Positions 1 to 64,000 of a stretch of 64,000 bases of DNA are shown here, piece by piece; within the stretch, counting starts at the first letter, position 1; each line of letters starts with the position of its first letter. This stretch comes from an uncultured Pelagibacteraceae bacterium. GTDB taxonomy: Bacteria > Pseudomonadota > Alphaproteobacteria > Pelagibacterales > Pelagibacteraceae. The notes beneath the pieces were generated by a model. The model did not search any database and was not told the origin of the DNA. It saw only the letters and a list, made by a program, of their open reading frames with translations. Location: contig CACHOG010000005.1 in assembly GCA_902581445.1 (NCBI GenBank), positions 1 to 64,000 of the forward strand, written 5' to 3'. A program made the translations under genes and the position numbers.

Positions 1-526
1 CATAAGTATTATTTATTAAAAAATTAGGTGATTTTATTCCTCCTCCTAAATAATTAAATAGCTCTTCTTGATATTCATTATTTTTAAAATTTTTCTCAAA
101 TTGGCTTGCAGTTAAATTATTTGATAGTAAAAATTTTTCATATTTTGTCCTAGAAAAATTCAGGTTTTCATCCAAAAAGTTGGAGTTTGTTCTAATTTTA
201 TTTGCTAAAATTTTGTCAGATATAATTAGATTTACCTCTTCTATTTCAAGTTCAATTAATTTACTTGATATTAAGCTGCTAAGAATTTCTTCTAGAATAT
301 TATCTTCTATTCGATCTTTTATTAAATTTTGATCAATATTTAATTTATTTATATGATCAATAAAATCTTCTGTAGATATATTTTGATTATTTATCTTGGC
401 TAAAGAATTTGTATTTCCACTTGTAAACACATCGCCCATACCCCAAAAGACAAAAGGTACTGCAACAATAAATAAGAATATTTTTGCAGTTATTGTTTTT
501 GAAAAATTTCTAATACTATTTAACAT
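1..526 (-). CDS. ppiD: PpiD/SurA_N-type peptidyl-prolyl isomerase, N-terminal part (runs off the window start)
   Basis: Reverse-strand translation from ATG at 526: MLNSIRNFSKTITAKIFLFIVAVPFVFWGMGDVFTSGNTNSLAKINNQNISTEDFI..., an N-terminal TM plus SurA_N-like start; divergent from tpiA. Confidence 0.75.
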   Translation of the reverse strand, partial: MLNSIRNFSKTITAKIFLFIVAVPFVFWGMGDVFTSGNTNSLAKINNQNISTEDFIDHINKLNIDQNLIKDRIEDNILEEILSSLISSKLIELEIEEVNLIISDKILANKIRTNSNFLDENLNFSRTKYEKFLLSNNLTASQFEKNFKNNEYQEELFNYLGGGIKSPNFLINNTY

Positions 527-583
527 CTTTTTTTTTAAATTATTGAACTATAAACGACAAACCTATAGATTAAATAATTAAAT

Positions 584-1339
584 ATGACAAATAAATTAAG
601 ATATTTTGTTGCAAATTGGAAAATGTTTGGTCATTTAAAAAGTGTTAATTCATTAAATAAAGTTATAAATTTCAAGAAAAAAAATAAAAAAGCGAAAAAT
701 TTAAAAATCATTTATTGCCCTCCCTTTACATTAATATATCCATTTATACAAAAATTAAAAAAAACCGGTATTAAGACAGGAGCACAAAACTGTAACTTTG
801 GGTCAAACTATGGTCCACCAACTGGATCTATAAATGCAATGATGATTAAATCCTTAAACTGTGAATATGTAATTTTGGGTCATTCTGAAAATAGAGCAAA
901 AGGTGAAAATGACAATATTATTAACAAAAAAATAATTTCTGCACTTGAATCTAAACTAAAAATAATTTTTTGTATAGGTGAAACCTCAACACAAAAAAAG
1001 AGAAAATTAACTAAAAAAACTTTGCTAAGTCAGCTCAGCAAAGGTCTTAAAAAAGTAAAAAATAAAAAAAATATATTAATTGCATACGAACCAGTTTGGT
1101 CTATAGGTTCTGGTATAATTCCCAAAATAAAGGATTTAGAAAATATTTCTAATTACATAAAATTATTTTTAGCCAATAATATGAAATTTAAGAATCCAAA
1201 AGTTTTATATGGTGGATCTGTTAATCCAAAGAATATCTCTTTATTAAATAAAATTAAGAACCTGGACGGATTTTTAATAGGTGGCGCATCTCAAAATAGT
1301 GATAAATTTATTGATATAATAAAAAAAACGTTTAATTAA
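584..1339 (+). CDS. tpiA: triosephosphate isomerase
   Basis: FVANWKMFG, VILGHSENR, AYEPVWSIGSG, LYGGSVNPKN motifs. Confidence 0.98.
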   Translation: MTNKLRYFVANWKMFGHLKSVNSLNKVINFKKKNKKAKNLKIIYCPPFTLIYPFIQKLKKTGIKTGAQNCNFGSNYGPPTGSINAMMIKSLNCEYVILGHSENRAKGENDNIINKKIISALESKLKIIFCIGETSTQKKRKLTKKTLLSQLSKGLKKVKNKKNILIAYEPVWSIGSGIIPKIKDLENISNYIKLFLANNMKFKNPKVLYGGSVNPKNISLLNKIKNLDGFLIGGASQNSDKFIDIIKKTFN

Positions 1340-1344
1340 CTTTC

Positions 1345-1647
1345 ATGGAAAATATTCTACTTATAGTAAATGTGGTTCTAGCTGTTTTATTGGTGATAAT
1401 CGTTTTGTTGCAAAAATCTGAGGGGGGAGCACTAGGAATCGGTGTTTCCCAAGAAAGTTTTATGTTTTCCCGAACAGCTGGTGACTTCTTTACTAAAGCG
1501 ACCGCAATAATTGCTACTTTATTTATTATTTGTAGTCTTTCTTTAACAATTATATCAAGAGGTGAATTAGAATCGGAAAGCTCTGTAATTGATAAAATAG
1601 AGGAAAATTCACAGGAAGCTCCAAAAATACCTGAAAATAACAATTAA
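1345..1647 (+). CDS. secG: preprotein translocase subunit SecG
   Basis: Two TM segments with VLLQKSEGGALGIG; downstream of tpiA as is common. Confidence 0.93.
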   Translation: MENILLIVNVVLAVLLVIIVLLQKSEGGALGIGVSQESFMFSRTAGDFFTKATAIIATLFIICSLSLTIISRGELESESSVIDKIEENSQEAPKIPENNN

Positions 1648-1687
1648 GTATTTTCATTTTAAAAAAAATTCGCTATAACATAATTCC

Positions 1688-3301
1688 ATGGCGCGATATA
1701 TATTCGTTACTGGCGGCGTGGTATCATCTTTGGGAAAAGGTTTATCATCAGCATCATTAGCATATCTTCTTAAATCACAAGGTTACAAAGTAAGACTTCG
1801 TAAAATGGATCCATACTTAAATGTAGATCCGGGTACTATGAGTCCATTTCAGCATGGAGAAGTATTTGTTACGGATGATGGCGCAGAGACAGATTTAGAT
1901 CTTGGTCACTATGAACGATTTTCAAATATTTCAGCAAAAAAAACTGATAATATTACTACTGGTAAAATTTACAGTGACATAATTAAAAAAGAAAGAACAG
2001 GGAAATATTTGGGAAAAACAGTTCAGGTAATACCCCACGTTACAGATAGAATTAAGGAATTTATTAAAGGCGATATTACTAATGAAGATTTTGTAATTTG
2101 TGAAATTGGTGGAACTGTTGGAGATATTGAGAGCTTGCCTTTTGTTGAAGCTATAAGACAATTTTCAAATGATGTAGGAAAAAAAAGAAGTTTGTTTATT
2201 CATTTAACTCTTGTACCGTTTTTAAAATCATCCGATGAAATCAAAACAAAACCAACTCAACATTCAGTAAAAGAACTTAGAAGTTTAGGTATACAGCCGG
2301 ACATAGTGATATGTAGGTCTCAAAAATCAATTCCATTAGATCAAAGAAAAAAAATATCTTTGTTTTGCAATGTTTCAATTGATAATGTTATTGAAACAGT
2401 TGATGTTAGAACAATTTATGAAGCACCAATAAGTTTTCATAAAGAAAAATTAAATAGGCAAGTTTTAAAATATTTTAAAATAAGACCAAAAAAGAATGCA
2501 AATTTAACACCTTGGAAAAGAATAACTAACACAGTTTTAAATTCAAAAAAGGTTGTAAATATAGCTATTATTGGTAAGTACGTTAATTTAAAAGATGCAT
2601 ATAAATCATTAGATGAAGCATTAATTCATGGTGGTATTTATAATAAAGTAAAAGTAAATTTATTAAGAATAGAGTCTGATAATTTCAAAGCAAAAGATGT
2701 CAAGAAATTACTAAAAAATGTCTCAGGTATTCTTATACCAGGAGGTTTTGGAAAAAGAGGAACAGAAGGAAAAATTGCTGCAATTAAATTTGCTAGAAAA
2801 AACAAAGTTCCTTTTTTTGGAATATGCTTTGGTATGCAAATGGCAGTAATTGAATTTGCTAGAAACAAACTAAATATTAAACAAGCTGGATCTACCGAAC
2901 TAGATAAGAAATGTTTTCCTGTTATTGGTCTTATGAATGAGTGGGACAAGGATGGCAAAATAATAAAAGGAACTAATAAAGAACTTGGTGGCACTATGAG
3001 ATTAGGGCTTTATAAAGCAAAATTACGACATAATTCGTTTGTAAAAAAAATATATAAATCAAATAGTATTAATGAAAGACATAGGCACAGATATGAGGTT
3101 AATAAATATTTGCAAAGTAAATTTGAAAGCAAGGGTATGATTTTTTCAGGTATGTCACAGAATAATAATTTACCTGAAATAATTGAATTAAAGAATCATC
3201 CATGGTTTATAGGTGTTCAATTTCATCCAGAATTTAAATCTAGACCTTTAAACCCTCATCCTCTATTCTCATCTTTTATAATGGCAGCAAAATCTAAATA
3301 A
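1688..3301 (+). CDS. pyrG: CTP synthase
   Basis: MARYIFVTGGVVSSLGKG; GATase domain with GICFGMQ and GVQFHPE. Confidence 0.99.
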   Translation: MARYIFVTGGVVSSLGKGLSSASLAYLLKSQGYKVRLRKMDPYLNVDPGTMSPFQHGEVFVTDDGAETDLDLGHYERFSNISAKKTDNITTGKIYSDIIKKERTGKYLGKTVQVIPHVTDRIKEFIKGDITNEDFVICEIGGTVGDIESLPFVEAIRQFSNDVGKKRSLFIHLTLVPFLKSSDEIKTKPTQHSVKELRSLGIQPDIVICRSQKSIPLDQRKKISLFCNVSIDNVIETVDVRTIYEAPISFHKEKLNRQVLKYFKIRPKKNANLTPWKRITNTVLNSKKVVNIAIIGKYVNLKDAYKSLDEALIHGGIYNKVKVNLLRIESDNFKAKDVKKLLKNVSGILIPGGFGKRGTEGKIAAIKFARKNKVPFFGICFGMQMAVIEFARNKLNIKQAGSTELDKKCFPVIGLMNEWDKDGKIIKGTNKELGGTMRLGLYKAKLRHNSFVKKIYKSNSINERHRHRYEVNKYLQSKFESKGMIFSGMSQNNNLPEIIELKNHPWFIGVQFHPEFKSRPLNPHPLFSSFIMAAKSK

Positions 3302-4128
3302 TGGAAAGTAAAATAATTAATTGCAGCGGAATTAAAATATCTAATGACAAACCGTTGACATTAATTTCTGGTCCATGCCAATTGGAATCCGAGCAACATT
3401 CAATGGATATTGCTGGAAAAATAAAAGAAATAGCTAATAAATTTAGTATAGGTTTTATTTATAAAACTTCTTTTGATAAAGCAAATCGAACGAGTTTAAA
3501 GGGTAAAAGAGGTGCTGGATTAGAAAATTCTTTACCAGTTTTTGATAAAATTAAAAAAGATTTAAATATACCTATTCTAACAGATATTCATAATGAGCAG
3601 CAATGCCTGGCTGTATCAAATCATGTAGATATTTTGCAAATCCCAGCATTTCTTTGTAGACAAACTGACTTATTAATTGCTGCTGCAAAAACTAAAAAAA
3701 TTATAAATGTTAAAAAAGGTCAATTTTTAGCGCCATGGGATATGGAAAATGTAACAAAAAAAATTTCCGAGTCTGGAAATAATAATATTCTTGTGACTGA
3801 GAGAGGAGCAAGTTTTGGCTACAATACTCTTGTCTCAGATATGAGATCATTGCCAATAATGTCTAAGCTTGGATATCCTGTTATTTTTGATGCAACTCAT
3901 TCAGTCCAACAACCAGGAGGTATGGGTGATAAAAGTGGCGGTCAAAGAGAATTTGTAGAATATTTAGCCAGGGCAGCAGTTGCAGTAGGAGTAGCCGGTA
4001 TTTTTATTGAAACTCATCAAGATCCCGATAATGCACCTTCTGATGGTCCAAATATGTTACCGATCGATAAGTTAGAGCAACTTTTAAACCAATTATTTGA
4101 AATAGATAAGCTTGTAAAAAGTAAATGA
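3301..4128 (+). CDS. kdsA: 3-deoxy-8-phosphooctulonate synthase
   Basis: SGPCQLES, FKTSFDKANR-like segment, VFDATHSVQQPGG. Confidence 0.97.
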   Translation: MESKIINCSGIKISNDKPLTLISGPCQLESEQHSMDIAGKIKEIANKFSIGFIYKTSFDKANRTSLKGKRGAGLENSLPVFDKIKKDLNIPILTDIHNEQQCLAVSNHVDILQIPAFLCRQTDLLIAAAKTKKIINVKKGQFLAPWDMENVTKKISESGNNNILVTERGASFGYNTLVSDMRSLPIMSKLGYPVIFDATHSVQQPGGMGDKSGGQREFVEYLARAAVAVGVAGIFIETHQDPDNAPSDGPNMLPIDKLEQLLNQLFEIDKLVKSK

Positions 4129-5378
4129 GCAAAATTACTAGAGTAAAAGCTAGACAGGTATTTGATAGCAGAGGCAATCCAACAATCGAGGCAGAAGTTT
4201 TCAGTAATGAAAAAAGTTCAAGTGCAATTTGTCCTTCTGGTGCATCAACTGGTTCTTACGAGGCACACGAGAAAAGAGACAAAAAAAATAAGAAATATCT
4301 CGGGAAAAGTGTTTTTGGTCCTATTAAATACATTAATACAAAAATATCAAAAAAATTATTAAATAAAAATGTTCATAATCAAGAACTTATTGACTCAATT
4401 TTAATTAATTTAGACGGCACTAAACATAAAACTAAAATTGGTGCAAATGCAATTTTAGCCGTATCAATGGCAGTCAAAAAACTCTCATCAAAAATAAAAA
4501 AAATACCTCTTTACAAAAATTTTATAATTAAAAAAAACTTTAAACTACCTTATCCAATGATGAATATTATTAATGGTGGTGTACATGCAAATAATAAATT
4601 AAGAATTCAAGAATTTATGATCCGTCCAGATGGAGCAAAAAATTTCTCGGAGGCTGTGAGAATGTGCTTTTTAGTTATACAGTGTTTAAAAAAAATTATT
4701 TCAGAAAAAGGAATGTCAATTTCTGTAGGAGACGAAGGGGGATTTGCACCAATGATATCAAGCAATGAAGAAGCATTAAAGCTAATTGTAAAATCAATAG
4801 AAAAAGCTGGCTTTAAAAATGGTAAACAAATATCAATTTGCTTAGATGTTGCTGCCAATGAATTATATAAAAATAAGAAATATTCAATTCATTCGAAAAA
4901 ATACGTAAATGTCGAGCAAACAATTAATAAATATCTTAAATTAATTAAAAAATTTAAAATTAAGTCTATAGAGGATCCTTTTTTTGAAAATGATTGGTTG
5001 GCATGGAGTAAATTTAACAAAGCTACAAAAAAAATACAAATCGTTGGTGACGATCTATATGTGACCAATTTGGAAAGACTGAAAAAAGGTTTTTTATTCG
5101 AGTCATCTAATTCAATTTTGATTAAACTCAATCAAATTGGGACAGTATCTGAAACACTAGATGTTATTAGATTTGCAAATAATATTGGATATAAGACTGT
5201 TATTTCACATAGATCAGGAGACAGCGAAGATACCTTCATCGCAGATCTTGCAGTAGGCACTAATTCAAATCAGATAAAAACAGGTTCTTTATCAAGATCT
5301 GAAAGAGTATCAAAATATAATCAATTAATAAGAATAGAGGAAAATTTGGGTTCTAATGCAAGGATGAATAATTTGTGA
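4125..5378 (+). CDS. eno: enolase
   Basis: RQVFDSRGNPTIEAEV, GDEGGFAP, SHRSGDSEDTFIADLAV. Confidence 0.99.
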   Translation: MSKITRVKARQVFDSRGNPTIEAEVFSNEKSSSAICPSGASTGSYEAHEKRDKKNKKYLGKSVFGPIKYINTKISKKLLNKNVHNQELIDSILINLDGTKHKTKIGANAILAVSMAVKKLSSKIKKIPLYKNFIIKKNFKLPYPMMNIINGGVHANNKLRIQEFMIRPDGAKNFSEAVRMCFLVIQCLKKIISEKGMSISVGDEGGFAPMISSNEEALKLIVKSIEKAGFKNGKQISICLDVAANELYKNKKYSIHSKKYVNVEQTINKYLKLIKKFKIKSIEDPFFENDWLAWSKFNKATKKIQIVGDDLYVTNLERLKKGFLFESSNSILIKLNQIGTVSETLDVIRFANNIGYKTVISHRSGDSEDTFIADLAVGTNSNQIKTGSLSRSERVSKYNQLIRIEENLGSNARMNNL

Positions 5379-5683
5379 GTTTTTTATTAAAAATTAAAGA
5401 CAATCTAAAAATTATTATTTTAACAATTTTATTTTTATATATTTTAATTAACCTTTTTGGAGGTCAAAGAGGTCTATTTGCATATATTGAAAAAAAAGAA
5501 GCTTTAGAGAACCTGCAAATCAAGGAAAAAGAAATGGTTAAAAACATAAAAAATATTGAATTAAAAAATAGCCTTTTAAGTGAGAGGTTGGATTATGATT
5601 ACATCGATATGCTTATAAGAGACAAATTGATGCTTGGTAAAAAAAAGGAAACGACATATATAGTTGTAGATAATGAAGGTTAG
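5375..5683 (+). CDS. ftsB: FtsB/DivIC-like septum formation protein
   Basis: Small protein with N-terminal [11 protein letters not shown] and a short coiled coil, directly after eno; GTG start overlapping the eno stop. Confidence 0.8.
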
Positions 5684-6620
5684 ACACCCAGAAAAAGTAA
5701 ATAAACCAGTTAATCCAATAAAGAGGAAACCAAATTGGATTAAATCTAAAATACTTAATAGTAAAGAATTTTTTAATACAAAGAGTCTAGTTAACAAAAG
5801 CAAATTAGTTACAGTTTGTCAGGAAGCGAATTGCCCAAATATAACTGAATGTTGGAGTAAAAGACACGCAACTTTTATGATAATGGGAGACACTTGCACA
5901 CGAGCATGTGCATTTTGCGACGTTAGTACTGGCAAACCGCAACCACTAGATCCTTTTGAGCCATACAAAATATCAAATGCTGTTAAAAAATTAAATTTAA
6001 ACCATGTAGTTATTACATCTGTCGATAGAGATGATTTGCCGGATGGAGGATCAAATCATTTTCATGATGTAATTCTAGCAACAAAAAAATTAAATCCAAA
6101 TACTTCGGTAGAGGTATTAACTCCAGATTTTCTTAGAAAAGGCGAGGCATACAAAAAAGTAATTGAAGCTAATCCAGACGTATTTAATCATAATATTGAA
6201 ACAGTACCGAGGCTATATAGACAAGTAAGACCAGGCGCCAAATATTTTGCATCGTTAGAACTTTTAAAAAAATCTAAAGAAATGAACAGAAATATATTTA
6301 CTAAGTCAGGAATTATGGTTGGTTTAGGTGAAGAAAAAGAGGAAATTATCCAAGTTATGAATGATTTAATTTCTGCTAATGTTGATTTTTTAACAATCGG
6401 TCAATATTTACAACCTTCATCAAAACATCATCCACTTAAGAAATATTACCATCCTAATGAATTTAAAGAATTTGGAGAGATTGCAAAGTCAAAAGGGTTT
6501 TTATTAGTATCATCAACACCTTTAACCAGATCATCTTATCATGCTGATGAAGATTTTAAGAAATTAAAAACTCAAAGATTTAATTTAAATGCCTCAAGCA
6601 TCAGTCAAAAGATTAATTGA
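5673..6620 (+). CDS. lipA: lipoyl synthase
   Basis: Radical [26 protein letters not shown] second cluster motif. Confidence 0.98.
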
Positions 6621-7038
6621 AGTTGAAAAAAAAAATTTAATTGATTTGGTTTTAGATATAGAAAAATATCCAAGTTTTATTCCTTATTGTATAAATTCTA
6701 AAGTTTACAAACGTGAAGATAAGGGAGAAAACGTTTTTATTATTGCTGATTTAACAATTGGAAAGGGAATTTTTAAAGATACATATAAAAGTGATGTAAG
6801 ATACAATAAGAAGGATGACACAATATACGTAACTAATATTGAAGGTCCATTAAAGTATTTAAATAATAGATGGAATTTTAATCAAAAAAATAGCATGACC
6901 GAAGTTTCTTTCGAAGTTGATTTTGAGATTAAAAATAAATTTTTAAATATATTGATGACTAAATCATTTTCATATGGTTTGAATAAAATAGCAGATGCTT
7001 TTCAAAAAAGAGCAGAAGAATTATTCAAGAATACTTAA
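6589..7038 (+). CDS. COQ10/RatA-like START-domain protein
   Basis: [14 protein letters not shown]...VDFEIKN pattern; located after lipA. Confidence 0.85.
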
Positions 7039-7494
7039 GACTAGTTTTAAAGCTTTATTTACAGAGGCTTTTTGAATTGAATTCCTTTTTTTATTTTTAA
7101 AGAAATATTTCTTAATAAGGATTTTATTTTTTTTTTTAAGACCTATATAAACTAATCCTACAGGCTTTTCTTTAGTCCCACCTTTTGGCCCTGCAATTCC
7201 AGTTATGGAAATAGAAATACTTGTTTTACTGATTTTATTTAAGTTTTTAACCATGGATAAACACGTTTCACGACTAACTGCACCATATGTTTGTATAATT
7301 TTTTTTTGAATTTTTAAAATTTCTATTTTTGCCTGATTTGAATACGTGACTACACCTAAATTAAAAACTTTAGAAGATCCACTTACAGAAGTAATTGAAC
7401 TTGCTAACATACCGCCTGTGCAAGACTCCGCAAAAGAAATATTCAATTTTTTTTTTGCTAATATTTTAACTATTTTTTGAGAAAGTGTTGTCAT
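7021..7494 (-). CDS. CinA C-terminal domain protein (nicotinamide-nucleotide amidase, PncC-like)
   Basis: FAESCTGGMLASSITSVSGSSKVF...GAVSRET...SITGIAGPKGGTKEKPVG; start taken at MTTLSQK (7494). Confidence 0.9.
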   Translation of the reverse strand: MTTLSQKIVKILAKKKLNISFAESCTGGMLASSITSVSGSSKVFNLGVVTYSNQAKIEILKIQKKIIQTYGAVSRETCLSMVKNLNKISKTSISISITGIAGPKGGTKEKPVGLVYIGLKKKNKILIKKYFFKNKKRNSIQKASVNKALKLVLSILE

Positions 7495-7985
7495 GATATA
7501 ATTACCATATATAAAACCATAACCGCTACAACATATAGTCCCGCACACACATCGTCCATGATAACACCAAAGCTATTTTTGAAATTTTTATCGTAATAAC
7601 TTACAGGGTAAGGTTTGGTAATATCGAAAATTCTGAATAGAACAAATATTATGAAATAAAATGTTAAAACGTTGCCTATATCTTTTGTTCCTTCATGTGC
7701 GACCTCATATAAACATATTGGGATTGATTGACCTATAAATTCATCAATTACAATTTCCTTGGGATCCTTATTAACTTTATCTTTAATGAATTGTTTTACT
7801 GAGTAAAGCGATATAAAAAATATCAATATTAAACCAATTAAAACCATATCAGGCCTAATATTTAAGAAATAAAATAAAAAAAATAGAAAGATAGTAGTTA
7901 CCAATGATGCAATACTGCCTGGTATTTTACTTATTTTGCCAATTCCAAATAACGTTACAAACAAAAAATTAAATTTATTATTCAT
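7491..7985 (-). CDS. pgpA: phosphatidylglycerophosphatase A
   Basis: GIGKISKIPGSIASL...VIDEFIGQSIP...ITKPYPVSYYDK...GVIMDDVCAG. Confidence 0.92.
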   Translation of the reverse strand: MNNKFNFLFVTLFGIGKISKIPGSIASLVTTIFLFFLFYFLNIRPDMVLIGLILIFFISLYSVKQFIKDKVNKDPKEIVIDEFIGQSIPICLYEVAHEGTKDIGNVLTFYFIIFVLFRIFDITKPYPVSYYDKNFKNSFGVIMDDVCAGLYVVAVMVLYMVIIS

Positions 7986-9084
7986 ATTGTGAAATTGAAG
8001 CAATTACTTCACAAGCTATAGCTTTTTCTTTTCCTATTATTCCTAATTTTTCTGTAGTTTTGCCCTTTATATTTATTTTATTTTCTTTTATTTCACAAAT
8101 ATTTGAAATTTTTTCAATCATTTTGTTTTTAAATTTTGAAATTTTAGGTGTTTGGGTAATAATGTTTATATCTAGATTGTTTATGAAATAATTCTTCTCC
8201 TTAATTTCATCAATTACTTTTTTTAAGAGAATTGTTGATCTTATATTTTTAAATTTTTTACTTTTATCTGAAAATTTTTGTCCTATATCACCTTTTTTGC
8301 ACGCACCAAGAACTGCATCTGTAATTGCGTGCAAAACTGGATCACCGTCAGAGTGACCCAATGTTCCTAATGATGATTTAATTTTAAGACCACCTAAATA
8401 AAGTTTTCTTCCTTGAACAAGTCTATGTACATCAAATCCAATTCCAAAATATGTTGTTGGTTTTTTTAAATCGTCTTTGTAGGTTATTTTATTATTTTTT
8501 ATTTCACCTTTTATAAATTTAATTTTTAATTTATTATTTATAAATAGACTAGATTCATCTTGAACTTTTACTTTATTAATTTTTGCTAAATTAAATAAAT
8601 TTTTAAATTTGTAACCTTGAGGAGTCTGTACAATATATGTATTTTTTTTATTTAAATTATAAATAGATCTTTTAGAACTATATTTAATTGCATCGGTGGA
8701 GTTGATGTATGGAATTACCGCTATATTTTTTCTTAAATTGAATAAAATTCTTTTTACTAATTTTAATGTAAAATTTGGCCTTGCAGCATCATGAATTAAT
8801 AAATTTCTTACTTTAAATTTCTTAGCATAATTTATTGCAATTAAAGAAGAATCGCTTCTTTCTTTTCCTCCCTTTATAATTTTGATCTTAGAAAAATATT
8901 TCCTATTCACATAAGCTTTTTTGTTAGTCACTAAAATTATGTGCTTAAAAAGCTTGCTATTAATAATTTTGTCTAATGTATGCTCTAATACAGGTTTATT
9001 TTTGTAATTTGCAAATTGTTTTAAAATAATTGATTTAAACCTTTTGCTTTGTCCTGCAGCTAGTATTATAAAACAATTGTTCAT
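7978..9084 (-). CDS. ispDF: bifunctional IspD/IspF (MEP cytidylyltransferase / MEcPP synthase)
   Basis: IspD AAGQSKRF and HDAARPNF; IspF GIGFDVHRL and GHSDGDPVLHAITDA in one ORF. Confidence 0.97.
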   Translation of the reverse strand: MNNCFIILAAGQSKRFKSIILKQFANYKNKPVLEHTLDKIINSKLFKHIILVTNKKAYVNRKYFSKIKIIKGGKERSDSSLIAINYAKKFKVRNLLIHDAARPNFTLKLVKRILFNLRKNIAVIPYINSTDAIKYSSKRSIYNLNKKNTYIVQTPQGYKFKNLFNLAKINKVKVQDESSLFINNKLKIKFIKGEIKNNKITYKDDLKKPTTYFGIGFDVHRLVQGRKLYLGGLKIKSSLGTLGHSDGDPVLHAITDAVLGACKKGDIGQKFSDKSKKFKNIRSTILLKKVIDEIKEKNYFINNLDINIITQTPKISKFKNKMIEKISNICEIKENKINIKGKTTEKLGIIGKEKAIACEVIASISQYE

Positions 9085-9118
9085 GTCTATATATATAAAA
9101 TAATGAAATTATTACACA

Positions 9119-10894
9119 ATGACTGAATTTATCAAAAAAAACATATTTATTGTTTTAATCTTTTTTATTACATTATTCGTTGGTTTTCTCACATTTTTAA
9201 CATTTATTGATAAAAGTTTTATTCAATTAAACGAAGGCAATTTACAATATTTGTTAATAATTAATATAATTTTATTATTATTCTTTTTTGTTTTTGTTTT
9301 TTTTGAAATTAAAAAGTTAATTAAAAATGAAATTGATGTAAAGGGATCAAAATCTAATAAAAAATATATTACTTTTTTTGCTTTATTTACATTGATCCCA
9401 TCAATACTCATTTCAGTTTTTTCACTTTTTTTATTTTCGTTTGCACTTGAAAAATATTTTGATAAAAAAATCACGACTGCTGTTAACAACTCGTATGAGC
9501 TTGCTAAAAATTACGTACAAGACGTAAGGAATAAAATTGAAAGTGATATTGTTATGATAGCTTTTGATATAAATAAAAGTGGAAATTTTTATCAAAGTGA
9601 TCCAATCGATTTTAAAAAATTTTTAATAAATCAAAAAATATTAAGAAACGTAGATGAAATTCATATAATTAACGATAAAAAAAAAATTATAATGTCAACT
9701 TTAAATGATATTAATAAATTTATAGCTCCCGAAAAAAAAGCTTTTGACTTAGTAATGAAAGATGATCGACCTCTTAAAATTATTAATGCATTTGAGAACA
9801 AATCTGCTGCTATATTAAAATTACCCAATTATAAAAATACCTTTATCTATATTGTTAAATATTTGGAAAAAGATATTTCTAAATATTTGACAGAATCTCA
9901 GGAGGCACTTAATTTTTATTATAGAGTAGAGGACAAAAGAACAGGAATTCAAATTTCTTTCATATTGATTTATTCAATTGTTGTATCATTAATGTTATTT
10001 TTAAGCGTATCAATAGCTATAAGATTCTCTTCACGTTTTTTTAGATCTATAAATAATTTGGTAAATGCCTCTATGAATATCGGTAAAGGCAATCTAGATA
10101 CCAAAGTTCCTGAAATTAAAACTGATAAAGAACTTGAGACACTAAATAAAAATTTTAATCTCATGATTGACAGATTAAAGACTCAGCAAGATAAATTACT
10201 TTTAACAGAACGTCATGAAGCATGGGAAAATGTTGCAAGAAAGTTAGCCCATGAAATTAAAAATCCACTTACTCCTATACAATTGATTATTGATAGATTT
10301 AATTCAAAATTTTCAAATTTGATGAAAAATGAAGATAGGTCAAACTTTAATGAAAATTTAAAAGTTATTAATAAACAGATCAAACAAATAGAAAATTTAA
10401 TAAATGAGTTCTCTGATTTTGCTAGAATGCCAAAACCTATTTTGAAAAAACATGACATAGTCAAAATAATAAAAGAGAATATTTTGCTAATGAATGAAAT
10501 TGATAAATCTGTTTTTATAAATTTTAGCTCAAAAAAAGAGTCATTAAACGTCAATTGTGACTCTGAACAACTAGGTAGGGTTTTTATAAATATATTTAAA
10601 AATTCCATTGAAAGTTTAAAAGAGAAATTTTTAAAAAACCCTGATTTTTCTAAGAAAATTAATATAGAAATTTTAAAAAAAGATGATTATATACAGATCA
10701 TAATTAGAGATAATGGTGTTGGATTTAGAAGTGATAATTTGAGTGATTTACTTAAACCATATTATACAACTAAAACTAATGGCACTGGCTTAGGACTTCC
10801 AATAGTTAATAAAATAATCAATGACCATAATGGTACTTTAAAACTTGTTGAAAATAAATTTGGAGCTGAAATTAAAATAAATTTACCAATTTAA
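9119..10894 (+). CDS. ntrY: NtrY-family sensor histidine kinase
   Basis: N-terminal TMs, HAMP-like region, KLAHEIKNPLTPIQL H-box, GTGLGLPIVNKI. Confidence 0.92.
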   Translation: MTEFIKKNIFIVLIFFITLFVGFLTFLTFIDKSFIQLNEGNLQYLLIINIILLLFFFVFVFFEIKKLIKNEIDVKGSKSNKKYITFFALFTLIPSILISVFSLFLFSFALEKYFDKKITTAVNNSYELAKNYVQDVRNKIESDIVMIAFDINKSGNFYQSDPIDFKKFLINQKILRNVDEIHIINDKKKIIMSTLNDINKFIAPEKKAFDLVMKDDRPLKIINAFENKSAAILKLPNYKNTFIYIVKYLEKDISKYLTESQEALNFYYRVEDKRTGIQISFILIYSIVVSLMLFLSVSIAIRFSSRFFRSINNLVNASMNIGKGNLDTKVPEIKTDKELETLNKNFNLMIDRLKTQQDKLLLTERHEAWENVARKLAHEIKNPLTPIQLIIDRFNSKFSNLMKNEDRSNFNENLKVINKQIKQIENLINEFSDFARMPKPILKKHDIVKIIKENILLMNEIDKSVFINFSSKKESLNVNCDSEQLGRVFINIFKNSIESLKEKFLKNPDFSKKINIEILKKDDYIQIIIRDNGVGFRSDNLSDLLKPYYTTKTNGTGLGLPIVNKIINDHNGTLKLVENKFGAEIKINLPI

Positions 10895-10895
10895 A

Positions 10896-12251
10896 ATGTC
10901 CACTGAAATTTTAATTATTGATGATAACGCAGATATAAGAAATATCTTAAATGATTTAATTTCTGATGCTGGTTACAAAACTCGTGTCGCAGCAAACTAT
11001 AATCAAGCATTAAAAGAAATTGATAAAAAATTACCAGAGGTTGCTATAATTGATGTCAAATTAGATAAAGGCGACAATGATGGAATTGAACTTCTAACCC
11101 ATATCAAACAGAAAAATAAAGATATTCCAGTAATAATTATTTCTGGTCATGCAAACATAGAAATGGCGGTTAAATCGTTAAAATCAGGTGCTTTTGAATT
11201 TATACAAAAACCCTTTGACAAAGAAAGATTAATAAATTTTGTAAAAAGAGCATCTGAAAACTACAATCTCTTAAAACAAAATAAATATTTAGAGACAAAA
11301 CTTTTTCATTCTTTTGACTTAATAGGCTCAAGTAATAATATAAATAGAATAAACGAACAGATTCAAAAAGTATCGCCTACAGAGTCTAGAGTATTTATTT
11401 ATGGTCCAACTGGCTCTGGTAAAGAATTAATAGCGAGAAAAATTCATAAAATTTCAAATAGAAGAAACAAACCATTTATAATTCTTAATGGTGCCTTATT
11501 AGATGCAAAAAAATACGAGCAAGAATTATTTGGAGAGGAAAAAGAAGATGGATCTATATCCTATGGTGCTTTAGAAAAATCTTCAGGTGGAATACTTCTT
11601 ATTGACGAAGTCTCAGAGATACCATTGGAAACACAATCTAAAATATTAAGGGTATTAACAGACCAAAAATTTAAAAGAATAAAAGGTAATCATGATATAA
11701 AAGTCGATGTTAGAATTATATGTTCTACTGCTCGTGATATTTCAATAGAAATATCCCAGGGTAATTTTAGAGAAGACTTATTTCATCGTTTAAATGTATT
11801 CCAAATAAAAATAGATCCATTAAATAAAAGAGTACAAGATATACCATTGTTGATTAAATATTTTTCTGAAAAAATTGCTGAAAATTATAATTTGAAGAGA
11901 TTTGAAATCGATCCAAATAATCATAATTTAATAGATTATAACTGGCCAGGAAATGTTAGAGAATTAAGAAATTTAATTGAAAGAATCGCAATACTTTCTC
12001 CAGATAGTTCTGAAAAAATTTCTAATATTATTAAAGAATCTTTAAAAATATCTGATAACAATGAGATATCATATGAAAAATCATTATCAAAACCTTTAAA
12101 AGAAGCTAGAGAAAATTTTGAAAAAGAGTATTTATCATCTCAATTAAAAAAATTTGGTGGAAACATTTCGAAAATGGCAAAGTTTATCGGCATGGAAAGA
12201 TCCGCTTTACACAGAAAATTAAAAGGGCTTAATATAAAAGATCTTAATTAA
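10896..12251 (+). CDS. ntrX: NtrX-family response regulator (REC-AAA+-Fis HTH)
   Basis: REC domain, Walker A GPTGSGKELIARKIH, WPGNVRELRNLIER, C-terminal Fis-like HTH. Confidence 0.93.
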   Translation: MSTEILIIDDNADIRNILNDLISDAGYKTRVAANYNQALKEIDKKLPEVAIIDVKLDKGDNDGIELLTHIKQKNKDIPVIIISGHANIEMAVKSLKSGAFEFIQKPFDKERLINFVKRASENYNLLKQNKYLETKLFHSFDLIGSSNNINRINEQIQKVSPTESRVFIYGPTGSGKELIARKIHKISNRRNKPFIILNGALLDAKKYEQELFGEEKEDGSISYGALEKSSGGILLIDEVSEIPLETQSKILRVLTDQKFKRIKGNHDIKVDVRIICSTARDISIEISQGNFREDLFHRLNVFQIKIDPLNKRVQDIPLLIKYFSEKIAENYNLKRFEIDPNNHNLIDYNWPGNVRELRNLIERIAILSPDSSEKISNIIKESLKISDNNEISYEKSLSKPLKEARENFEKEYLSSQLKKFGGNISKMAKFIGMERSALHRKLKGLNIKDLN

Positions 12252-13624
12252 TGAATATAATAATTTGTGGAGCTGGAAGGGTTGGTTTTACTATAGCTAA
12301 ACTATTGAGTGAACAAAATCACTCTATAACAGTTGTAGATCAATCAAGTGAGGATATACAAAAAATAAAAGACTCTTTAGATGTAAATGCAATAGTAGGA
12401 AAAGCTACGTATCCAAGTATTTTAGAAAAGGCCAATGGTGCTGAAGCTGACATGATTATTGCTGTGACGAGAAATGATGAGATAAATATGCTAATATGTC
12501 AGATTGCATATGCAAATTTTAAAGTTTCCAAAAAAATTGCAAGAATACGATCACAAAATTATTTGGAACCAAAATTTAGCAAATTATACAACAAAGAAAA
12601 TCTCCCTATAGATGTAATTATTTCACCTGAAATAGAAATAGCAAAATCCCTACAAAGAAAACTCGAGGCACCCGGTGCACTTGACAACATACCATTTGCA
12701 GAAAATAAAATTAGACTACTTGAAATTTTAATTAAAGAAGACTGCCCTATTAAAAATATCAAATTAAACGAACTAACAAAAAAATTTCCTGACATGGAAG
12801 CTAATATTTTAGGTGTAATCCGTAATGAAAAATTTATAATTTTAAAAAAAAATGATGTAATGAAGAACGATGACAAAGCTTATGTAATAATTAATTCTTC
12901 TCAAATGGCAAAAACACTAATAGCTTTCGGACATAATGAAAAAATATCAAGTAAAATATTAATCATTGGGGGAGGTAATATAGGTTACAATTTAGCAAAA
13001 AATATCGAGGAAACATTTGATTCTGCTCGTATAAAAATTATAGAAAAAAACAAGGAACGTGCAGAATTCATAGCAAATGAATTAAATAATTCAATTATCA
13101 TTAATGGAGATGCTTTAGACGAAGATGTGTTATCAGAAGCAAATTTAGAGGAAATAGAAACTGTCTTGGCACTAACAAATGATGATGAAGACAATCTAAT
13201 GATTAGTGTCTTAGTTGAAAAATTTTCAAAAAATAAAAAAACAATTGCCTTAACAAATAAATCAAATTATTCATTATTACAATCTTCATTAAAAATTGAC
13301 GATTTAATAGATCCTAGAATGAGCACTGTATCAAGTATATTGAAACATGTTCATAAGGGCACTATAGAAACTGCATATAGTATCTTAAACGGTGAATATG
13401 AGGTAATAGAGGCAGATATAATAGAAACTTCTGAATTAATAAATAAAGAACTAAAAAACGCAAATCTTCCAGATGAAATAAGAATCGGAGCTATTTTAAG
13501 GGGAGATGATATTATAATTCCTAGGTCTAATTTTATTTTCCAAAAAGATGATAAAGTAGTTTTTCTTGCTAAAAATGATCAAATACAAGTTGTCGAAAAT
13601 ATGTTTCGTATTAGCTCAATTTAA
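12251..13624 (+). CDS. trkA: Trk potassium uptake protein TrkA
   Basis: Two Rossmann domains (IICGAGRVGFTIAKLL; ILIIGGGNIGYNLA) plus TrkA_C. Confidence 0.96.
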   Translation: MNIIICGAGRVGFTIAKLLSEQNHSITVVDQSSEDIQKIKDSLDVNAIVGKATYPSILEKANGAEADMIIAVTRNDEINMLICQIAYANFKVSKKIARIRSQNYLEPKFSKLYNKENLPIDVIISPEIEIAKSLQRKLEAPGALDNIPFAENKIRLLEILIKEDCPIKNIKLNELTKKFPDMEANILGVIRNEKFIILKKNDVMKNDDKAYVIINSSQMAKTLIAFGHNEKISSKILIIGGGNIGYNLAKNIEETFDSARIKIIEKNKERAEFIANELNNSIIINGDALDEDVLSEANLEEIETVLALTNDDEDNLMISVLVEKFSKNKKTIALTNKSNYSLLQSSLKIDDLIDPRMSTVSSILKHVHKGTIETAYSILNGEYEVIEADIIETSELINKELKNANLPDEIRIGAILRGDDIIIPRSNFIFQKDDKVVFLAKNDQIQVVENMFRISSI

Positions 13625-15030
13625 TGCTTAATTTCAGTATCTATTATTTAAGATTTTTTAATATTTTAATTTGTATTTTATGTTTTTTAAACATTTTGTA
13701 TTCTTATTATTTCGATTTATATTTAAATGTTGATAGTTATTTTTACACACTACTTTTCTCTATCCTTCCACTCACAAGTTTTTTTTTTAGAAAAAAAAAC
13801 GTAATAAAAATTAGTATTTATACAAAGATTTTTTCTGTAATACTTGGATATATTCTATTACCTCTATTTATAGCATTACCTTATTATTTCAGCATATATA
13901 ACATTTCGTTTTTAAACGCATATTTTGAGTCAGTGTCAGGTTTTACTTCTACAGGTTTTACCCTATTTGATAATATCAAACATTTAGATGAAAGTTTAAT
14001 ACTTTGGCGTTCTTCATCCCAGTGGCTTGGCGGTTTATACTTTCTATTTTCAATTATACTATTAATTGATATTTTTGATGATAATTTAAAAAAAACATTA
14101 ACTAATTTTTTAGCATTTAATTCAGCAGAAATTTTTAAACAATTAGTAAAAATTTTCATATTTTACTCATTTTTAACCATTTTAATTTTTATAGTTTTAA
14201 ATCTTTTTGATTTTAGATCTTTTATTTCATTAAATTTGTCAATGACATTAATATCCTCAGGCGGTTTCTTGCCTGTCAATAATTTAGAGGCAATTTTGAC
14301 CAATCAGACAAAGATAATTATTTTTTCGTTATTAATGTTAATTTCTTTTTTTAGCCTATTTTTTTTGTACAATTTATTAGTCTATAAAAAAAAAGGTATA
14401 AAGTTTATACAAGAAGATATTTATCTTATAGCATACCTGATAACTTTAATTTTTGGTTTTTTTTTATTAGTTAATAAGGATATAAATTTTTCAATAATAT
14501 TTTTATCTATATCAAGTAGTGTTTCAAATATTGGCTTTTCTTTAAAAAACACACCATCGTATTTATCATTTATATTCATAATACTAATAATAATAGGAGG
14601 ATCTTTTTTTTCAACAAGTTCAGGATTACGTTTTTTAAAGCTTGTCTCTTTATTTAATTTTTCAATAAATGAAATAATTTCAAATGCGAAACCTAAAAAT
14701 GTTTTCATAAATAAATTATTTTTTTCTGAGAAAATTTTGGAAAAATCAGATTTTTATAAATATTTCCTTTCTATATTAATATTTATTATTTCATTAATTT
14801 TTTTATCTACTATCGTTTCCATATCAGGCTTATCTTTTGAGCAGTCATTTAAACTTTCTGTGTTAACTTTAATGAATACGGTTAATTCTCATATGACGCT
14901 GTCAAATACTCTTGATTTCGAGCAAATGAGCAATTTTGTAAAATATTTTTTAATAATGTTTATGATTATCGGGAGAGTTGAATTATTAACAATTCTAATA
15001 ATTTTTAAAAAATTCTTTTTAAAAAATTAG
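13624..15030 (+). CDS. trkH: Trk potassium uptake protein TrkH
   Basis: Polytopic; ESVSGFTSTGFTLF and SQWLGG filter-region motifs. Confidence 0.94.
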   Translation: MLNFSIYYLRFFNILICILCFLNILYSYYFDLYLNVDSYFYTLLFSILPLTSFFFRKKNVIKISIYTKIFSVILGYILLPLFIALPYYFSIYNISFLNAYFESVSGFTSTGFTLFDNIKHLDESLILWRSSSQWLGGLYFLFSIILLIDIFDDNLKKTLTNFLAFNSAEIFKQLVKIFIFYSFLTILIFIVLNLFDFRSFISLNLSMTLISSGGFLPVNNLEAILTNQTKIIIFSLLMLISFFSLFFLYNLLVYKKKGIKFIQEDIYLIAYLITLIFGFFLLVNKDINFSIIFLSISSSVSNIGFSLKNTPSYLSFIFIILIIIGGSFFSTSSGLRFLKLVSLFNFSINEIISNAKPKNVFINKLFFSEKILEKSDFYKYFLSILIFIISLIFLSTIVSISGLSFEQSFKLSVLTLMNTVNSHMTLSNTLDFEQMSNFVKYFLIMFMIIGRVELLTILIIFKKFFLKN

Positions 15031-15055
15031 TTTGATTATATAAGTATTATTAATT

Positions 15056-15132
15056 GCGCCCTTAGCTCAGCTGGATAGAGCAACGGTTTTCTAAACCGTG
15101 GGTCGGAGGTTCGAATCCTTCAGGGCGCGCCA
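15056..15132 (+). tRNA. tRNA-Arg (anticodon TCT), CCA encoded
   Basis: GCGCCCT/AGGGCGC acceptor, GGTTCGAATCC T-arm, ACGGT-TTTCTAA-ACCGT anticodon arm. Confidence 0.97.
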
Positions 15133-15214
15133 TAAATTTAATTATGCCAGCTATAAAAGTTTCATGTTGATATTTTTAATCTTCTATATAAATTTTAATA
15201 AAGTCTAAAATATT

Positions 15215-16348
15215 ATGAATAATCTAATATATTGGTCACCTTTCTTAGGGAATGTAGGCACTATCAAGTCATGTATGAATTCAGCTATTGCCGCTAAAAA
15301 ATTTTCTAAAGGAAAAAATAATGTTAAAATTATAAATGTTCATGGTGAATGGAATAATTATGTAAAATTATTTCGTAAAAATCAAATTGAAGTTATTAAT
15401 TTTTATCCAAATTTGATTAATTATTTTCCAAAGTCAGGATATCTTAAAAGTAGAATATTATATATAATAATATTCATAATATCTTTTATACCTTTATTTA
15501 AGCTTTTAAGAAAAGAGAAAGAGTGTTTTTTTATCGCTCATTTAATTACATCTCTACCATTATTTTTAAATCATATTTTTAATCTAAAATGCAAAATGAT
15601 TCTAAGGATTTCTGGTTATCCAAGACTTAATTTTATTAGAAAACAATTTTGGAAAATTACTGGAAAAAATGTCTATTTAATAACATGTCCCACTAAAGAT
15701 TTACAAAAAGAAATATCATCATTGAATATATTAGATAATAAAAAGCTCAAATTTTTGCCAGATGCAATAATCAATATAAAAGAATTTTTATCACAAAAAT
15801 TAAGATCTAAAGAAATATTATATGAAAAAAAAATTATTTTGTCAGTTGGAAGACTTACAAAACAAAAAAATTTCAAATATTTAATTAATGAATTAAGTAG
15901 CTTTTTAATTAAAAATAAAGATTATATTCTAATAATTTTAGGCGAAGGCGAAGAAAAAAAAGAATTAAAGATTTTAATTAAAAAACTAAATTTAGATGAA
16001 AAGGTTTTTTTACTTGGTTTTAAAGATAATCCCTTATCCTACATGTTGAAAGCCGATATTTTTGTTTTATCATCATTATGGGAGGAAGTGGGTTTTGTCA
16101 TTGTAGAAGCTGCGTTATCAAATCTTTTAGTTGTTTCATCAGATTGTCCAAACGGCCCTAAAGAATTTCTAAGTTCTGGAGAAGCTGGTTTTTTATTCAA
16201 AAATAATGAAAATAACGCTTTAAAAAATATATTCTTGACTATAAATGAAAATGCTACCAAAAAAAAAATACTTGCTAAAAAAAATTCACTTATTTACACT
16301 AGGTTTAGACATTACTTAGTACTTAAAAAATTGCTTTCTTTTCAATAA
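15215..16348 (+). CDS. glycosyltransferase, group 1 / GT4 family
   Basis: ILSVGRLTKQKNFKYLI...LGEGEEKKELK...DIFVLSSLWEEVGFVIVEAAL. Confidence 0.88.
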   Translation: MNNLIYWSPFLGNVGTIKSCMNSAIAAKKFSKGKNNVKIINVHGEWNNYVKLFRKNQIEVINFYPNLINYFPKSGYLKSRILYIIIFIISFIPLFKLLRKEKECFFIAHLITSLPLFLNHIFNLKCKMILRISGYPRLNFIRKQFWKITGKNVYLITCPTKDLQKEISSLNILDNKKLKFLPDAIINIKEFLSQKLRSKEILYEKKIILSVGRLTKQKNFKYLINELSSFLIKNKDYILIILGEGEEKKELKILIKKLNLDEKVFLLGFKDNPLSYMLKADIFVLSSLWEEVGFVIVEAALSNLLVVSSDCPNGPKEFLSSGEAGFLFKNNENNALKNIFLTINENATKKKILAKKNSLIYTRFRHYLVLKKLLSFQ

Positions 16349-16450
16349 TTCTCAAAATTTTAGAACCAGTTTGGGTTTTTATTGATTTTTTTTGGGCAAA
16401 ATGCCTAATTTTATTATTGATGAGCCATTTATATCATGATTTACTATTAT

Positions 16451-16474
16451 AAATTCAAAAGTAATTTTGAATTT
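16451..16474 (+). promoter_or_regulatory. perfect 10-bp hairpin with GTAA loop in the aapJ 5' leader
   Basis: AAATTCAAAA-GTAA-TTTTGAATTT. Confidence 0.5.
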
Positions 16475-16491
16475 ATTTGTTAACAAATAAA
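16472..16491. promoter_or_regulatory. 20-nt perfect palindrome in the aapJ upstream region
   Basis: TTTATTTGTTAACAAATAAA equals its reverse complement. Confidence 0.5.
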
Positions 16492-16512
16492 CTAATAAAC
16501 AAGAGGAAGAAT

Positions 16513-17550
16513 ATGTTTAATATTATAAAAAAATTGACTTCTTTTGTAGCTATGGTTGCAGTGCTATTTGCATTTACAACTGAAGCTATGGCAAAGAAAT
16601 CAAAAACTCTTAAAAACACTCAGAAGAAAGGTTTCGTAAGATGTGGTGTTTCTCAAGGTCTTCCAGGATTTTCAAATGCTGATGCGTCTGGAAATTGGAC
16701 TGGAGTTGACGTTGATGTATGTAGAGCTGTTGCTGCTGCAGTACTTGGAGATGCGAATAAAGTTAAATTCACTCCATTAAGTGCTAAAGAGAGATTTACT
16801 GCTCTAACTTCTGGTGAGATTGATATCTTATCAAGAAATACTACTTGGACACTTTCTAGAGATGCTGATATTGGTCTTACATTTGTTGGAGTTAACTTCT
16901 ACGATGGACAAGGTTTCATGGTAAGAAAAAACTCTGGCATAACTTCAGTAAACCAATTTAAAAACGGTATTTCTGCTTGTACTAACATTGGTACTACAAC
17001 AGAGCTTAATATGAGAGACTTCTTTAATTCAAGAGGAATATCATATGAGCCAGTAGCTTTTGAAAAAGCTGACGAAGTTGTAGCTGCTTATGATGCAGGT
17101 AGATGTGATACTTATACAACTGATAAATCTGGATTAGCAGCTCAAAGAACAAAAATGAAAAACCCAGATGAACACATTGTATTACCTGAAACTATTTCTA
17201 AAGAGCCTTTAGGACCAGTTGTTAGACAAGGTGATGCTGTTTGGGAAGATATCGTTCGTTGGTCATTAAACACTATGATCGAAGCTGAAGAGTATGGAAT
17301 TACTTCTTCAAATGCTGATTCTATGAAAACTTCAGATAACCCTGCAATTAAAAGACTTGTAGGAGCTGAAGGTGAATTAGGAGCAGCTTTTGGTCTAGAT
17401 AATGACTGGAGCTTAAGAATTATTAAACAAGTAGGAAACTACGGCGAAAGCTATAAAAGAAATATAGCTGACCCAGGCATCCTACCTGACAGAGGTCCAA
17501 ACCAACTTTGGACTAAAGGTGGAATTTTATACGTACCACCAGCAAGATAA
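16513..17550 (+). CDS. aapJ: general L-amino acid ABC transporter, periplasmic binding protein (AapJ/YhdW-like)
   Basis: Signal peptide, VRCGVSQGLPGFSNADASGNWTGVDVDVCRAVAAA; start taken at MFNIIKK after AAGAGGAAG. Confidence 0.95.
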   Translation: MFNIIKKLTSFVAMVAVLFAFTTEAMAKKSKTLKNTQKKGFVRCGVSQGLPGFSNADASGNWTGVDVDVCRAVAAAVLGDANKVKFTPLSAKERFTALTSGEIDILSRNTTWTLSRDADIGLTFVGVNFYDGQGFMVRKNSGITSVNQFKNGISACTNIGTTTELNMRDFFNSRGISYEPVAFEKADEVVAAYDAGRCDTYTTDKSGLAAQRTKMKNPDEHIVLPETISKEPLGPVVRQGDAVWEDIVRWSLNTMIEAEEYGITSSNADSMKTSDNPAIKRLVGAEGELGAAFGLDNDWSLRIIKQVGNYGESYKRNIADPGILPDRGPNQLWTKGGILYVPPAR

Positions 17551-17570
17551 TTCTTGATTTAAATACTTTA

Positions 17571-17602
17571 AAAAGGGCTAGATTTTTCTAGCCCTTTTTT
17601 TT
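17571..17602 (+). terminator. rho-independent terminator/attenuator between aapJ and aapQ
   Basis: AAAAGGGCTAGA-TTTT-TCTAGCCCTTTTTTTT. Confidence 0.9.
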
Positions 17603-17616
17603 ATATTCGCGAGCTA

Positions 17617-18768
17617 ATGAACAACAAAATCAAAAAAATTCTACCACAAATCATAACAGTTTTGTTTGTTTTAGGCATATTTGGTTTTTTTACCTTTAAT
17701 GCTCAAATCAATATGGATAATAGAGGTATTGATTTTGGTTTTGGTTTTTTAACACAAGAATCCTCTTTCGATGTTCAGTTTTCACTTATTGAGTATAGTG
17801 GATCACACTCATATGCTAGAGCTTATCTTGTAGGATTACTCAATACATTATTAGTATCTTTTATAAGCATAATTTTTTGTACAATTTTGGGAGTAATATT
17901 TGGGGTAGCAAGATTATCCTCAAATTATCTAATTAGAAATTCTGCAGCTTGGTATGTTGAATTTTTTAGAAATATTCCATTATTACTTCAAATTTTCTTT
18001 TGGTATTACGCAGCATTAAGAGCACTTCCTGTTCCAGAAAAAGCTGGACCATGGTTTGGTGTTACTTACATGACTATCAAGGGATATTATATACCGTCTT
18101 TTATTTGGACAAATTTAGATATTTTCTTATATTCAATTTTAGCAGTCATTGTTTCTATTATAATAATTTCAACGTACGCAAAAAAACTTCAAGAGAATGA
18201 AGGAAAACAAACCCCAGTTTTTTTTATTTCCTTGGGATTAATATTCGTACTTCCCGCTTTAACGTTTTTTATAGGAGGTGTTTCCTTAGATTTTGGAATT
18301 CCTGTCTTAAAACAATTATCAAAAACTTCTTACGTGTTTGAAGGAGGTATAGGTTTGCCACCTGAATTAATTGCTTTAGTTTTAGCTTTATCATTATACA
18401 CATCTACATTTGTTGCTGAGTGTGTTAGAGCTGGTATCCAGGGTATTGGAAAAGGGCAAAAAGAAGCTGCTGCATCAGTTGGTTTAACACCTAATCAAAT
18501 ATTAAAATTAGTAGTTATGCCACAAGCTTTAAGAATTATAATTCCACCAACTACTAATCAATATCTTAATTTAACAAAAAATTCATCATTAGCAGCAGCA
18601 ATAGCTTATCCTGATTTGGTATTAGTTTTTGCTGGTACAGCATTAATGCAGACTGGAAAGGCAATTGAAATAGTATCTATAACAATGCTTACTTATTTAT
18701 CTATAAGCTTAGCAATTGCAGCAATAATGAATTGGTATAACAAAAAAATAGAAATTAAGGAAAAATAA
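17617..18768 (+). CDS. aapQ: general L-amino acid ABC transporter permease (AapQ/YhdX-like)
   Basis: YVEFFRNIPLLLQIFFWY; EAAASVGLTPNQILKLVVMPQALRIIIPP. Confidence 0.95.
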   Translation: MNNKIKKILPQIITVLFVLGIFGFFTFNAQINMDNRGIDFGFGFLTQESSFDVQFSLIEYSGSHSYARAYLVGLLNTLLVSFISIIFCTILGVIFGVARLSSNYLIRNSAAWYVEFFRNIPLLLQIFFWYYAALRALPVPEKAGPWFGVTYMTIKGYYIPSFIWTNLDIFLYSILAVIVSIIIISTYAKKLQENEGKQTPVFFISLGLIFVLPALTFFIGGVSLDFGIPVLKQLSKTSYVFEGGIGLPPELIALVLALSLYTSTFVAECVRAGIQGIGKGQKEAAASVGLTPNQILKLVVMPQALRIIIPPTTNQYLNLTKNSSLAAAIAYPDLVLVFAGTALMQTGKAIEIVSITMLTYLSISLAIAAIMNWYNKKIEIKEK

Positions 18769-20039
18769 TGAATAGTTTAAATTTTTTAAAATCAAATAAG
18801 CAAAATTTCTATTATTTTCTATATTTAGGTCTTTTCTTATTTTCTATAAGTATATTAGACGTAGCAATAAATTCATTTTTAAAAATAAATGTTACATCTT
18901 TTTTACCTGGAATATTAAGCATCTTTCTTCCTTTAATTCTTGGTTTTGTAGGATTGAATTTCATTAGAACTGAATATTCTGGAATTAAAAGCTTAGATAT
19001 TGTTAATAAAAATATTAATACTAATAATTTTAACGCAATATTAACACTTCTTATTATTTTTGCGATTATTAAAGCAACTCCTCCATCTTTAAGCTGGATG
19101 ATATTTGATGCAAATATTTCTGGAGATACTAAAGAAGCTTGCACAGGGACTGGAGCTTGTTGGACTTATGTTAAAGTTTGGTTCAGACGTTTTATGTATG
19201 GAATGTACCCAAATGATTTACATTGGAGGATAAATCTAGCATTCATTCTTGTTATTGCTTTAGGATTTTTTGGCTTTTTCTTAAGAGATAATTTAAAAAA
19301 ATATCTAGCGCTATATTACGTAATTATTTATCCAATAATTGCATTTTTAGTTATATATTATCTAATTTCTGGAGGTTCATTCGGTTTAGTTTGGGTCGAA
19401 ACAGGTGCGTGGGGAGGTTTATCTTTAACATTTATTGTTTCTTTTTTCTGTTTAATTTTCTGTTTCCCTTTAGGTATGGTTTTAGCCTTAGGCAGGCGAT
19501 CAAGTCTTCCAATGATTAGATATATATCAATTGGTTATATTGAGTTTTGGAGAGGCGTTCCCCTTATTACCGTATTATTTATGTCATCTGTCATGTTTCC
19601 TATGTTTTTACCAGAGGACTTCTTCATGGATAAACTTGTAAGAGTAATTATAGCTATTACACTTTTCGAAGGAGCTTATTGCGCTGAAGTTATAAGAGGT
19701 GGTTTACAAGCACTACCAAGAGGACAGTATGATGCTGCAAAATCTTTAGGAATGGGATATTGGAAAATGCATATATTTGTAATTTTACCCCAAGCTTTAA
19801 AATTAGTAATTCCTGGAATATGCAATACATTCCTAGCACTTGTAAAAGATACACCTTTGATTTTTGTAGTAGGATTAGCAGAATTGGCTGGAATGTTGGC
19901 TTTAGCAAAAACAAATCCAAAATGGTTAGGATTTGCAATGGAGGGATATATATTTGCTGCTATAATTTTCTGGATAATTTGCTATGCTATGAGCAAATAC
20001 AGTTATAACCTAGAAGCAAAATATAAAACTGAAAGATAA
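18768..20039 (+). CDS. aapM: general L-amino acid ABC transporter permease (AapM/YhdY-like)
   Basis: [48 protein letters not shown]. Confidence 0.95.
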
Positions 20040-20040
20040 T

Positions 20041-20775
20041 ATGTCTGAACCAATAATTAAAATTGAAAATGTAAACAAATGGTTTGGAGATTTCCAAGTT
20101 TTAAAAGACATAAATCTGGATGTTTCAGCTAAACAAAAAATCGTTGTTTGCGGCCCATCTGGATCTGGTAAGTCAACTTTAATTAGATGTATTAACAGAT
20201 TAGAAGAACATCAAAAAGGCACTATAATAGTTGATGGTACAGAACTTTCTGAGAATACAAAAAATATTGAACAAGTAAGAGCAGAAGTTGGTATGGTTTT
20301 TCAACAATTCAATTTATTTCCGCATTTATCTATACTAGATAATTGTACGCTTGCACCAATTTGGGTAAAAAAAATGCCAAAAAAAGAAGCTCAGGAATTA
20401 GCAATGAAACAATTAGAGCAAGTTCAAATTGCCGATCAAGCAAATAAATTTCCAGGTCAATTATCTGGTGGACAGCAGCAAAGATCTGCAATAGCTAGAG
20501 CTTTATGTATGCAACCAAAAATTATGTTATTCGACGAACCTACGTCTGCATTAGATCCAGAAATGATAAAAGAAGTTTTAGATGCAATGGTAAACCTTGC
20601 AAAAGGTGGAATGACAATGATTGTTGTTACACACGAAATGGGTTTTGCAAAAGAAGTGGCTGATGAAGTAATTTTTATGGACGAGGGTATGATTGTAGAA
20701 AAAGCTGAAACAAAAGAGTTTTTTGCAAATCCAAAAAGTGATAGAACAAAGCTATTTTTAAGCCAAATTTTATAA
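20041..20775 (+). CDS. aapP: general L-amino acid ABC transporter ATP-binding protein (AapP/YhdZ-like)
   Basis: [31 protein letters not shown]. Confidence 0.97.
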
Positions 20776-20924
20776 TTAGTCTAAATTAGTTTACTTTATT
20801 TCTAAAAGCGATTTATTCTTTTTCTCCTTCTGTCAAGCCAATAAATAGGCCAAAAAAAAAAAATTTTAGGGCTTGCATAAACCTTCAGGATAGAGTTCAA
20901 TATTTCTTTTTAAGAGGGGTCTTA

Positions 20925-21296
20925 ATGGAAGAAAATTTTAATAAACACTTAGGCAATAAGCTTAAGCTAAGAAGATTAGCTCTTGGCTTAACACAAACTA
21001 AAGTAGCAAAAGCAATCAACGTCACATTTCAGCAAATTCAAAAGTACGAAAAAGGTACAAATGGTGTAAGTTCAATTAGATTACTACAGTTATCTAACTA
21101 TCTTAAAGTGCCAATTAACTACTTTTTTGAGGATTTTTCTGAATACGCAATAAATGCAGAAAAAATAAAAGAAAGTCATATGAATGTTAATTATAATTTT
21201 CTTTTAAAGCTTTATTCAGAATTAACTCAAGACCAAAAGATAAAATTTGGGAAAAACCTTCAGGTTTCACAAGTTGGAATATCTAAGACAGGCTGA
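20925..21296 (+). CDS. XRE-family helix-turn-helix transcriptional regulator
   Basis: LGNKLKLRRLALGLTQTKVAKAINVTFQQIQKYEKGTNGVSSIRLLQLSNYLKVPINYFF. Confidence 0.93.
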   Translation: MEENFNKHLGNKLKLRRLALGLTQTKVAKAINVTFQQIQKYEKGTNGVSSIRLLQLSNYLKVPINYFFEDFSEYAINAEKIKESHMNVNYNFLLKLYSELTQDQKIKFGKNLQVSQVGISKTG

Positions 21297-21362
21297 GACT
21301 AGATAGCTGATTTAATTTTTTCGAAAGTAATTTAATTTAAATTATAACTGAAATTTAAATTA

Positions 21363-23411
21363 ATGAAGTATTTAAAATATTTTTTTCTCACAATCTTTTC
21401 TTTAATAATACTTTCTTTATTGGCTGTAATTTATGATCTTTCATATTATGACCCATCATATGTTAATAGAAGTGCAATTACATTTAGCAAAAAAAACATA
21501 AATAGCAAAAAAATCAGAAAAATTTACAGTTCTATAGAAAAAATCCCATATATTCTAGGCAATCAATTTCTTGATAGTCATAAAAGATTTTGGGAAGTAG
21601 AAGACGAAAACAAAAGAAATAGTTTACCTTCCACTATTGTAATACCTGCAAAAAAAGAAAATTTTAAAAAAGGAACAGAAATTGAAAATATCGAGCGAAA
21701 TTATTCAAATTGGACGAGAAGCCATGGTGGTTATTCTAATTTAAGATTTTCTAATTTAGATTTAATTAATAGATCGAATGTGAAAGATTTAGAAGTTGCA
21801 TGGATATATAAATCTAATGACGTAAAAAAAAGTATACAGGCAAACCCAATTGTCAAAGATGGTTTTATATATTTTCCGACCCCAGGTAATTTTATAGTTT
21901 GTTTAAATGCTGCAACTGGAAAAGTAATATGGAAATATAAAGTTGAAAGAGGATTTCATGCAGCAAAAAGAGGATTGTTATTGTGGAAAGACAAAAAAAA
22001 TAAAATCTTAAGACTTATATTTACTAACGATGATCAATTAATATCATTAAATGCCAAAAATGGTAAACCTATAAAAGATTTTGGAGATAATGGAATTATT
22101 AAAATAGGTTCTTCTCCAACTACACCAACTATTATAGATGAACAAATAGTAATAGGATCAATAATTCCAGCTGTAGAGATTTATGATGTTTATAATGGTG
22201 ATCTTAAATGGAAATATTATCTTAGAAAGATTGATAAAAACTTAGTAAATGCAAGAGACTTTAAAGGAGGCTCTCCATGGGGTGGTATATCGTCAGACAA
22301 CAAAAATGGAATTTTATACTTAACCACTGGTAATGCAGCTCCATATTTTGTTGGAATTCAAAGACCTGGTAAAAATTTATATGCAGACAGCGTAATAGCT
22401 TTTGATGTAAGAAATAAAAAAATTAAATGGTATTTCCAAGAAACTTGCCACGATTTATGGAATAATGATATAGCTGGTCCACCTATCTTAACAACAATAA
22501 ATAAATATGGAAAAAGAATAGATGTTGTTTTAGCAGTTTCAAAAACAGGCAATACTATTATATTGGATAAAAATACTGGAGAACCGGTATTTGATTTTGT
22601 AAAAAAAAAAGCACCAGTTTCAAAATTACCGGGACAAAGAACTTGTGAATACCAACCGTCATTAGAATTGCCTGAACCATTTGCAAGAAATGAATTCAAG
22701 TTAGAACATATAACAAATAAATCAAAAGAGGATAGGGACCATGTTTTAAAACAAGTAAAAGAGTCTAATTACGGCTTTTATCCAACTCATGAAATAGAAA
22801 AATTTACTATATCTTATAATTTATGGGGTGGTGCACAATGGCCTGGTGCATCAGTAGATTCTGATAAAAATATACTTTACGTAACTGCGCATGATATACC
22901 AACTAAGTTTAAAGTCTTTAGTTCATTTGATATTAATAAAAATTTAGAATTAAAAAATAATTTATTAGATATTGGAAAAAACAACAAATTAGATGATCTT
23001 GAGGGTTATCCAGGTATCACTCCTCCCTGGGGAAGTCTGACTGCATTAAACTTAAATAGCGGAAAAATATTATGGCAGGTTCCATTAGGATATTTTGATG
23101 AGTTAAAAAAAAGAGGCATGAAGGATACAGGCACAGCTAATTTTGGGGGAGCAACGGCTACAGCTGGTAATTTAGTATTTGTTGGTGGCACATTAGACAA
23201 ACTTATTAGAGCGTTTGATACACAAACTGGAGAAGAACTTTGGTCATATGAACTACCTTATATAGGGTCTGCACCTCCAACAGTGTATGCTGTTAATGGA
23301 GAACAATTTGTTATAATACCAGCAACGGGTGGAATGAGCTTAGCAAGAATATATCCAGATTTAGTTGAGCAAGGAGATGCTTTTGTTGCTTTCAAATTAA
23401 AAAAGAATTAA
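21363..23411 (+). CDS. membrane-anchored PQQ-dependent (quinoprotein) dehydrogenase, glucose-dehydrogenase-like
   Basis: N-terminal TM; repeated beta-propeller W-motifs (ALNAATGKVIWKYK, AFDTQTGEELWSYELP); GASVDSDKNILYV. Confidence 0.85.
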   Translation: MKYLKYFFLTIFSLIILSLLAVIYDLSYYDPSYVNRSAITFSKKNINSKKIRKIYSSIEKIPYILGNQFLDSHKRFWEVEDENKRNSLPSTIVIPAKKENFKKGTEIENIERNYSNWTRSHGGYSNLRFSNLDLINRSNVKDLEVAWIYKSNDVKKSIQANPIVKDGFIYFPTPGNFIVCLNAATGKVIWKYKVERGFHAAKRGLLLWKDKKNKILRLIFTNDDQLISLNAKNGKPIKDFGDNGIIKIGSSPTTPTIIDEQIVIGSIIPAVEIYDVYNGDLKWKYYLRKIDKNLVNARDFKGGSPWGGISSDNKNGILYLTTGNAAPYFVGIQRPGKNLYADSVIAFDVRNKKIKWYFQETCHDLWNNDIAGPPILTTINKYGKRIDVVLAVSKTGNTIILDKNTGEPVFDFVKKKAPVSKLPGQRTCEYQPSLELPEPFARNEFKLEHITNKSKEDRDHVLKQVKESNYGFYPTHEIEKFTISYNLWGGAQWPGASVDSDKNILYVTAHDIPTKFKVFSSFDINKNLELKNNLLDIGKNNKLDDLEGYPGITPPWGSLTALNLNSGKILWQVPLGYFDELKKRGMKDTGTANFGGATATAGNLVFVGGTLDKLIRAFDTQTGEELWSYELPYIGSAPPTVYAVNGEQFVIIPATGGMSLARIYPDLVEQGDAFVAFKLKKN

Positions 23412-23487
23412 TGGCTCCTCGGGCAGGACTCGAACCTGCGACCAATTGATTAACAGTCAACTGCTCTACCAACTGAGCTACCGAGGA
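23412..23487 (-). tRNA. tRNA-Asn (anticodon GTT), CCA encoded
   Basis: Reverse complement TCCTCGGTAGCTCAGTTGGTAGAGCAGTTGACTGTTAATCAATTGGTCGCAGGTTCGAGTCCTGCCCGAGGAGCCA. Confidence 0.97.
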
Positions 23488-23537
23488 ATGTAAAGTTCAG
23501 AATTTACTTTTTTTTAAATGTAAAACAACTACTTTTT

Positions 23538-23611
23538 TGGAGGTAACGCCCGGAATCGAACCGGGATACAAGGATTTGCAATCCTCTGCGTAACCATTCC
23601 GCCACGTTACC
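23538..23611 (-). tRNA. tRNA-Cys (anticodon GCA), CCA encoded
   Basis: Reverse complement GGTAACGTGGCGGAATGGTTACGCAGAGGATTGCAAATCCTTGTATCCCGGTTCGATTCCGGGCGTTACCTCCA; U discriminator. Confidence 0.96.
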
Positions 23612-23725
23612 ATTATTCGTTAAAAAATAATTTATACTATGCTTATAGTAAATAGGCCCTCAAATTCAATCTTAATTTGAATATTGTTAATTACGTTTAT
23701 TAAATTATAAACTATAAATCAGCAT

Positions 23726-26344
23726 ATGAGCTCAGATAAATATATTCATAATCATGTAGAAAATAAAATATACAATTATTGGGAAAAGAAAAACCTATTT
23801 AAGCCAAAAAAAAATAAAAAACATTTTTCGATAGTTATACCTCCTCCAAATGTTACAGGAAGTCTACATATGGGGCATGCATTAAATAATACAATTCAGG
23901 ATTTACTAACAAGATTTCATAGAATGAATAATTATGAAACTTTATGGCAACCAGGAACTGATCATGCTGGTATTGCCACACAGGCTTTGGTGGAGAGAAA
24001 ATTAGAAAAAGAAAATATTAATAAGCAAGATTTAGGAAGAGAAGAATTTATAAATAAAGTATGGGAATGGAAAAATGAATACGGAGACATAATAATTAAT
24101 CAGTTAAAAAAATTGGGATGTTCTTGCGATTGGTCAAGAAACGCTTTTACCATGGATGAAAATCTTTCCAAATCTGTAATAAAAGTTTTTGTAGAGATGT
24201 ACAATAAAGGTCTAATTTATAAATCAAGAAAATTAGTAAATTGGGATACAGTTTTAAAAACAGCAATTTCAGATCTAGAGGTTGATCAAAGAGAAGTAAA
24301 TTCAAAATTATACTATATAAAATATCCAATAGAAAATTCTGAAGATTTTATTACTATAGCAACAACTCGTCCTGAAACAATGTTGGGAGATAGCGCTGTA
24401 GCAGTGCACCCTAAAGATAAAAGATTTAAAAAGTATTTAGGAAAAAATGTAATTTTACCGCTTTCTAATAGGAAAGTTAAAATTATTGCTGATGAGTATG
24501 CAGATCCAGAACAAGGCACAGGTGCTGTAAAAATTACTCCTGCTCATGACTTTAATGATTACGATGTAGGAAAAAGAAACAAATTAGAGATTATTAATAT
24601 TTTTACAGATGATGGAAAAATTAATCACAATGCGCCAACAAATTATCAAGGTTTAGATAGATTTGAAGCAAGAAAAAGAATCTTAAATGACTTAGGCGAC
24701 TTATTTGTTAAAGAGGAAAATATAAAAAATAAAGTTCCTTACGGTGATAGATCAAATTCTATAATCGAACCCTATCTCACTGATCAATGGTTTGCGGATG
24801 CTAAAAAATTATCTGTTAAAGCAAAAAAAATTGTTAAAAACAAAAAAACAAATTTTTTTCCAACAAACTGGTCAAAGACGTATTTTCAATGGATGAATAA
24901 CATTGAGCCTTGGTGTATTTCGAGACAATTATGGTGGGGACACCAGATACCTGCTTGGTACACACCTGATAATAAAATTATAGTTGCATCTGACGAAGAT
25001 GAAGCAATAAAAATTGCAAAAAAAAAATATAAAAAAAATGTTGAATTAAAAAGAGATCCTGATGTACTTGATACATGGTTTTCATCTGGACTTTGGGCTT
25101 TCGCTACACTTGGATGGCCAAAAAAAAATGATTATCTAAAAAAATTTTATCCAACATCTGTATTGGTAACGGGGTTTGATATTATTTTCTTTTGGGTTGC
25201 TAGAATGATTATGTTTGGAATGGAATTTCTTAATAAGGAACCTTTTAAAGATATATATGTCCACGCTCTTGTTAGAGATGAAAAAGGTCAAAAAATGTCT
25301 AAGTCAAAAGGTAATGTTATTGATCCTTTAGAGCTTATAGAAAAATATAGTGCAGATGCTTTACGTTTTACTCTTTTATCAATGGCTTCACCGGGTAGAG
25401 ATGTTAAATTGTCTGAAGATAGAGTTAAAGGTAATAGAAATTTTTTAAATAAACTTTGGAATGTAAATAACTTTTTAATTCACAACAAATGTGAACTTAA
25501 AAATGTTAAAAAATCACCAAAAGCAAAACTAAACATAAATAGATGGATTTATGGTGAATTGATCAAAACAAAGCAATTAATCGAAAAAAATATAAAAGAT
25601 TATAGATTTGATGAAGCTTCTCGTAATGTATATCAATTTGTATGGCATTCATATTGTGATTGGTATTTGGAATTAAGCAAAACCATCTTCAGTTCAGATA
25701 AAAAAACAGACATCAAAGAAACAAAAGAAATGGCTAGTTTTGTATTTAAAGAAATATTGATCTTACTTCATCCATTTATACCATTTATTACAGAGGAAAT
25801 TTGGCTGAAAAACAAATTAGATAATAATAGCAAAAATTATCTTATGTATTCAAATTGGATTACTGATAAATCAAAAAAACAAAAATTTGATGATGTTGAA
25901 AAAATTATCAATTTTATTACAGAAATTAGATCCTTTAAAAATGAATTGGGTATTAGCCCTGGATCTTTTATAGATATTTCATTTGCCAAAATAGACAAAA
26001 CAAACAAAACTTTTTTAAATAAAAACAGTACAGTTGTAAAAAAACTTGGACGTATTTCAAATTTTCTTGAAAAAGATAAGAGCCACCCCTCAGCTTCGAT
26101 GATAATTAAAGGGAATGTTTTTAAACTTTATTTTGAGGAAAATATAGACTTAAATTTAATAAAGCAAAATCTTATTGCTAAACAAGCAAAATATCAGGGA
26201 GAAATAGATAAAATAAGTTCTAGATTAAGTAACAAAGATTTTGTCAAACGAGCACCGAAACATATTGTTCATCAAGAAAAAAGTAATTATAATAATTTAC
26301 AAAATGATGTTAAAAAACTATCATTAACTATAAAAAATCTTTAA
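23726..26344 (+). CDS. valS: valyl-tRNA synthetase
   Basis: [34 protein letters not shown]-terminal coiled coil. Confidence 0.99.
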
Positions 26345-28062
26345 TGCCAAAATTTAATAAAAAAAAATTACCTAGTCGTCACACATCAGTAGGTCCTGAC
26401 AAAGCACCACAAAGATCATTTTATTATGCAATGGATTTAACTGAAAAAGATGTTGCAAAACCTTTTGTTGGTGTTGTTTCAACATGGAACGAGGCAGCTC
26501 CTTGTAACATTGCTTTAATGAGACAAGCACAGTCGGTTAAAAAAGGAGTTCATCAAGCTGGTGGAACGCCAAGAGAATTTTGTACTATCACCGTAACAGA
26601 TGGTATAGCAATGGGGCACGAGGGTATGAAGTCTTCATTGATATCAAGAGACGTAATTGCCGATTCTACTGAGTTAACTGTTAGAGGACATTGTTACGAT
26701 GCACTAGTCGGTGTAGCAGGTTGTGATAAGTCATTACCTGGTTTGATGATGGCCATGGTTCGTTTGAATGTACCAAGTGTATTTATTTATGGTGGATCTA
26801 TATTGCCAGGTAGATTTAATGGGAAAGATGTAACTGTAGTTGATGTTTTTGAAGGTGTTGGAAAATACTCTTCAGGAAAAATGTCTGCAAATGCATTAAG
26901 AAAATTAGAACTTAAAGCTTGTCCAAGTGCTGGTGCTTGTGGCGGTCAATTTACTGCAAATACTATGGCATGTGTCTCAGAAGCAATTGGTTTAGCTTTA
27001 CCTTATTCTGCAGGAACTCCAGCACCATATACCCAAAGAGATTCTTACGCTTTAAAAAGTGGAAAAGCAGTAATGAGTTTATTAGAAAAAAAAATTAGAC
27101 CAAGAGACATTGTTACAAAAAAATCTTTAGAAAATGCAGCCACTATTGTTGCTGCAACAGGTGGATCTACTAATGCTGCATTACATTTACCAGCACTTGC
27201 AAATGAAGCTGGAATTAAATTTGATTTAATGGATGTTGCAAGAATTTTTAAAAAAACACCTTATCTAGCTGATCTTAAACCTGGTGGAAAGTATGTAGCA
27301 AAAGATATGTGGAAGGCAGGTGGTGTTCCAATGTTATTGAAAACACTTTTAGATGGTGGATACATCCATGGTGATTGCATGACTGTTACAGGTAAAACTA
27401 TGAGACAAAATTTAAAAAATGTTAAGTTTAATAAAAATCAAAAAGTTATGAGAACATACAATCAACCATTATCACCAGATGGTGGTGTGGTCGGTTTAAA
27501 AGGAAATTTAGCACCCGATGGAGCTATTGTTAAAGTAGCTGGTTTAAAAAGATTACAATTTACTGGTAAGGCAAGATGTTTTGATACAGAAGAAGCTGCT
27601 TACAAAGCTGTTAAAAATAAAAAGTATAAAGATGGTGATATCATTATAATTAGATACGAAGGTCCTAAAGGTGGCCCAGGTATGAGAGAAATGCTTCAAA
27701 CTACAGGAGCTATATACGGACAAGGGAAGGGTGAAAAAGTTGCGCTAATTACAGATGGAAGATTTTCAGGAGCAACAAGAGGATTTTGTATTGGACATGT
27801 TGGGCCAGAAGCATCAGTTGGAGGACCAATAGCTTTATTAAGGAATGGAGATATTATTGATCTAGATGCTAAGAAAGGAACAATAAATGTTCGTTTGTCT
27901 AAAAAAGAATTAGCAAAAAGAAGAAAAAAATGGAAACCAAAGAAGATTAATTTTGGTAATGGAACACTTTGGAAGTACGCACAAACTGTTGGACCTGCAT
28001 ACCTTGGGGCGCCTACACATCCAGGTGCAAAAGAAGAAGTCAGGACATACGCAGATATTTAA
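26344..28062 (+). CDS. ilvD: dihydroxy-acid dehydratase
   Basis: [55 protein letters not shown]. Confidence 0.99.
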
Positions 28063-29267
28063 TGAAAATAAGACCTGTTATTTTATGTGGTGGAGCTGGT
28101 ACTAGGCTCTGGCCCAAAGGATCAAAACATCAAGCAAAACAATTTATCGATTTTGGTGGTTGGACACTAATTAACAAAACTTTTGAGAGAATTAAAAATA
28201 ATATCTACGATTATCCCATCATCAGCACAAATGCTAAGTATATTAAAGAAGTTAAAAAGGCTTTAAAAAAAAGTAAAATAAAAAAATTTAAGATTGTTTT
28301 AGAACCGGCAAAAAAAAATACAGCCCCAGCTATATTAACTTCGGCACTAATAAAAGACATCCCAAATAGTCAGCCTTTAATGTATTTTACTGCAGATCAC
28401 TTAATTGAAAATCCAAATAAATTAAATAAAGAAATAAACAAAAATAAATCTAATCTTGATAATAAAAATGTATTTATTTTTGGTATTAAACCAACTAACC
28501 CATCTAGCGAATACGGATATTTTTTAACCAAAAAAGATAAAAGAAATATCAATAAAGTCACAAGATTTATTGAAAAACCAAAGCCTACAAAAGCAAAGCA
28601 AGTTATTAAAAAAAAGGGATACTGGAATTCTGGCATGTTTTTTTTAAGAAAAGACTCAATCATTAATAATTTTAAAAAGTTTCAACCAAAAACTTACAAA
28701 AATTGTTTAGCATCAGTTCATAAGTCAAAATATCGAAATAACATATATTATCTAAATAAATCTTCATTCATTAAGTCAATTGAAAAATCTTTTGATTATG
28801 CAATTTTAGAAAAAACAAAAAATATAAATGCGATTAAATTGGATATTCCATGGTCTGATTTAGGTAGCTGGAAAGAAATCTGTAAAATGTATGGAAAAAA
28901 CAAATCTAAATATTTTAAAAAGAAAAATGTTTTTTATAGACCATGGGGTAGCTATACAAATTTATATAATGGTAAAAATTTTTTAATAAAGGAATTGTAT
29001 GTTAAATCTAAAGGTATCTTAAGTCTTCAAAAGCATTTTCATAGATCAGAACACTGGCTAGTTACTCAAGGAAAACCTAAAATAACATTAAATAAAAAGG
29101 TATTTTATAAAAAAGTAAATGAAGCTACATTCATTCCACTAGGGGCCATGCATAGAATTGAAAATCCTTTTAAAAAGCCTGTTAAAATTATTGAAGCGCA
29201 ACTTGGTTCAATATTAAAGGAAACCGATATTGTGAGATACCAAGATATTTATGGTAGAATAAAATAA
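28062..29267 (+). CDS. manC: mannose-1-phosphate guanylyltransferase (with C-terminal cupin/isomerase-like domain)
   Basis: RPVILCGGAGTRLWP, FTADHLIE, RFIEKP, RPWGSYTNL...LSLQKHFHRSEHW; ATG at 28062 overlapping the ilvD stop. Confidence 0.93.
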   Translation: MKIRPVILCGGAGTRLWPKGSKHQAKQFIDFGGWTLINKTFERIKNNIYDYPIISTNAKYIKEVKKALKKSKIKKFKIVLEPAKKNTAPAILTSALIKDIPNSQPLMYFTADHLIENPNKLNKEINKNKSNLDNKNVFIFGIKPTNPSSEYGYFLTKKDKRNINKVTRFIEKPKPTKAKQVIKKKGYWNSGMFFLRKDSIINNFKKFQPKTYKNCLASVHKSKYRNNIYYLNKSSFIKSIEKSFDYAILEKTKNINAIKLDIPWSDLGSWKEICKMYGKNKSKYFKKKNVFYRPWGSYTNLYNGKNFLIKELYVKSKGILSLQKHFHRSEHWLVTQGKPKITLNKKVFYKKVNEATFIPLGAMHRIENPFKKPVKIIEAQLGSILKETDIVRYQDIYGRIK

Positions 29268-30152
29268 TTATTTTACAAGAAAATTCATTTTTTTATTTGA
29301 CTGATTTAAATGAATTTTTTTATATGAACCAAAATTATCCCCGTCAATTTGAACAGGTATTAAATCATTTCCTTCAATAGTGATATTTTGAGAATAAGTA
29401 GTAATAACATTTTTGTTTTTACTTAAGTCGCCATTAAGGATTATTAAAAATATGGAATATAATAAATTGATTCTAGTCAAATCCTTAAATATATAAGTAA
29501 CTAATTTATCTTCAAAAATATTTGTTTTATTTATTTTATGATGGCCAGCGTAATATTTGGTATTTGAGGATAATATCCAGTCTGCTTGATAAAATTGTCC
29601 ATCAAAAGTAACATTTAATTTTTTATTATTCATAAATAAGAAATACTGAAAACCCTTGATGCCGAATATAATTTTACCAAGAATCTTTTTAATTTTTGAA
29701 TTAATTGAATGAACAATTTTTGCATCCCATCCTATACCAGCCATTAAAAAGAAATAACTTTCGTTAATTTTTACAAGATTAGAGGTTTTATAATTGTTTG
29801 AAATCAATACATTAACTATATCATCAACTTTTTTATTCATTGATAATTCAGCTTGAAGTAAATTTGCTGTACCAGCGGGTATATAACCTATGGCAAAATC
29901 GTGTTTAAAGTTAAAATCATTTTTAATTAGTTCATTAATTGCAAAAGATACCGATCCATCGCCACCAGCTATTATTAGTCGATCGTATTTTTTTTGATTA
30001 AAATTTCTAAAAATTTCTTTAGCTTGATTTGTTGTTTTTGTCTCAAAGTAGTCTACAGAATTATTTTCTTTTAACTTAGATAAAACTCTATTTATGAATT
30101 GTGATTTTCTTCCTGAAGAAGAGTTTAGATTATAAATTAAACAATATAACAT
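29268..30152 (-). CDS. diacylglycerol kinase-family lipid kinase (DAGK catalytic domain)
   Basis: NLNSSSGR...DRLIIAGGDGSVSFAINEL...AIGYIPAGTANLLQAEL...IPVQIDGDNFG. Confidence 0.88.
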   Translation of the reverse strand: MLYCLIYNLNSSSGRKSQFINRVLSKLKENNSVDYFETKTTNQAKEIFRNFNQKKYDRLIIAGGDGSVSFAINELIKNDFNFKHDFAIGYIPAGTANLLQAELSMNKKVDDIVNVLISNNYKTSNLVKINESYFFLMAGIGWDAKIVHSINSKIKKILGKIIFGIKGFQYFLFMNNKKLNVTFDGQFYQADWILSSNTKYYAGHHKINKTNIFEDKLVTYIFKDLTRINLLYSIFLIILNGDLSKNKNVITTYSQNITIEGNDLIPVQIDGDNFGSYKKIHLNQSNKKMNFLVK

Positions 30153-30170
30153 AATTATTTCTTAAATAAT

Positions 30171-30189
30171 TTTTAACAAATTTGTAACA
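30171..30189 (+). promoter_or_regulatory. candidate Pho box upstream of the plcP-like gene
   Basis: TTTTAACA-AATT-TGTAACA; exact match to the motif upstream of pstS. Confidence 0.7.
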
Positions 30190-30218
30190 TTTGAATGAGA
30201 TAAGAATTACATGATTCG

Positions 30219-30237
30219 TGTTACAGTTGTGTTAAAA
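30219..30237 (-). promoter_or_regulatory. candidate Pho box oriented toward the DAG-kinase-like gene
   Basis: Minus strand TTTTAACA-CAAC-TGTAACA; exact match to the motif upstream of pstS. Confidence 0.65.
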
Positions 30238-30250
30238 AAAAGATTTTTAA

Positions 30251-31063
30251 ATGCCTAATATATTAAAATATAAGAGTATATTTATTTCTGATTTGCATTT
30301 AGGTACCAAAGGTTGTCAGGCGAATAAAATTTTAGAGTTTTTTAAAAATTCAAGATCTGAAAATCTTTATCTTGTAGGAGACATTATTGATATCTGGGCA
30401 ATGCAAAAAAGTTTTTTTTGGCCTCAAGAACATAATGATGTAATCCAAAAAATTTTAAGAAAAGCAAGACATGGGACTAAAGTGTTCTACATAATGGGTA
30501 ATCATGACGAGATGTTAAGGAAATTTATTCCAATGCATTTTGGTGATATTCATATGTTAAATAGAGTAATTCATGAAACAAATAATGGAAAAAAATATGT
30601 TGTTGTCCATGGTGATGCTTGGGATGGAGTAATGAAACATGCTAAATGGTTATCTAAAATTGGATCAATAGCATATAATTTATTGTTACAATTTAATGTA
30701 ATAATTAACTTTTTTAGAAGGTTGAGAGGAAAAGAATATTGGTCCCTTGCAAAATTTTTAAAGTATAAAGTCAAAAACGCAGTCAAATATATTGGTGAAT
30801 ATGAAAAAACAGTTTCAGATTATGCAAAAAGAAAAAAGTTTGATGGAATAATTTGTGGTCACATCCATCATGCTGAGGATAGAGATTTTAATGGTGTCAA
30901 TTATTTAAATTGTGGAGACTGGGTTGAATCTTGTACTGCATTAGCTGAAAATTATGATGGTAGTTTTGAAATATTATATTGGGATAAAATAAGAGAACAA
31001 TATTTAGACACTAAAGATATAATTAAACCTATTAAAACTGAAGACTTAAAAAAAGCTTCATAG
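30251..31063 (+). CDS. plcP: PlcP-like metallophosphoesterase (often annotated UDP-2,3-diacylglucosamine diphosphatase-like)
   Basis: ISDLHLGTKGC, LVGDIIDIW, MGNHDE, VVHGDAWD, GHIHHAED; next to glycosyltransferase and Pho genes. Confidence 0.8.
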   Translation: MPNILKYKSIFISDLHLGTKGCQANKILEFFKNSRSENLYLVGDIIDIWAMQKSFFWPQEHNDVIQKILRKARHGTKVFYIMGNHDEMLRKFIPMHFGDIHMLNRVIHETNNGKKYVVVHGDAWDGVMKHAKWLSKIGSIAYNLLLQFNVIINFFRRLRGKEYWSLAKFLKYKVKNAVKYIGEYEKTVSDYAKRKKFDGIICGHIHHAEDRDFNGVNYLNCGDWVESCTALAENYDGSFEILYWDKIREQYLDTKDIIKPIKTEDLKKAS

Positions 31064-31066
31064 TTA

Positions 31067-32074
31067 ATGAAAATTTTAATTGCTACAGATGCATATTTTC
31101 CACAAGTAAATGGTGTCGTAAGAACCTTGCATGAAACAGGTAATATCTTAAAAGAACAAGGTCATACTATAGAATATATTACTCCAAATTTATTTTTAAC
31201 CTTTCCGATGCCTAAATATAATGAAATAAGGTTATCTATAAATGTATGGCCAAGAGTTGGTAGTTTAATAAAGAAAATCAAACCTGATGCAATTCATATC
31301 GCTACCGAAGGTCCCATTGGGATTATGGCAAGAAGATATTGTTTAAAAAATAATCTAAAATTTACTACGAGTTTTCATACAAGGTTTGATAAATATCTTA
31401 AACTATACTTTCCAATTATACCTGCAAAATGGGCTGAAAAATTCTTAGCAAACTTTCATAATAAGGCTGAGAGAATTTTAGTAACAACAGAATCTATGAG
31501 AAAAGAATTAATCGATATAGGTATAGATAATAATAAAATGATTACTTGGACCAGAGGGGGAAATCACGGAGCTTTTAAAAAACCTCAAAAAATTAATTTA
31601 CCCCACAAAAGACCAATTTGGATTTATGTTGGAAGAGTTGCTGTTGAGAAAAATATAAGAGCTTTTTTAGAATGTGATTTAGAAGGTACAAAAATAATAA
31701 TAGGAAAAGGACCCGATTTAAAAAAATTAAAAGAGGAATTCCCTAGAGATATATTTTTAGGAGAAAAAACAAATGGTGTACTTGCATCATATTTTGCATC
31801 TTCTGATGTTTTTGTATTCCCTAGTAAAACAGATACATTTGGAATTGTAGTTACTGAGGCTTTAAATTGCGGTACGCCTGTTGCTGCGTATCCCGTTCCA
31901 GGTCCTAAAGATATTTTTGAAGGCTCCAAAATAGATTGTCTAGATAATGATCTTAAAGTTTCAGCTTATAAAGCTTTAAAAGTTAATCGAAATGATTGTC
32001 TTGAATTTGCAAAAAAATTCACATGGGAAGAAACAGCAAAAATATTTTTTAATAATATTTCACCAAATCGTTAG
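31067..32074 (+). CDS. GT4 glycosyltransferase, candidate diacylglycerol glycosyltransferase (Agt-like)
   Basis: MKILIATDAYFPQVNGVVRTL...WIYVGRVAVEKNI...DVFVFPSKTDTFGIVVTEAL; 3 nt after plcP stop. Confidence 0.85.
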   Translation: MKILIATDAYFPQVNGVVRTLHETGNILKEQGHTIEYITPNLFLTFPMPKYNEIRLSINVWPRVGSLIKKIKPDAIHIATEGPIGIMARRYCLKNNLKFTTSFHTRFDKYLKLYFPIIPAKWAEKFLANFHNKAERILVTTESMRKELIDIGIDNNKMITWTRGGNHGAFKKPQKINLPHKRPIWIYVGRVAVEKNIRAFLECDLEGTKIIIGKGPDLKKLKEEFPRDIFLGEKTNGVLASYFASSDVFVFPSKTDTFGIVVTEALNCGTPVAAYPVPGPKDIFEGSKIDCLDNDLKVSAYKALKVNRNDCLEFAKKFTWEETAKIFFNNISPNR

Positions 32075-32138
32075 CTAATTTTTCTTAATTTGTTTGCATT
32101 AAAAAGTGTAATGATGCAAAATTAACCTATCTAAATTT

Positions 32139-33284
32139 ATGGAATATTTCGTCATTCTACTTATAGTTGTTATAATTTATCTTCTATATCTACTTAATCA
32201 AAAAAAAAACAAACCAATAAATACCGCCACAATAATTAACAAAAGAGAAGAAAAAACAAAAAGAGTAATTATCGATGAGCTTGAGGATCAGTTTTTTGCA
32301 TTAAATAAATTTAACATAATTAAATATGCTAATCCAAGTGCATTAAAAAGATTTGGTAGTAGTTTAATTGATAAAAACATATCATCTGTAATTCGAAAAC
32401 CAGAATTAATAGAAAATATTGAAAAAGCTATAGTTGAAAATAAAACAAAAAATATTGATATTGAAATAGGCTTGCCATCATATCAATTTTATAAAATTTA
32501 TATTATTCCTGGTCCAACTCATTTATTTACTGAACCAGATTCTGTTGTGTTATTTTTAAAAGACTTTACTGAAATTACAAAAGCACAAAAATTTAAAACT
32601 GATTTTGTCGCCAATGTAAGCCATGAATTAAGAACACCCTTGATGGCTATCAAAGGATCTTTAGAAACTATTGAAGGTCCAGCGGCAGAAGACGATAAAG
32701 CAAAAAAAAAATTTATGAAAATAATGACTGATCAATCAAATAGAATGGAAAATTTAATTAATGATCTTTTAATACTCACAAGAATTGAATTAGAAGAACA
32801 CATAAGGCCAAACTCTTTAGTTAATATAAATGATCTTTTCAAAACAATCATCAGTAATTTTGAGATTGTTTTAAAAAAAAAGAAATTAAATATTAATTTA
32901 TCTCTCACAAATCCAACAATTGTTATTGGAGATGAAAAAAAATTACAAACTGTTTTTTCTAATCTTTTAGATAATGCAATTAAGTATTCAAAGGAAAATA
33001 AGTCTATTTTTATATCAAGTGAAATTAGTGATGGTAAATTGTTAGAAAAAAATTTTATGATCAGTGTTAAAGACGAAGGTGTTGGCATTCCTCAAAGATA
33101 TATTTCTAGAATTACAGAAAGATTTTTTAGAGTAGATCTTGAACAAAGTAATAAGGTTGGTGGAACTGGTTTAGGATTAGCTATTGTTAAACATATAGTT
33201 ACTCAACATCGTGGACACTATGAGATTCTAAGTGAGGAAAACCAAGGAACTGAAATTCAAATTTATTTACCAGCGAAAACTTAA
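32139..33284 (+). CDS. phoR: phosphate regulon sensor histidine kinase PhoR
   Basis: N-terminal TM, PAS-like region, FVANVSHELRTPLMAIKGSLETI, GTGLGLAIVKHIV; adjacent to pst. Confidence 0.9.
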   Translation: MEYFVILLIVVIIYLLYLLNQKKNKPINTATIINKREEKTKRVIIDELEDQFFALNKFNIIKYANPSALKRFGSSLIDKNISSVIRKPELIENIEKAIVENKTKNIDIEIGLPSYQFYKIYIIPGPTHLFTEPDSVVLFLKDFTEITKAQKFKTDFVANVSHELRTPLMAIKGSLETIEGPAAEDDKAKKKFMKIMTDQSNRMENLINDLLILTRIELEEHIRPNSLVNINDLFKTIISNFEIVLKKKKLNINLSLTNPTIVIGDEKKLQTVFSNLLDNAIKYSKENKSIFISSEISDGKLLEKNFMISVKDEGVGIPQRYISRITERFFRVDLEQSNKVGGTGLGLAIVKHIVTQHRGHYEILSEENQGTEIQIYLPAKT

Positions 33285-33374
33285 ATTTAAAAAGTATTAT
33301 ATTGTAATAGTTTTAGAAGGTTTTTTTAACAATTCTTTACTTGATTAATGTTAATCTTTTAATTAATTTTTTAT

Positions 33375-33983
33375 ATGGTTAAAATATTCAAAAATATTTT
33401 GATTTTTGCTTTTTTGTTAAGTTCTATAACAACAAGTGTTTTTTCTAAAGATATCACAACATTATTAAGAAATCAGCAACTTACAGTTTTTGATATTGGA
33501 ATTTTTAGATTAGAAGCAGATTTAAAAACCTCATATCCTTCTATAAAAGATCATTTAGAAGTTACTGAAGATGAATTTTATACAGACGTAGTTACCTCGT
33601 ATTCTAAAAATTCAATTGATTTAATTGTTTCTGTTCCTATGAATGAAAATCTCAAGAAGGAAAATTATTTTTCAGATTCTTTTAGATGTAAAAATATTTT
33701 TAATTCTGTAAGAGATTTTTTATTGAGGAATGAAAATTTGAGTAATTACAGATATACTATGGCTACAAGTTATTTAACCTCTATATTTTCAACCCCAAGT
33801 TCATGGCCAAGCTGGAGATATGATGAAGAAATTAGAGAAGAATTAGTAAACTTAGTAAAACTAGAAATAACTTTACGTCCAAGCAATGAACTAGCTCTTA
33901 ATGAACAGGTAAACCCTGTTTCATGTATTGGTGGCCTAGAAAGTGATATTGATCAGATAATTATATCAAAAAAATACAACTAA
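33375..33983 (+). CDS. hypothetical secreted protein between phoR and pstS
   Basis: Intact 202-aa ORF with N-terminal signal peptide (FKNILIFAFLLSSITTSVFS); two cysteines in the mature part. Confidence 0.85.
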   Translation: MVKIFKNILIFAFLLSSITTSVFSKDITTLLRNQQLTVFDIGIFRLEADLKTSYPSIKDHLEVTEDEFYTDVVTSYSKNSIDLIVSVPMNENLKKENYFSDSFRCKNIFNSVRDFLLRNENLSNYRYTMATSYLTSIFSTPSSWPSWRYDEEIREELVNLVKLEITLRPSNELALNEQVNPVSCIGGLESDIDQIIISKKYN

Positions 33984-33993
33984 AAAGTTACCT

Positions 33994-34023
33994 TTTTAAC
34001 AAAAGTGTAACAATTCTGTAATA
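33994..34023 (+). promoter_or_regulatory. candidate Pho box (three half-sites, 11-nt period) upstream of pstS
   Basis: TTTTAACA-AAAG-TGTAACA-ATTC-TGTAATA. Confidence 0.8.
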
Positions 34024-34092
34024 TTAAAGATTCAATAAATTTATACTTGTCAGCAATCTTTTAAATAAAAAATAAAGAAAGGATTAAAGATA

Positions 34093-35124
34093 ATGAAAAA
34101 ACTAACTATAGTAATTGCTTCATTAGTTGCTTTATCAATAGCAACTGTTGCTCAAGCAAGAGATCAAATTAAGATAGTTGGTTCTTCTACGGTATTCCCT
34201 TACGCAACAGTTGTTGCTGAAAGATTTGGTGGTTCAGGATTTAAAACTCCTGTAATCGAATCTACTGGTACTGGTGGTGGAGCTAAACTATTCTGTGCTG
34301 GTGTAGGTGAACAACATCCTGATATTACAAATGCATCAAGAGCTATGAAAGATAAAGAAAAAGCTCTTTGTAAGAAAAATGGTGTAAATGAAATCGTTGA
34401 GATCGTAATTGGTAACGATGGTATTACATTAGCTTACAGCAAAGATGCAAAACCAGTAAACTTTACTAAAGAACATTTGTATTTAGCACTAGCTGCTCAT
34501 ACAGTTGTTGACGGTAAATTAGTTCCAAATATTTATAAAACTTGGGACCAAATTGACCCTAGCTTACCAAAACAAAAAATTTCAGTGATGATCCCACCAG
34601 GAACATCAGGAACTAGAGATGCTTGGAATTCTTTAGTTATGAAAAAAGGTATGACCAAAGAAGCTAAAGCTCTTTATAAAGCTGGTTTTGAAGCTGGAAA
34701 TAAAAAATACAAAAAACCTCAAAAACTTTACAGAGAAGATGGTGCTGCTATTGAAGTTGGAGAAAATGATAGTTTAATCATCCAAAAGTTAACTCAAGAT
34801 AAAGATATGTTTGGTTTCTTTGGTTTCAGTTATTTCTTAGCTGCAAAAGATAAATTGCAAGCAGCAAGTATTGATGGTGGACAACCATCATTGAAGTCTA
34901 TTCAAGACTACAGTTATGCTGTTGCTAGACCTTTATTCTTCTACGTGAAAAAAGCTCACGTTGGAGTAATTCCAGGTTTACATGAGTTTGTGAAAGAATT
35001 CACAACGAAGAAAGCTATTGGAAAAGGTGGTTACCTAGCAGACATTGGTTTAGTGCCATTAGACTCTAAGTTGTATAAAACAACTAGAACTAATGCTACC
35101 AAACTAGTTGCTATGGGTAATTAA
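34093..35124 (+). CDS. pstS: phosphate ABC transporter substrate-binding protein
   Basis: Signal peptide; IKIVGSSTVFPYATVVAERFG, STGTGGGAKLFCAGVG, PPGTSGTRDAW. Confidence 0.97.
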   Translation: MKKLTIVIASLVALSIATVAQARDQIKIVGSSTVFPYATVVAERFGGSGFKTPVIESTGTGGGAKLFCAGVGEQHPDITNASRAMKDKEKALCKKNGVNEIVEIVIGNDGITLAYSKDAKPVNFTKEHLYLALAAHTVVDGKLVPNIYKTWDQIDPSLPKQKISVMIPPGTSGTRDAWNSLVMKKGMTKEAKALYKAGFEAGNKKYKKPQKLYREDGAAIEVGENDSLIIQKLTQDKDMFGFFGFSYFLAAKDKLQAASIDGGQPSLKSIQDYSYAVARPLFFYVKKAHVGVIPGLHEFVKEFTTKKAIGKGGYLADIGLVPLDSKLYKTTRTNATKLVAMGN

Positions 35125-35150
35125 TTATTCCTCAGTTAACAAATGATTAA

Positions 35151-35182
35151 AAAAGGGGGTCTTTTTTAGACCCCTTTTTTTT
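35151..35182 (+). terminator. rho-independent terminator/attenuator between pstS and pstC
   Basis: AAAAGGGGGTCT-T-tract loop-AGACCCCTTTTTTTT. Confidence 0.9.
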
Positions 35183-35217
35183 AAATTAAGAGTACAGTCC
35201 TCAATAAAGGAGATTCT

Positions 35218-36603
35218 TTGAACTTAATATTATTTATATTTATTGTTCTTCTAGGTTTCACAAGTTATTATTTTGGACGCAAAAAAGCATATACAATTCA
35301 ATCTACAAAAAAAAGATTAACTGCATTACCACAATTTTATGGTTATTATCTTGCAATTTGGTGTGCAATACCAGCCTTTATAATTTTTTCTTTATGGGCA
35401 ATTTTTGAGCCCACAATTGTAAAACTATTAATATTAAGTGATTATTCAAATCAAGGTTATCTTGATGATGAATTAAATTTAATATACGAAAAGACAAAAG
35501 CATTATCTCGAGGTCAATTCACCGGAGAAATTACACCTTTCATTGATGCTTCTGCTGAAAAATATTTAAGTCTTCGATCAATAGCACAAAGTTCAAAAGT
35601 TGTTATAGTATTATCTGCAATTATTGCCTCTGTTGCTTATGCGTATAAAAGAATTTCATCTAATTCTAGAACAAGAGAACCAGTTGAAAAATTTTTGAAC
35701 GCAGTTTTATTTACAGCTTCTTTAGCTGCAATATTAACTACTGTTGGAATAGTTTTCTCACTTATATTTCAAACTATAGATTTTTTTAAAGTAATTCCAT
35801 TATTTGATTTTGTCTTTGGAACTCACTGGTATCCAGCAAAAGCTTTTGTTAGAGATTCTTCTGAGGCTTTAGATCCGACAATGTATTCAGATACTTTTGG
35901 AGCAGTTCCTATTTTTGCAGGTACTTTTTTTATTGCATTTATTGCTATGTGTGTTGCTATACCAATTGGATTAATGAGTGGAATTTATTTAGCTGAATAT
36001 GCATCAGCTAAAGTTAGACAATATGCAAAACCATTAATTGAAATTTTAGCTGGTATACCAACAGTTGTTTATGGTTTTTTTGCTGCCCTAACTGTTGGCC
36101 CATTTTTAAAAGAATTAGGAACCTCAATGGGTCTCGAAGTTTCAGCTGAAAGTGCTTTAGCAGCAGGAGGGGTAATGGGCATTATGATCATACCATTTAT
36201 TTCAAGTTTAAGTGACGATGTAATTACAAGTGTACCTCAAAGTTTAAGAGATGGAAGTTATGCTATGGGAGCAACTAAATCAGAAACAATCAAGAGAGTT
36301 ATTTTTCCTGCAGCATTGCCGGGGATAGTTGGATCTATTTTGCTTGGTGTTTCAAGAGCTATTGGAGAAACAATGATAGTTGTTATGGCCTCTGGTTTAG
36401 CTGCTAATTTAACTTTAAATCCATTAGAATCTACTTCAACAATTACAGCTCAAATTGTAGTTATTCTAATTGGTGACCAAGCTTTTGGTGACCCAAAAAC
36501 GCAAGCTGCTTTTGCTTTAGGTATGTCATTATTTTTAGTAACGCTTTGTTTAAACATTGTGGCCTTAAGAGTTGTTAAAAAATATAGAGAGAAATATGAA
36601 TAA
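35218..36603 (+). CDS. pstC: phosphate ABC transporter permease PstC (extended N-terminus; TTG start as listed, not verified)
   Basis: IEILAGIPTVVYGFFAAL; REPS/ATKSETIKRVIFPAALPGIVGSILLGVSRAIGETMIV. Confidence 0.95.
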   Translation: MNLILFIFIVLLGFTSYYFGRKKAYTIQSTKKRLTALPQFYGYYLAIWCAIPAFIIFSLWAIFEPTIVKLLILSDYSNQGYLDDELNLIYEKTKALSRGQFTGEITPFIDASAEKYLSLRSIAQSSKVVIVLSAIIASVAYAYKRISSNSRTREPVEKFLNAVLFTASLAAILTTVGIVFSLIFQTIDFFKVIPLFDFVFGTHWYPAKAFVRDSSEALDPTMYSDTFGAVPIFAGTFFIAFIAMCVAIPIGLMSGIYLAEYASAKVRQYAKPLIEILAGIPTVVYGFFAALTVGPFLKELGTSMGLEVSAESALAAGGVMGIMIIPFISSLSDDVITSVPQSLRDGSYAMGATKSETIKRVIFPAALPGIVGSILLGVSRAIGETMIVVMASGLAANLTLNPLESTSTITAQIVVILIGDQAFGDPKTQAAFALGMSLFLVTLCLNIVALRVVKKYREKYE

Positions 36604-37864
36604 AAATAAAGAACAATTATTAAATAAAAGATACAAGGCTGAGCAGAGATTTCGCTTATACGGTCAAAGTGCAATTTTTATGGCACTTTTATTTTTAACA
36701 ATTTTTATTTTCAAAATTTTTTCAACTGGCTATTCAGCTTTTCAAAAAACTTGGCTCATTGTTCCAGTAACTTTTGATCCCGAACTAATGATGTTAGAAC
36801 AAAACCCTTCTAAAGAAGATATACAAGATGCCGATTATTACGATATAGCATTAAAATCAATGGCTGATTTAGATCTAAATGCCAATGAGGATCAAGAAAA
36901 TGAATTGAAGAGAATGGTGTCTTATTTCTTCGAAAAAGAAATTAAAAATGAGCTTTTAAATGACCCTAATTTAATAGGAAAAACAAAAGAAGTTTATCTA
37001 ACTGCTTCAGATGATTTAGACCAAGTCTTTAAAGGAAATTATCCAAGAGATTTACCTGAAGACCAAAGAAGAGTAAGCGATTATCAATTAAAAATTTTTG
37101 ATCAACTTGTTGTAAATGGTAAGGTTGAAAGTAAATTTAATATTAGTTTTTTTACAAATGCAGACTCAAGAGAAGCTGAACTAGCTGGTATAGCTAGTTC
37201 ATTTATGGGCTCAATTTTTTCTATACTTGTTTGTTTAATGATAGCTTTTCCTGTTGCGGTTCTAGCTGCAATCTATCTTGAAGAATTTGCCCCTAAAAAT
37301 AGATTTACTGATTTTATTGAAGTAAATATAAATAACTTAGCAGCAGTTCCATCTATAGTTTTTGGTCTATTAGGGTTAGGAGTTTTATTGGCTATATTTC
37401 AATTACCAAGATCTACACCATTAGTTGGAGGTATCACTTTGTCCTTAATGACCTTACCAACAATAATTATAGCTGCTAGAGCATCATTAAAAGCGGTTCC
37501 ACCAAGTATAAGAGAGGCAGCACTTGCTATGGGAGCAAGTCGAATGCAAACCACAATGCATCATACAGTTCCTCTTTCTATGCCTGGTACGTTATCAGGA
37601 ACAATAATTGGTTTAGCTCAAGCTTTAGGAGAAACCGCACCCCTCATTTTAATTGGAATGGTTGCTTTTGTTAACACGATACCTGGATCACCTATGGATC
37701 CTGCTGCAAGTTTACCAGTTCAAATTTATATTTGGGCTGAAAGTGCTGAAAGGGGATTTGTAGAAAAAGTCTCGGCGTGTATAATGGTCTTACTTGGTTT
37801 TTTAATAACAATGAATTTATTTGCTCAAATAATTAGACATAAGTTTGAAAAAAAATGGAGTTAA
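36596..37864 (+). CDS. pstA: phosphate ABC transporter permease PstA (extended periplasmic segment)
   Basis: [57 protein letters not shown]; start at MNKNKEQ. Confidence 0.95.
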
Positions 37865-37865
37865 A

Positions 37866-38621
37866 ATGATAAAGATTAAAGCAAAAGATGTTGATGTTTT
37901 TTATGGAAAAAAACAAGCGCTCTTTAATATAAGTTTAGATATTGAGGAAAAACAAGTAACAGCATTAATTGGTCCATCTGGTTGTGGTAAATCAACTTTC
38001 CTAAGATGTCTTAATAGAATGAATGATGTAATTGATATTTGTAGTGTTAAAGGAGAAATTTTAATTAATGACTTTAATATCAATGATAAAAGTTGTGATG
38101 TAGTAAGACTAAGAGAAAAAATTGGTATGGTTTTTCAAAAACCTAATCCTTTTCCAAAAACTTTATATGAAAATGTATCTTACGGTCCAACAATTCATGG
38201 TATGGCTCAATCAAAACAAGAAATGGATGAAATTGTTGAAACTAGTTTGAAAAAGGCTGCACTATGGGAAGAAGTAAAAGATAGATTACATGAACCTGGA
38301 ACTGGATTATCTGGAGGACAACAGCAAAGACTTTGTATTGCTAGAGCGATTTCTGTAAGACCAGAAGTTATATTAATGGATGAGCCTTGTTCAGCATTAG
38401 ATCCTATAGCAACAGCGCAAATTGAAGAATTGATTGACGAGTTAAAAAAAGAGCACACAATAATAATTGTAACTCATTCTATGGCTCAAGCAGCACGTGT
38501 TTCTCAAAATACAGGTTTTTTTCATTTAGGACAATTGATTGAACATGGATCTACTGATAAAATATTTAAGAATCCTGATAATAAAAAAACGCAAGATTAT
38601 ATAACAGGGAGGTTTGGATAA
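37866..38621 (+). CDS. pstB: phosphate ABC transporter ATP-binding protein
   Basis: [46 protein letters not shown]. Confidence 0.98.
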
Positions 38622-39328
38622 TGTCTGAAGCACCACATACAGTTAAATCTTACGAAGAAGAACTAAAAAATCTGAATGCTAATATAGTTAAGATGGGAAG
38701 TGCATGTGAGGATGCTTTAGGTAAAGCAATTCAAGCCATTACAACAAGAAATAGTGATATTGCTGAAAATGTAATTCAAGATGATGAAAAAATAGATAAA
38801 TATGAAGCCTTAATTGAACAACAAGTTGTAAATTTAATTGCTTTAAGACAACCTATGGCAATTGATTTAAGGGAGACAGTAACGGCTTTGAAAATGTCTT
38901 CAGATTTAGAAAGAATAGGTGATTTAGCAAAAAATATATCCAAGAGAACACTTTTGCTTAATGAAAATCTTCCAAAGAATTTGGTAGATTCACTAAATAG
39001 AGTATCTACCAATGTTCAAAAACAATTAAAATCAACATTAGACGCTTATCTAGAAAGATCTGCGCCAATAGCAGTAAATGTTTGGGAAGGTGATGAGCAA
39101 ATAGATGATCTAACAAATCTTTGTATGCAAGAAGTTATAAAATATCTTAAAGACAATGAAAAAAATTTAGAGGATGGAACTCACTTGTTGTTTGTGACCA
39201 AAAACGTTGAGCGTATTGGTGATCATACTACAAATGTTGCAGAACAAATTTATTACTTAGTTAAAGGTGAATATTTAGAAGGTGACAGACCAAAGGGCAC
39301 CGAGCCAATTGTAACAGGAGAAAAATGA
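38621..39328 (+). CDS. phoU: phosphate transport system regulator PhoU
   Basis: SSDLERIGDLAKNI and TKNVERIGDHTTNVAEQIYYLV. Confidence 0.97.
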   Translation: MSEAPHTVKSYEEELKNLNANIVKMGSACEDALGKAIQAITTRNSDIAENVIQDDEKIDKYEALIEQQVVNLIALRQPMAIDLRETVTALKMSSDLERIGDLAKNISKRTLLLNENLPKNLVDSLNRVSTNVQKQLKSTLDAYLERSAPIAVNVWEGDEQIDDLTNLCMQEVIKYLKDNEKNLEDGTHLLFVTKNVERIGDHTTNVAEQIYYLVKGEYLEGDRPKGTEPIVTGEK

Positions 39329-39331
39329 TTT

Positions 39332-40015
39332 ATGTCAGCTCATGTTTTCATAGCTGAAGATGAAGCATCAATTGTTAGTTTGTTAAAGTACAATCTTGAA
39401 AAAGAAGGTTATAAAGTCAGTCATTCAGAAAATGGAGAAGATGCTCTTAAACAAATAAAATCAAAACAGCCAGATTTAATATTAATGGATTGGATGTTAC
39501 CAGAATTATCTGGTGTTGAAATTTGTAAAAACTTAAAAAAAGATAATAAGTTTAATGATATTCCTGTCATTATGTTAACTGCAAAAGGGGAGGAAGAAGA
39601 CAAATTAAAAGCATTTGATACAGGTGCAGATGATTATGTAACTAAACCTTTTAGTCAAAAAGAATTGAATGCTAGAATAAAATCTTTATTGAGAAGATCT
39701 AAACCTCAATCATCATCAGACATTGTAGAATTTACTGATTTAAAAATAGATCGGATTACAAAAAGAGTTTATAGAAAAGATAAAGAAATTACTTTGGGTC
39801 CAACTGAATTTAAACTCTTAGATTTTTTTATCAAAAATCCAAAAAGAGTTTATTCAAGAGAACAACTTCTAAATAATGTTTGGGGGGAAGATATATATGT
39901 TGAGTCTAGAACAGTAGATGTTCATATTAGAAGATTAAGACAAGCAATTAACATACAAAATACAAAACCTTTAATTAGAACAGTGAGATCAGCTGGTTAT
40001 TCTTTAGAATCTTGA
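39332..40015 (+). CDS. phoB: phosphate regulon response regulator PhoB
   Basis: REC (LILMDWMLPELSG, MLTAKGEE, GADDYVTKPFS) plus OmpR-type wHTH (VDVHIRRLRQAI). Confidence 0.96.
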   Translation: MSAHVFIAEDEASIVSLLKYNLEKEGYKVSHSENGEDALKQIKSKQPDLILMDWMLPELSGVEICKNLKKDNKFNDIPVIMLTAKGEEEDKLKAFDTGADDYVTKPFSQKELNARIKSLLRRSKPQSSSDIVEFTDLKIDRITKRVYRKDKEITLGPTEFKLLDFFIKNPKRVYSREQLLNNVWGEDIYVESRTVDVHIRRLRQAINIQNTKPLIRTVRSAGYSLES

Positions 40016-40521
40016 AGATCTTTGGGTCTTATAAATTCTTTTAAAACTCCTTTTTTCTCAATTTCATTCCAGGATTTAATATCAAACTCAATTTTTGCAA
40101 ATGCTGCTGTTGGGAATTTATAATTCATTAGTTTAAAATTATTCGTATTATGATTTTTTGTAAGATTTCGTACTAAATTTTTCACTGATGGTTCATGGTT
40201 TATAATCAAAATCGATTTATATTCACTGGATATTTCTTTAATTTTTTTTGTAATTGCATTCTCATCAACTAAATATAAATCTTTTGAAAAATTAACTTTT
40301 TTTGGCTTATTAATTTTCTTGGATAAAATTTGAAAAGTTTTTTTTGTTCTTTTTGATGATGAAATTAATGCATAATCAAATTTAAATTTTTTTTTAACAA
40401 AAAATTCACAAATCATTTTTGCATTTTTCTTGCCTCTTTTACTAAGTGGTCTATCAAAATCATTAATGCTTAAATCATCCCAACTAGATTTTGCGTGTCT
40501 CATGACGTATAATTGATACAT
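39997..40521 (-). CDS. SixA-like histidine phosphatase
   Basis: LYVMRHAKSSWDD...DFDRPLSKRGKKNAK...LISSSKRTKKT...LIINHEPSV; start taken at MYQLYVMRH. Confidence 0.87.
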   Translation of the reverse strand: MYQLYVMRHAKSSWDDLSINDFDRPLSKRGKKNAKMICEFFVKKKFKFDYALISSSKRTKKTFQILSKKINKPKKVNFSKDLYLVDENAITKKIKEISSEYKSILIINHEPSVKNLVRNLTKNHNTNNFKLMNYKFPTAAFAKIEFDIKSWNEIEKKGVLKEFIRPKDLQDSKE

Positions 40522-40534
40522 AAAATCTAAATAT

Positions 40535-42691
40535 ATGACTGCTTTAAAAAAACAACATAAAGAAGAGCTAAAATCTAAATATATTAATAGAGAGCTTTCT
40601 TGGTTAAAATTCAACGACAGAGTACTTTTAGAGGCGCAAAATATCGAAAATCCTCTTTATGAAAGAGTAAAGTTTTTATCAATTGCTGGGTCTAATCTAG
40701 ATGAATTTTTTATGGTCCGTGTTGCTGGGTTATATAGTCAAATAAAACAAGAAGTTGAATCATTAAGTTCTGATGGTTTGACACCTGAAGAGCAAATGGA
40801 TGAAGTAGTGCTTGAAACTAAGAATTTATTAAAAAAACAGAATAAAATTTTTATTAAACTGATTATGGAATTAAAAAAAAATAATATCAGTTTAGTTAAA
40901 CCAGTTAATTTAAATACTAAGGATAAAAAAAAACTTCTAGAAATATTTAAAGAAGAGATTTACCCTTTATTAACACCATCAGCAATTGATCCTGCACACC
41001 CATTTCCATTTATAATCAATCAAGGAAGAGCAATTGTAATGAAGTTAAGAAAAAAAAATAAAAAAAGGATTTTAAACTCAATAATTGTAATACCAAAAGC
41101 ATTATCTAGATTTATTGAAATAGAGTCTTCAAAAAATCATAAGAAGTTTGTTATTCTAGATGACGTAATAAGTTTTTTTGCTAATGAAATTTTTCCAGAT
41201 CATGATTTAGAAAAGAAAATGATTTTTAGAGTAATAAGAGACAGCGATGTAGAGATTCAAGAGGAAGCAGAAGATTTAGTTAGATCTTTTGAATTGGCTT
41301 TAAAAAGACGTAGAACTGGTGATATTGTTCGTTTAGAGGTTCTTGAAAATAGCGATAAAGAATTGGTAAGATTTATAACTAATAAATTAGATATAAATCC
41401 TGACTATATTTATGATGTATCTGGCCTTGTTGGAATTCAAGATATAGATCAAATATGTAAAGTAAAAAATCCAAAATTAAGATTTAAGCATTTTACCCCT
41501 AGAGAAGTTGAAAGATTAAAAGAATATAATGATAATTTTTTTGAAACTATTAAAAAGAAAGATTTAGTTGTTCATCATCCTTTTGAAACATTTGACTCAG
41601 TAATTGAATTTTTAAACCAAGCAGCAAATGATAAAAAAGTTATAGCTATTAAACAAACTTTATATAGAACAACTCTAGACTCACCAATTGTTAAAGCTTT
41701 AATAACAGCTGCAGAAAACGGAAAAACAGTTACCGCTTTAATTGAAATTAAAGCTAGATTTGATGAGGAAGCTAATATTCAACTATCAAGAAGTTTAGAA
41801 AAAGTAGGTGTCCAAATTGTTTATGGTTTTGCTAAATATAAAACCCATGCAAAATCATCATTAGTTTTAAGAAGAGAACAAGGAAAAATACAAACTTATT
41901 TTCATTTAGGAACCGGCAATTATCATCCAGTAAATGCTAAAATTTACACTGATTTATCTTTATTTAGTTGTGATAAAAAAATGGCCTCTGATGTTGAGAA
42001 ATTTTTTAATTATGTAACTGGATACGCTAAACCAAAAAATCTTAATAAAATTTCTATTTCGCCAATTAATATGAGGCAAACGTTAAATAAAAATATTGAT
42101 GCTGAAATTAGAAATTCTAAAAATGGAAAATTTGCAGCTATTTGGGCAAAAATGAATTCATTAGTAGATCCAGAAATTATTGATAAATTTTATGAAGCTT
42201 CAAATGCTGGTGTAAAAATTCATTTATTTGTGAGAGGTGTTTGTTGTTTAAGACCAGGAGTTAAAAATAGATCAGAAAACATAGTGGTAAAAAGCATCAT
42301 AGGAAGATTTTTAGAGCATTCTAGAATTTACTGCTTTAGTAACGGTACAAAAAAAATGCCTGATAGAAATGCAAAAGTATATATTTCTTCAGCTGATTTA
42401 ATGCCGAGAAATTTGAATAGAAGAGTAGAACTTCTAGTGCCAATTGAAAATGAAACCGTTCATGAGCAAATTTTAGATCAAATAATGTTAGCAAATTATC
42501 TTGATACTAATCAGAGCTGGGAGCTCAATGCTGATGGTAATTATAAAAAAATTAAATATAGTAATAACGATTCCTTTTCAGCTCATGAATATTTTATGAA
42601 TAATCCGAGCTTATCTGGAAGAGGCAAGGCTAAATTAAAAATGCAGCCTAAACAACTGCACTTAAGATTGATTAAAAGTGGAAGTAATTAA
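40535..42691 (+). CDS. ppk1: polyphosphate kinase 1
   Basis: YINRELSWLKFNDRVL; VIAIKQTLYRT; KYKTHAKSSLV; LGTGNYHPVNAKIYTDLSLF. Confidence 0.98.
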   Translation: MTALKKQHKEELKSKYINRELSWLKFNDRVLLEAQNIENPLYERVKFLSIAGSNLDEFFMVRVAGLYSQIKQEVESLSSDGLTPEEQMDEVVLETKNLLKKQNKIFIKLIMELKKNNISLVKPVNLNTKDKKKLLEIFKEEIYPLLTPSAIDPAHPFPFIINQGRAIVMKLRKKNKKRILNSIIVIPKALSRFIEIESSKNHKKFVILDDVISFFANEIFPDHDLEKKMIFRVIRDSDVEIQEEAEDLVRSFELALKRRRTGDIVRLEVLENSDKELVRFITNKLDINPDYIYDVSGLVGIQDIDQICKVKNPKLRFKHFTPREVERLKEYNDNFFETIKKKDLVVHHPFETFDSVIEFLNQAANDKKVIAIKQTLYRTTLDSPIVKALITAAENGKTVTALIEIKARFDEEANIQLSRSLEKVGVQIVYGFAKYKTHAKSSLVLRREQGKIQTYFHLGTGNYHPVNAKIYTDLSLFSCDKKMASDVEKFFNYVTGYAKPKNLNKISISPINMRQTLNKNIDAEIRNSKNGKFAAIWAKMNSLVDPEIIDKFYEASNAGVKIHLFVRGVCCLRPGVKNRSENIVVKSIIGRFLEHSRIYCFSNGTKKMPDRNAKVYISSADLMPRNLNRRVELLVPIENETVHEQILDQIMLANYLDTNQSWELNADGNYKKIKYSNNDSFSAHEYFMNNPSLSGRGKAKLKMQPKQLHLRLIKSGSN

Positions 42692-44189
42692 AAGCAAAAA
42701 TAGTTTAAAATTAAAACAGGCAAAATTAGCTATAATAGACATTGGATCAAACTCTATAAGAATGCTAATTTATGAAGATTTCAGTTCTTCTCGTGTGCCT
42801 TTTTTTAATGAAAAAGCTGTTTGTGAACTTGGAAAAAATTTAGATAAATCGAAAAAACTTCACAGATCTGGTACTGAATATGCTTTAAAAGTTTTAAAAA
42901 GATTTTCTGAAATTTTAAATATTTCAAAAATCACAAATCTAAAGATTATTGCAACAGCAGTTATAAGAGAAGCAACTGATACAAAACCTTTTATTGATGA
43001 AGTTGAAAAACTTTTTAAAACTAAGATTAATATATTATCAGGCGAAGAAGAAGCTACATGCTCAGCTGAGGGAGTAAAAATAGGTTTTGAAAATGTTGAT
43101 GGATTAGTTGCTGATCTTGGGGGTGGTAGTTTGGAGTTAGCTCGAGTTGAAAACAATATAGTAACCAATACAACCTCATTACCCGTTGGCGTTTTAAGAT
43201 TATTAAATAATCCCATAGTTAAAAAAAGAAATTTAGCCAAATATATTAAAAAATTATTAAGAGATGAAAAATGGCTCTCAAAAAAGAAGTTTAATAATTT
43301 ATATTTAGTTGGAGGTACTTGGCGTGCATTATTTAAGTTACATCTTTTTCAAAATAATCATCCGGTACATATAATTCATCAATATAGTATTGATAACAAT
43401 GTTTTATCTAAGTTTGTTGAAAAAATTTCATCTTTTAATAAATCTAAACTTAAAACAGTTGAGTATATTTCAAAATCTAGAACACCATATTTACCCTATA
43501 GTTGCATTATACTTGATGAAATTATGAGAGTTACAAATCCAAGAAATATAATTTGTTCTATAAGTGGTTTGCGTGAAGGTTCTTTATCAATTGACTATTT
43601 TAAAGATGTAAAAGAATCTGAAATCTTTTACAAAGCACTTGAGAATGTTGCAAAAAAAAGAGGTGATCTAGGATCGAACTATAAAAAATATTATGATTTT
43701 ATTCAGCCAGTTTTTGAAGGCAATGAACATTTTAATAAGAAATTATTATATCTAGCATGTGTATTAAGCCATATGGATTGGGGATTAGGAGCATTTCAAA
43801 AAGCTGAATTAGTATTTCAAGAAACGATAAACACTCCGTTACTTAGACTGACACACAAAGAAAGAATACAATTAGCTTTGTCATGTTATTGGCGCTATTG
43901 CAGTATCAAATATAATCCAAAAATGGAGTACCTAACTTTTTTAAATAATAATGAAATTTTTTCAAGCAAACAAGTGGGAGCTGCATTGAGATTTTCACAA
44001 TCATTGACCTCGATATCTACGATATTTCTTGAAGAGTTTAAATTGTATAAAAGAGGTAATGCTGTATTTTTGAAAATTCCATCACAACATCAAGAAATAA
44101 TCTCAAAACAAGTTACTAAAAGATTTAAAGCTCTTGCTAGAGAATTATTTTTAGAGCCAAGAGTAATTTATTCAAATAATTCAAAATAA
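42678..44189 (+). CDS. ppx: Ppx/GppA family exopolyphosphatase
   Basis: AIIDIGSNSIRMLIYE, ATAVIREATD, LVADLGGGSLELA. Confidence 0.95.
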   Translation: MEVIKSKNSLKLKQAKLAIIDIGSNSIRMLIYEDFSSSRVPFFNEKAVCELGKNLDKSKKLHRSGTEYALKVLKRFSEILNISKITNLKIIATAVIREATDTKPFIDEVEKLFKTKINILSGEEEATCSAEGVKIGFENVDGLVADLGGGSLELARVENNIVTNTTSLPVGVLRLLNNPIVKKRNLAKYIKKLLRDEKWLSKKKFNNLYLVGGTWRALFKLHLFQNNHPVHIIHQYSIDNNVLSKFVEKISSFNKSKLKTVEYISKSRTPYLPYSCIILDEIMRVTNPRNIICSISGLREGSLSIDYFKDVKESEIFYKALENVAKKRGDLGSNYKKYYDFIQPVFEGNEHFNKKLLYLACVLSHMDWGLGAFQKAELVFQETINTPLLRLTHKERIQLALSCYWRYCSIKYNPKMEYLTFLNNNEIFSSKQVGAALRFSQSLTSISTIFLEEFKLYKRGNAVFLKIPSQHQEIISKQVTKRFKALARELFLEPRVIYSNNSK

Positions 44190-44314
44190 ACCAAAGTTAA
44201 TTAAACTTTAATAATAAGTAAATATTTCTGTAACTTAATCTTTTTAAGATAACTTACGAAATTTAAATATTCATTATTTATTCCCCTATTTAAATTTTGT
44301 TAATTAACTACTTT

Positions 44315-44341
44315 CTCCCTTCTTTTAAATTAAGAAGGGAG
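44315..44341. other. 10-bp perfect inverted repeat in the ppx / Lys-rich ORF convergent gap
   Basis: CTCCCTTCTT-TTAAATT-AAGAAGGGAG; no clean T tract so terminator role is uncertain. Confidence 0.6.
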
Positions 44342-44360
44342 GAAGACAATTTATTTGATA

Positions 44361-44567
44361 TTAATTATTTATAGATGCAGGAGACTGCTCTGCTTTTTTA
44401 GCAAGTTTTTTTGCTTTTTTTTCAGCAACTTTTTTTTCTAAACCAGCAATTTTAATATTAACTTTTGACAATTTTTTTTCTTTTGCCGTAATTTTATTTT
44501 TCAATCTATCAATTGCTTTTAAAATTTTTGTTTTTTTCTTCTCATTTTTTTTTAGTTTTTTTCTCAT
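44361..44567 (-). CDS. hypothetical 68-aa Lys-rich coiled-coil-like protein
   Basis: ORF with GGAGG Shine-Dalgarno 5 nt upstream of ATG (minus strand GGAGGCGGTAATG). Confidence 0.75.
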   Translation of the reverse strand: MRKKLKKNEKKKTKILKAIDRLKNKITAKEKKLSKVNIKIAGLEKKVAEKKAKKLAKKAEQSPASINN

Positions 44568-44639
44568 TACCGCCTCCGAATTGTTTGATATTTAATTTAA
44601 TCATATAATTCTTAAAAAAAAAAGATATTTTGATACAAC

Positions 44640-45137
44640 CTATAGTTTATAGTTTTTAAGACCTGTTATTAAATAAAAAAACATTGCTATATGAGAACTA
44701 TTATTGAATTTTTGATTTAATATTAATTTAAATATGTCTCTTTGATTAAAAAGATGAATTCTAATACCTTGTTCTGGTTTCGAAATTTTAATTAAGTCTT
44801 CTGTGTAATAACCAGTAATTTTAGTAGTTAGTCGTCCAGGTTCAGTATAAAAAGTTATAATTTTACTTAATTTTGATCTTGATCTATATCCTGTTTCTTC
44901 TCTTAATTCCTTATATGCTGATTGCAGAGTTGTTTCCTTTTTTTCCACTATGCCAGAAGGAAACTCGTAATTAATTTTATTAATTGGAATTCTTTTTTGA
45001 GAAACTACTATATATTTGTTTTTAATTTTTGGTATTACCAATGAAAGATTAGAAGTTTTAAGATAATGATAGAATTCTTTTTTTTTAAATTTTTTATTAA
45101 TCAAACTTATTTGATTGGTAAGTTTTATATCTTTCAA
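44640..45137 (-). CDS. NUDIX hydrolase (ADP-ribose pyrophosphatase-like)
   Basis: NUDIX box GIVEKKETTLQSAYKELREETGY. Confidence 0.9.
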   Translation of the reverse strand: MKDIKLTNQISLINKKFKKKEFYHYLKTSNLSLVIPKIKNKYIVVSQKRIPINKINYEFPSGIVEKKETTLQSAYKELREETGYRSRSKLSKIITFYTEPGRLTTKITGYYTEDLIKISKPEQGIRIHLFNQRDIFKLILNQKFNNSSHIAMFFYLITGLKNYKL

Positions 45138-45793
45138 TTTTTCTCTAAAAATAATTTTTTAACAATTAATACAGCAATTAACATTCCTATAAGCTCAGCT
45201 AAGATATAATAAGGAGTGTTTAAATAACTAATACCTGTAAAAGACTCTGTAAATGTTCTAGCAATTGCAACAGCTGGATTTGCAAAAGAAGTAGATGAAG
45301 TAAACCAATAACCAGCAGTAATATAAAGACCAACGCTAGCAGCAACAGCAATTTTACCTGACTTCATTGAACCAAAAATTATCACTATAAGTCCTAATGT
45401 TGCTATTACCTCAGATGTGAATATGTAAATTCCATCTCTTGATTTAGTAGACAATTCATAAATTTCATTTTCAAAAAAGAAATTGGCTAAACCAACTCCA
45501 ATCAAGCAACCAATCAATTGAGCAATGATATAGTAGGCTAGAAGTTTCTTTTTTAATTTACCTGTTATTGCCATTGCGATACTTACAAATGGATTAAAGT
45601 GAGCCCCTGATACATCAGCAAAAACTGTAATTAGTACAAATAAACCTGCTCCTGTTGCTATAGTGTTTGCAATTAACATTACCGCAACATCATCAGTTAA
45701 GTTTTCTGCCATTAAACCTGAGCCAACAATAATCATTACTAAAAAACAACTGCCTAATAGTTCAGCAAGAAAATAACGACTTTTATTTTTCAT
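45134..45793 (-). CDS. MIP/aquaporin family channel (candidate AqpS-like)
   Basis: Six-TM pattern; SGAHFNPFVSIAMAI and SFANPAVAIARTF half-helix motifs; start overlaps arsC stop. Confidence 0.88.
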   Translation of the reverse strand: MKNKSRYFLAELLGSCFLVMIIVGSGLMAENLTDDVAVMLIANTIATGAGLFVLITVFADVSGAHFNPFVSIAMAITGKLKKKLLAYYIIAQLIGCLIGVGLANFFFENEIYELSTKSRDGIYIFTSEVIATLGLIVIIFGSMKSGKIAVAASVGLYITAGYWFTSSTSFANPAVAIARTFTESFTGISYLNTPYYILAELIGMLIAVLIVKKLFLEKN

Positions 45794-46214
45794 TTATTAG
45801 TTCCCTTATTTGTTTATGAATATTATTGTAAACTTTTTCAATTATTTCGTCTTTTTTATTTAAGTCATTTATTTCATTAAGTAATTTAACAGGATCCTCT
45901 ATATCCCAATGAATTATCTGGTCTTTATTAGGCCAAATAGGACAGACTTCATTATTGGCATTATTACAAACTGTAACAATATAATCCATTTTAATTTGAC
46001 TATTGATAAATTCATTAAAATTTTTAGATCTATAATTTGAAAGATCATAATGTTTTGATAATAAATAATTCTTCACATCTTCATTTATTTTTCCTGTTGG
46101 ATTACTCCCAGCACTAAAACCTTTATACAAATCGTCATACTCGTTATTTATTATACTTTCAGCAATAATACTTCTTGCTGAATTACCTGTGCACACGAAC
46201 AATATATTCTTCAT
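45783..46214 (-). CDS. arsC: arsenate reductase, low-molecular-weight PTPase family (thioredoxin-coupled type)
   Basis: P-loop VCTGNSARS; downstream VCNNANNEVCPIWP cysteines; HWDIEDP. Confidence 0.9.
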   Translation of the reverse strand: MKNILFVCTGNSARSIIAESIINNEYDDLYKGFSAGSNPTGKINEDVKNYLLSKHYDLSNYRSKNFNEFINSQIKMDYIVTVCNNANNEVCPIWPNKDQIIHWDIEDPVKLLNEINDLNKKDEIIEKVYNNIHKQIRELINEK

Positions 46215-46436
46215 TTAAAAAATAATCTTGTAAATACCAATTACAAACAATGGAATTTGTAATCCAAAGTTTGTAAGAATTGCCTTATCTTTGCTAATAA
46301 ATCCAGCGACAGTCCATCCAACAACTCCTAATCCATGAAAGTAAATATTAATGGGGTAGATGTTTAAGTTTGTAAGTAATATTCCGGTTAATACAAGGAA
46401 TGTACTGATCCATTTTAAGTATTTTTTTAAAAACAT
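46215..46436 (-). CDS. small membrane protein, first gene of the arsC-aquaporin operon
   Basis: 73 aa, two to three hydrophobic segments, abuts arsC start. Confidence 0.8.
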   Translation of the reverse strand: MFLKKYLKWISTFLVLTGILLTNLNIYPINIYFHGLGVVGWTVAGFISKDKAILTNFGLQIPLFVIGIYKIIF

Positions 46437-46531
46437 TTTAATCCTTTTTATTTCTTATATTTAAGTTTTGTTAAGATTTTATTAAATTATCATCTAGTAA
46501 AGAATATAAATAGTGATACAACTAAGAATAT

Positions 46532-47530
46532 ATGTCTACAGTTCCACTTTCATTAGACCAAATATACGATCTTGCCTTTAACACACTTAAAGCCAATGGT
46601 TGTGATGATGAAAACGCAAAAATTCTAAGTACTTTAATTACAAATGCAGAAAGAGATGGATCAATGTCTCATGGATTGTTTAGACTTCCTGCTTATGTAT
46701 CAGGTTTAAAAAGTGGAAAGATTAATGGGAAGGGTAGACCTGAAATCAAAAAAATATCATCAAGCGTGATAAAAGTTGATGGTAAAAATTGTTTAGCTCC
46801 TATGGTACTAAATAAAAGTATTCCAGATCTAATTGCTGCAGCAAAAGAAAATGGAGTAGCTGTACTTGCCATAACTAATTCGCATCACATGGCAGCCATG
46901 TGGCCTGAAACAGAAATGATTGCTGAACAAGGTTTGGTCGCTTTTGCATGTACATCGTATAAACCTGCTGTAGCTCCCGCAGGGGCGAAAAAACCTTTAT
47001 TTGGTACGAACCCAATTTCATTTGCTTGGCCTAGACCTGGGATGACACCAGTTGTTTATGATATGGCAACTGCATCAATGGCAATGGGAGAAGTGCAAGT
47101 TGCTAAAAGAGAAGGTCATAAAGTTCCGTTAGGTACAGGATTGAGTAAAGAGGGAAAAGAAACTACAGATCCGGCTGAGATTGCTGATGGAGGAGTTCTT
47201 TTACCTTTCGGTGGTTACAAAGGATCAGGTATCGCTATGATGGTAGAGTTATTAGCTGGAGCTTTAGTAGGTGATAACTTTAGTTATGAAACAGCTGCAA
47301 AAGATAATAACGACGGTGGCCCACCTAGCGGTGGTGAATTTATTTTAGCAATGTCACCTGACAAAATATCTGAGAGAAATTGGAAAGATCACTCAAATAA
47401 CTTTTTTGAAAAGATGAAAGGTTTAGAGGGAGTAAGATTACCAGGTGAAAGACGTCATAAAAATAGATTAGATAAAGGTCCAAGAAATATAAATGAGGAC
47501 TTAGTAAAAAAAATAAAATCTTTAAGCTAA
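46532..47530 (+). CDS. malate/L-lactate dehydrogenase family (Ldh_2) oxidoreductase
   Basis: DGSMSHGLFRLPAYV, NSHHMAAMWPETE, FGTNPISFAWPRP, LLPFGGYKGSGIAMMVELL. Confidence 0.9.
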   Translation: MSTVPLSLDQIYDLAFNTLKANGCDDENAKILSTLITNAERDGSMSHGLFRLPAYVSGLKSGKINGKGRPEIKKISSSVIKVDGKNCLAPMVLNKSIPDLIAAAKENGVAVLAITNSHHMAAMWPETEMIAEQGLVAFACTSYKPAVAPAGAKKPLFGTNPISFAWPRPGMTPVVYDMATASMAMGEVQVAKREGHKVPLGTGLSKEGKETTDPAEIADGGVLLPFGGYKGSGIAMMVELLAGALVGDNFSYETAAKDNNDGGPPSGGEFILAMSPDKISERNWKDHSNNFFEKMKGLEGVRLPGERRHKNRLDKGPRNINEDLVKKIKSLS

Positions 47531-48298
47531 TTCAATCTCAATAGGCGTGTGATCTGATGGTTTTTCTTTTCCACGCGGTGTCTTATTAATACTTACATTT
47601 TTTAAAATATTTATAAGTGAATTTGATAATAGAAAATGGTCTATGCGCATCCCATTATTTTTTTGCCATGCACCCCTCATATAATCCCAAAATGTGTAAC
47701 CCTCAGTATCGGGATATTTATGTCTATAACTATCAACATAGCCCATGTTTAATATTTCCCTATATTTTTTTCTTATTTCCAATCTAAATAACGCATCATT
47801 TTCAAAACTTTTTGCATTATAAACATCTTCTGCTGCAGGAATGATATTAAAATCACCAGATAAAATAATATTCTCATTTTTCTGACCTAATTTTTTAAGT
47901 AACTTTGTAAGATCATCTAACCATTTTTTTTTATAATCATATTTTTCTGTATCTACTGGATTTCCATTTGGAGTATAAATATTTATTACCAATATTTTTC
48001 TTTTTTTAAATTCAAACTCTGCAGATATTGTTCTCGCCTGTTTAAGTTTATCCCTGATTATATCAGTACTTACGTTTTCTAATTTTTTTTTGGAAATAAT
48101 AGCTACTCCGTTATAGCTTTTTTGACCAAATACATAACTATGATAACCTAAATCCTCAAACTCATTAAAGGGGAAATTTTTTTCTTCTGTTTTGATCTCC
48201 TGCATTAAAAGAATATTTGGTGAAAATTTATTAAGATAATCTTTTATATTATCAATTCTTGCTCTTACAGAATTAACATTCCAAGAGCTGATTTTCAT
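47522..48298 (-). CDS. xth: exodeoxyribonuclease III
   Basis: MKISSWNVNSVRARI, LMQEIKTEE, LSGDFNIIP, SDHTPIEIEL. Confidence 0.95.
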   Translation of the reverse strand: MKISSWNVNSVRARIDNIKDYLNKFSPNILLMQEIKTEEKNFPFNEFEDLGYHSYVFGQKSYNGVAIISKKKLENVSTDIIRDKLKQARTISAEFEFKKRKILVINIYTPNGNPVDTEKYDYKKKWLDDLTKLLKKLGQKNENIILSGDFNIIPAAEDVYNAKSFENDALFRLEIRKKYREILNMGYVDSYRHKYPDTEGYTFWDYMRGAWQKNNGMRIDHFLLSNSLINILKNVSINKTPRGKEKPSDHTPIEIELA

Positions 48299-48615
48299 TA
48301 AAGAGAGAAAGAAACGCCACAGCCACAAGAAGATTTACTTTGTGGATTTGTGATTTTAAATGACTCACCAATTAACTCAGAAACGTAGTCAATTTCCGAT
48401 CCATTTAAAAGTTCAGCTGATTTTTTATCAATCAAAACATTATTAAATACCAAATCGTCTTGCTCAGCTTTTGTATCGAAAGAGAAATCATATTGGAAAC
48501 CTGAGCATCCACCACCTTTAATAGCGATTCTAAAAAAAGATCCTTTTGCTTTTTCGACAAGAAGGTTGTTTATCTGTTTTATAGCTTTATCAGTAAATTT
48601 AATTTCTTTATTCAT
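48298..48615 (-). CDS. iron-sulfur cluster assembly accessory protein (ErpA/IscA family)
   Basis: GGGCSGFQYDFSF and SSCGCGVSF cysteine motifs. Confidence 0.94.
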   Translation of the reverse strand: MNKEIKFTDKAIKQINNLLVEKAKGSFFRIAIKGGGCSGFQYDFSFDTKAEQDDLVFNNVLIDKKSAELLNGSEIDYVSELIGESFKITNPQSKSSCGCGVSFSL

Positions 48616-48665
48616 ATATAATCACTGTTATTACTAATATAATATTTTTTTTCTAATTTTAAAGT

Positions 48666-49784
48666 ATGAATAATTTCATAAAACTAGGTCAATTTAAAAG
48701 CAATGGACGCCTTGTCTCTGAGCCAATTAACAAATTCAGAACACCCTTTCAAAGAGATCGAGATAGAATTATACATAGCGAAGCATTTAGAAGGTTAAAA
48801 CACAAAACACAGGTATTCGTTAATACTGATGGAGATCATTTTCGAACTAGAATTACACATTCAATTGAGGTTTCACAAATTGCAAGGACAATATCGAAAT
48901 ATCTACATTTAAATGAGGAACTAACAGAAACTCTAAGTCTTGCACATGATTTAGGTCATACACCGTTCGGACATGCTGGCGAAGATGCTTTAAATGAATG
49001 CATGATTAATTATGGTGGTTTTGATCATAATATTCAAACCTTAAGAATCGTGATGTTTTTGGAAAATAAATATTTAAAATTTAAAGGATTAAATTTAACT
49101 TTAGAAACTTTAGATGGACTAATAAAACATAACGGTCCAGTAAAAAATAAATTGAAAATTGACAATTTAATTGGAATTAAAAACTTTAAAAATAAAATTA
49201 ATTTTAATAAATATCCCTCTCTCGAAGCACAGATAGCCGCTATTTCTGATGACATAGCTTATAACAACCACGATATTCAAGACGGGATAAAGGCAAAAAT
49301 TTTGTCGTTAAATGATTTATTAGAAATTAATTTTTTTAAAAATATTTATAAAAAATATAAATCAAAAATAAAAAATAATAATAAGCAGGTAATACTTAAT
49401 CAGATAGTAAGAGACTCTATAAATTTAATGGTAAAAGATATAATTGATAACACTATTGAAAATATAAAAAGAAATAAGGTAAATTCAAAAAATAAAATAT
49501 ATTCAAGCACTAATTTGATAGTTGATTTTTCTAGCAAATATAAAAGCATTATTAGCGAGATTAGATCATTTTTGAGAATCAGCATGTATAATAATAAAAA
49601 GGTTTTATTGAATAATAATAATGGGAAAAAAATTATTAAAAAATTATTCAATAAAATTCAAAAAAAACCTAATTTATTTATTAGTCATCTCTCTAATAAA
49701 TCTGATAAACAAAGAGCAATAGCTGATTTTATATCGGGTATGACAGATAGGTATGCAATCAGTATGTATAATAAAATAAAATGA
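48666..49784 (+). CDS. dgt: dGTPase-like HD-domain dNTP triphosphohydrolase
   Basis: FRTPFQRDRDRIIHSEAFRRLKHKTQVFVNTDGDHFRTRITHSIEVSQIAR; AHDLGHTPFGHAGE. Confidence 0.93.
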   Translation: MNNFIKLGQFKSNGRLVSEPINKFRTPFQRDRDRIIHSEAFRRLKHKTQVFVNTDGDHFRTRITHSIEVSQIARTISKYLHLNEELTETLSLAHDLGHTPFGHAGEDALNECMINYGGFDHNIQTLRIVMFLENKYLKFKGLNLTLETLDGLIKHNGPVKNKLKIDNLIGIKNFKNKINFNKYPSLEAQIAAISDDIAYNNHDIQDGIKAKILSLNDLLEINFFKNIYKKYKSKIKNNNKQVILNQIVRDSINLMVKDIIDNTIENIKRNKVNSKNKIYSSTNLIVDFSSKYKSIISEIRSFLRISMYNNKKVLLNNNNGKKIIKKLFNKIQKKPNLFISHLSNKSDKQRAIADFISGMTDRYAISMYNKIK

Positions 49785-51514
49785 ATATATTTGAGACATA
49801 TCAAGACAAAATAAAGAATTTAATTTTAGAAATTAATAAGCAAGGAAAAATTGAAATTTCTGACAATCTAGACTCTATTGGCGTAGATTTACCACCTAGT
49901 CAATTTAAGGCTCACATTTCAACAAACGTTGCAATGGTTTTATCCAAAGTAAATAAATCAAATCCTAATGACCTTGCAAAAAAAATTGAGGTTGAGCTAT
50001 TAAAAATTGATAAGGATATTGAAAAAATTGAAATCGTAAAACCTGGGTTTATAAATATAACTTTCAAAAATACTTTTTGGAATAAATTTATTCAAAATGT
50101 AATTAATCAAAAACTAGAATATGGTACAAATTTAATAGCTAAAAAGAAAAGTTTCTTTTTAGAATTTGTTTCCGCTAATCCTACAGGACCACTGCACGTT
50201 GGCCATTGCAGAGGAGCTGTTTCAGGCGATGTACTTGCTAATATTTTAAAATTCAATAAGCACAAAGTGCATAAAGAATATTATGTAAATGATTATGGTA
50301 ATCAAATAATCAATTTTACAAAATCTGTTTACTACAGAATTAAAGAACAAACCGATAATGAATCTTTTCCAAAGGATAATGAGGATTTATATCCGGGTGA
50401 TTATATTATCCAAATCGCAAAAAATATAATCAATGATAATAAAGGTCTGGATTTTAAAAATTTCGATAAAATATCCGATCAATTAACAATACTAGCTGTA
50501 AACGAGTCTATTAAAATTATTAAATCAAATTTAAAAAATATTGGGATTGTTCATGACAAATTTCAAAGCGAAAGAGAAATTGTTAACAATAATGAAGTTC
50601 AAAAAACAGTTGATAAATTAATTAAAAAAAAATTCGTTTATAAAGGAAAAATAAAAGCACCTGAAGGTGAAGATAAAAAAAATTGGGTGGAAAGAGAACA
50701 ACTTTTATTTAAATCAACAGATTTTGGAGATGACAAAGATAGAGCTTTACAAAAATCAGATAACAGCTGGACTTACTTTGCTGGTGACGTTGCATATCAT
50801 GAAAATAAATTAAATAGAAAGTTTGATACTTATATTAACATTTTAGGTGCAGACCATGCAGGATATATAAAAAGAATAACTGCATCTGTAGAAGCCTTAT
50901 CAGGAGAAAAGAATAAATTAGTTTGCAAAGTTAGTCAGTTAGTTAAATTAATTAAAGACGGCAAACCTTTTAAGATGTCAAAAAGAAAAGGCGATTACAT
51001 AACAGTTGAGGATCTAATCGATGAAGTTGGAAAAGATGCTACAAGATTTATAATGTTAAATAGAAGTAGTGATGCAGAGATAGATTTTGATTTTGATAAA
51101 GTAAAAGAAAAATCAAAGGATAATCCCTTATATTATGTTCAATATTGCTATGCTAGAATTTGCTCGGTATTCAGACATATAGGTAAAGAAATTGATAAGG
51201 ATATAAAAGTAGATGACTATAATTTTAATTTTTCTCCAGAAGATATTGATATTTATAAAAAAATATCTGAATGGCCAAAATGTATTGAAATCTCGTCAAA
51301 AAAATTAGAGCCTCACAGAGTGCCAACATATCTTTATGAACTATCATCACTATTTCATTCTTACTGGAACATGGGTAAAGACGATAAAAGTAAAAGATTT
51401 ATCAGTGAAGATAAAAAAATTTCAGATGAAAAATTAGTACTATTAAAGTCAGTTTCTAATGTAATAAAATGTGGAATGAATCTAGTTGGAGCTAGTACTC
51501 CAGAAAAAATGTAA
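49781..51514 (+). CDS. argS: arginyl-tRNA synthetase
   Basis: SANPTGPLHVGHCRGAVSGD, KMSKRKGDYITVEDL. Confidence 0.98.
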   Translation: MNIFETYQDKIKNLILEINKQGKIEISDNLDSIGVDLPPSQFKAHISTNVAMVLSKVNKSNPNDLAKKIEVELLKIDKDIEKIEIVKPGFINITFKNTFWNKFIQNVINQKLEYGTNLIAKKKSFFLEFVSANPTGPLHVGHCRGAVSGDVLANILKFNKHKVHKEYYVNDYGNQIINFTKSVYYRIKEQTDNESFPKDNEDLYPGDYIIQIAKNIINDNKGLDFKNFDKISDQLTILAVNESIKIIKSNLKNIGIVHDKFQSEREIVNNNEVQKTVDKLIKKKFVYKGKIKAPEGEDKKNWVEREQLLFKSTDFGDDKDRALQKSDNSWTYFAGDVAYHENKLNRKFDTYINILGADHAGYIKRITASVEALSGEKNKLVCKVSQLVKLIKDGKPFKMSKRKGDYITVEDLIDEVGKDATRFIMLNRSSDAEIDFDFDKVKEKSKDNPLYYVQYCYARICSVFRHIGKEIDKDIKVDDYNFNFSPEDIDIYKKISEWPKCIEISSKKLEPHRVPTYLYELSSLFHSYWNMGKDDKSKRFISEDKKISDEKLVLLKSVSNVIKCGMNLVGASTPEKM

Positions 51515-51771
51515 TGTTTAAGGAAATTAAATATCTAATATATTTGCTTGTTATAGCCTTTTTTTTCATTTTTACAGTCAGATACTACATATCTGATGAT
51601 TATAAAAAAAAATATTATAGAGGTCTTGAGTCACATAAAGATAAGACAATTACTTACGCTAAAAATTTACCAACTTTAAAAAATGATACAGATAAAATTC
51701 TTACATACGTTGAAAATAACAATACATCTAAAAAAAAATATAAATTCTGGAATTTGTTAGACAATGATTAG
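51514..51771 (+). CDS. hypothetical short single-TM protein between argS and nagZ
   Basis: 85 aa, N-terminal TM, ATG overlapping argS stop, tight operon spacing. Confidence 0.75.
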   Translation: MFKEIKYLIYLLVIAFFFIFTVRYYISDDYKKKYYRGLESHKDKTITYAKNLPTLKNDTDKILTYVENNNTSKKKYKFWNLLDND

Positions 51772-52714
51772 TAAAAGAAGAGCATTTATAGTTGGTATAA
51801 AGGGTTACAAATTAACAAATAAAGAGATTTCTTTTTTAAGAAAATACAGGCCTTGGGGAATTATACTTTTTACAAGAAATATTAAATCTATAGAGCAAAC
51901 CAAACTATTAACTGAGAAAATTAAATCAATATTTAAAGATAAAAGCTTTCCAATTATGATCGATCAAGAAGGAGGCGTTGTTTCAAGGCTGGAAAATATT
52001 TTGACCTCAAAACCATTTAATTCAAGTTATTATGAAAGTATTTACAAAAAGGATAACAGAAATTTTGAAACATATTTAAAAATTTACGTAGATCAAATCT
52101 CATATCTTTTAAAAATGATTGGCATAAATATAAATAATACTCCTGTTCTTGATCTGAAATATAGCTTTTCCCATAAAATTATTAAAAGTAGAGCTTTTTC
52201 GAAAAATCCAAAAATTGTTAGTAAAATTGGTGATTTAATTATTAAACATTATAAAAAAAATGGCATTTCATGTGTTATTAAACATATACCAGGTCATGGC
52301 TTAGCTAAATTAGATAGTCATCACTCATTACCAAAAGTTAATAAAAGTCTTAAATATTTAGATAAAAACGATTTTAAAGCATTTAGAAAGAAAGATGCAA
52401 TTTTTGCAATGACATCTCATGTAATATTTAACTCAATAGATAAAAAAAACACTGCAACACATTCTAAAAAAATTATTAATATAATAAGAAATAAATTAAA
52501 CTTTAAAAATGTTTTAATCAGTGATGATATTTCGATGAAAGCATTGAGATATTCAATAAAACAAAATACTATTAGATCGTTTGATGCCGGTTGTAATATC
52601 GTACTTCATTGCAACGCTAAATTGTCTGAAATGTTAGAAGTGGCTAAAAACTCACCAAAACTAAACAGTTTTTTAATGAAAAAAACTAAAGAATTTTATA
52701 AATTGGTAAGTTAG
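51764..52714 (+). CDS. nagZ: beta-N-acetylhexosaminidase (GH3, NagZ-like)
   Basis: PIMIDQEGGVVSRL, IKHIPGHGLAKLDSHHSLP, LISDDISMKAL. Confidence 0.93.
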   Translation: MISKRRAFIVGIKGYKLTNKEISFLRKYRPWGIILFTRNIKSIEQTKLLTEKIKSIFKDKSFPIMIDQEGGVVSRLENILTSKPFNSSYYESIYKKDNRNFETYLKIYVDQISYLLKMIGININNTPVLDLKYSFSHKIIKSRAFSKNPKIVSKIGDLIIKHYKKNGISCVIKHIPGHGLAKLDSHHSLPKVNKSLKYLDKNDFKAFRKKDAIFAMTSHVIFNSIDKKNTATHSKKIINIIRNKLNFKNVLISDDISMKALRYSIKQNTIRSFDAGCNIVLHCNAKLSEMLEVAKNSPKLNSFLMKKTKEFYKLVS

Positions 52715-53452
52715 ATGCTAAATGAAAACAATGCACAATTTAATGTAAATCTTACACACTTCAGTGGATCATTAGAGGTTTTGTTAGATTTAGCAAAGTC
52801 ACAAAAAGTAAATTTAGAAAATATTTCAATTACTAAACTAGCAGATCAATTTCATGATTTTATTTCTAATTCAAAGGATCTAGATTTAGAATTGGCTTCA
52901 GAATACCTGCTGATGGCTACATGGCTTGCCTATTTAAAATCTAAACTATTATTGCCTGAAAGTGACGAGGAAGAATTTAAAGCTTTAGAGGTAGCTGAAA
53001 AATTGAAGTTACAATTAAAAAAGTTAGAGTTAATTAGATTATTATCCGACCAAATGCTTAAGAGAAAGAGATTGGGTCGGGATGTTTTTTTAAGAGGAGT
53101 AAAAGGTCAGATTAGATCTATATATAGTTCAAAATATTCACTTACATTATTCGAATTATTAAAAACATATGCAACAATAATTATGACAAAAGATTTTCAA
53201 AGAATAAATATTCCAAAATTACCTGTATTCACAACAGAAGAGGGCATCAATCAAATTAGAAGTTTTTTTGGAAAGTTAGATGATTGGAAAAATATTGATG
53301 AATTGGTTCCAAAAAATTTTATCAATAAAAATCTTAATAAAACTGGTAAAGCAGGAATATTTGCTGGATCTTTAGAGCTTGTTAAAGAAGGTAACTTAAA
53401 AATTAAACAAGAAAAGCTTTTTAGTGATATTTATATAAGAGAAAATAAATGA
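52715..53452 (+). CDS. scpA: segregation and condensation protein A
   Basis: HFSGSLEVLLDLAKSQKVNLENISITKLADQF; ASEYLLMATWLAYLKSKLLLP. Confidence 0.95.
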   Translation: MLNENNAQFNVNLTHFSGSLEVLLDLAKSQKVNLENISITKLADQFHDFISNSKDLDLELASEYLLMATWLAYLKSKLLLPESDEEEFKALEVAEKLKLQLKKLELIRLLSDQMLKRKRLGRDVFLRGVKGQIRSIYSSKYSLTLFELLKTYATIIMTKDFQRINIPKLPVFTTEEGINQIRSFFGKLDDWKNIDELVPKNFINKNLNKTGKAGIFAGSLELVKEGNLKIKQEKLFSDIYIRENK

Positions 53453-54141
53453 GAAAAGATACTAAAAATAACATAGTCAATTTTCCTAGTAATTCAGTAA
53501 ATGGAGAACGAGAAGTTGAAGCGATCTTATTTGCTGCAGCTGAACCTTTAGATATAGATACTATAGAGTCTAAAGTAAAAAAGAATGTTAACGTAAAAAA
53601 AATCTTAGAAAAACTTCAGCATACTTATTCAAACAGAGGTATTAATTTAGTTTGTATTTCAAATAAATGGTCTTTTAGAACTGCTCAAAATCTTTCAAAG
53701 TTAATGTCTCAAGAAAAGACAGTCGAAAAAAAATTATCAAAAGCTGCAATTGAAACCTTAGCAATAATAGTTTACCACCAACCTGTTACAAGGGCTGAGA
53801 TAGAAGAAATACGAGGTGTTGCATTTGGAACTAATACACTTGAGATACTTATGGAACTTAATTGGGTTAAACCACAAGGAAGGAAAAATGTTCCAGGAAA
53901 ACCTATACAATACGGAACAACTGATGAATTTTTAAGCCATTTTAATTTACAAAAACTCAGTGATTTACCAACAGTTGATGAACTTGGTTCTGCAGGTTTA
54001 ATTGACTCAAGTAGTATAGATGCGTCAGTGTTTGGTACTGGCAAGTTCTATAAAGAAAAACAAGAAGAGAAGAAGGAAAACATTTATTCTAATATTGACG
54101 AAATGTTAGGCAGTACTTTAAAAGAGACTGATAGTGACTAA
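53449..54141 (+). CDS. scpB: segregation and condensation protein B
   Basis: VEAILFAAAEPL; AAIETLAIIVYHQPVTRAEIEEIRGV. Confidence 0.95.
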   Translation: MRKDTKNNIVNFPSNSVNGEREVEAILFAAAEPLDIDTIESKVKKNVNVKKILEKLQHTYSNRGINLVCISNKWSFRTAQNLSKLMSQEKTVEKKLSKAAIETLAIIVYHQPVTRAEIEEIRGVAFGTNTLEILMELNWVKPQGRKNVPGKPIQYGTTDEFLSHFNLQKLSDLPTVDELGSAGLIDSSSIDASVFGTGKFYKEKQEEKKENIYSNIDEMLGSTLKETDSD

Positions 54142-54184
54142 AATTGCTCTTTCAAATTAAAGGTAAAGGATATATATATTAGGC

Positions 54185-54385
54185 ATGAGTATAGGATTTT
54201 GGCAAATAGCAATCGTAGTAATATTAGTAGTTTTACTCTTTGGTAGAGGAAAAATATCTAGTTTAATGGGTGATGTTGCCAAAGGTATTAAAAGTTTCAA
54301 AAAAGGTATGGCTAGTGATGTAACAGATGATAGCCAACCAAAAAATATCTCTGAAAATAATCAAGACTCAGATAAAAAAGAGTAA
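54185..54385 (+). CDS. tatA: twin-arginine translocase subunit TatA
   Basis: [22 protein letters not shown]...[14 protein letters not shown]. Confidence 0.95.
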
Positions 54386-54390
54386 AATTG

Positions 54391-54615
54391 ATGCCGCAAA
54401 TAGGCTGGTTAGAAATTCTAATTATTGTTTCCATAGCTATAATTGTTATTGGTCCGAAAGATTTTCCGGTAATGTTAAAAAAAGTTGGTTCATGGATAGG
54501 ATCAGCTAAAAGATATTTTAGCAATATACAGAGTGAAATAACTTCCCTTGAAACAGAGGATTTAACTGCAGAAAAAAAAGAAAATAATAATTTAGAAAAC
54601 AATGAGCCAAAGTGA
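54391..54615 (+). CDS. tatB: twin-arginine translocase subunit TatB
   Basis: PQIGWLEILIIVSIAIIVIGPKDFPVMLKKVG; between tatA and tatC. Confidence 0.93.
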   Translation: MPQIGWLEILIIVSIAIIVIGPKDFPVMLKKVGSWIGSAKRYFSNIQSEITSLETEDLTAEKKENNNLENNEPK

Positions 54616-55378
54616 AGAAAAAATAGGTTTTATCAGCCATTTAACTGAGCTTAGAAAAAGATTAATTCATTGTTTAATTTTTTTATTTTCTTTATTTGCA
54701 GTTTGTTATTTTTTTTCAGAGTATATTTATGGTTTCTTAGTAGAGCCGTATGCAAATGCAGTTAAAGACGACAACGTAGAGAGAAGGTTAATATTTACAG
54801 CACTTCAGGAAACTTTTTTAACATATTTAAAAGTATCTTTTTTTGCAGCTTTTTTTATTACTAGCCCCTTTATACTAATTCAAATATGGAAATTTATAGC
54901 TCCAGGTTTATATGATCATGAAAAATCTGCCATATTGCCTTACTTAATAGTAACACCAATTCTTTTTTTATTAGGAGGAATGTTGGTTTATTATTTGATA
55001 ATGCCACTTGCAATAAAGTTTTTTCTGTCTTTTGAAAGTGTTGGTGTTTCAACAAACTTACCAATACAACTTGAAGCAAAAGTAAACGAGTATTTATCAC
55101 TGGTAATGAAATTAATTTTTGCTTTCGGATTGAGTTTTCAATTACCTGTCGTACTCAGTTTGCTTGCAAGAATTGGATTTATAGATGCTAAATTTCTTAA
55201 AGAGAGACGAAAATATGTGGTTGTTATTATATTTGCAGCTGCTGCGTTGCTTACACCACCAGATCCAATTACACAAATAGGTTTAGCAATACCATTATTA
55301 ATTTTATATGAATTATCAATATTTTCTGTAAATTTGATTGAGAAAAGAATTAAAGAGAAAGAAAAAGAACATGCATAA
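54602..55378 (+). CDS. tatC: twin-arginine translocase subunit TatC
   Basis: FISHLTELRKRLIH; LTPPDPITQIGLAIPLLILYE. Confidence 0.97.
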   Translation: MSQSEEKIGFISHLTELRKRLIHCLIFLFSLFAVCYFFSEYIYGFLVEPYANAVKDDNVERRLIFTALQETFLTYLKVSFFAAFFITSPFILIQIWKFIAPGLYDHEKSAILPYLIVTPILFLLGGMLVYYLIMPLAIKFFLSFESVGVSTNLPIQLEAKVNEYLSLVMKLIFAFGLSFQLPVVLSLLARIGFIDAKFLKERRKYVVVIIFAAAALLTPPDPITQIGLAIPLLILYELSIFSVNLIEKRIKEKEKEHA

Positions 55379-56630
55379 TATTAAGGATATTAGGTCAAAT
55401 TTAGAAAATTTTGTAAAAACAATATCTAAAAGAAATCACAACTTTGATCAAAGTTTACTGCAAACATTAGATACAAAAAATAGAGATTTAATCCAAAAAA
55501 AAGAAAATCTTGAACAAGAAAAAAAAATTATTTCAAAAAGTAAAGATAAATCACTATTTGAAAAGTCAAAAAAATTATCAAATGAGATAGATCAAATTTC
55601 ATCTGAACAATTAAAAATAAAAAATGATTTAGATAATTTATTATCTAATATACCTAATTTACCTTTAGCTGATGTACCAGAGGGTTCAGATGAAAATCAT
55701 AATACTGAAGTTGAAAAGAAAGGAAAAATACCTGAATTTAAATTTAAACCAAAGTCTCATAGCGAACTAGGTGTTGATTTATCAATGATAGATTTTGACT
55801 TGGCTACAAAAACTACAGGATCAAGGTTTGTATTTTTAAAAGAAAAAATAGCTCTTTTGGAGAGAGCTTTATCAAATTTCATGATTGATAAACATACCAG
55901 CGATAACGGATACACAGAAATTTCACCACCTCTAATTGCTTCCGAGAGCACAATGTATGGTACAGGCCAAATACCAAAATTTATCGATGATCAATTTGAA
56001 ATTAAGCTTGATGATAAATCTGAGAGAAAGTTTTTAATACCAACTGCTGAAGTTATTTTAACAAATATGGTTAAAGGTAAAATATTAAATAAAAATGATT
56101 TACCATTAAGGTTAGTTGCATCTACTCCTTGTTTTAGAAAAGAAGCTGGTAGTTACGGCAAAGATACAAAAGGCATGATAAGACAGCATCAATTTTACAA
56201 AGTTGAATTAGTAAGTGTTGTTGAACCAGAAAATTGTAAAAGTGAGTTAGAAAGAATGACAAATTGCGCAACTGGAATTTTAGATTCATTAAAATTGCCT
56301 TATAGAAAAGTTGTTTTATGTACTGGAGATATGGGTTTTAGTGCTGAAAAAACATATGACATTGAAGTTTGGATACCCTCAGAAAACAAATATAGAGAAA
56401 TTTCAAGCTGTTCATCTTGCGGATCTTTTCAAGCAAGAAGAATGAAAGCTAGATACAAAAATGATAAAAATGAAACAGTATTTTTAGGGACACTTAATGG
56501 CAGCGGTCTTGCAGTAGGCAGGACATTAATCGCAATCTTGGAAAACTATCAACTTGAAGACGGGTCAATAAAAATTCCCGAAGTTCTTAGACCGTACATG
56601 AAAAATTTAGATATAATTTCAATCAAATAG
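55371..56630 (+). CDS. serS: seryl-tRNA synthetase
   Basis: Coiled-coil N-terminus; LRLVASTPCFRKEAGSYGKDTKGMIRQHQFYKVE; GSGLAVGRTLIAILENYQ. Confidence 0.98.
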   Translation: MHNIKDIRSNLENFVKTISKRNHNFDQSLLQTLDTKNRDLIQKKENLEQEKKIISKSKDKSLFEKSKKLSNEIDQISSEQLKIKNDLDNLLSNIPNLPLADVPEGSDENHNTEVEKKGKIPEFKFKPKSHSELGVDLSMIDFDLATKTTGSRFVFLKEKIALLERALSNFMIDKHTSDNGYTEISPPLIASESTMYGTGQIPKFIDDQFEIKLDDKSERKFLIPTAEVILTNMVKGKILNKNDLPLRLVASTPCFRKEAGSYGKDTKGMIRQHQFYKVELVSVVEPENCKSELERMTNCATGILDSLKLPYRKVVLCTGDMGFSAEKTYDIEVWIPSENKYREISSCSSCGSFQARRMKARYKNDKNETVFLGTLNGSGLAVGRTLIAILENYQLEDGSIKIPEVLRPYMKNLDIISIK

Positions 56631-56676
56631 AAGTTGTTTTCAAATATCAATTAGTATAAAAAACACATATAAAATT

Positions 56677-56964
56677 ATGTCTAACTCTGGAATTGGTCAG
56701 TTTATACCCCTAATACTTATATTTGTAATATTCTATTTTTTCTTAATTAGACCCCAACAAAAAAAAGCTAAAGAACACAAAACAATGGTCGAAAATCTTA
56801 AGCGAGGGGACAAAGTTATAACTTCAGGTGGAATAGTTGGAAAAGTTGATCGAATTATAGATAATGAAAAAGTTGAAGTTGAAATTGCTGATAATGTTAA
56901 AGTTGAGGTAGTAAGAGCAACAGGTATACAAGCACTACTTACTACTCAAGAAGTAAAAAAATAA
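56677..56964 (+). CDS. yajC: preprotein translocase subunit YajC
   Basis: FLIRPQQKKAKEHKTMVENLKRGDKVITSGGIVGKV. Confidence 0.96.
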   Translation: MSNSGIGQFIPLILIFVIFYFFLIRPQQKKAKEHKTMVENLKRGDKVITSGGIVGKVDRIIDNEKVEVEIADNVKVEVVRATGIQALLTTQEVKK

Positions 56965-56977
56965 TTTACTAAACAAA

Positions 56978-58534
56978 GTGCTCAAATTTTCTAAAATTAA
57001 TATTTTAATTACTACCTTATTTTCAATAATTGTAATTTTTTTTACAATTTCAAATTTCACTGAATTTGAAGATGAGTTTATAAATAAAAAAATTAACCTT
57101 GGTTTAGACTTACAAGGTGGTTCATATCTTTTGCTCAAAATTGATAACGATCCGGTAATCATTAAAGAACTTCAAAACAAAGCCATTTCCCTAAAAAATG
57201 TTCTAAAAGAAAATAATATAAGCGTTCTTAATATTAGAGTGACAGATGATAAAAAGATTTTATTATCGATAAATAAAAAAGATGCAGATAAACTTAATCA
57301 ATTATTTAATGATAAAAATGGTATAGTTAATCCTTATTTTGATCAATTTAAATCCTTTCAATTTGAAATTGTAAATCAAGAAGGGAATTTTGAAATCTTT
57401 TTTTCGAAATACGGACTAATACAATTAAAAACATCATCACTTGATCAGGCTATTGAAATTGTAAGAAGAAGAGTTGATGAGGTTGGAACAAATGAACCAA
57501 ATATATTAAAGAGAGGTAATGACAGGATATTAGTCGAATTACCTGGTTTAGATGATCCTATGCGAATTAAAAATCTATTAGGTAAAACTGCAAACTTATC
57601 TTTTAGATTTGTAACTCAAACCAATGAGGAAACGTTTGGAGCTGAAGAACTTGAATTTGAAGATGGTTCAGAGGTAGTTAATGTTAGTAAGCGTATAATT
57701 GTAAGTGGTGAAAATCTTATTGATGCTCAACCACGTATGGATAATCAAACAAATGAAACAGTTGTTACATTTGATTTTGATAGAGTTGGGGCCAAAAGAT
57801 TTGGTAGGGCAACTACAAAAGGTATTGGTAAAAGATTAGCTATAGTTTTAGATGGTAAAGTTATTAGTGCACCTGTTATTCAGGAAGCTATTGTTGCTGG
57901 TTCTGGACAAATTTCTGGTGATTTTACTTTTCAATCAGCAACTGATCTTGCTTTATTATTAAGATCTGGAGCACTACCAGCACCATTAGAAATAATAGAA
58001 GAGAGAACAGTAGGTCCAGGATTGGGTCAGGATTCAATTAAATCTGGATTATCCGCGTTATTGATTGGTTTTATTTTAGTAATTACGTTTATGTTAATAA
58101 AATATAGAGTTTTTGGAATAATTGCGAATGCTACCTTAATTTTAAATTTATTTTTTTTAGTAGGAATTTTAACACTTTTTGAAGCAACATTAACACTTCC
58201 TGGAATAGCAGGAATTATCTTAACTGTTGGAATGGCAGTAGATGCAAATGTATTAATTTTTGAAAGAATTAAGGAAGAGATTAAAAATGAAAAAAATCAA
58301 ATTATAGCTTTTGATGCTGGTTATAATAAATCTAGAAATGCTGTACTAGATGCCAATATTACAACCTTAATAGCTGCAATAATTTTATTTTTTCTTGGAT
58401 CTGGGCCAATTAAAGGTTTTGCTGTAACATTGGGTATAGGAATATTCACAACTTTATTCTCGGTTTATTTTATAGCAAGATTGTTTACATCAATTTACGT
58501 AATTCGAAATAAAAACAAAGAGCAATTAATTTAA
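56978..58534 (+). CDS. secD: protein translocase subunit SecD (GTG start)
   Basis: NLGLDLQGGSYLLL; GIAGIILTVGMAVDANVLIFERIKEE. Confidence 0.97.
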   Translation: MLKFSKINILITTLFSIIVIFFTISNFTEFEDEFINKKINLGLDLQGGSYLLLKIDNDPVIIKELQNKAISLKNVLKENNISVLNIRVTDDKKILLSINKKDADKLNQLFNDKNGIVNPYFDQFKSFQFEIVNQEGNFEIFFSKYGLIQLKTSSLDQAIEIVRRRVDEVGTNEPNILKRGNDRILVELPGLDDPMRIKNLLGKTANLSFRFVTQTNEETFGAEELEFEDGSEVVNVSKRIIVSGENLIDAQPRMDNQTNETVVTFDFDRVGAKRFGRATTKGIGKRLAIVLDGKVISAPVIQEAIVAGSGQISGDFTFQSATDLALLLRSGALPAPLEIIEERTVGPGLGQDSIKSGLSALLIGFILVITFMLIKYRVFGIIANATLILNLFFLVGILTLFEATLTLPGIAGIILTVGMAVDANVLIFERIKEEIKNEKNQIIAFDAGYNKSRNAVLDANITTLIAAIILFFLGSGPIKGFAVTLGIGIFTTLFSVYFIARLFTSIYVIRNKNKEQLI

Positions 58535-59427
58535 TGATACAAAATTTAAATTTTAATAAGTACTATAAATTATTTAATATAATTTCTGTAGTATTAGTTA
58601 TACTATCTATAATATCTATATTATTCAAAGGTTTGAATTACGGAGTAGATTTTAAAGGTGGAACTTTAATTGAACTCAGAATAAATGATAACCAAACAAC
58701 CATTTCTAATTTGCGTAGTGCTTTTAACAACATGAATCTAGGTGATGTTGCAATTAAAAATTTCGGTAATGATAATGACTATTTAATAAAATTTGTAAAA
58801 AAGGACAGAGATAAAAATTTAATTCAAAATATAAAAAAAGATCTTCAATCAAGTATTGGACCAGTTTTCGAGTTTAGAAGGGTCGAGAGTGTTGGTCCAA
58901 AAGTTAGCGCTGAATTGCTTAATAAAGGATTAATAGCTATAGCTGCATCTTTAGGGGCTATGCTTTTTTATATATGGATAAGATTTGAATGGCAATTTAG
59001 TCTTGGGGCTATAATTGCATTATTTCATGACGTTATACTAACAATAGGAATTTTTTCATTGTTTAACATTGAAATAAATTTATCAATTGTGGCAGCTCTT
59101 TTAACAATTGTTGGATATTCAATGAATGATACCGTTGTAATTTTTGATCGAGTGAGAGAAAATTTAAAAAAACATATAAGTATAAAAATATTTGAATTAA
59201 CAAATATTTCAATTAACGAAACACTGTCTAGAACTATAATTACATCAGCTACCACACTGTTGGCATTGCTTTCAATATTTATCTTTGGTGGTGAAATTTT
59301 AAAAGGATTTTCTTTAGCAATGATTCTTGGTGTTATTTTTGGAACTTATTCATCAATATATATTGCAAATCCGACATTAGTTTATCTAAAAGTATCTTAT
59401 AAAACAGTTGTTAAAGAAGAAAAATAA
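58534..59427 (+). CDS. secF: protein translocase subunit SecF
   Basis: GLNYGVDFKGGTLIE; IVGYSMNDTVVIFDRVREN. Confidence 0.97.
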   Translation: MIQNLNFNKYYKLFNIISVVLVILSIISILFKGLNYGVDFKGGTLIELRINDNQTTISNLRSAFNNMNLGDVAIKNFGNDNDYLIKFVKKDRDKNLIQNIKKDLQSSIGPVFEFRRVESVGPKVSAELLNKGLIAIAASLGAMLFYIWIRFEWQFSLGAIIALFHDVILTIGIFSLFNIEINLSIVAALLTIVGYSMNDTVVIFDRVRENLKKHISIKIFELTNISINETLSRTIITSATTLLALLSIFIFGGEILKGFSLAMILGVIFGTYSSIYIANPTLVYLKVSYKTVVKEEK

Positions 59428-60030
59428 CTAGTATAGGTTTTGCGCAGCTACCATAGATAATAGCATTGGTAATGAAAGTAATGTATTCGTTCTAGAAAAG
59501 AGCATTGCTGTTCTCGCAGATTTAGCTTTTAATTCAGGATCACACTCAACTATCCCTAAAGCTCTTTTTTGGTTTGGCCATATGACAAACCAAACATTAA
59601 ACGCCATCACGAGTCCTAACCACATTCCAATACCTATTGCAGTGTTTCTTCCACCTCCTGAACCTATGCCTAAAGTCATGGATTCATGCAAATATCCATT
59701 CAGCCAACCCAAAATTAAACCAGAAAGAATTGTAGCTAATGCAGCCCATCTAAAATAGAATAACGCAGCAGGGGCTATTACTTTACCAATAGCTGGTTTA
59801 TGTTCGTCTGGTATTTTTGGCATACTAGGTATTTGAACGAAATTAAAATACCATAACAAGCCTATCCACATTATTCCAACTACAACATGGATGTATCTAA
59901 ACAACCAGCTCCAGAAAATCCTATCAATATCAAATCCCTCGTTATTAAAAAAAAGACCTAAAAATAGGAGAATACTAATAGCTAGAGATGTGTGAATTGT
60001 CTTTGGTAAAGATGATAAGATTTTTCCCAT
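59428..60030 (-). CDS. PuuD-like (urate hydroxylase N-terminal) membrane protein
   Basis: RYIHVVVGIMWIGLLWYFNFVQIPSMPKIPDEHKP; MAFNVWFVIWPNQKRALG. Confidence 0.75.
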   Translation of the reverse strand: MGKILSSLPKTIHTSLAISILLFLGLFFNNEGFDIDRIFWSWLFRYIHVVVGIMWIGLLWYFNFVQIPSMPKIPDEHKPAIGKVIAPAALFYFRWAALATILSGLILGWLNGYLHESMTLGIGSGGGRNTAIGIGMWLGLVMAFNVWFVIWPNQKRALGIVECDPELKAKSARTAMLFSRTNTLLSLPMLLSMVAAQNLY

Positions 60031-60060
60031 AACTTAGTATACCATATCAGAATATATATA

Positions 60061-62937
60061 TTAAGCGATTTTTTTAGATTTTGTAACTAGAAGATCTTTT
60101 AAAAATTGGCCGGTATAACTATCCTTTACTTTAACAATATCTTCTGGTTTTCCCTCTGCGATAATATTACCACCTTTAACACCACCATCTGGGCCCATAT
60201 CAATAATATGATCTGCAGTTTTAATTACATCTAAATTATGCTCAATCACTACAACTGTATTCCCTGTTGCAACAAAAGTATGAAGAATTTCTAAAAGTTT
60301 TTTAATATCATGTTGGTGTAAACCTGTAGTTGGTTCATCTAAAATATATATAGTTCTACCGGTAGATCGCCTTGATAGCTCTTTAGCTAATTTTATTCTT
60401 TGAGCTTCACCACCTGATAATGTTGTAGCTTGCTGACCAATTTTAATATAACCCAACCCAACTTTTTTTAAAGTTAATAATTTAGTTTTAATAGAGGGAA
60501 TATTTTCAAAATAATCACAGCCTTCATCTACCGTCATATTCAGGACATCTGCTATGCTTTTATCTTTAAATTTTATTTCAAGAGTTTCTCTATTATATCT
60601 GCTACCTTTGCATTCATCGCAAGTTATATATACATCAGGAAGAAAATGCATTTCATAGGTAATTACTCCGTCACCTTCACAAGCTTCACATCTACCCCCT
60701 TTAACATTAAAAGAAAATCTTCCAGGTTTATAACCTCTACTTTTAGACTCTGGTAATGCAGTAAACCAATCTCTTATCGGACCAAATGCACCAGTATATG
60801 TAGCAGGATTGGATCTAGGCGTTCTCCCAATTGGTGATTGATCTATATTTATAATTTTGTCGACTAGTTCAATACCTTTAAAACTTTTAAATGCCATAGG
60901 TATCTTTCTACTTTTGTTATTATTTAAACTTATGTTTAGAGCATTATATAAAGTTTGAAGAATTAAAGTTGATTTTCCACTTCCAGATACTCCTGTTACA
61001 CAAGTGAAACATCCAAAAGGTATTTTTAAATTTACATTTTTTAAATTGTTTCCAGTAGCGCCACCAATTTCTAAAAATCTACCATTCTTTGCTAATTTTC
61101 TATTCTTTGGAATTGGAATGAATCTTTTATTTGAAAGATATTTTCCAGTAATACTATTTTGGTTTTTAATTATTTCATTGTATTGACCTTCTGCTACTAT
61201 TTCACCACCCTTGCTTCCAGCCTCTGGTCCCAGGTCAATTATATGATCAGCATTTTCCATTGTCTCCGTGTCGTGCTCAACAACTATAACTGTGTTTCCT
61301 AAATCTCTAAGTCTCTTAAGAGCATTTATTAATTTAACGTTATCTTTTTGATGTAGACCAATTGAAGGTTCATCTAGTACATAAAGTACACCCGTAAGTC
61401 CAGATCCTATTTGGGATGCCAACCTTATTCTTTGTGACTCTCCTCCTGATAAGGTACCAGACTCTCTAGATAATGTTAAATAATCTAAACCGACATTCAT
61501 TAAAAAACTTAATCTCTCATTTATTTCTTTTAAAATATGTTCTGCTATTTTAAGTTCTTTTTGGCTAAAATAAATTTCCAATTCTTTAAACCATTTTTGA
61601 GCTTCAATTATAGATTTATTTGTTATCTCGCTTATATGTAGGTCATTAATTTTAACACAAAGTGCTTCTTCTTTTAGTCTATGACCTTTGCATTGATCGC
61701 ATTTTGTATCTGACTGGTATTGAGCTATTTCTTCTCTTTTCCAATCACTATCGGTTTCAAGGTATCTTCTTTCTAAATTATTTATAACACCTTCAAATGT
61801 TTTTTTATGTGAATATTTTTCATAACCATCATCATAAGAAAATTTAATTTCCTCTTCATCTGAACCATACAAAATAATATCTTTTATTTTTTTTGACAAT
61901 TTTTGCCATTTTTCATTCAATGAAAAATCATAGTGTTTAGATAAAGAAGAAAGCGTTTGAGCGTAATATAATGAAGACGATTTAGACCAAGGTTCTATAG
62001 CTCCATCTGCTATAGACTTTTTCTCATTTGGGATTACTAGTTTTGGATCAACATTCAATTTTACACCTATACCTTCACATTCTTCACAAGCACCATATGG
62101 ACTATTAAAAGAAAAAAGTCTTGGTTCTATTTCCTCAATTGTAAAACCGCTTTCAGGGCATGCAAACTTTGACGAAAATATTATTTTTTCGACTTTTCTA
62201 TATTTTTTAGGCAATGTTTCATTTTCATACTCAACAAACAAAAGACCATTTGATAAATTTAGAGCTACTTCAATACCTTCAGCCAGTCTATTACCTAATG
62301 ATGAATTTAAGACAATTCTATCTACGAGAATATAAATATCGTGTTTTATTTTTTTATTTAATTCAGGAACTTTATCAATCTCGTATAAAACACCATCTAT
62401 TTTAATTTTTCTAAAACCTCTTTTTTTATAACCTAATATTTCTTTTTTATATTCTCCTTTTCTTCCTCTTACTACTGGTGAATAAAGATAAATCGTACTT
62501 TTTTTTGGTAATTCTTTTATTTTGTCAACCATCTGAGTAATCGTTTGTGATTGAATTCTTTTACCTGTAAATGGTGAATAGGGTACTCCAACTCTTGCAT
62601 AAAGAACACGCATGTAATCATATATTTCAGTAACGGTAGCCACTGTTGATCTTGGATTTTTTGATGTATTTTTTTGCTCAATAGATATTGCGGGACTTAA
62701 GCCCTCAATTAGATCCACATTAGGTTTTTTCATTTTATCTAAAAATTGACGCGCATATGCTGAAAGACTTTCCACATATCTTCTTTGACCCTCAGCATAA
62801 ATAGTATCAAAGGCTAAAGATGATTTTCCAGATCCTGAAAGACCGGTAATGACTACAAATTTATCCTTAGGTATTGATAAAGATATGTTTTTTAAATTAT
62901 GTTCTTTTGCCCCTTTAATAACTATGTTTTTAAGCAT
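60061..62937 (-). CDS. uvrA: excinuclease ABC subunit A
   Basis: [44 protein letters not shown]; two ABC signatures. Confidence 0.99.
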
Positions 62938-63029
62938 ATTTTTAGTTGCTTTCAGTAAATAAAATTAATAATCACTCCTATACTATGATATAAATATAAA
63001 AAGATAATTTATATCTTCATTAAAATATT

Positions 63030-63482
63030 ATGGCAGGAAGCTTAAATAAAGTATTATTAATTGGCCGTTTAGGCGCAGATCCAGAAATCAAGCAAATGGT
63101 TAATGGAAAAAGTGTAGCAAGACTAAGCTTAGCCACAAGTCAATCCTGGAAGGATAAAAATTCTGGTGAAAAAAAGGAAAAAACAGAATGGCACCGAATT
63201 GTAGTTTTTAACGAGGGTTTAGTTAATGTTGTTCAACAATATCTGAAAAAAGGCGCTCAAATCTATGTTGAAGGTCAATTGACAACAAGAAAGTGGAAAG
63301 ACGAACAATCAGGACAAGACAAATATTCAACTGAAATAGTAATTCAAGGATACAATTCATCATTGACAATGTTAGGAGGTAGCAATCAAGCTAATAGCTT
63401 ACCTTCTCAAGATAATGGAAAATCAGTTGAAGACACATCTCAAGATATTTCAAAAGATCTTGATGACGAGATTCCCTTTTAG
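63030..63482 (+). CDS. ssb: single-stranded DNA-binding protein
   Basis: [16 protein letters not shown]; acidic tail ending DLDDEIPF. Confidence 0.98.
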
Positions 63483-63487
63483 TTTTT

Positions 63488-64000
63488 ATGCAAAAGACTC
63501 AGGATCCTAAAAATTCAAATATAAAAACCATAGCGATGTATGATGAAATGAGTTCGTCATACCTATCATACGCTATGAGTGTAATTGTTAGTAGAGCTCT
63601 TCCAGACGTACGTGATGGATTAAAACCAGTTCATAGACGAATATTATACGCCATGTATAAAGGCGGTTTCGATTGGACAAAACAATTTAGAAAATCTGCA
63701 CGTATTGTTGGTGATGTAATTGGTAAATATCATCCACATGGTGATCAAGCTGTTTATGATGCACTGGTTAGAATGGTTCAAGAATTTTCTATGAGTCTTC
63801 CTCTCATAGATGGTCAAGGAAATTTTGGCTCAATCGATGGAGATCCACCAGCAGCAATGAGATACACTGAAACAAAATTATCGAAAATTTCCCAGTATTT
63901 AATAGAGGATATAGAAAAAAAAACAGTTAATTTTAAGAGTAATTACGATGAGACAGAAACAGAGCCTGAAGTTTTACCAGCTCAATATCCAAATTTACTT
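63488..64000 (+). CDS. gyrA: DNA gyrase subunit A, N-terminal part (runs off window end)
   Basis: Manual translation: [39 protein letters not shown]...[18 protein letters not shown]...PPAAMRYTE; absent from ORF track because no stop in window. Confidence 0.97.

Follow-up and report, generated by a model that had tools for sequence, protein, structure and literature searches.

The 19-nt motif TTTTAACA-N4-TGTAACA found in the phosphate island of a SAR11 genome is, with high confidence, the Pho box of these bacteria, through which PhoB would switch on phosphate uptake and lipid remodelling under phosphate starvation. It is very probably an ordinary predicted PhoB docking site with the half-site TGTAACA, not a new type of switch. 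The sequence-only reading had proposed a Pho box from a PhoB-like period and a tandem half-site layout, and this interpretation held up: a matrix of E. coli PhoB sites placed the boxes at ranks 1–4 in the window (the whole 64,000-nucleotide stretch of DNA that was analysed), the motif lies before phosphate genes in related genomes and recurs in promoters outside its definition, and a phoB gene is located 5 kb away from the boxes.

Predicted Pho boxes and genes of the phosphate island

The source genome is a SAR11 genome of the Pelagibacter type. The best relatives of its PstS are 99–100% identical and come from Pelagibacteraceae/Pelagibacterales single-cell genomes, some of them named "SAG-MED"; no relatives of the island PstS were found on viral contigs. 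The gene order of the island is dagK (− strand), plcP-agt, phoR, a gene for a 202-aa protein, pstSCAB, phoU, phoB, ppk and ppx. The features discussed below are as follows:

29268–30152, −, dagK, YegS/DAGK-type lipid kinase (DAGK_cat, 84 bits), presumed target
30171–30189, +, predicted Pho box of plcP-agt, exact match; half-sites TTTAACA (30172–30178) and TGTAACA (30183–30189)
30199–30204, +, GATAAG, candidate −10 element of plcP located 9 nt downstream of the box, based on comparing the spacing with that at E. coli pstS, phoA and phoB
30219–30237, −, predicted Pho box toward the divergent lipid kinase gene dagK, exact match, 27.1 bits
30251–32074, +, plcP-like metallophosphoesterase (Metallophos) and agt-like glycosyltransferase (Glyco_transf_4/Glycos_transf_1), presumed target operon
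32139–33284, +, phoR (HisKA, HATPase_c), presumed sensor kinase
33994–34023, +, predicted Pho box of pstS, exact match, three half-sites in 11-nt phase: TTTAACA (33995–34001), TGTAACA (34006–34012) and TGTAATA (34017–34023)
34093–39328, +, pstS, pstC, pstA, pstB and phoU (ORFs), presumed target operon, followed by phoB
39332–40015, +, phoB (TIGR02154, 331.9 bits, cut-off 296.2), presumed binding protein
46469–46487, −, weaker candidate Pho box ATTTAATAAAATCTTAACA, 14.2 bits in the window with the SAR11 matrix

While pstS, pstC and phoU were identified by Pfam/NCBIfam, pstA and pstB were named from sequence and gene order. The best NCBIfam match of phoR was TIGR02966 (phoR_proteo), with 283.9 bits, below the cut-off of 334.2. 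The phoB product is a canonical PhoB. Its RTVDVHIRRLR helix and residues T217, R219 and Y223 are the same as in E. coli PhoB, where these residues contact the DNA in the complex of structure 1GXP. The 202-aa protein (33375–33983), encoded between phoR and pstS in type-A islands, had no Pfam/NCBIfam match; a similar ORF was seen upstream of pstS in another genus.

Three perfect copies of the motif are present in the genome (1,135,627 bases in 18 contigs), all in the phosphate island and at the places originally reported, 33994–34012 (+), 30171–30189 (+) and 30219–30237 (−), each matching at 15 of 15 fixed positions. Measured between half-sites of the form T(G/T)TAACA, the repeat has a period of 11 nt in direct orientation, as had been described, and the third pstS half-site, TGTAATA, indeed follows 11 nt beyond the second. 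The pstS box thus contains two overlapping pairs, scoring 25.8 and 17.8 bits with the SAR11 matrix, and its layout is conserved in the pstS promoters of relatives. The box of plcP-agt is also present in relatives, but the plcP sites are degenerate in many of those that have pstS; at the dagK box, the second half-site is retained in diverged relatives. The sequence AACTAAAAAGTTA at 33979–33991 overlaps the stop codon of the gene upstream of pstS. In nearly every type-A or type-B island that was read, it occurs a few bases ahead of the first half-site of pstS.

The weaker box at 46469–46487 precedes a 73-aa ORF and genes for an arsC-like protein (LMWPc) and an aquaporin (MIP), and the E. coli ChIP-seq matrix puts it only at rank 22. 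Together, this box and the dagK box are predicted additions to the regulon.

Candidate −10 elements were compared by their distance from the last half-site. The best mean distance to a −10-like hexamer was 9 nt, with a small advantage over 12 nt. At 9 nt, a clear hexamer was observed at plcP, at the arsC-like operon (TATAAG) and at the type-B phoR (GATAAT), but not at pstS or dagK. A strict spacing between box and core promoter is supported by structural models (PMC10294691).

In the model that we propose, phosphate starvation would cause PhoR to phosphorylate PhoB, which would then bind head-to-tail to tandem 7-nt half-sites, T(G/T)TAA(C/T)A, at 11-nt spacing. The box would replace the −35 element, with the −10-like hexamer 9 nt past the last half-site at several promoters, comparable to PhoB promoters in E. 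coli. The genes switched on would be pstSCAB-phoU-phoB for phosphate uptake and, for lipid remodelling, plcP-agt together with the lipid kinase gene dagK; the weaker site would serve the arsC-like/aquaporin operon. The sites, their phase and recurrence, the match to the E. coli matrix and the PhoB-type helix are read from the sequence, whereas PhoB binding, activation as opposed to repression, and the transcription starts are inferred.

Recurrence in related genomes

Across 151 genomes of the genus, there were 66 exact motif matches versus 6 for a backward control. The motif was carried by 40 of the 77 genomes with pstS or plcP and by 1 of the 74 without; the Fisher value of 7e-14 for this comparison overstates independence, because the genomes are related (one genus). 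In 25 of the 29 relatives' loci that were read, the exact match was located before pstS, plcP or dagK; in the others, it preceded a diverged phoR (L030 and L036), lay between pstS and pstC (L023) or was found elsewhere (L022). A second, diverged island type, in which PstS is 63–67% identical, has three half-sites ahead of pstS and a half-site pair ahead of pstC; some of these genomes also have a pair ahead of phoR.

The lone carrier without pstS or plcP, G119, retains the box and the first codons of phoR, as if the phosphate island had been lost at this point. The type-B phoR box and first codons adjoin the tail of a manC-like gene in this genome (L186:1634) as well as in G029 (L122:3021) and G143 (L134:2696), as though a phosphate island had disappeared from this place or been exchanged there. 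Another sequence, TGTAACAAAGCTGTAACA, was present in many relatives and was set aside, as it sits inside an apparent manC coding sequence. Perfect TGTAACA-N4-TGTAACA pairs, common to many relatives, were seen in the manC-like coding sequence at L188–L216; a TGTAACA pair within the manC-like gene is probably a coding coincidence, although E. coli does have PhoB sites inside genes.

A SAR11 matrix, trained on the pst, plcP, dagK and phoR promoters, also scored well at promoters outside its training set: a phnX-like gene of the HAD family, with three half-sites in phase (14.2–19.5 bits), an HD-domain gene (21.3–23.1 bits), and the 73-aa/arsC-like/aquaporin operon, where the box upstream of the orthologous 73-aa ORF scored 14.0–23.4 bits in 20 relatives. 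Reversed sequence (195 kb) gave a top score of 17.9, followed by 11.7. The designations phnX and arsC-like were given in this analysis; the Pfam assignments are HAD_2 and LMWPc. Candidate boxes before phnG, ugpB and phnC reached only about 11–12 bits, a level close to the null, and we make no claim for them. The phnJ gene was present in 9 of 300 genus genomes. In the regions read at L330–L339, the phosphate island is followed downstream by a phn operon that includes the phnX-like and HD-domain genes, both of which have strong predicted Pho boxes.

When 190 genomes of the class were scanned blind, seven non-repeat matches were obtained, three of which were at pstS or pstC promoters, these genes being recognised by reading translations, not by search. 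In two other alphaproteobacterial families, TGTAACA pairs occur before pstS/pstC. A match with twelve identical copies in one class genome, G471, was set aside as a repeat. The copies (TGTAACAAAAGTGTAACA; L297, L304 and L306–L315) follow poly-G runs near contig ends where they were read, and represent either a repeat or an assembly artefact.

Agreement with E. coli PhoB sites and alternative explanations

For comparison with a known PhoB, 59 sites mapped by ChIP-seq for E. coli PhoB (PMC10294691) were made into a matrix that had no SAR11 input. Among the 127,966 positions of the window, it ranked the pstS pairs 1 and 4, plcP 2 and dagK 3. These four sites ranked 1, 2, 3 and 5 when every E. coli TGTAA site was removed from the matrix, 1–4 with a matrix from 15 strong E. 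coli sites, and 1, 3, 5 and 6 with the background matched to the AT-rich window, and none of 200 column-permuted matrices placed any of them in the top 10. In 68 islands, 150 of the 204 top matches fell within five 150-bp promoter strips, compared to 3.5 expected by area. All matrix ranks refer to the 64-kb window; genome-wide, patterns were counted. A smaller E. coli matrix, made from 12 sites around CTGTCAT, had ranked the sites at 30–495 and seemed to miss them, an outcome reversed with the 59 ChIP-seq sites. This small matrix was partly noisy, containing weak sites chosen by similarity alone, and was not used as support. The expectation that standard Pho-box matrices could miss the motif was therefore not upheld, the 12-site matrix being the only one that did.

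The sequence-only reading had also described the half-site as different from the E. coli CTGTCAT and the motif as lineage-specific. The former is formally right, as 4–7 of 14 letters differ from the strict CTGTCAT-N4-CTGTCAT consensus, but it is misleading. Many mapped E. coli PhoB sites also deviate from this consensus, which is thus not a defining feature of PhoB binding. The ChIP-seq sites include TGTAACCCGTATGTAACA (mglB) and TGTAATAGTTCTGTAACG (yibT) (PMC10294691), and E. coli PhoB also occupies TGTAACA/TGTAATA sites in this set. Conversely, two SAR11 loci (L175 and L177) have TGTCATA at the pstS-promoter position of an orthologous TGTAACA or TGTAATA, a third (L181) has TGTCATA and TTTCATA in the same phase, and TGTCATA-AATT-TGTAACA-AAAA-TGTAACA stands upstream of pstS in an alphaproteobacterium from a different family. 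Because E. coli, SAR11 and other-family sites mix TGTCATA with TGTAACA/TGTAATA, the SAR11 motif appears from these sites to belong to one family with the E. coli boxes, with a shifted preference; together with the TGTAACA pairs in the two other families, this leaves lineage specificity mostly unsupported. Half-site position 4 is C in 82 of 118 E. coli half-sites (69%) and A in the SAR11 sites, the latter being biased, since the site collection demanded A there.

Chance recurrence in AT-rich DNA, brought to light by looking for repeats, would fit the counts of inexact copies. No single-mismatch versions of the motif were found in the 1,135,627 bases (18 contigs) of the genome, and 18 two-mismatch versions were, so that with up to two mismatches the motif was no commoner (21) than its backward control (18); only the exact copies stand out. 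Enrichment in the window with up to three mismatches was mild (22 versus 14.3). A looser pair, TKTAAYA-N4-YKTAAYA, occurred 8 times versus 7 for its backward control in the whole genome; of the eight, five are in the window, namely the three boxes, the second pair at pstS, and 46469 on the − strand. Chance does not fit the exact copies, which outnumber their controls elevenfold in the 151 genomes and cluster before the same genes. With about 0.04 exact motifs expected per genome, the Poisson probability of at least three is about 1e-5, a value to be read with the caveat that the pattern was picked after three copies had been seen. Furthermore, the independent E. coli matrix finds the sites; chance is already contradicted, and its probability is close to nil.

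It is also quite improbable that the main protein binding the tandem half-sites is a different response regulator of the OmpR family that controls the phosphate genes. Direct repeats are frequent targets of OmpR-family proteins, and close relatives of PhoB cannot be told apart by comparing matrices; however, the matrix that matched is PhoB-specific, PhoB is encoded in the island, and genomes with the motif are almost only pstS/plcP carriers. Less probable still is that the repeats are kept only as part of the core promoter (a −35 or an AT-rich UP-like element), with no regulator involved. They do lie in promoter regions near −10-like hexamers, but this would not account for the fixed G and C, the strict 11-nt phase and the direct orientation in otherwise unrelated promoters, nor for the agreement with the PhoB matrix.

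Known Pho boxes and the SAR11 phosphate-starvation regulon

Like the SAR11 motif, the E. coli Pho box consists of at least two direct 7-nt half-sites, T-G-T-[A/C]-A-[T/C]-A, in 11-nt phase (PMC10294691). It is likewise found before pstS. In E. coli, the −10 hexamers of pstS, phoA and phoB lie 9 nt after the box. The first half-site of type-A SAR11 promoters, by contrast, is usually TTTAACA. The rhizobial PHO box (CTGTCAT repeats with a 4-nt AT-rich spacer; PMC3131613) resembles the SAR11 box in layout and bacterial class and differs by its stated consensus, CTGTCAT versus TGTAACA. Sebastian et al. (PMC4796936) predicted Pho boxes and PhoB control of plcP in the plcP clusters of marine bacteria and demonstrated a role of PlcP in lipid remodelling; the SAR11 island has the same type of gene cluster. 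SAR11 strain HTCC7211 has a plcP–glycosyltransferase operon arranged as here (PMC8231724). A SAR11 box sequence was not found in the passages of open literature that were read, and one may have been published earlier.

There is perhaps an even chance that AT-rich marine Alphaproteobacteria have shifted the PhoB half-site to TGTAACA, with A at position 4, and that the SAR11 regulon adds dagK and the arsC-like/aquaporin operon, the latter possibly handling arsenate imported by Pst. The SAR11 motif is ordinary in kind and useful in detail. The broad E. coli ChIP-seq matrix also works in AT-rich SAR11, and the main SAR11 sites can therefore be found without a special matrix. SAR11 is an abundant ocean bacterium that is genetically hard to manipulate, and a reliable operator sequence is useful for this reason. 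With it, the SAR11 phosphate-starvation regulon would be readable from single-cell genomes and metagenomes. From the sites, lipid remodelling, the lipid kinase and the arsC-like operon are predicted to be under PhoB control.
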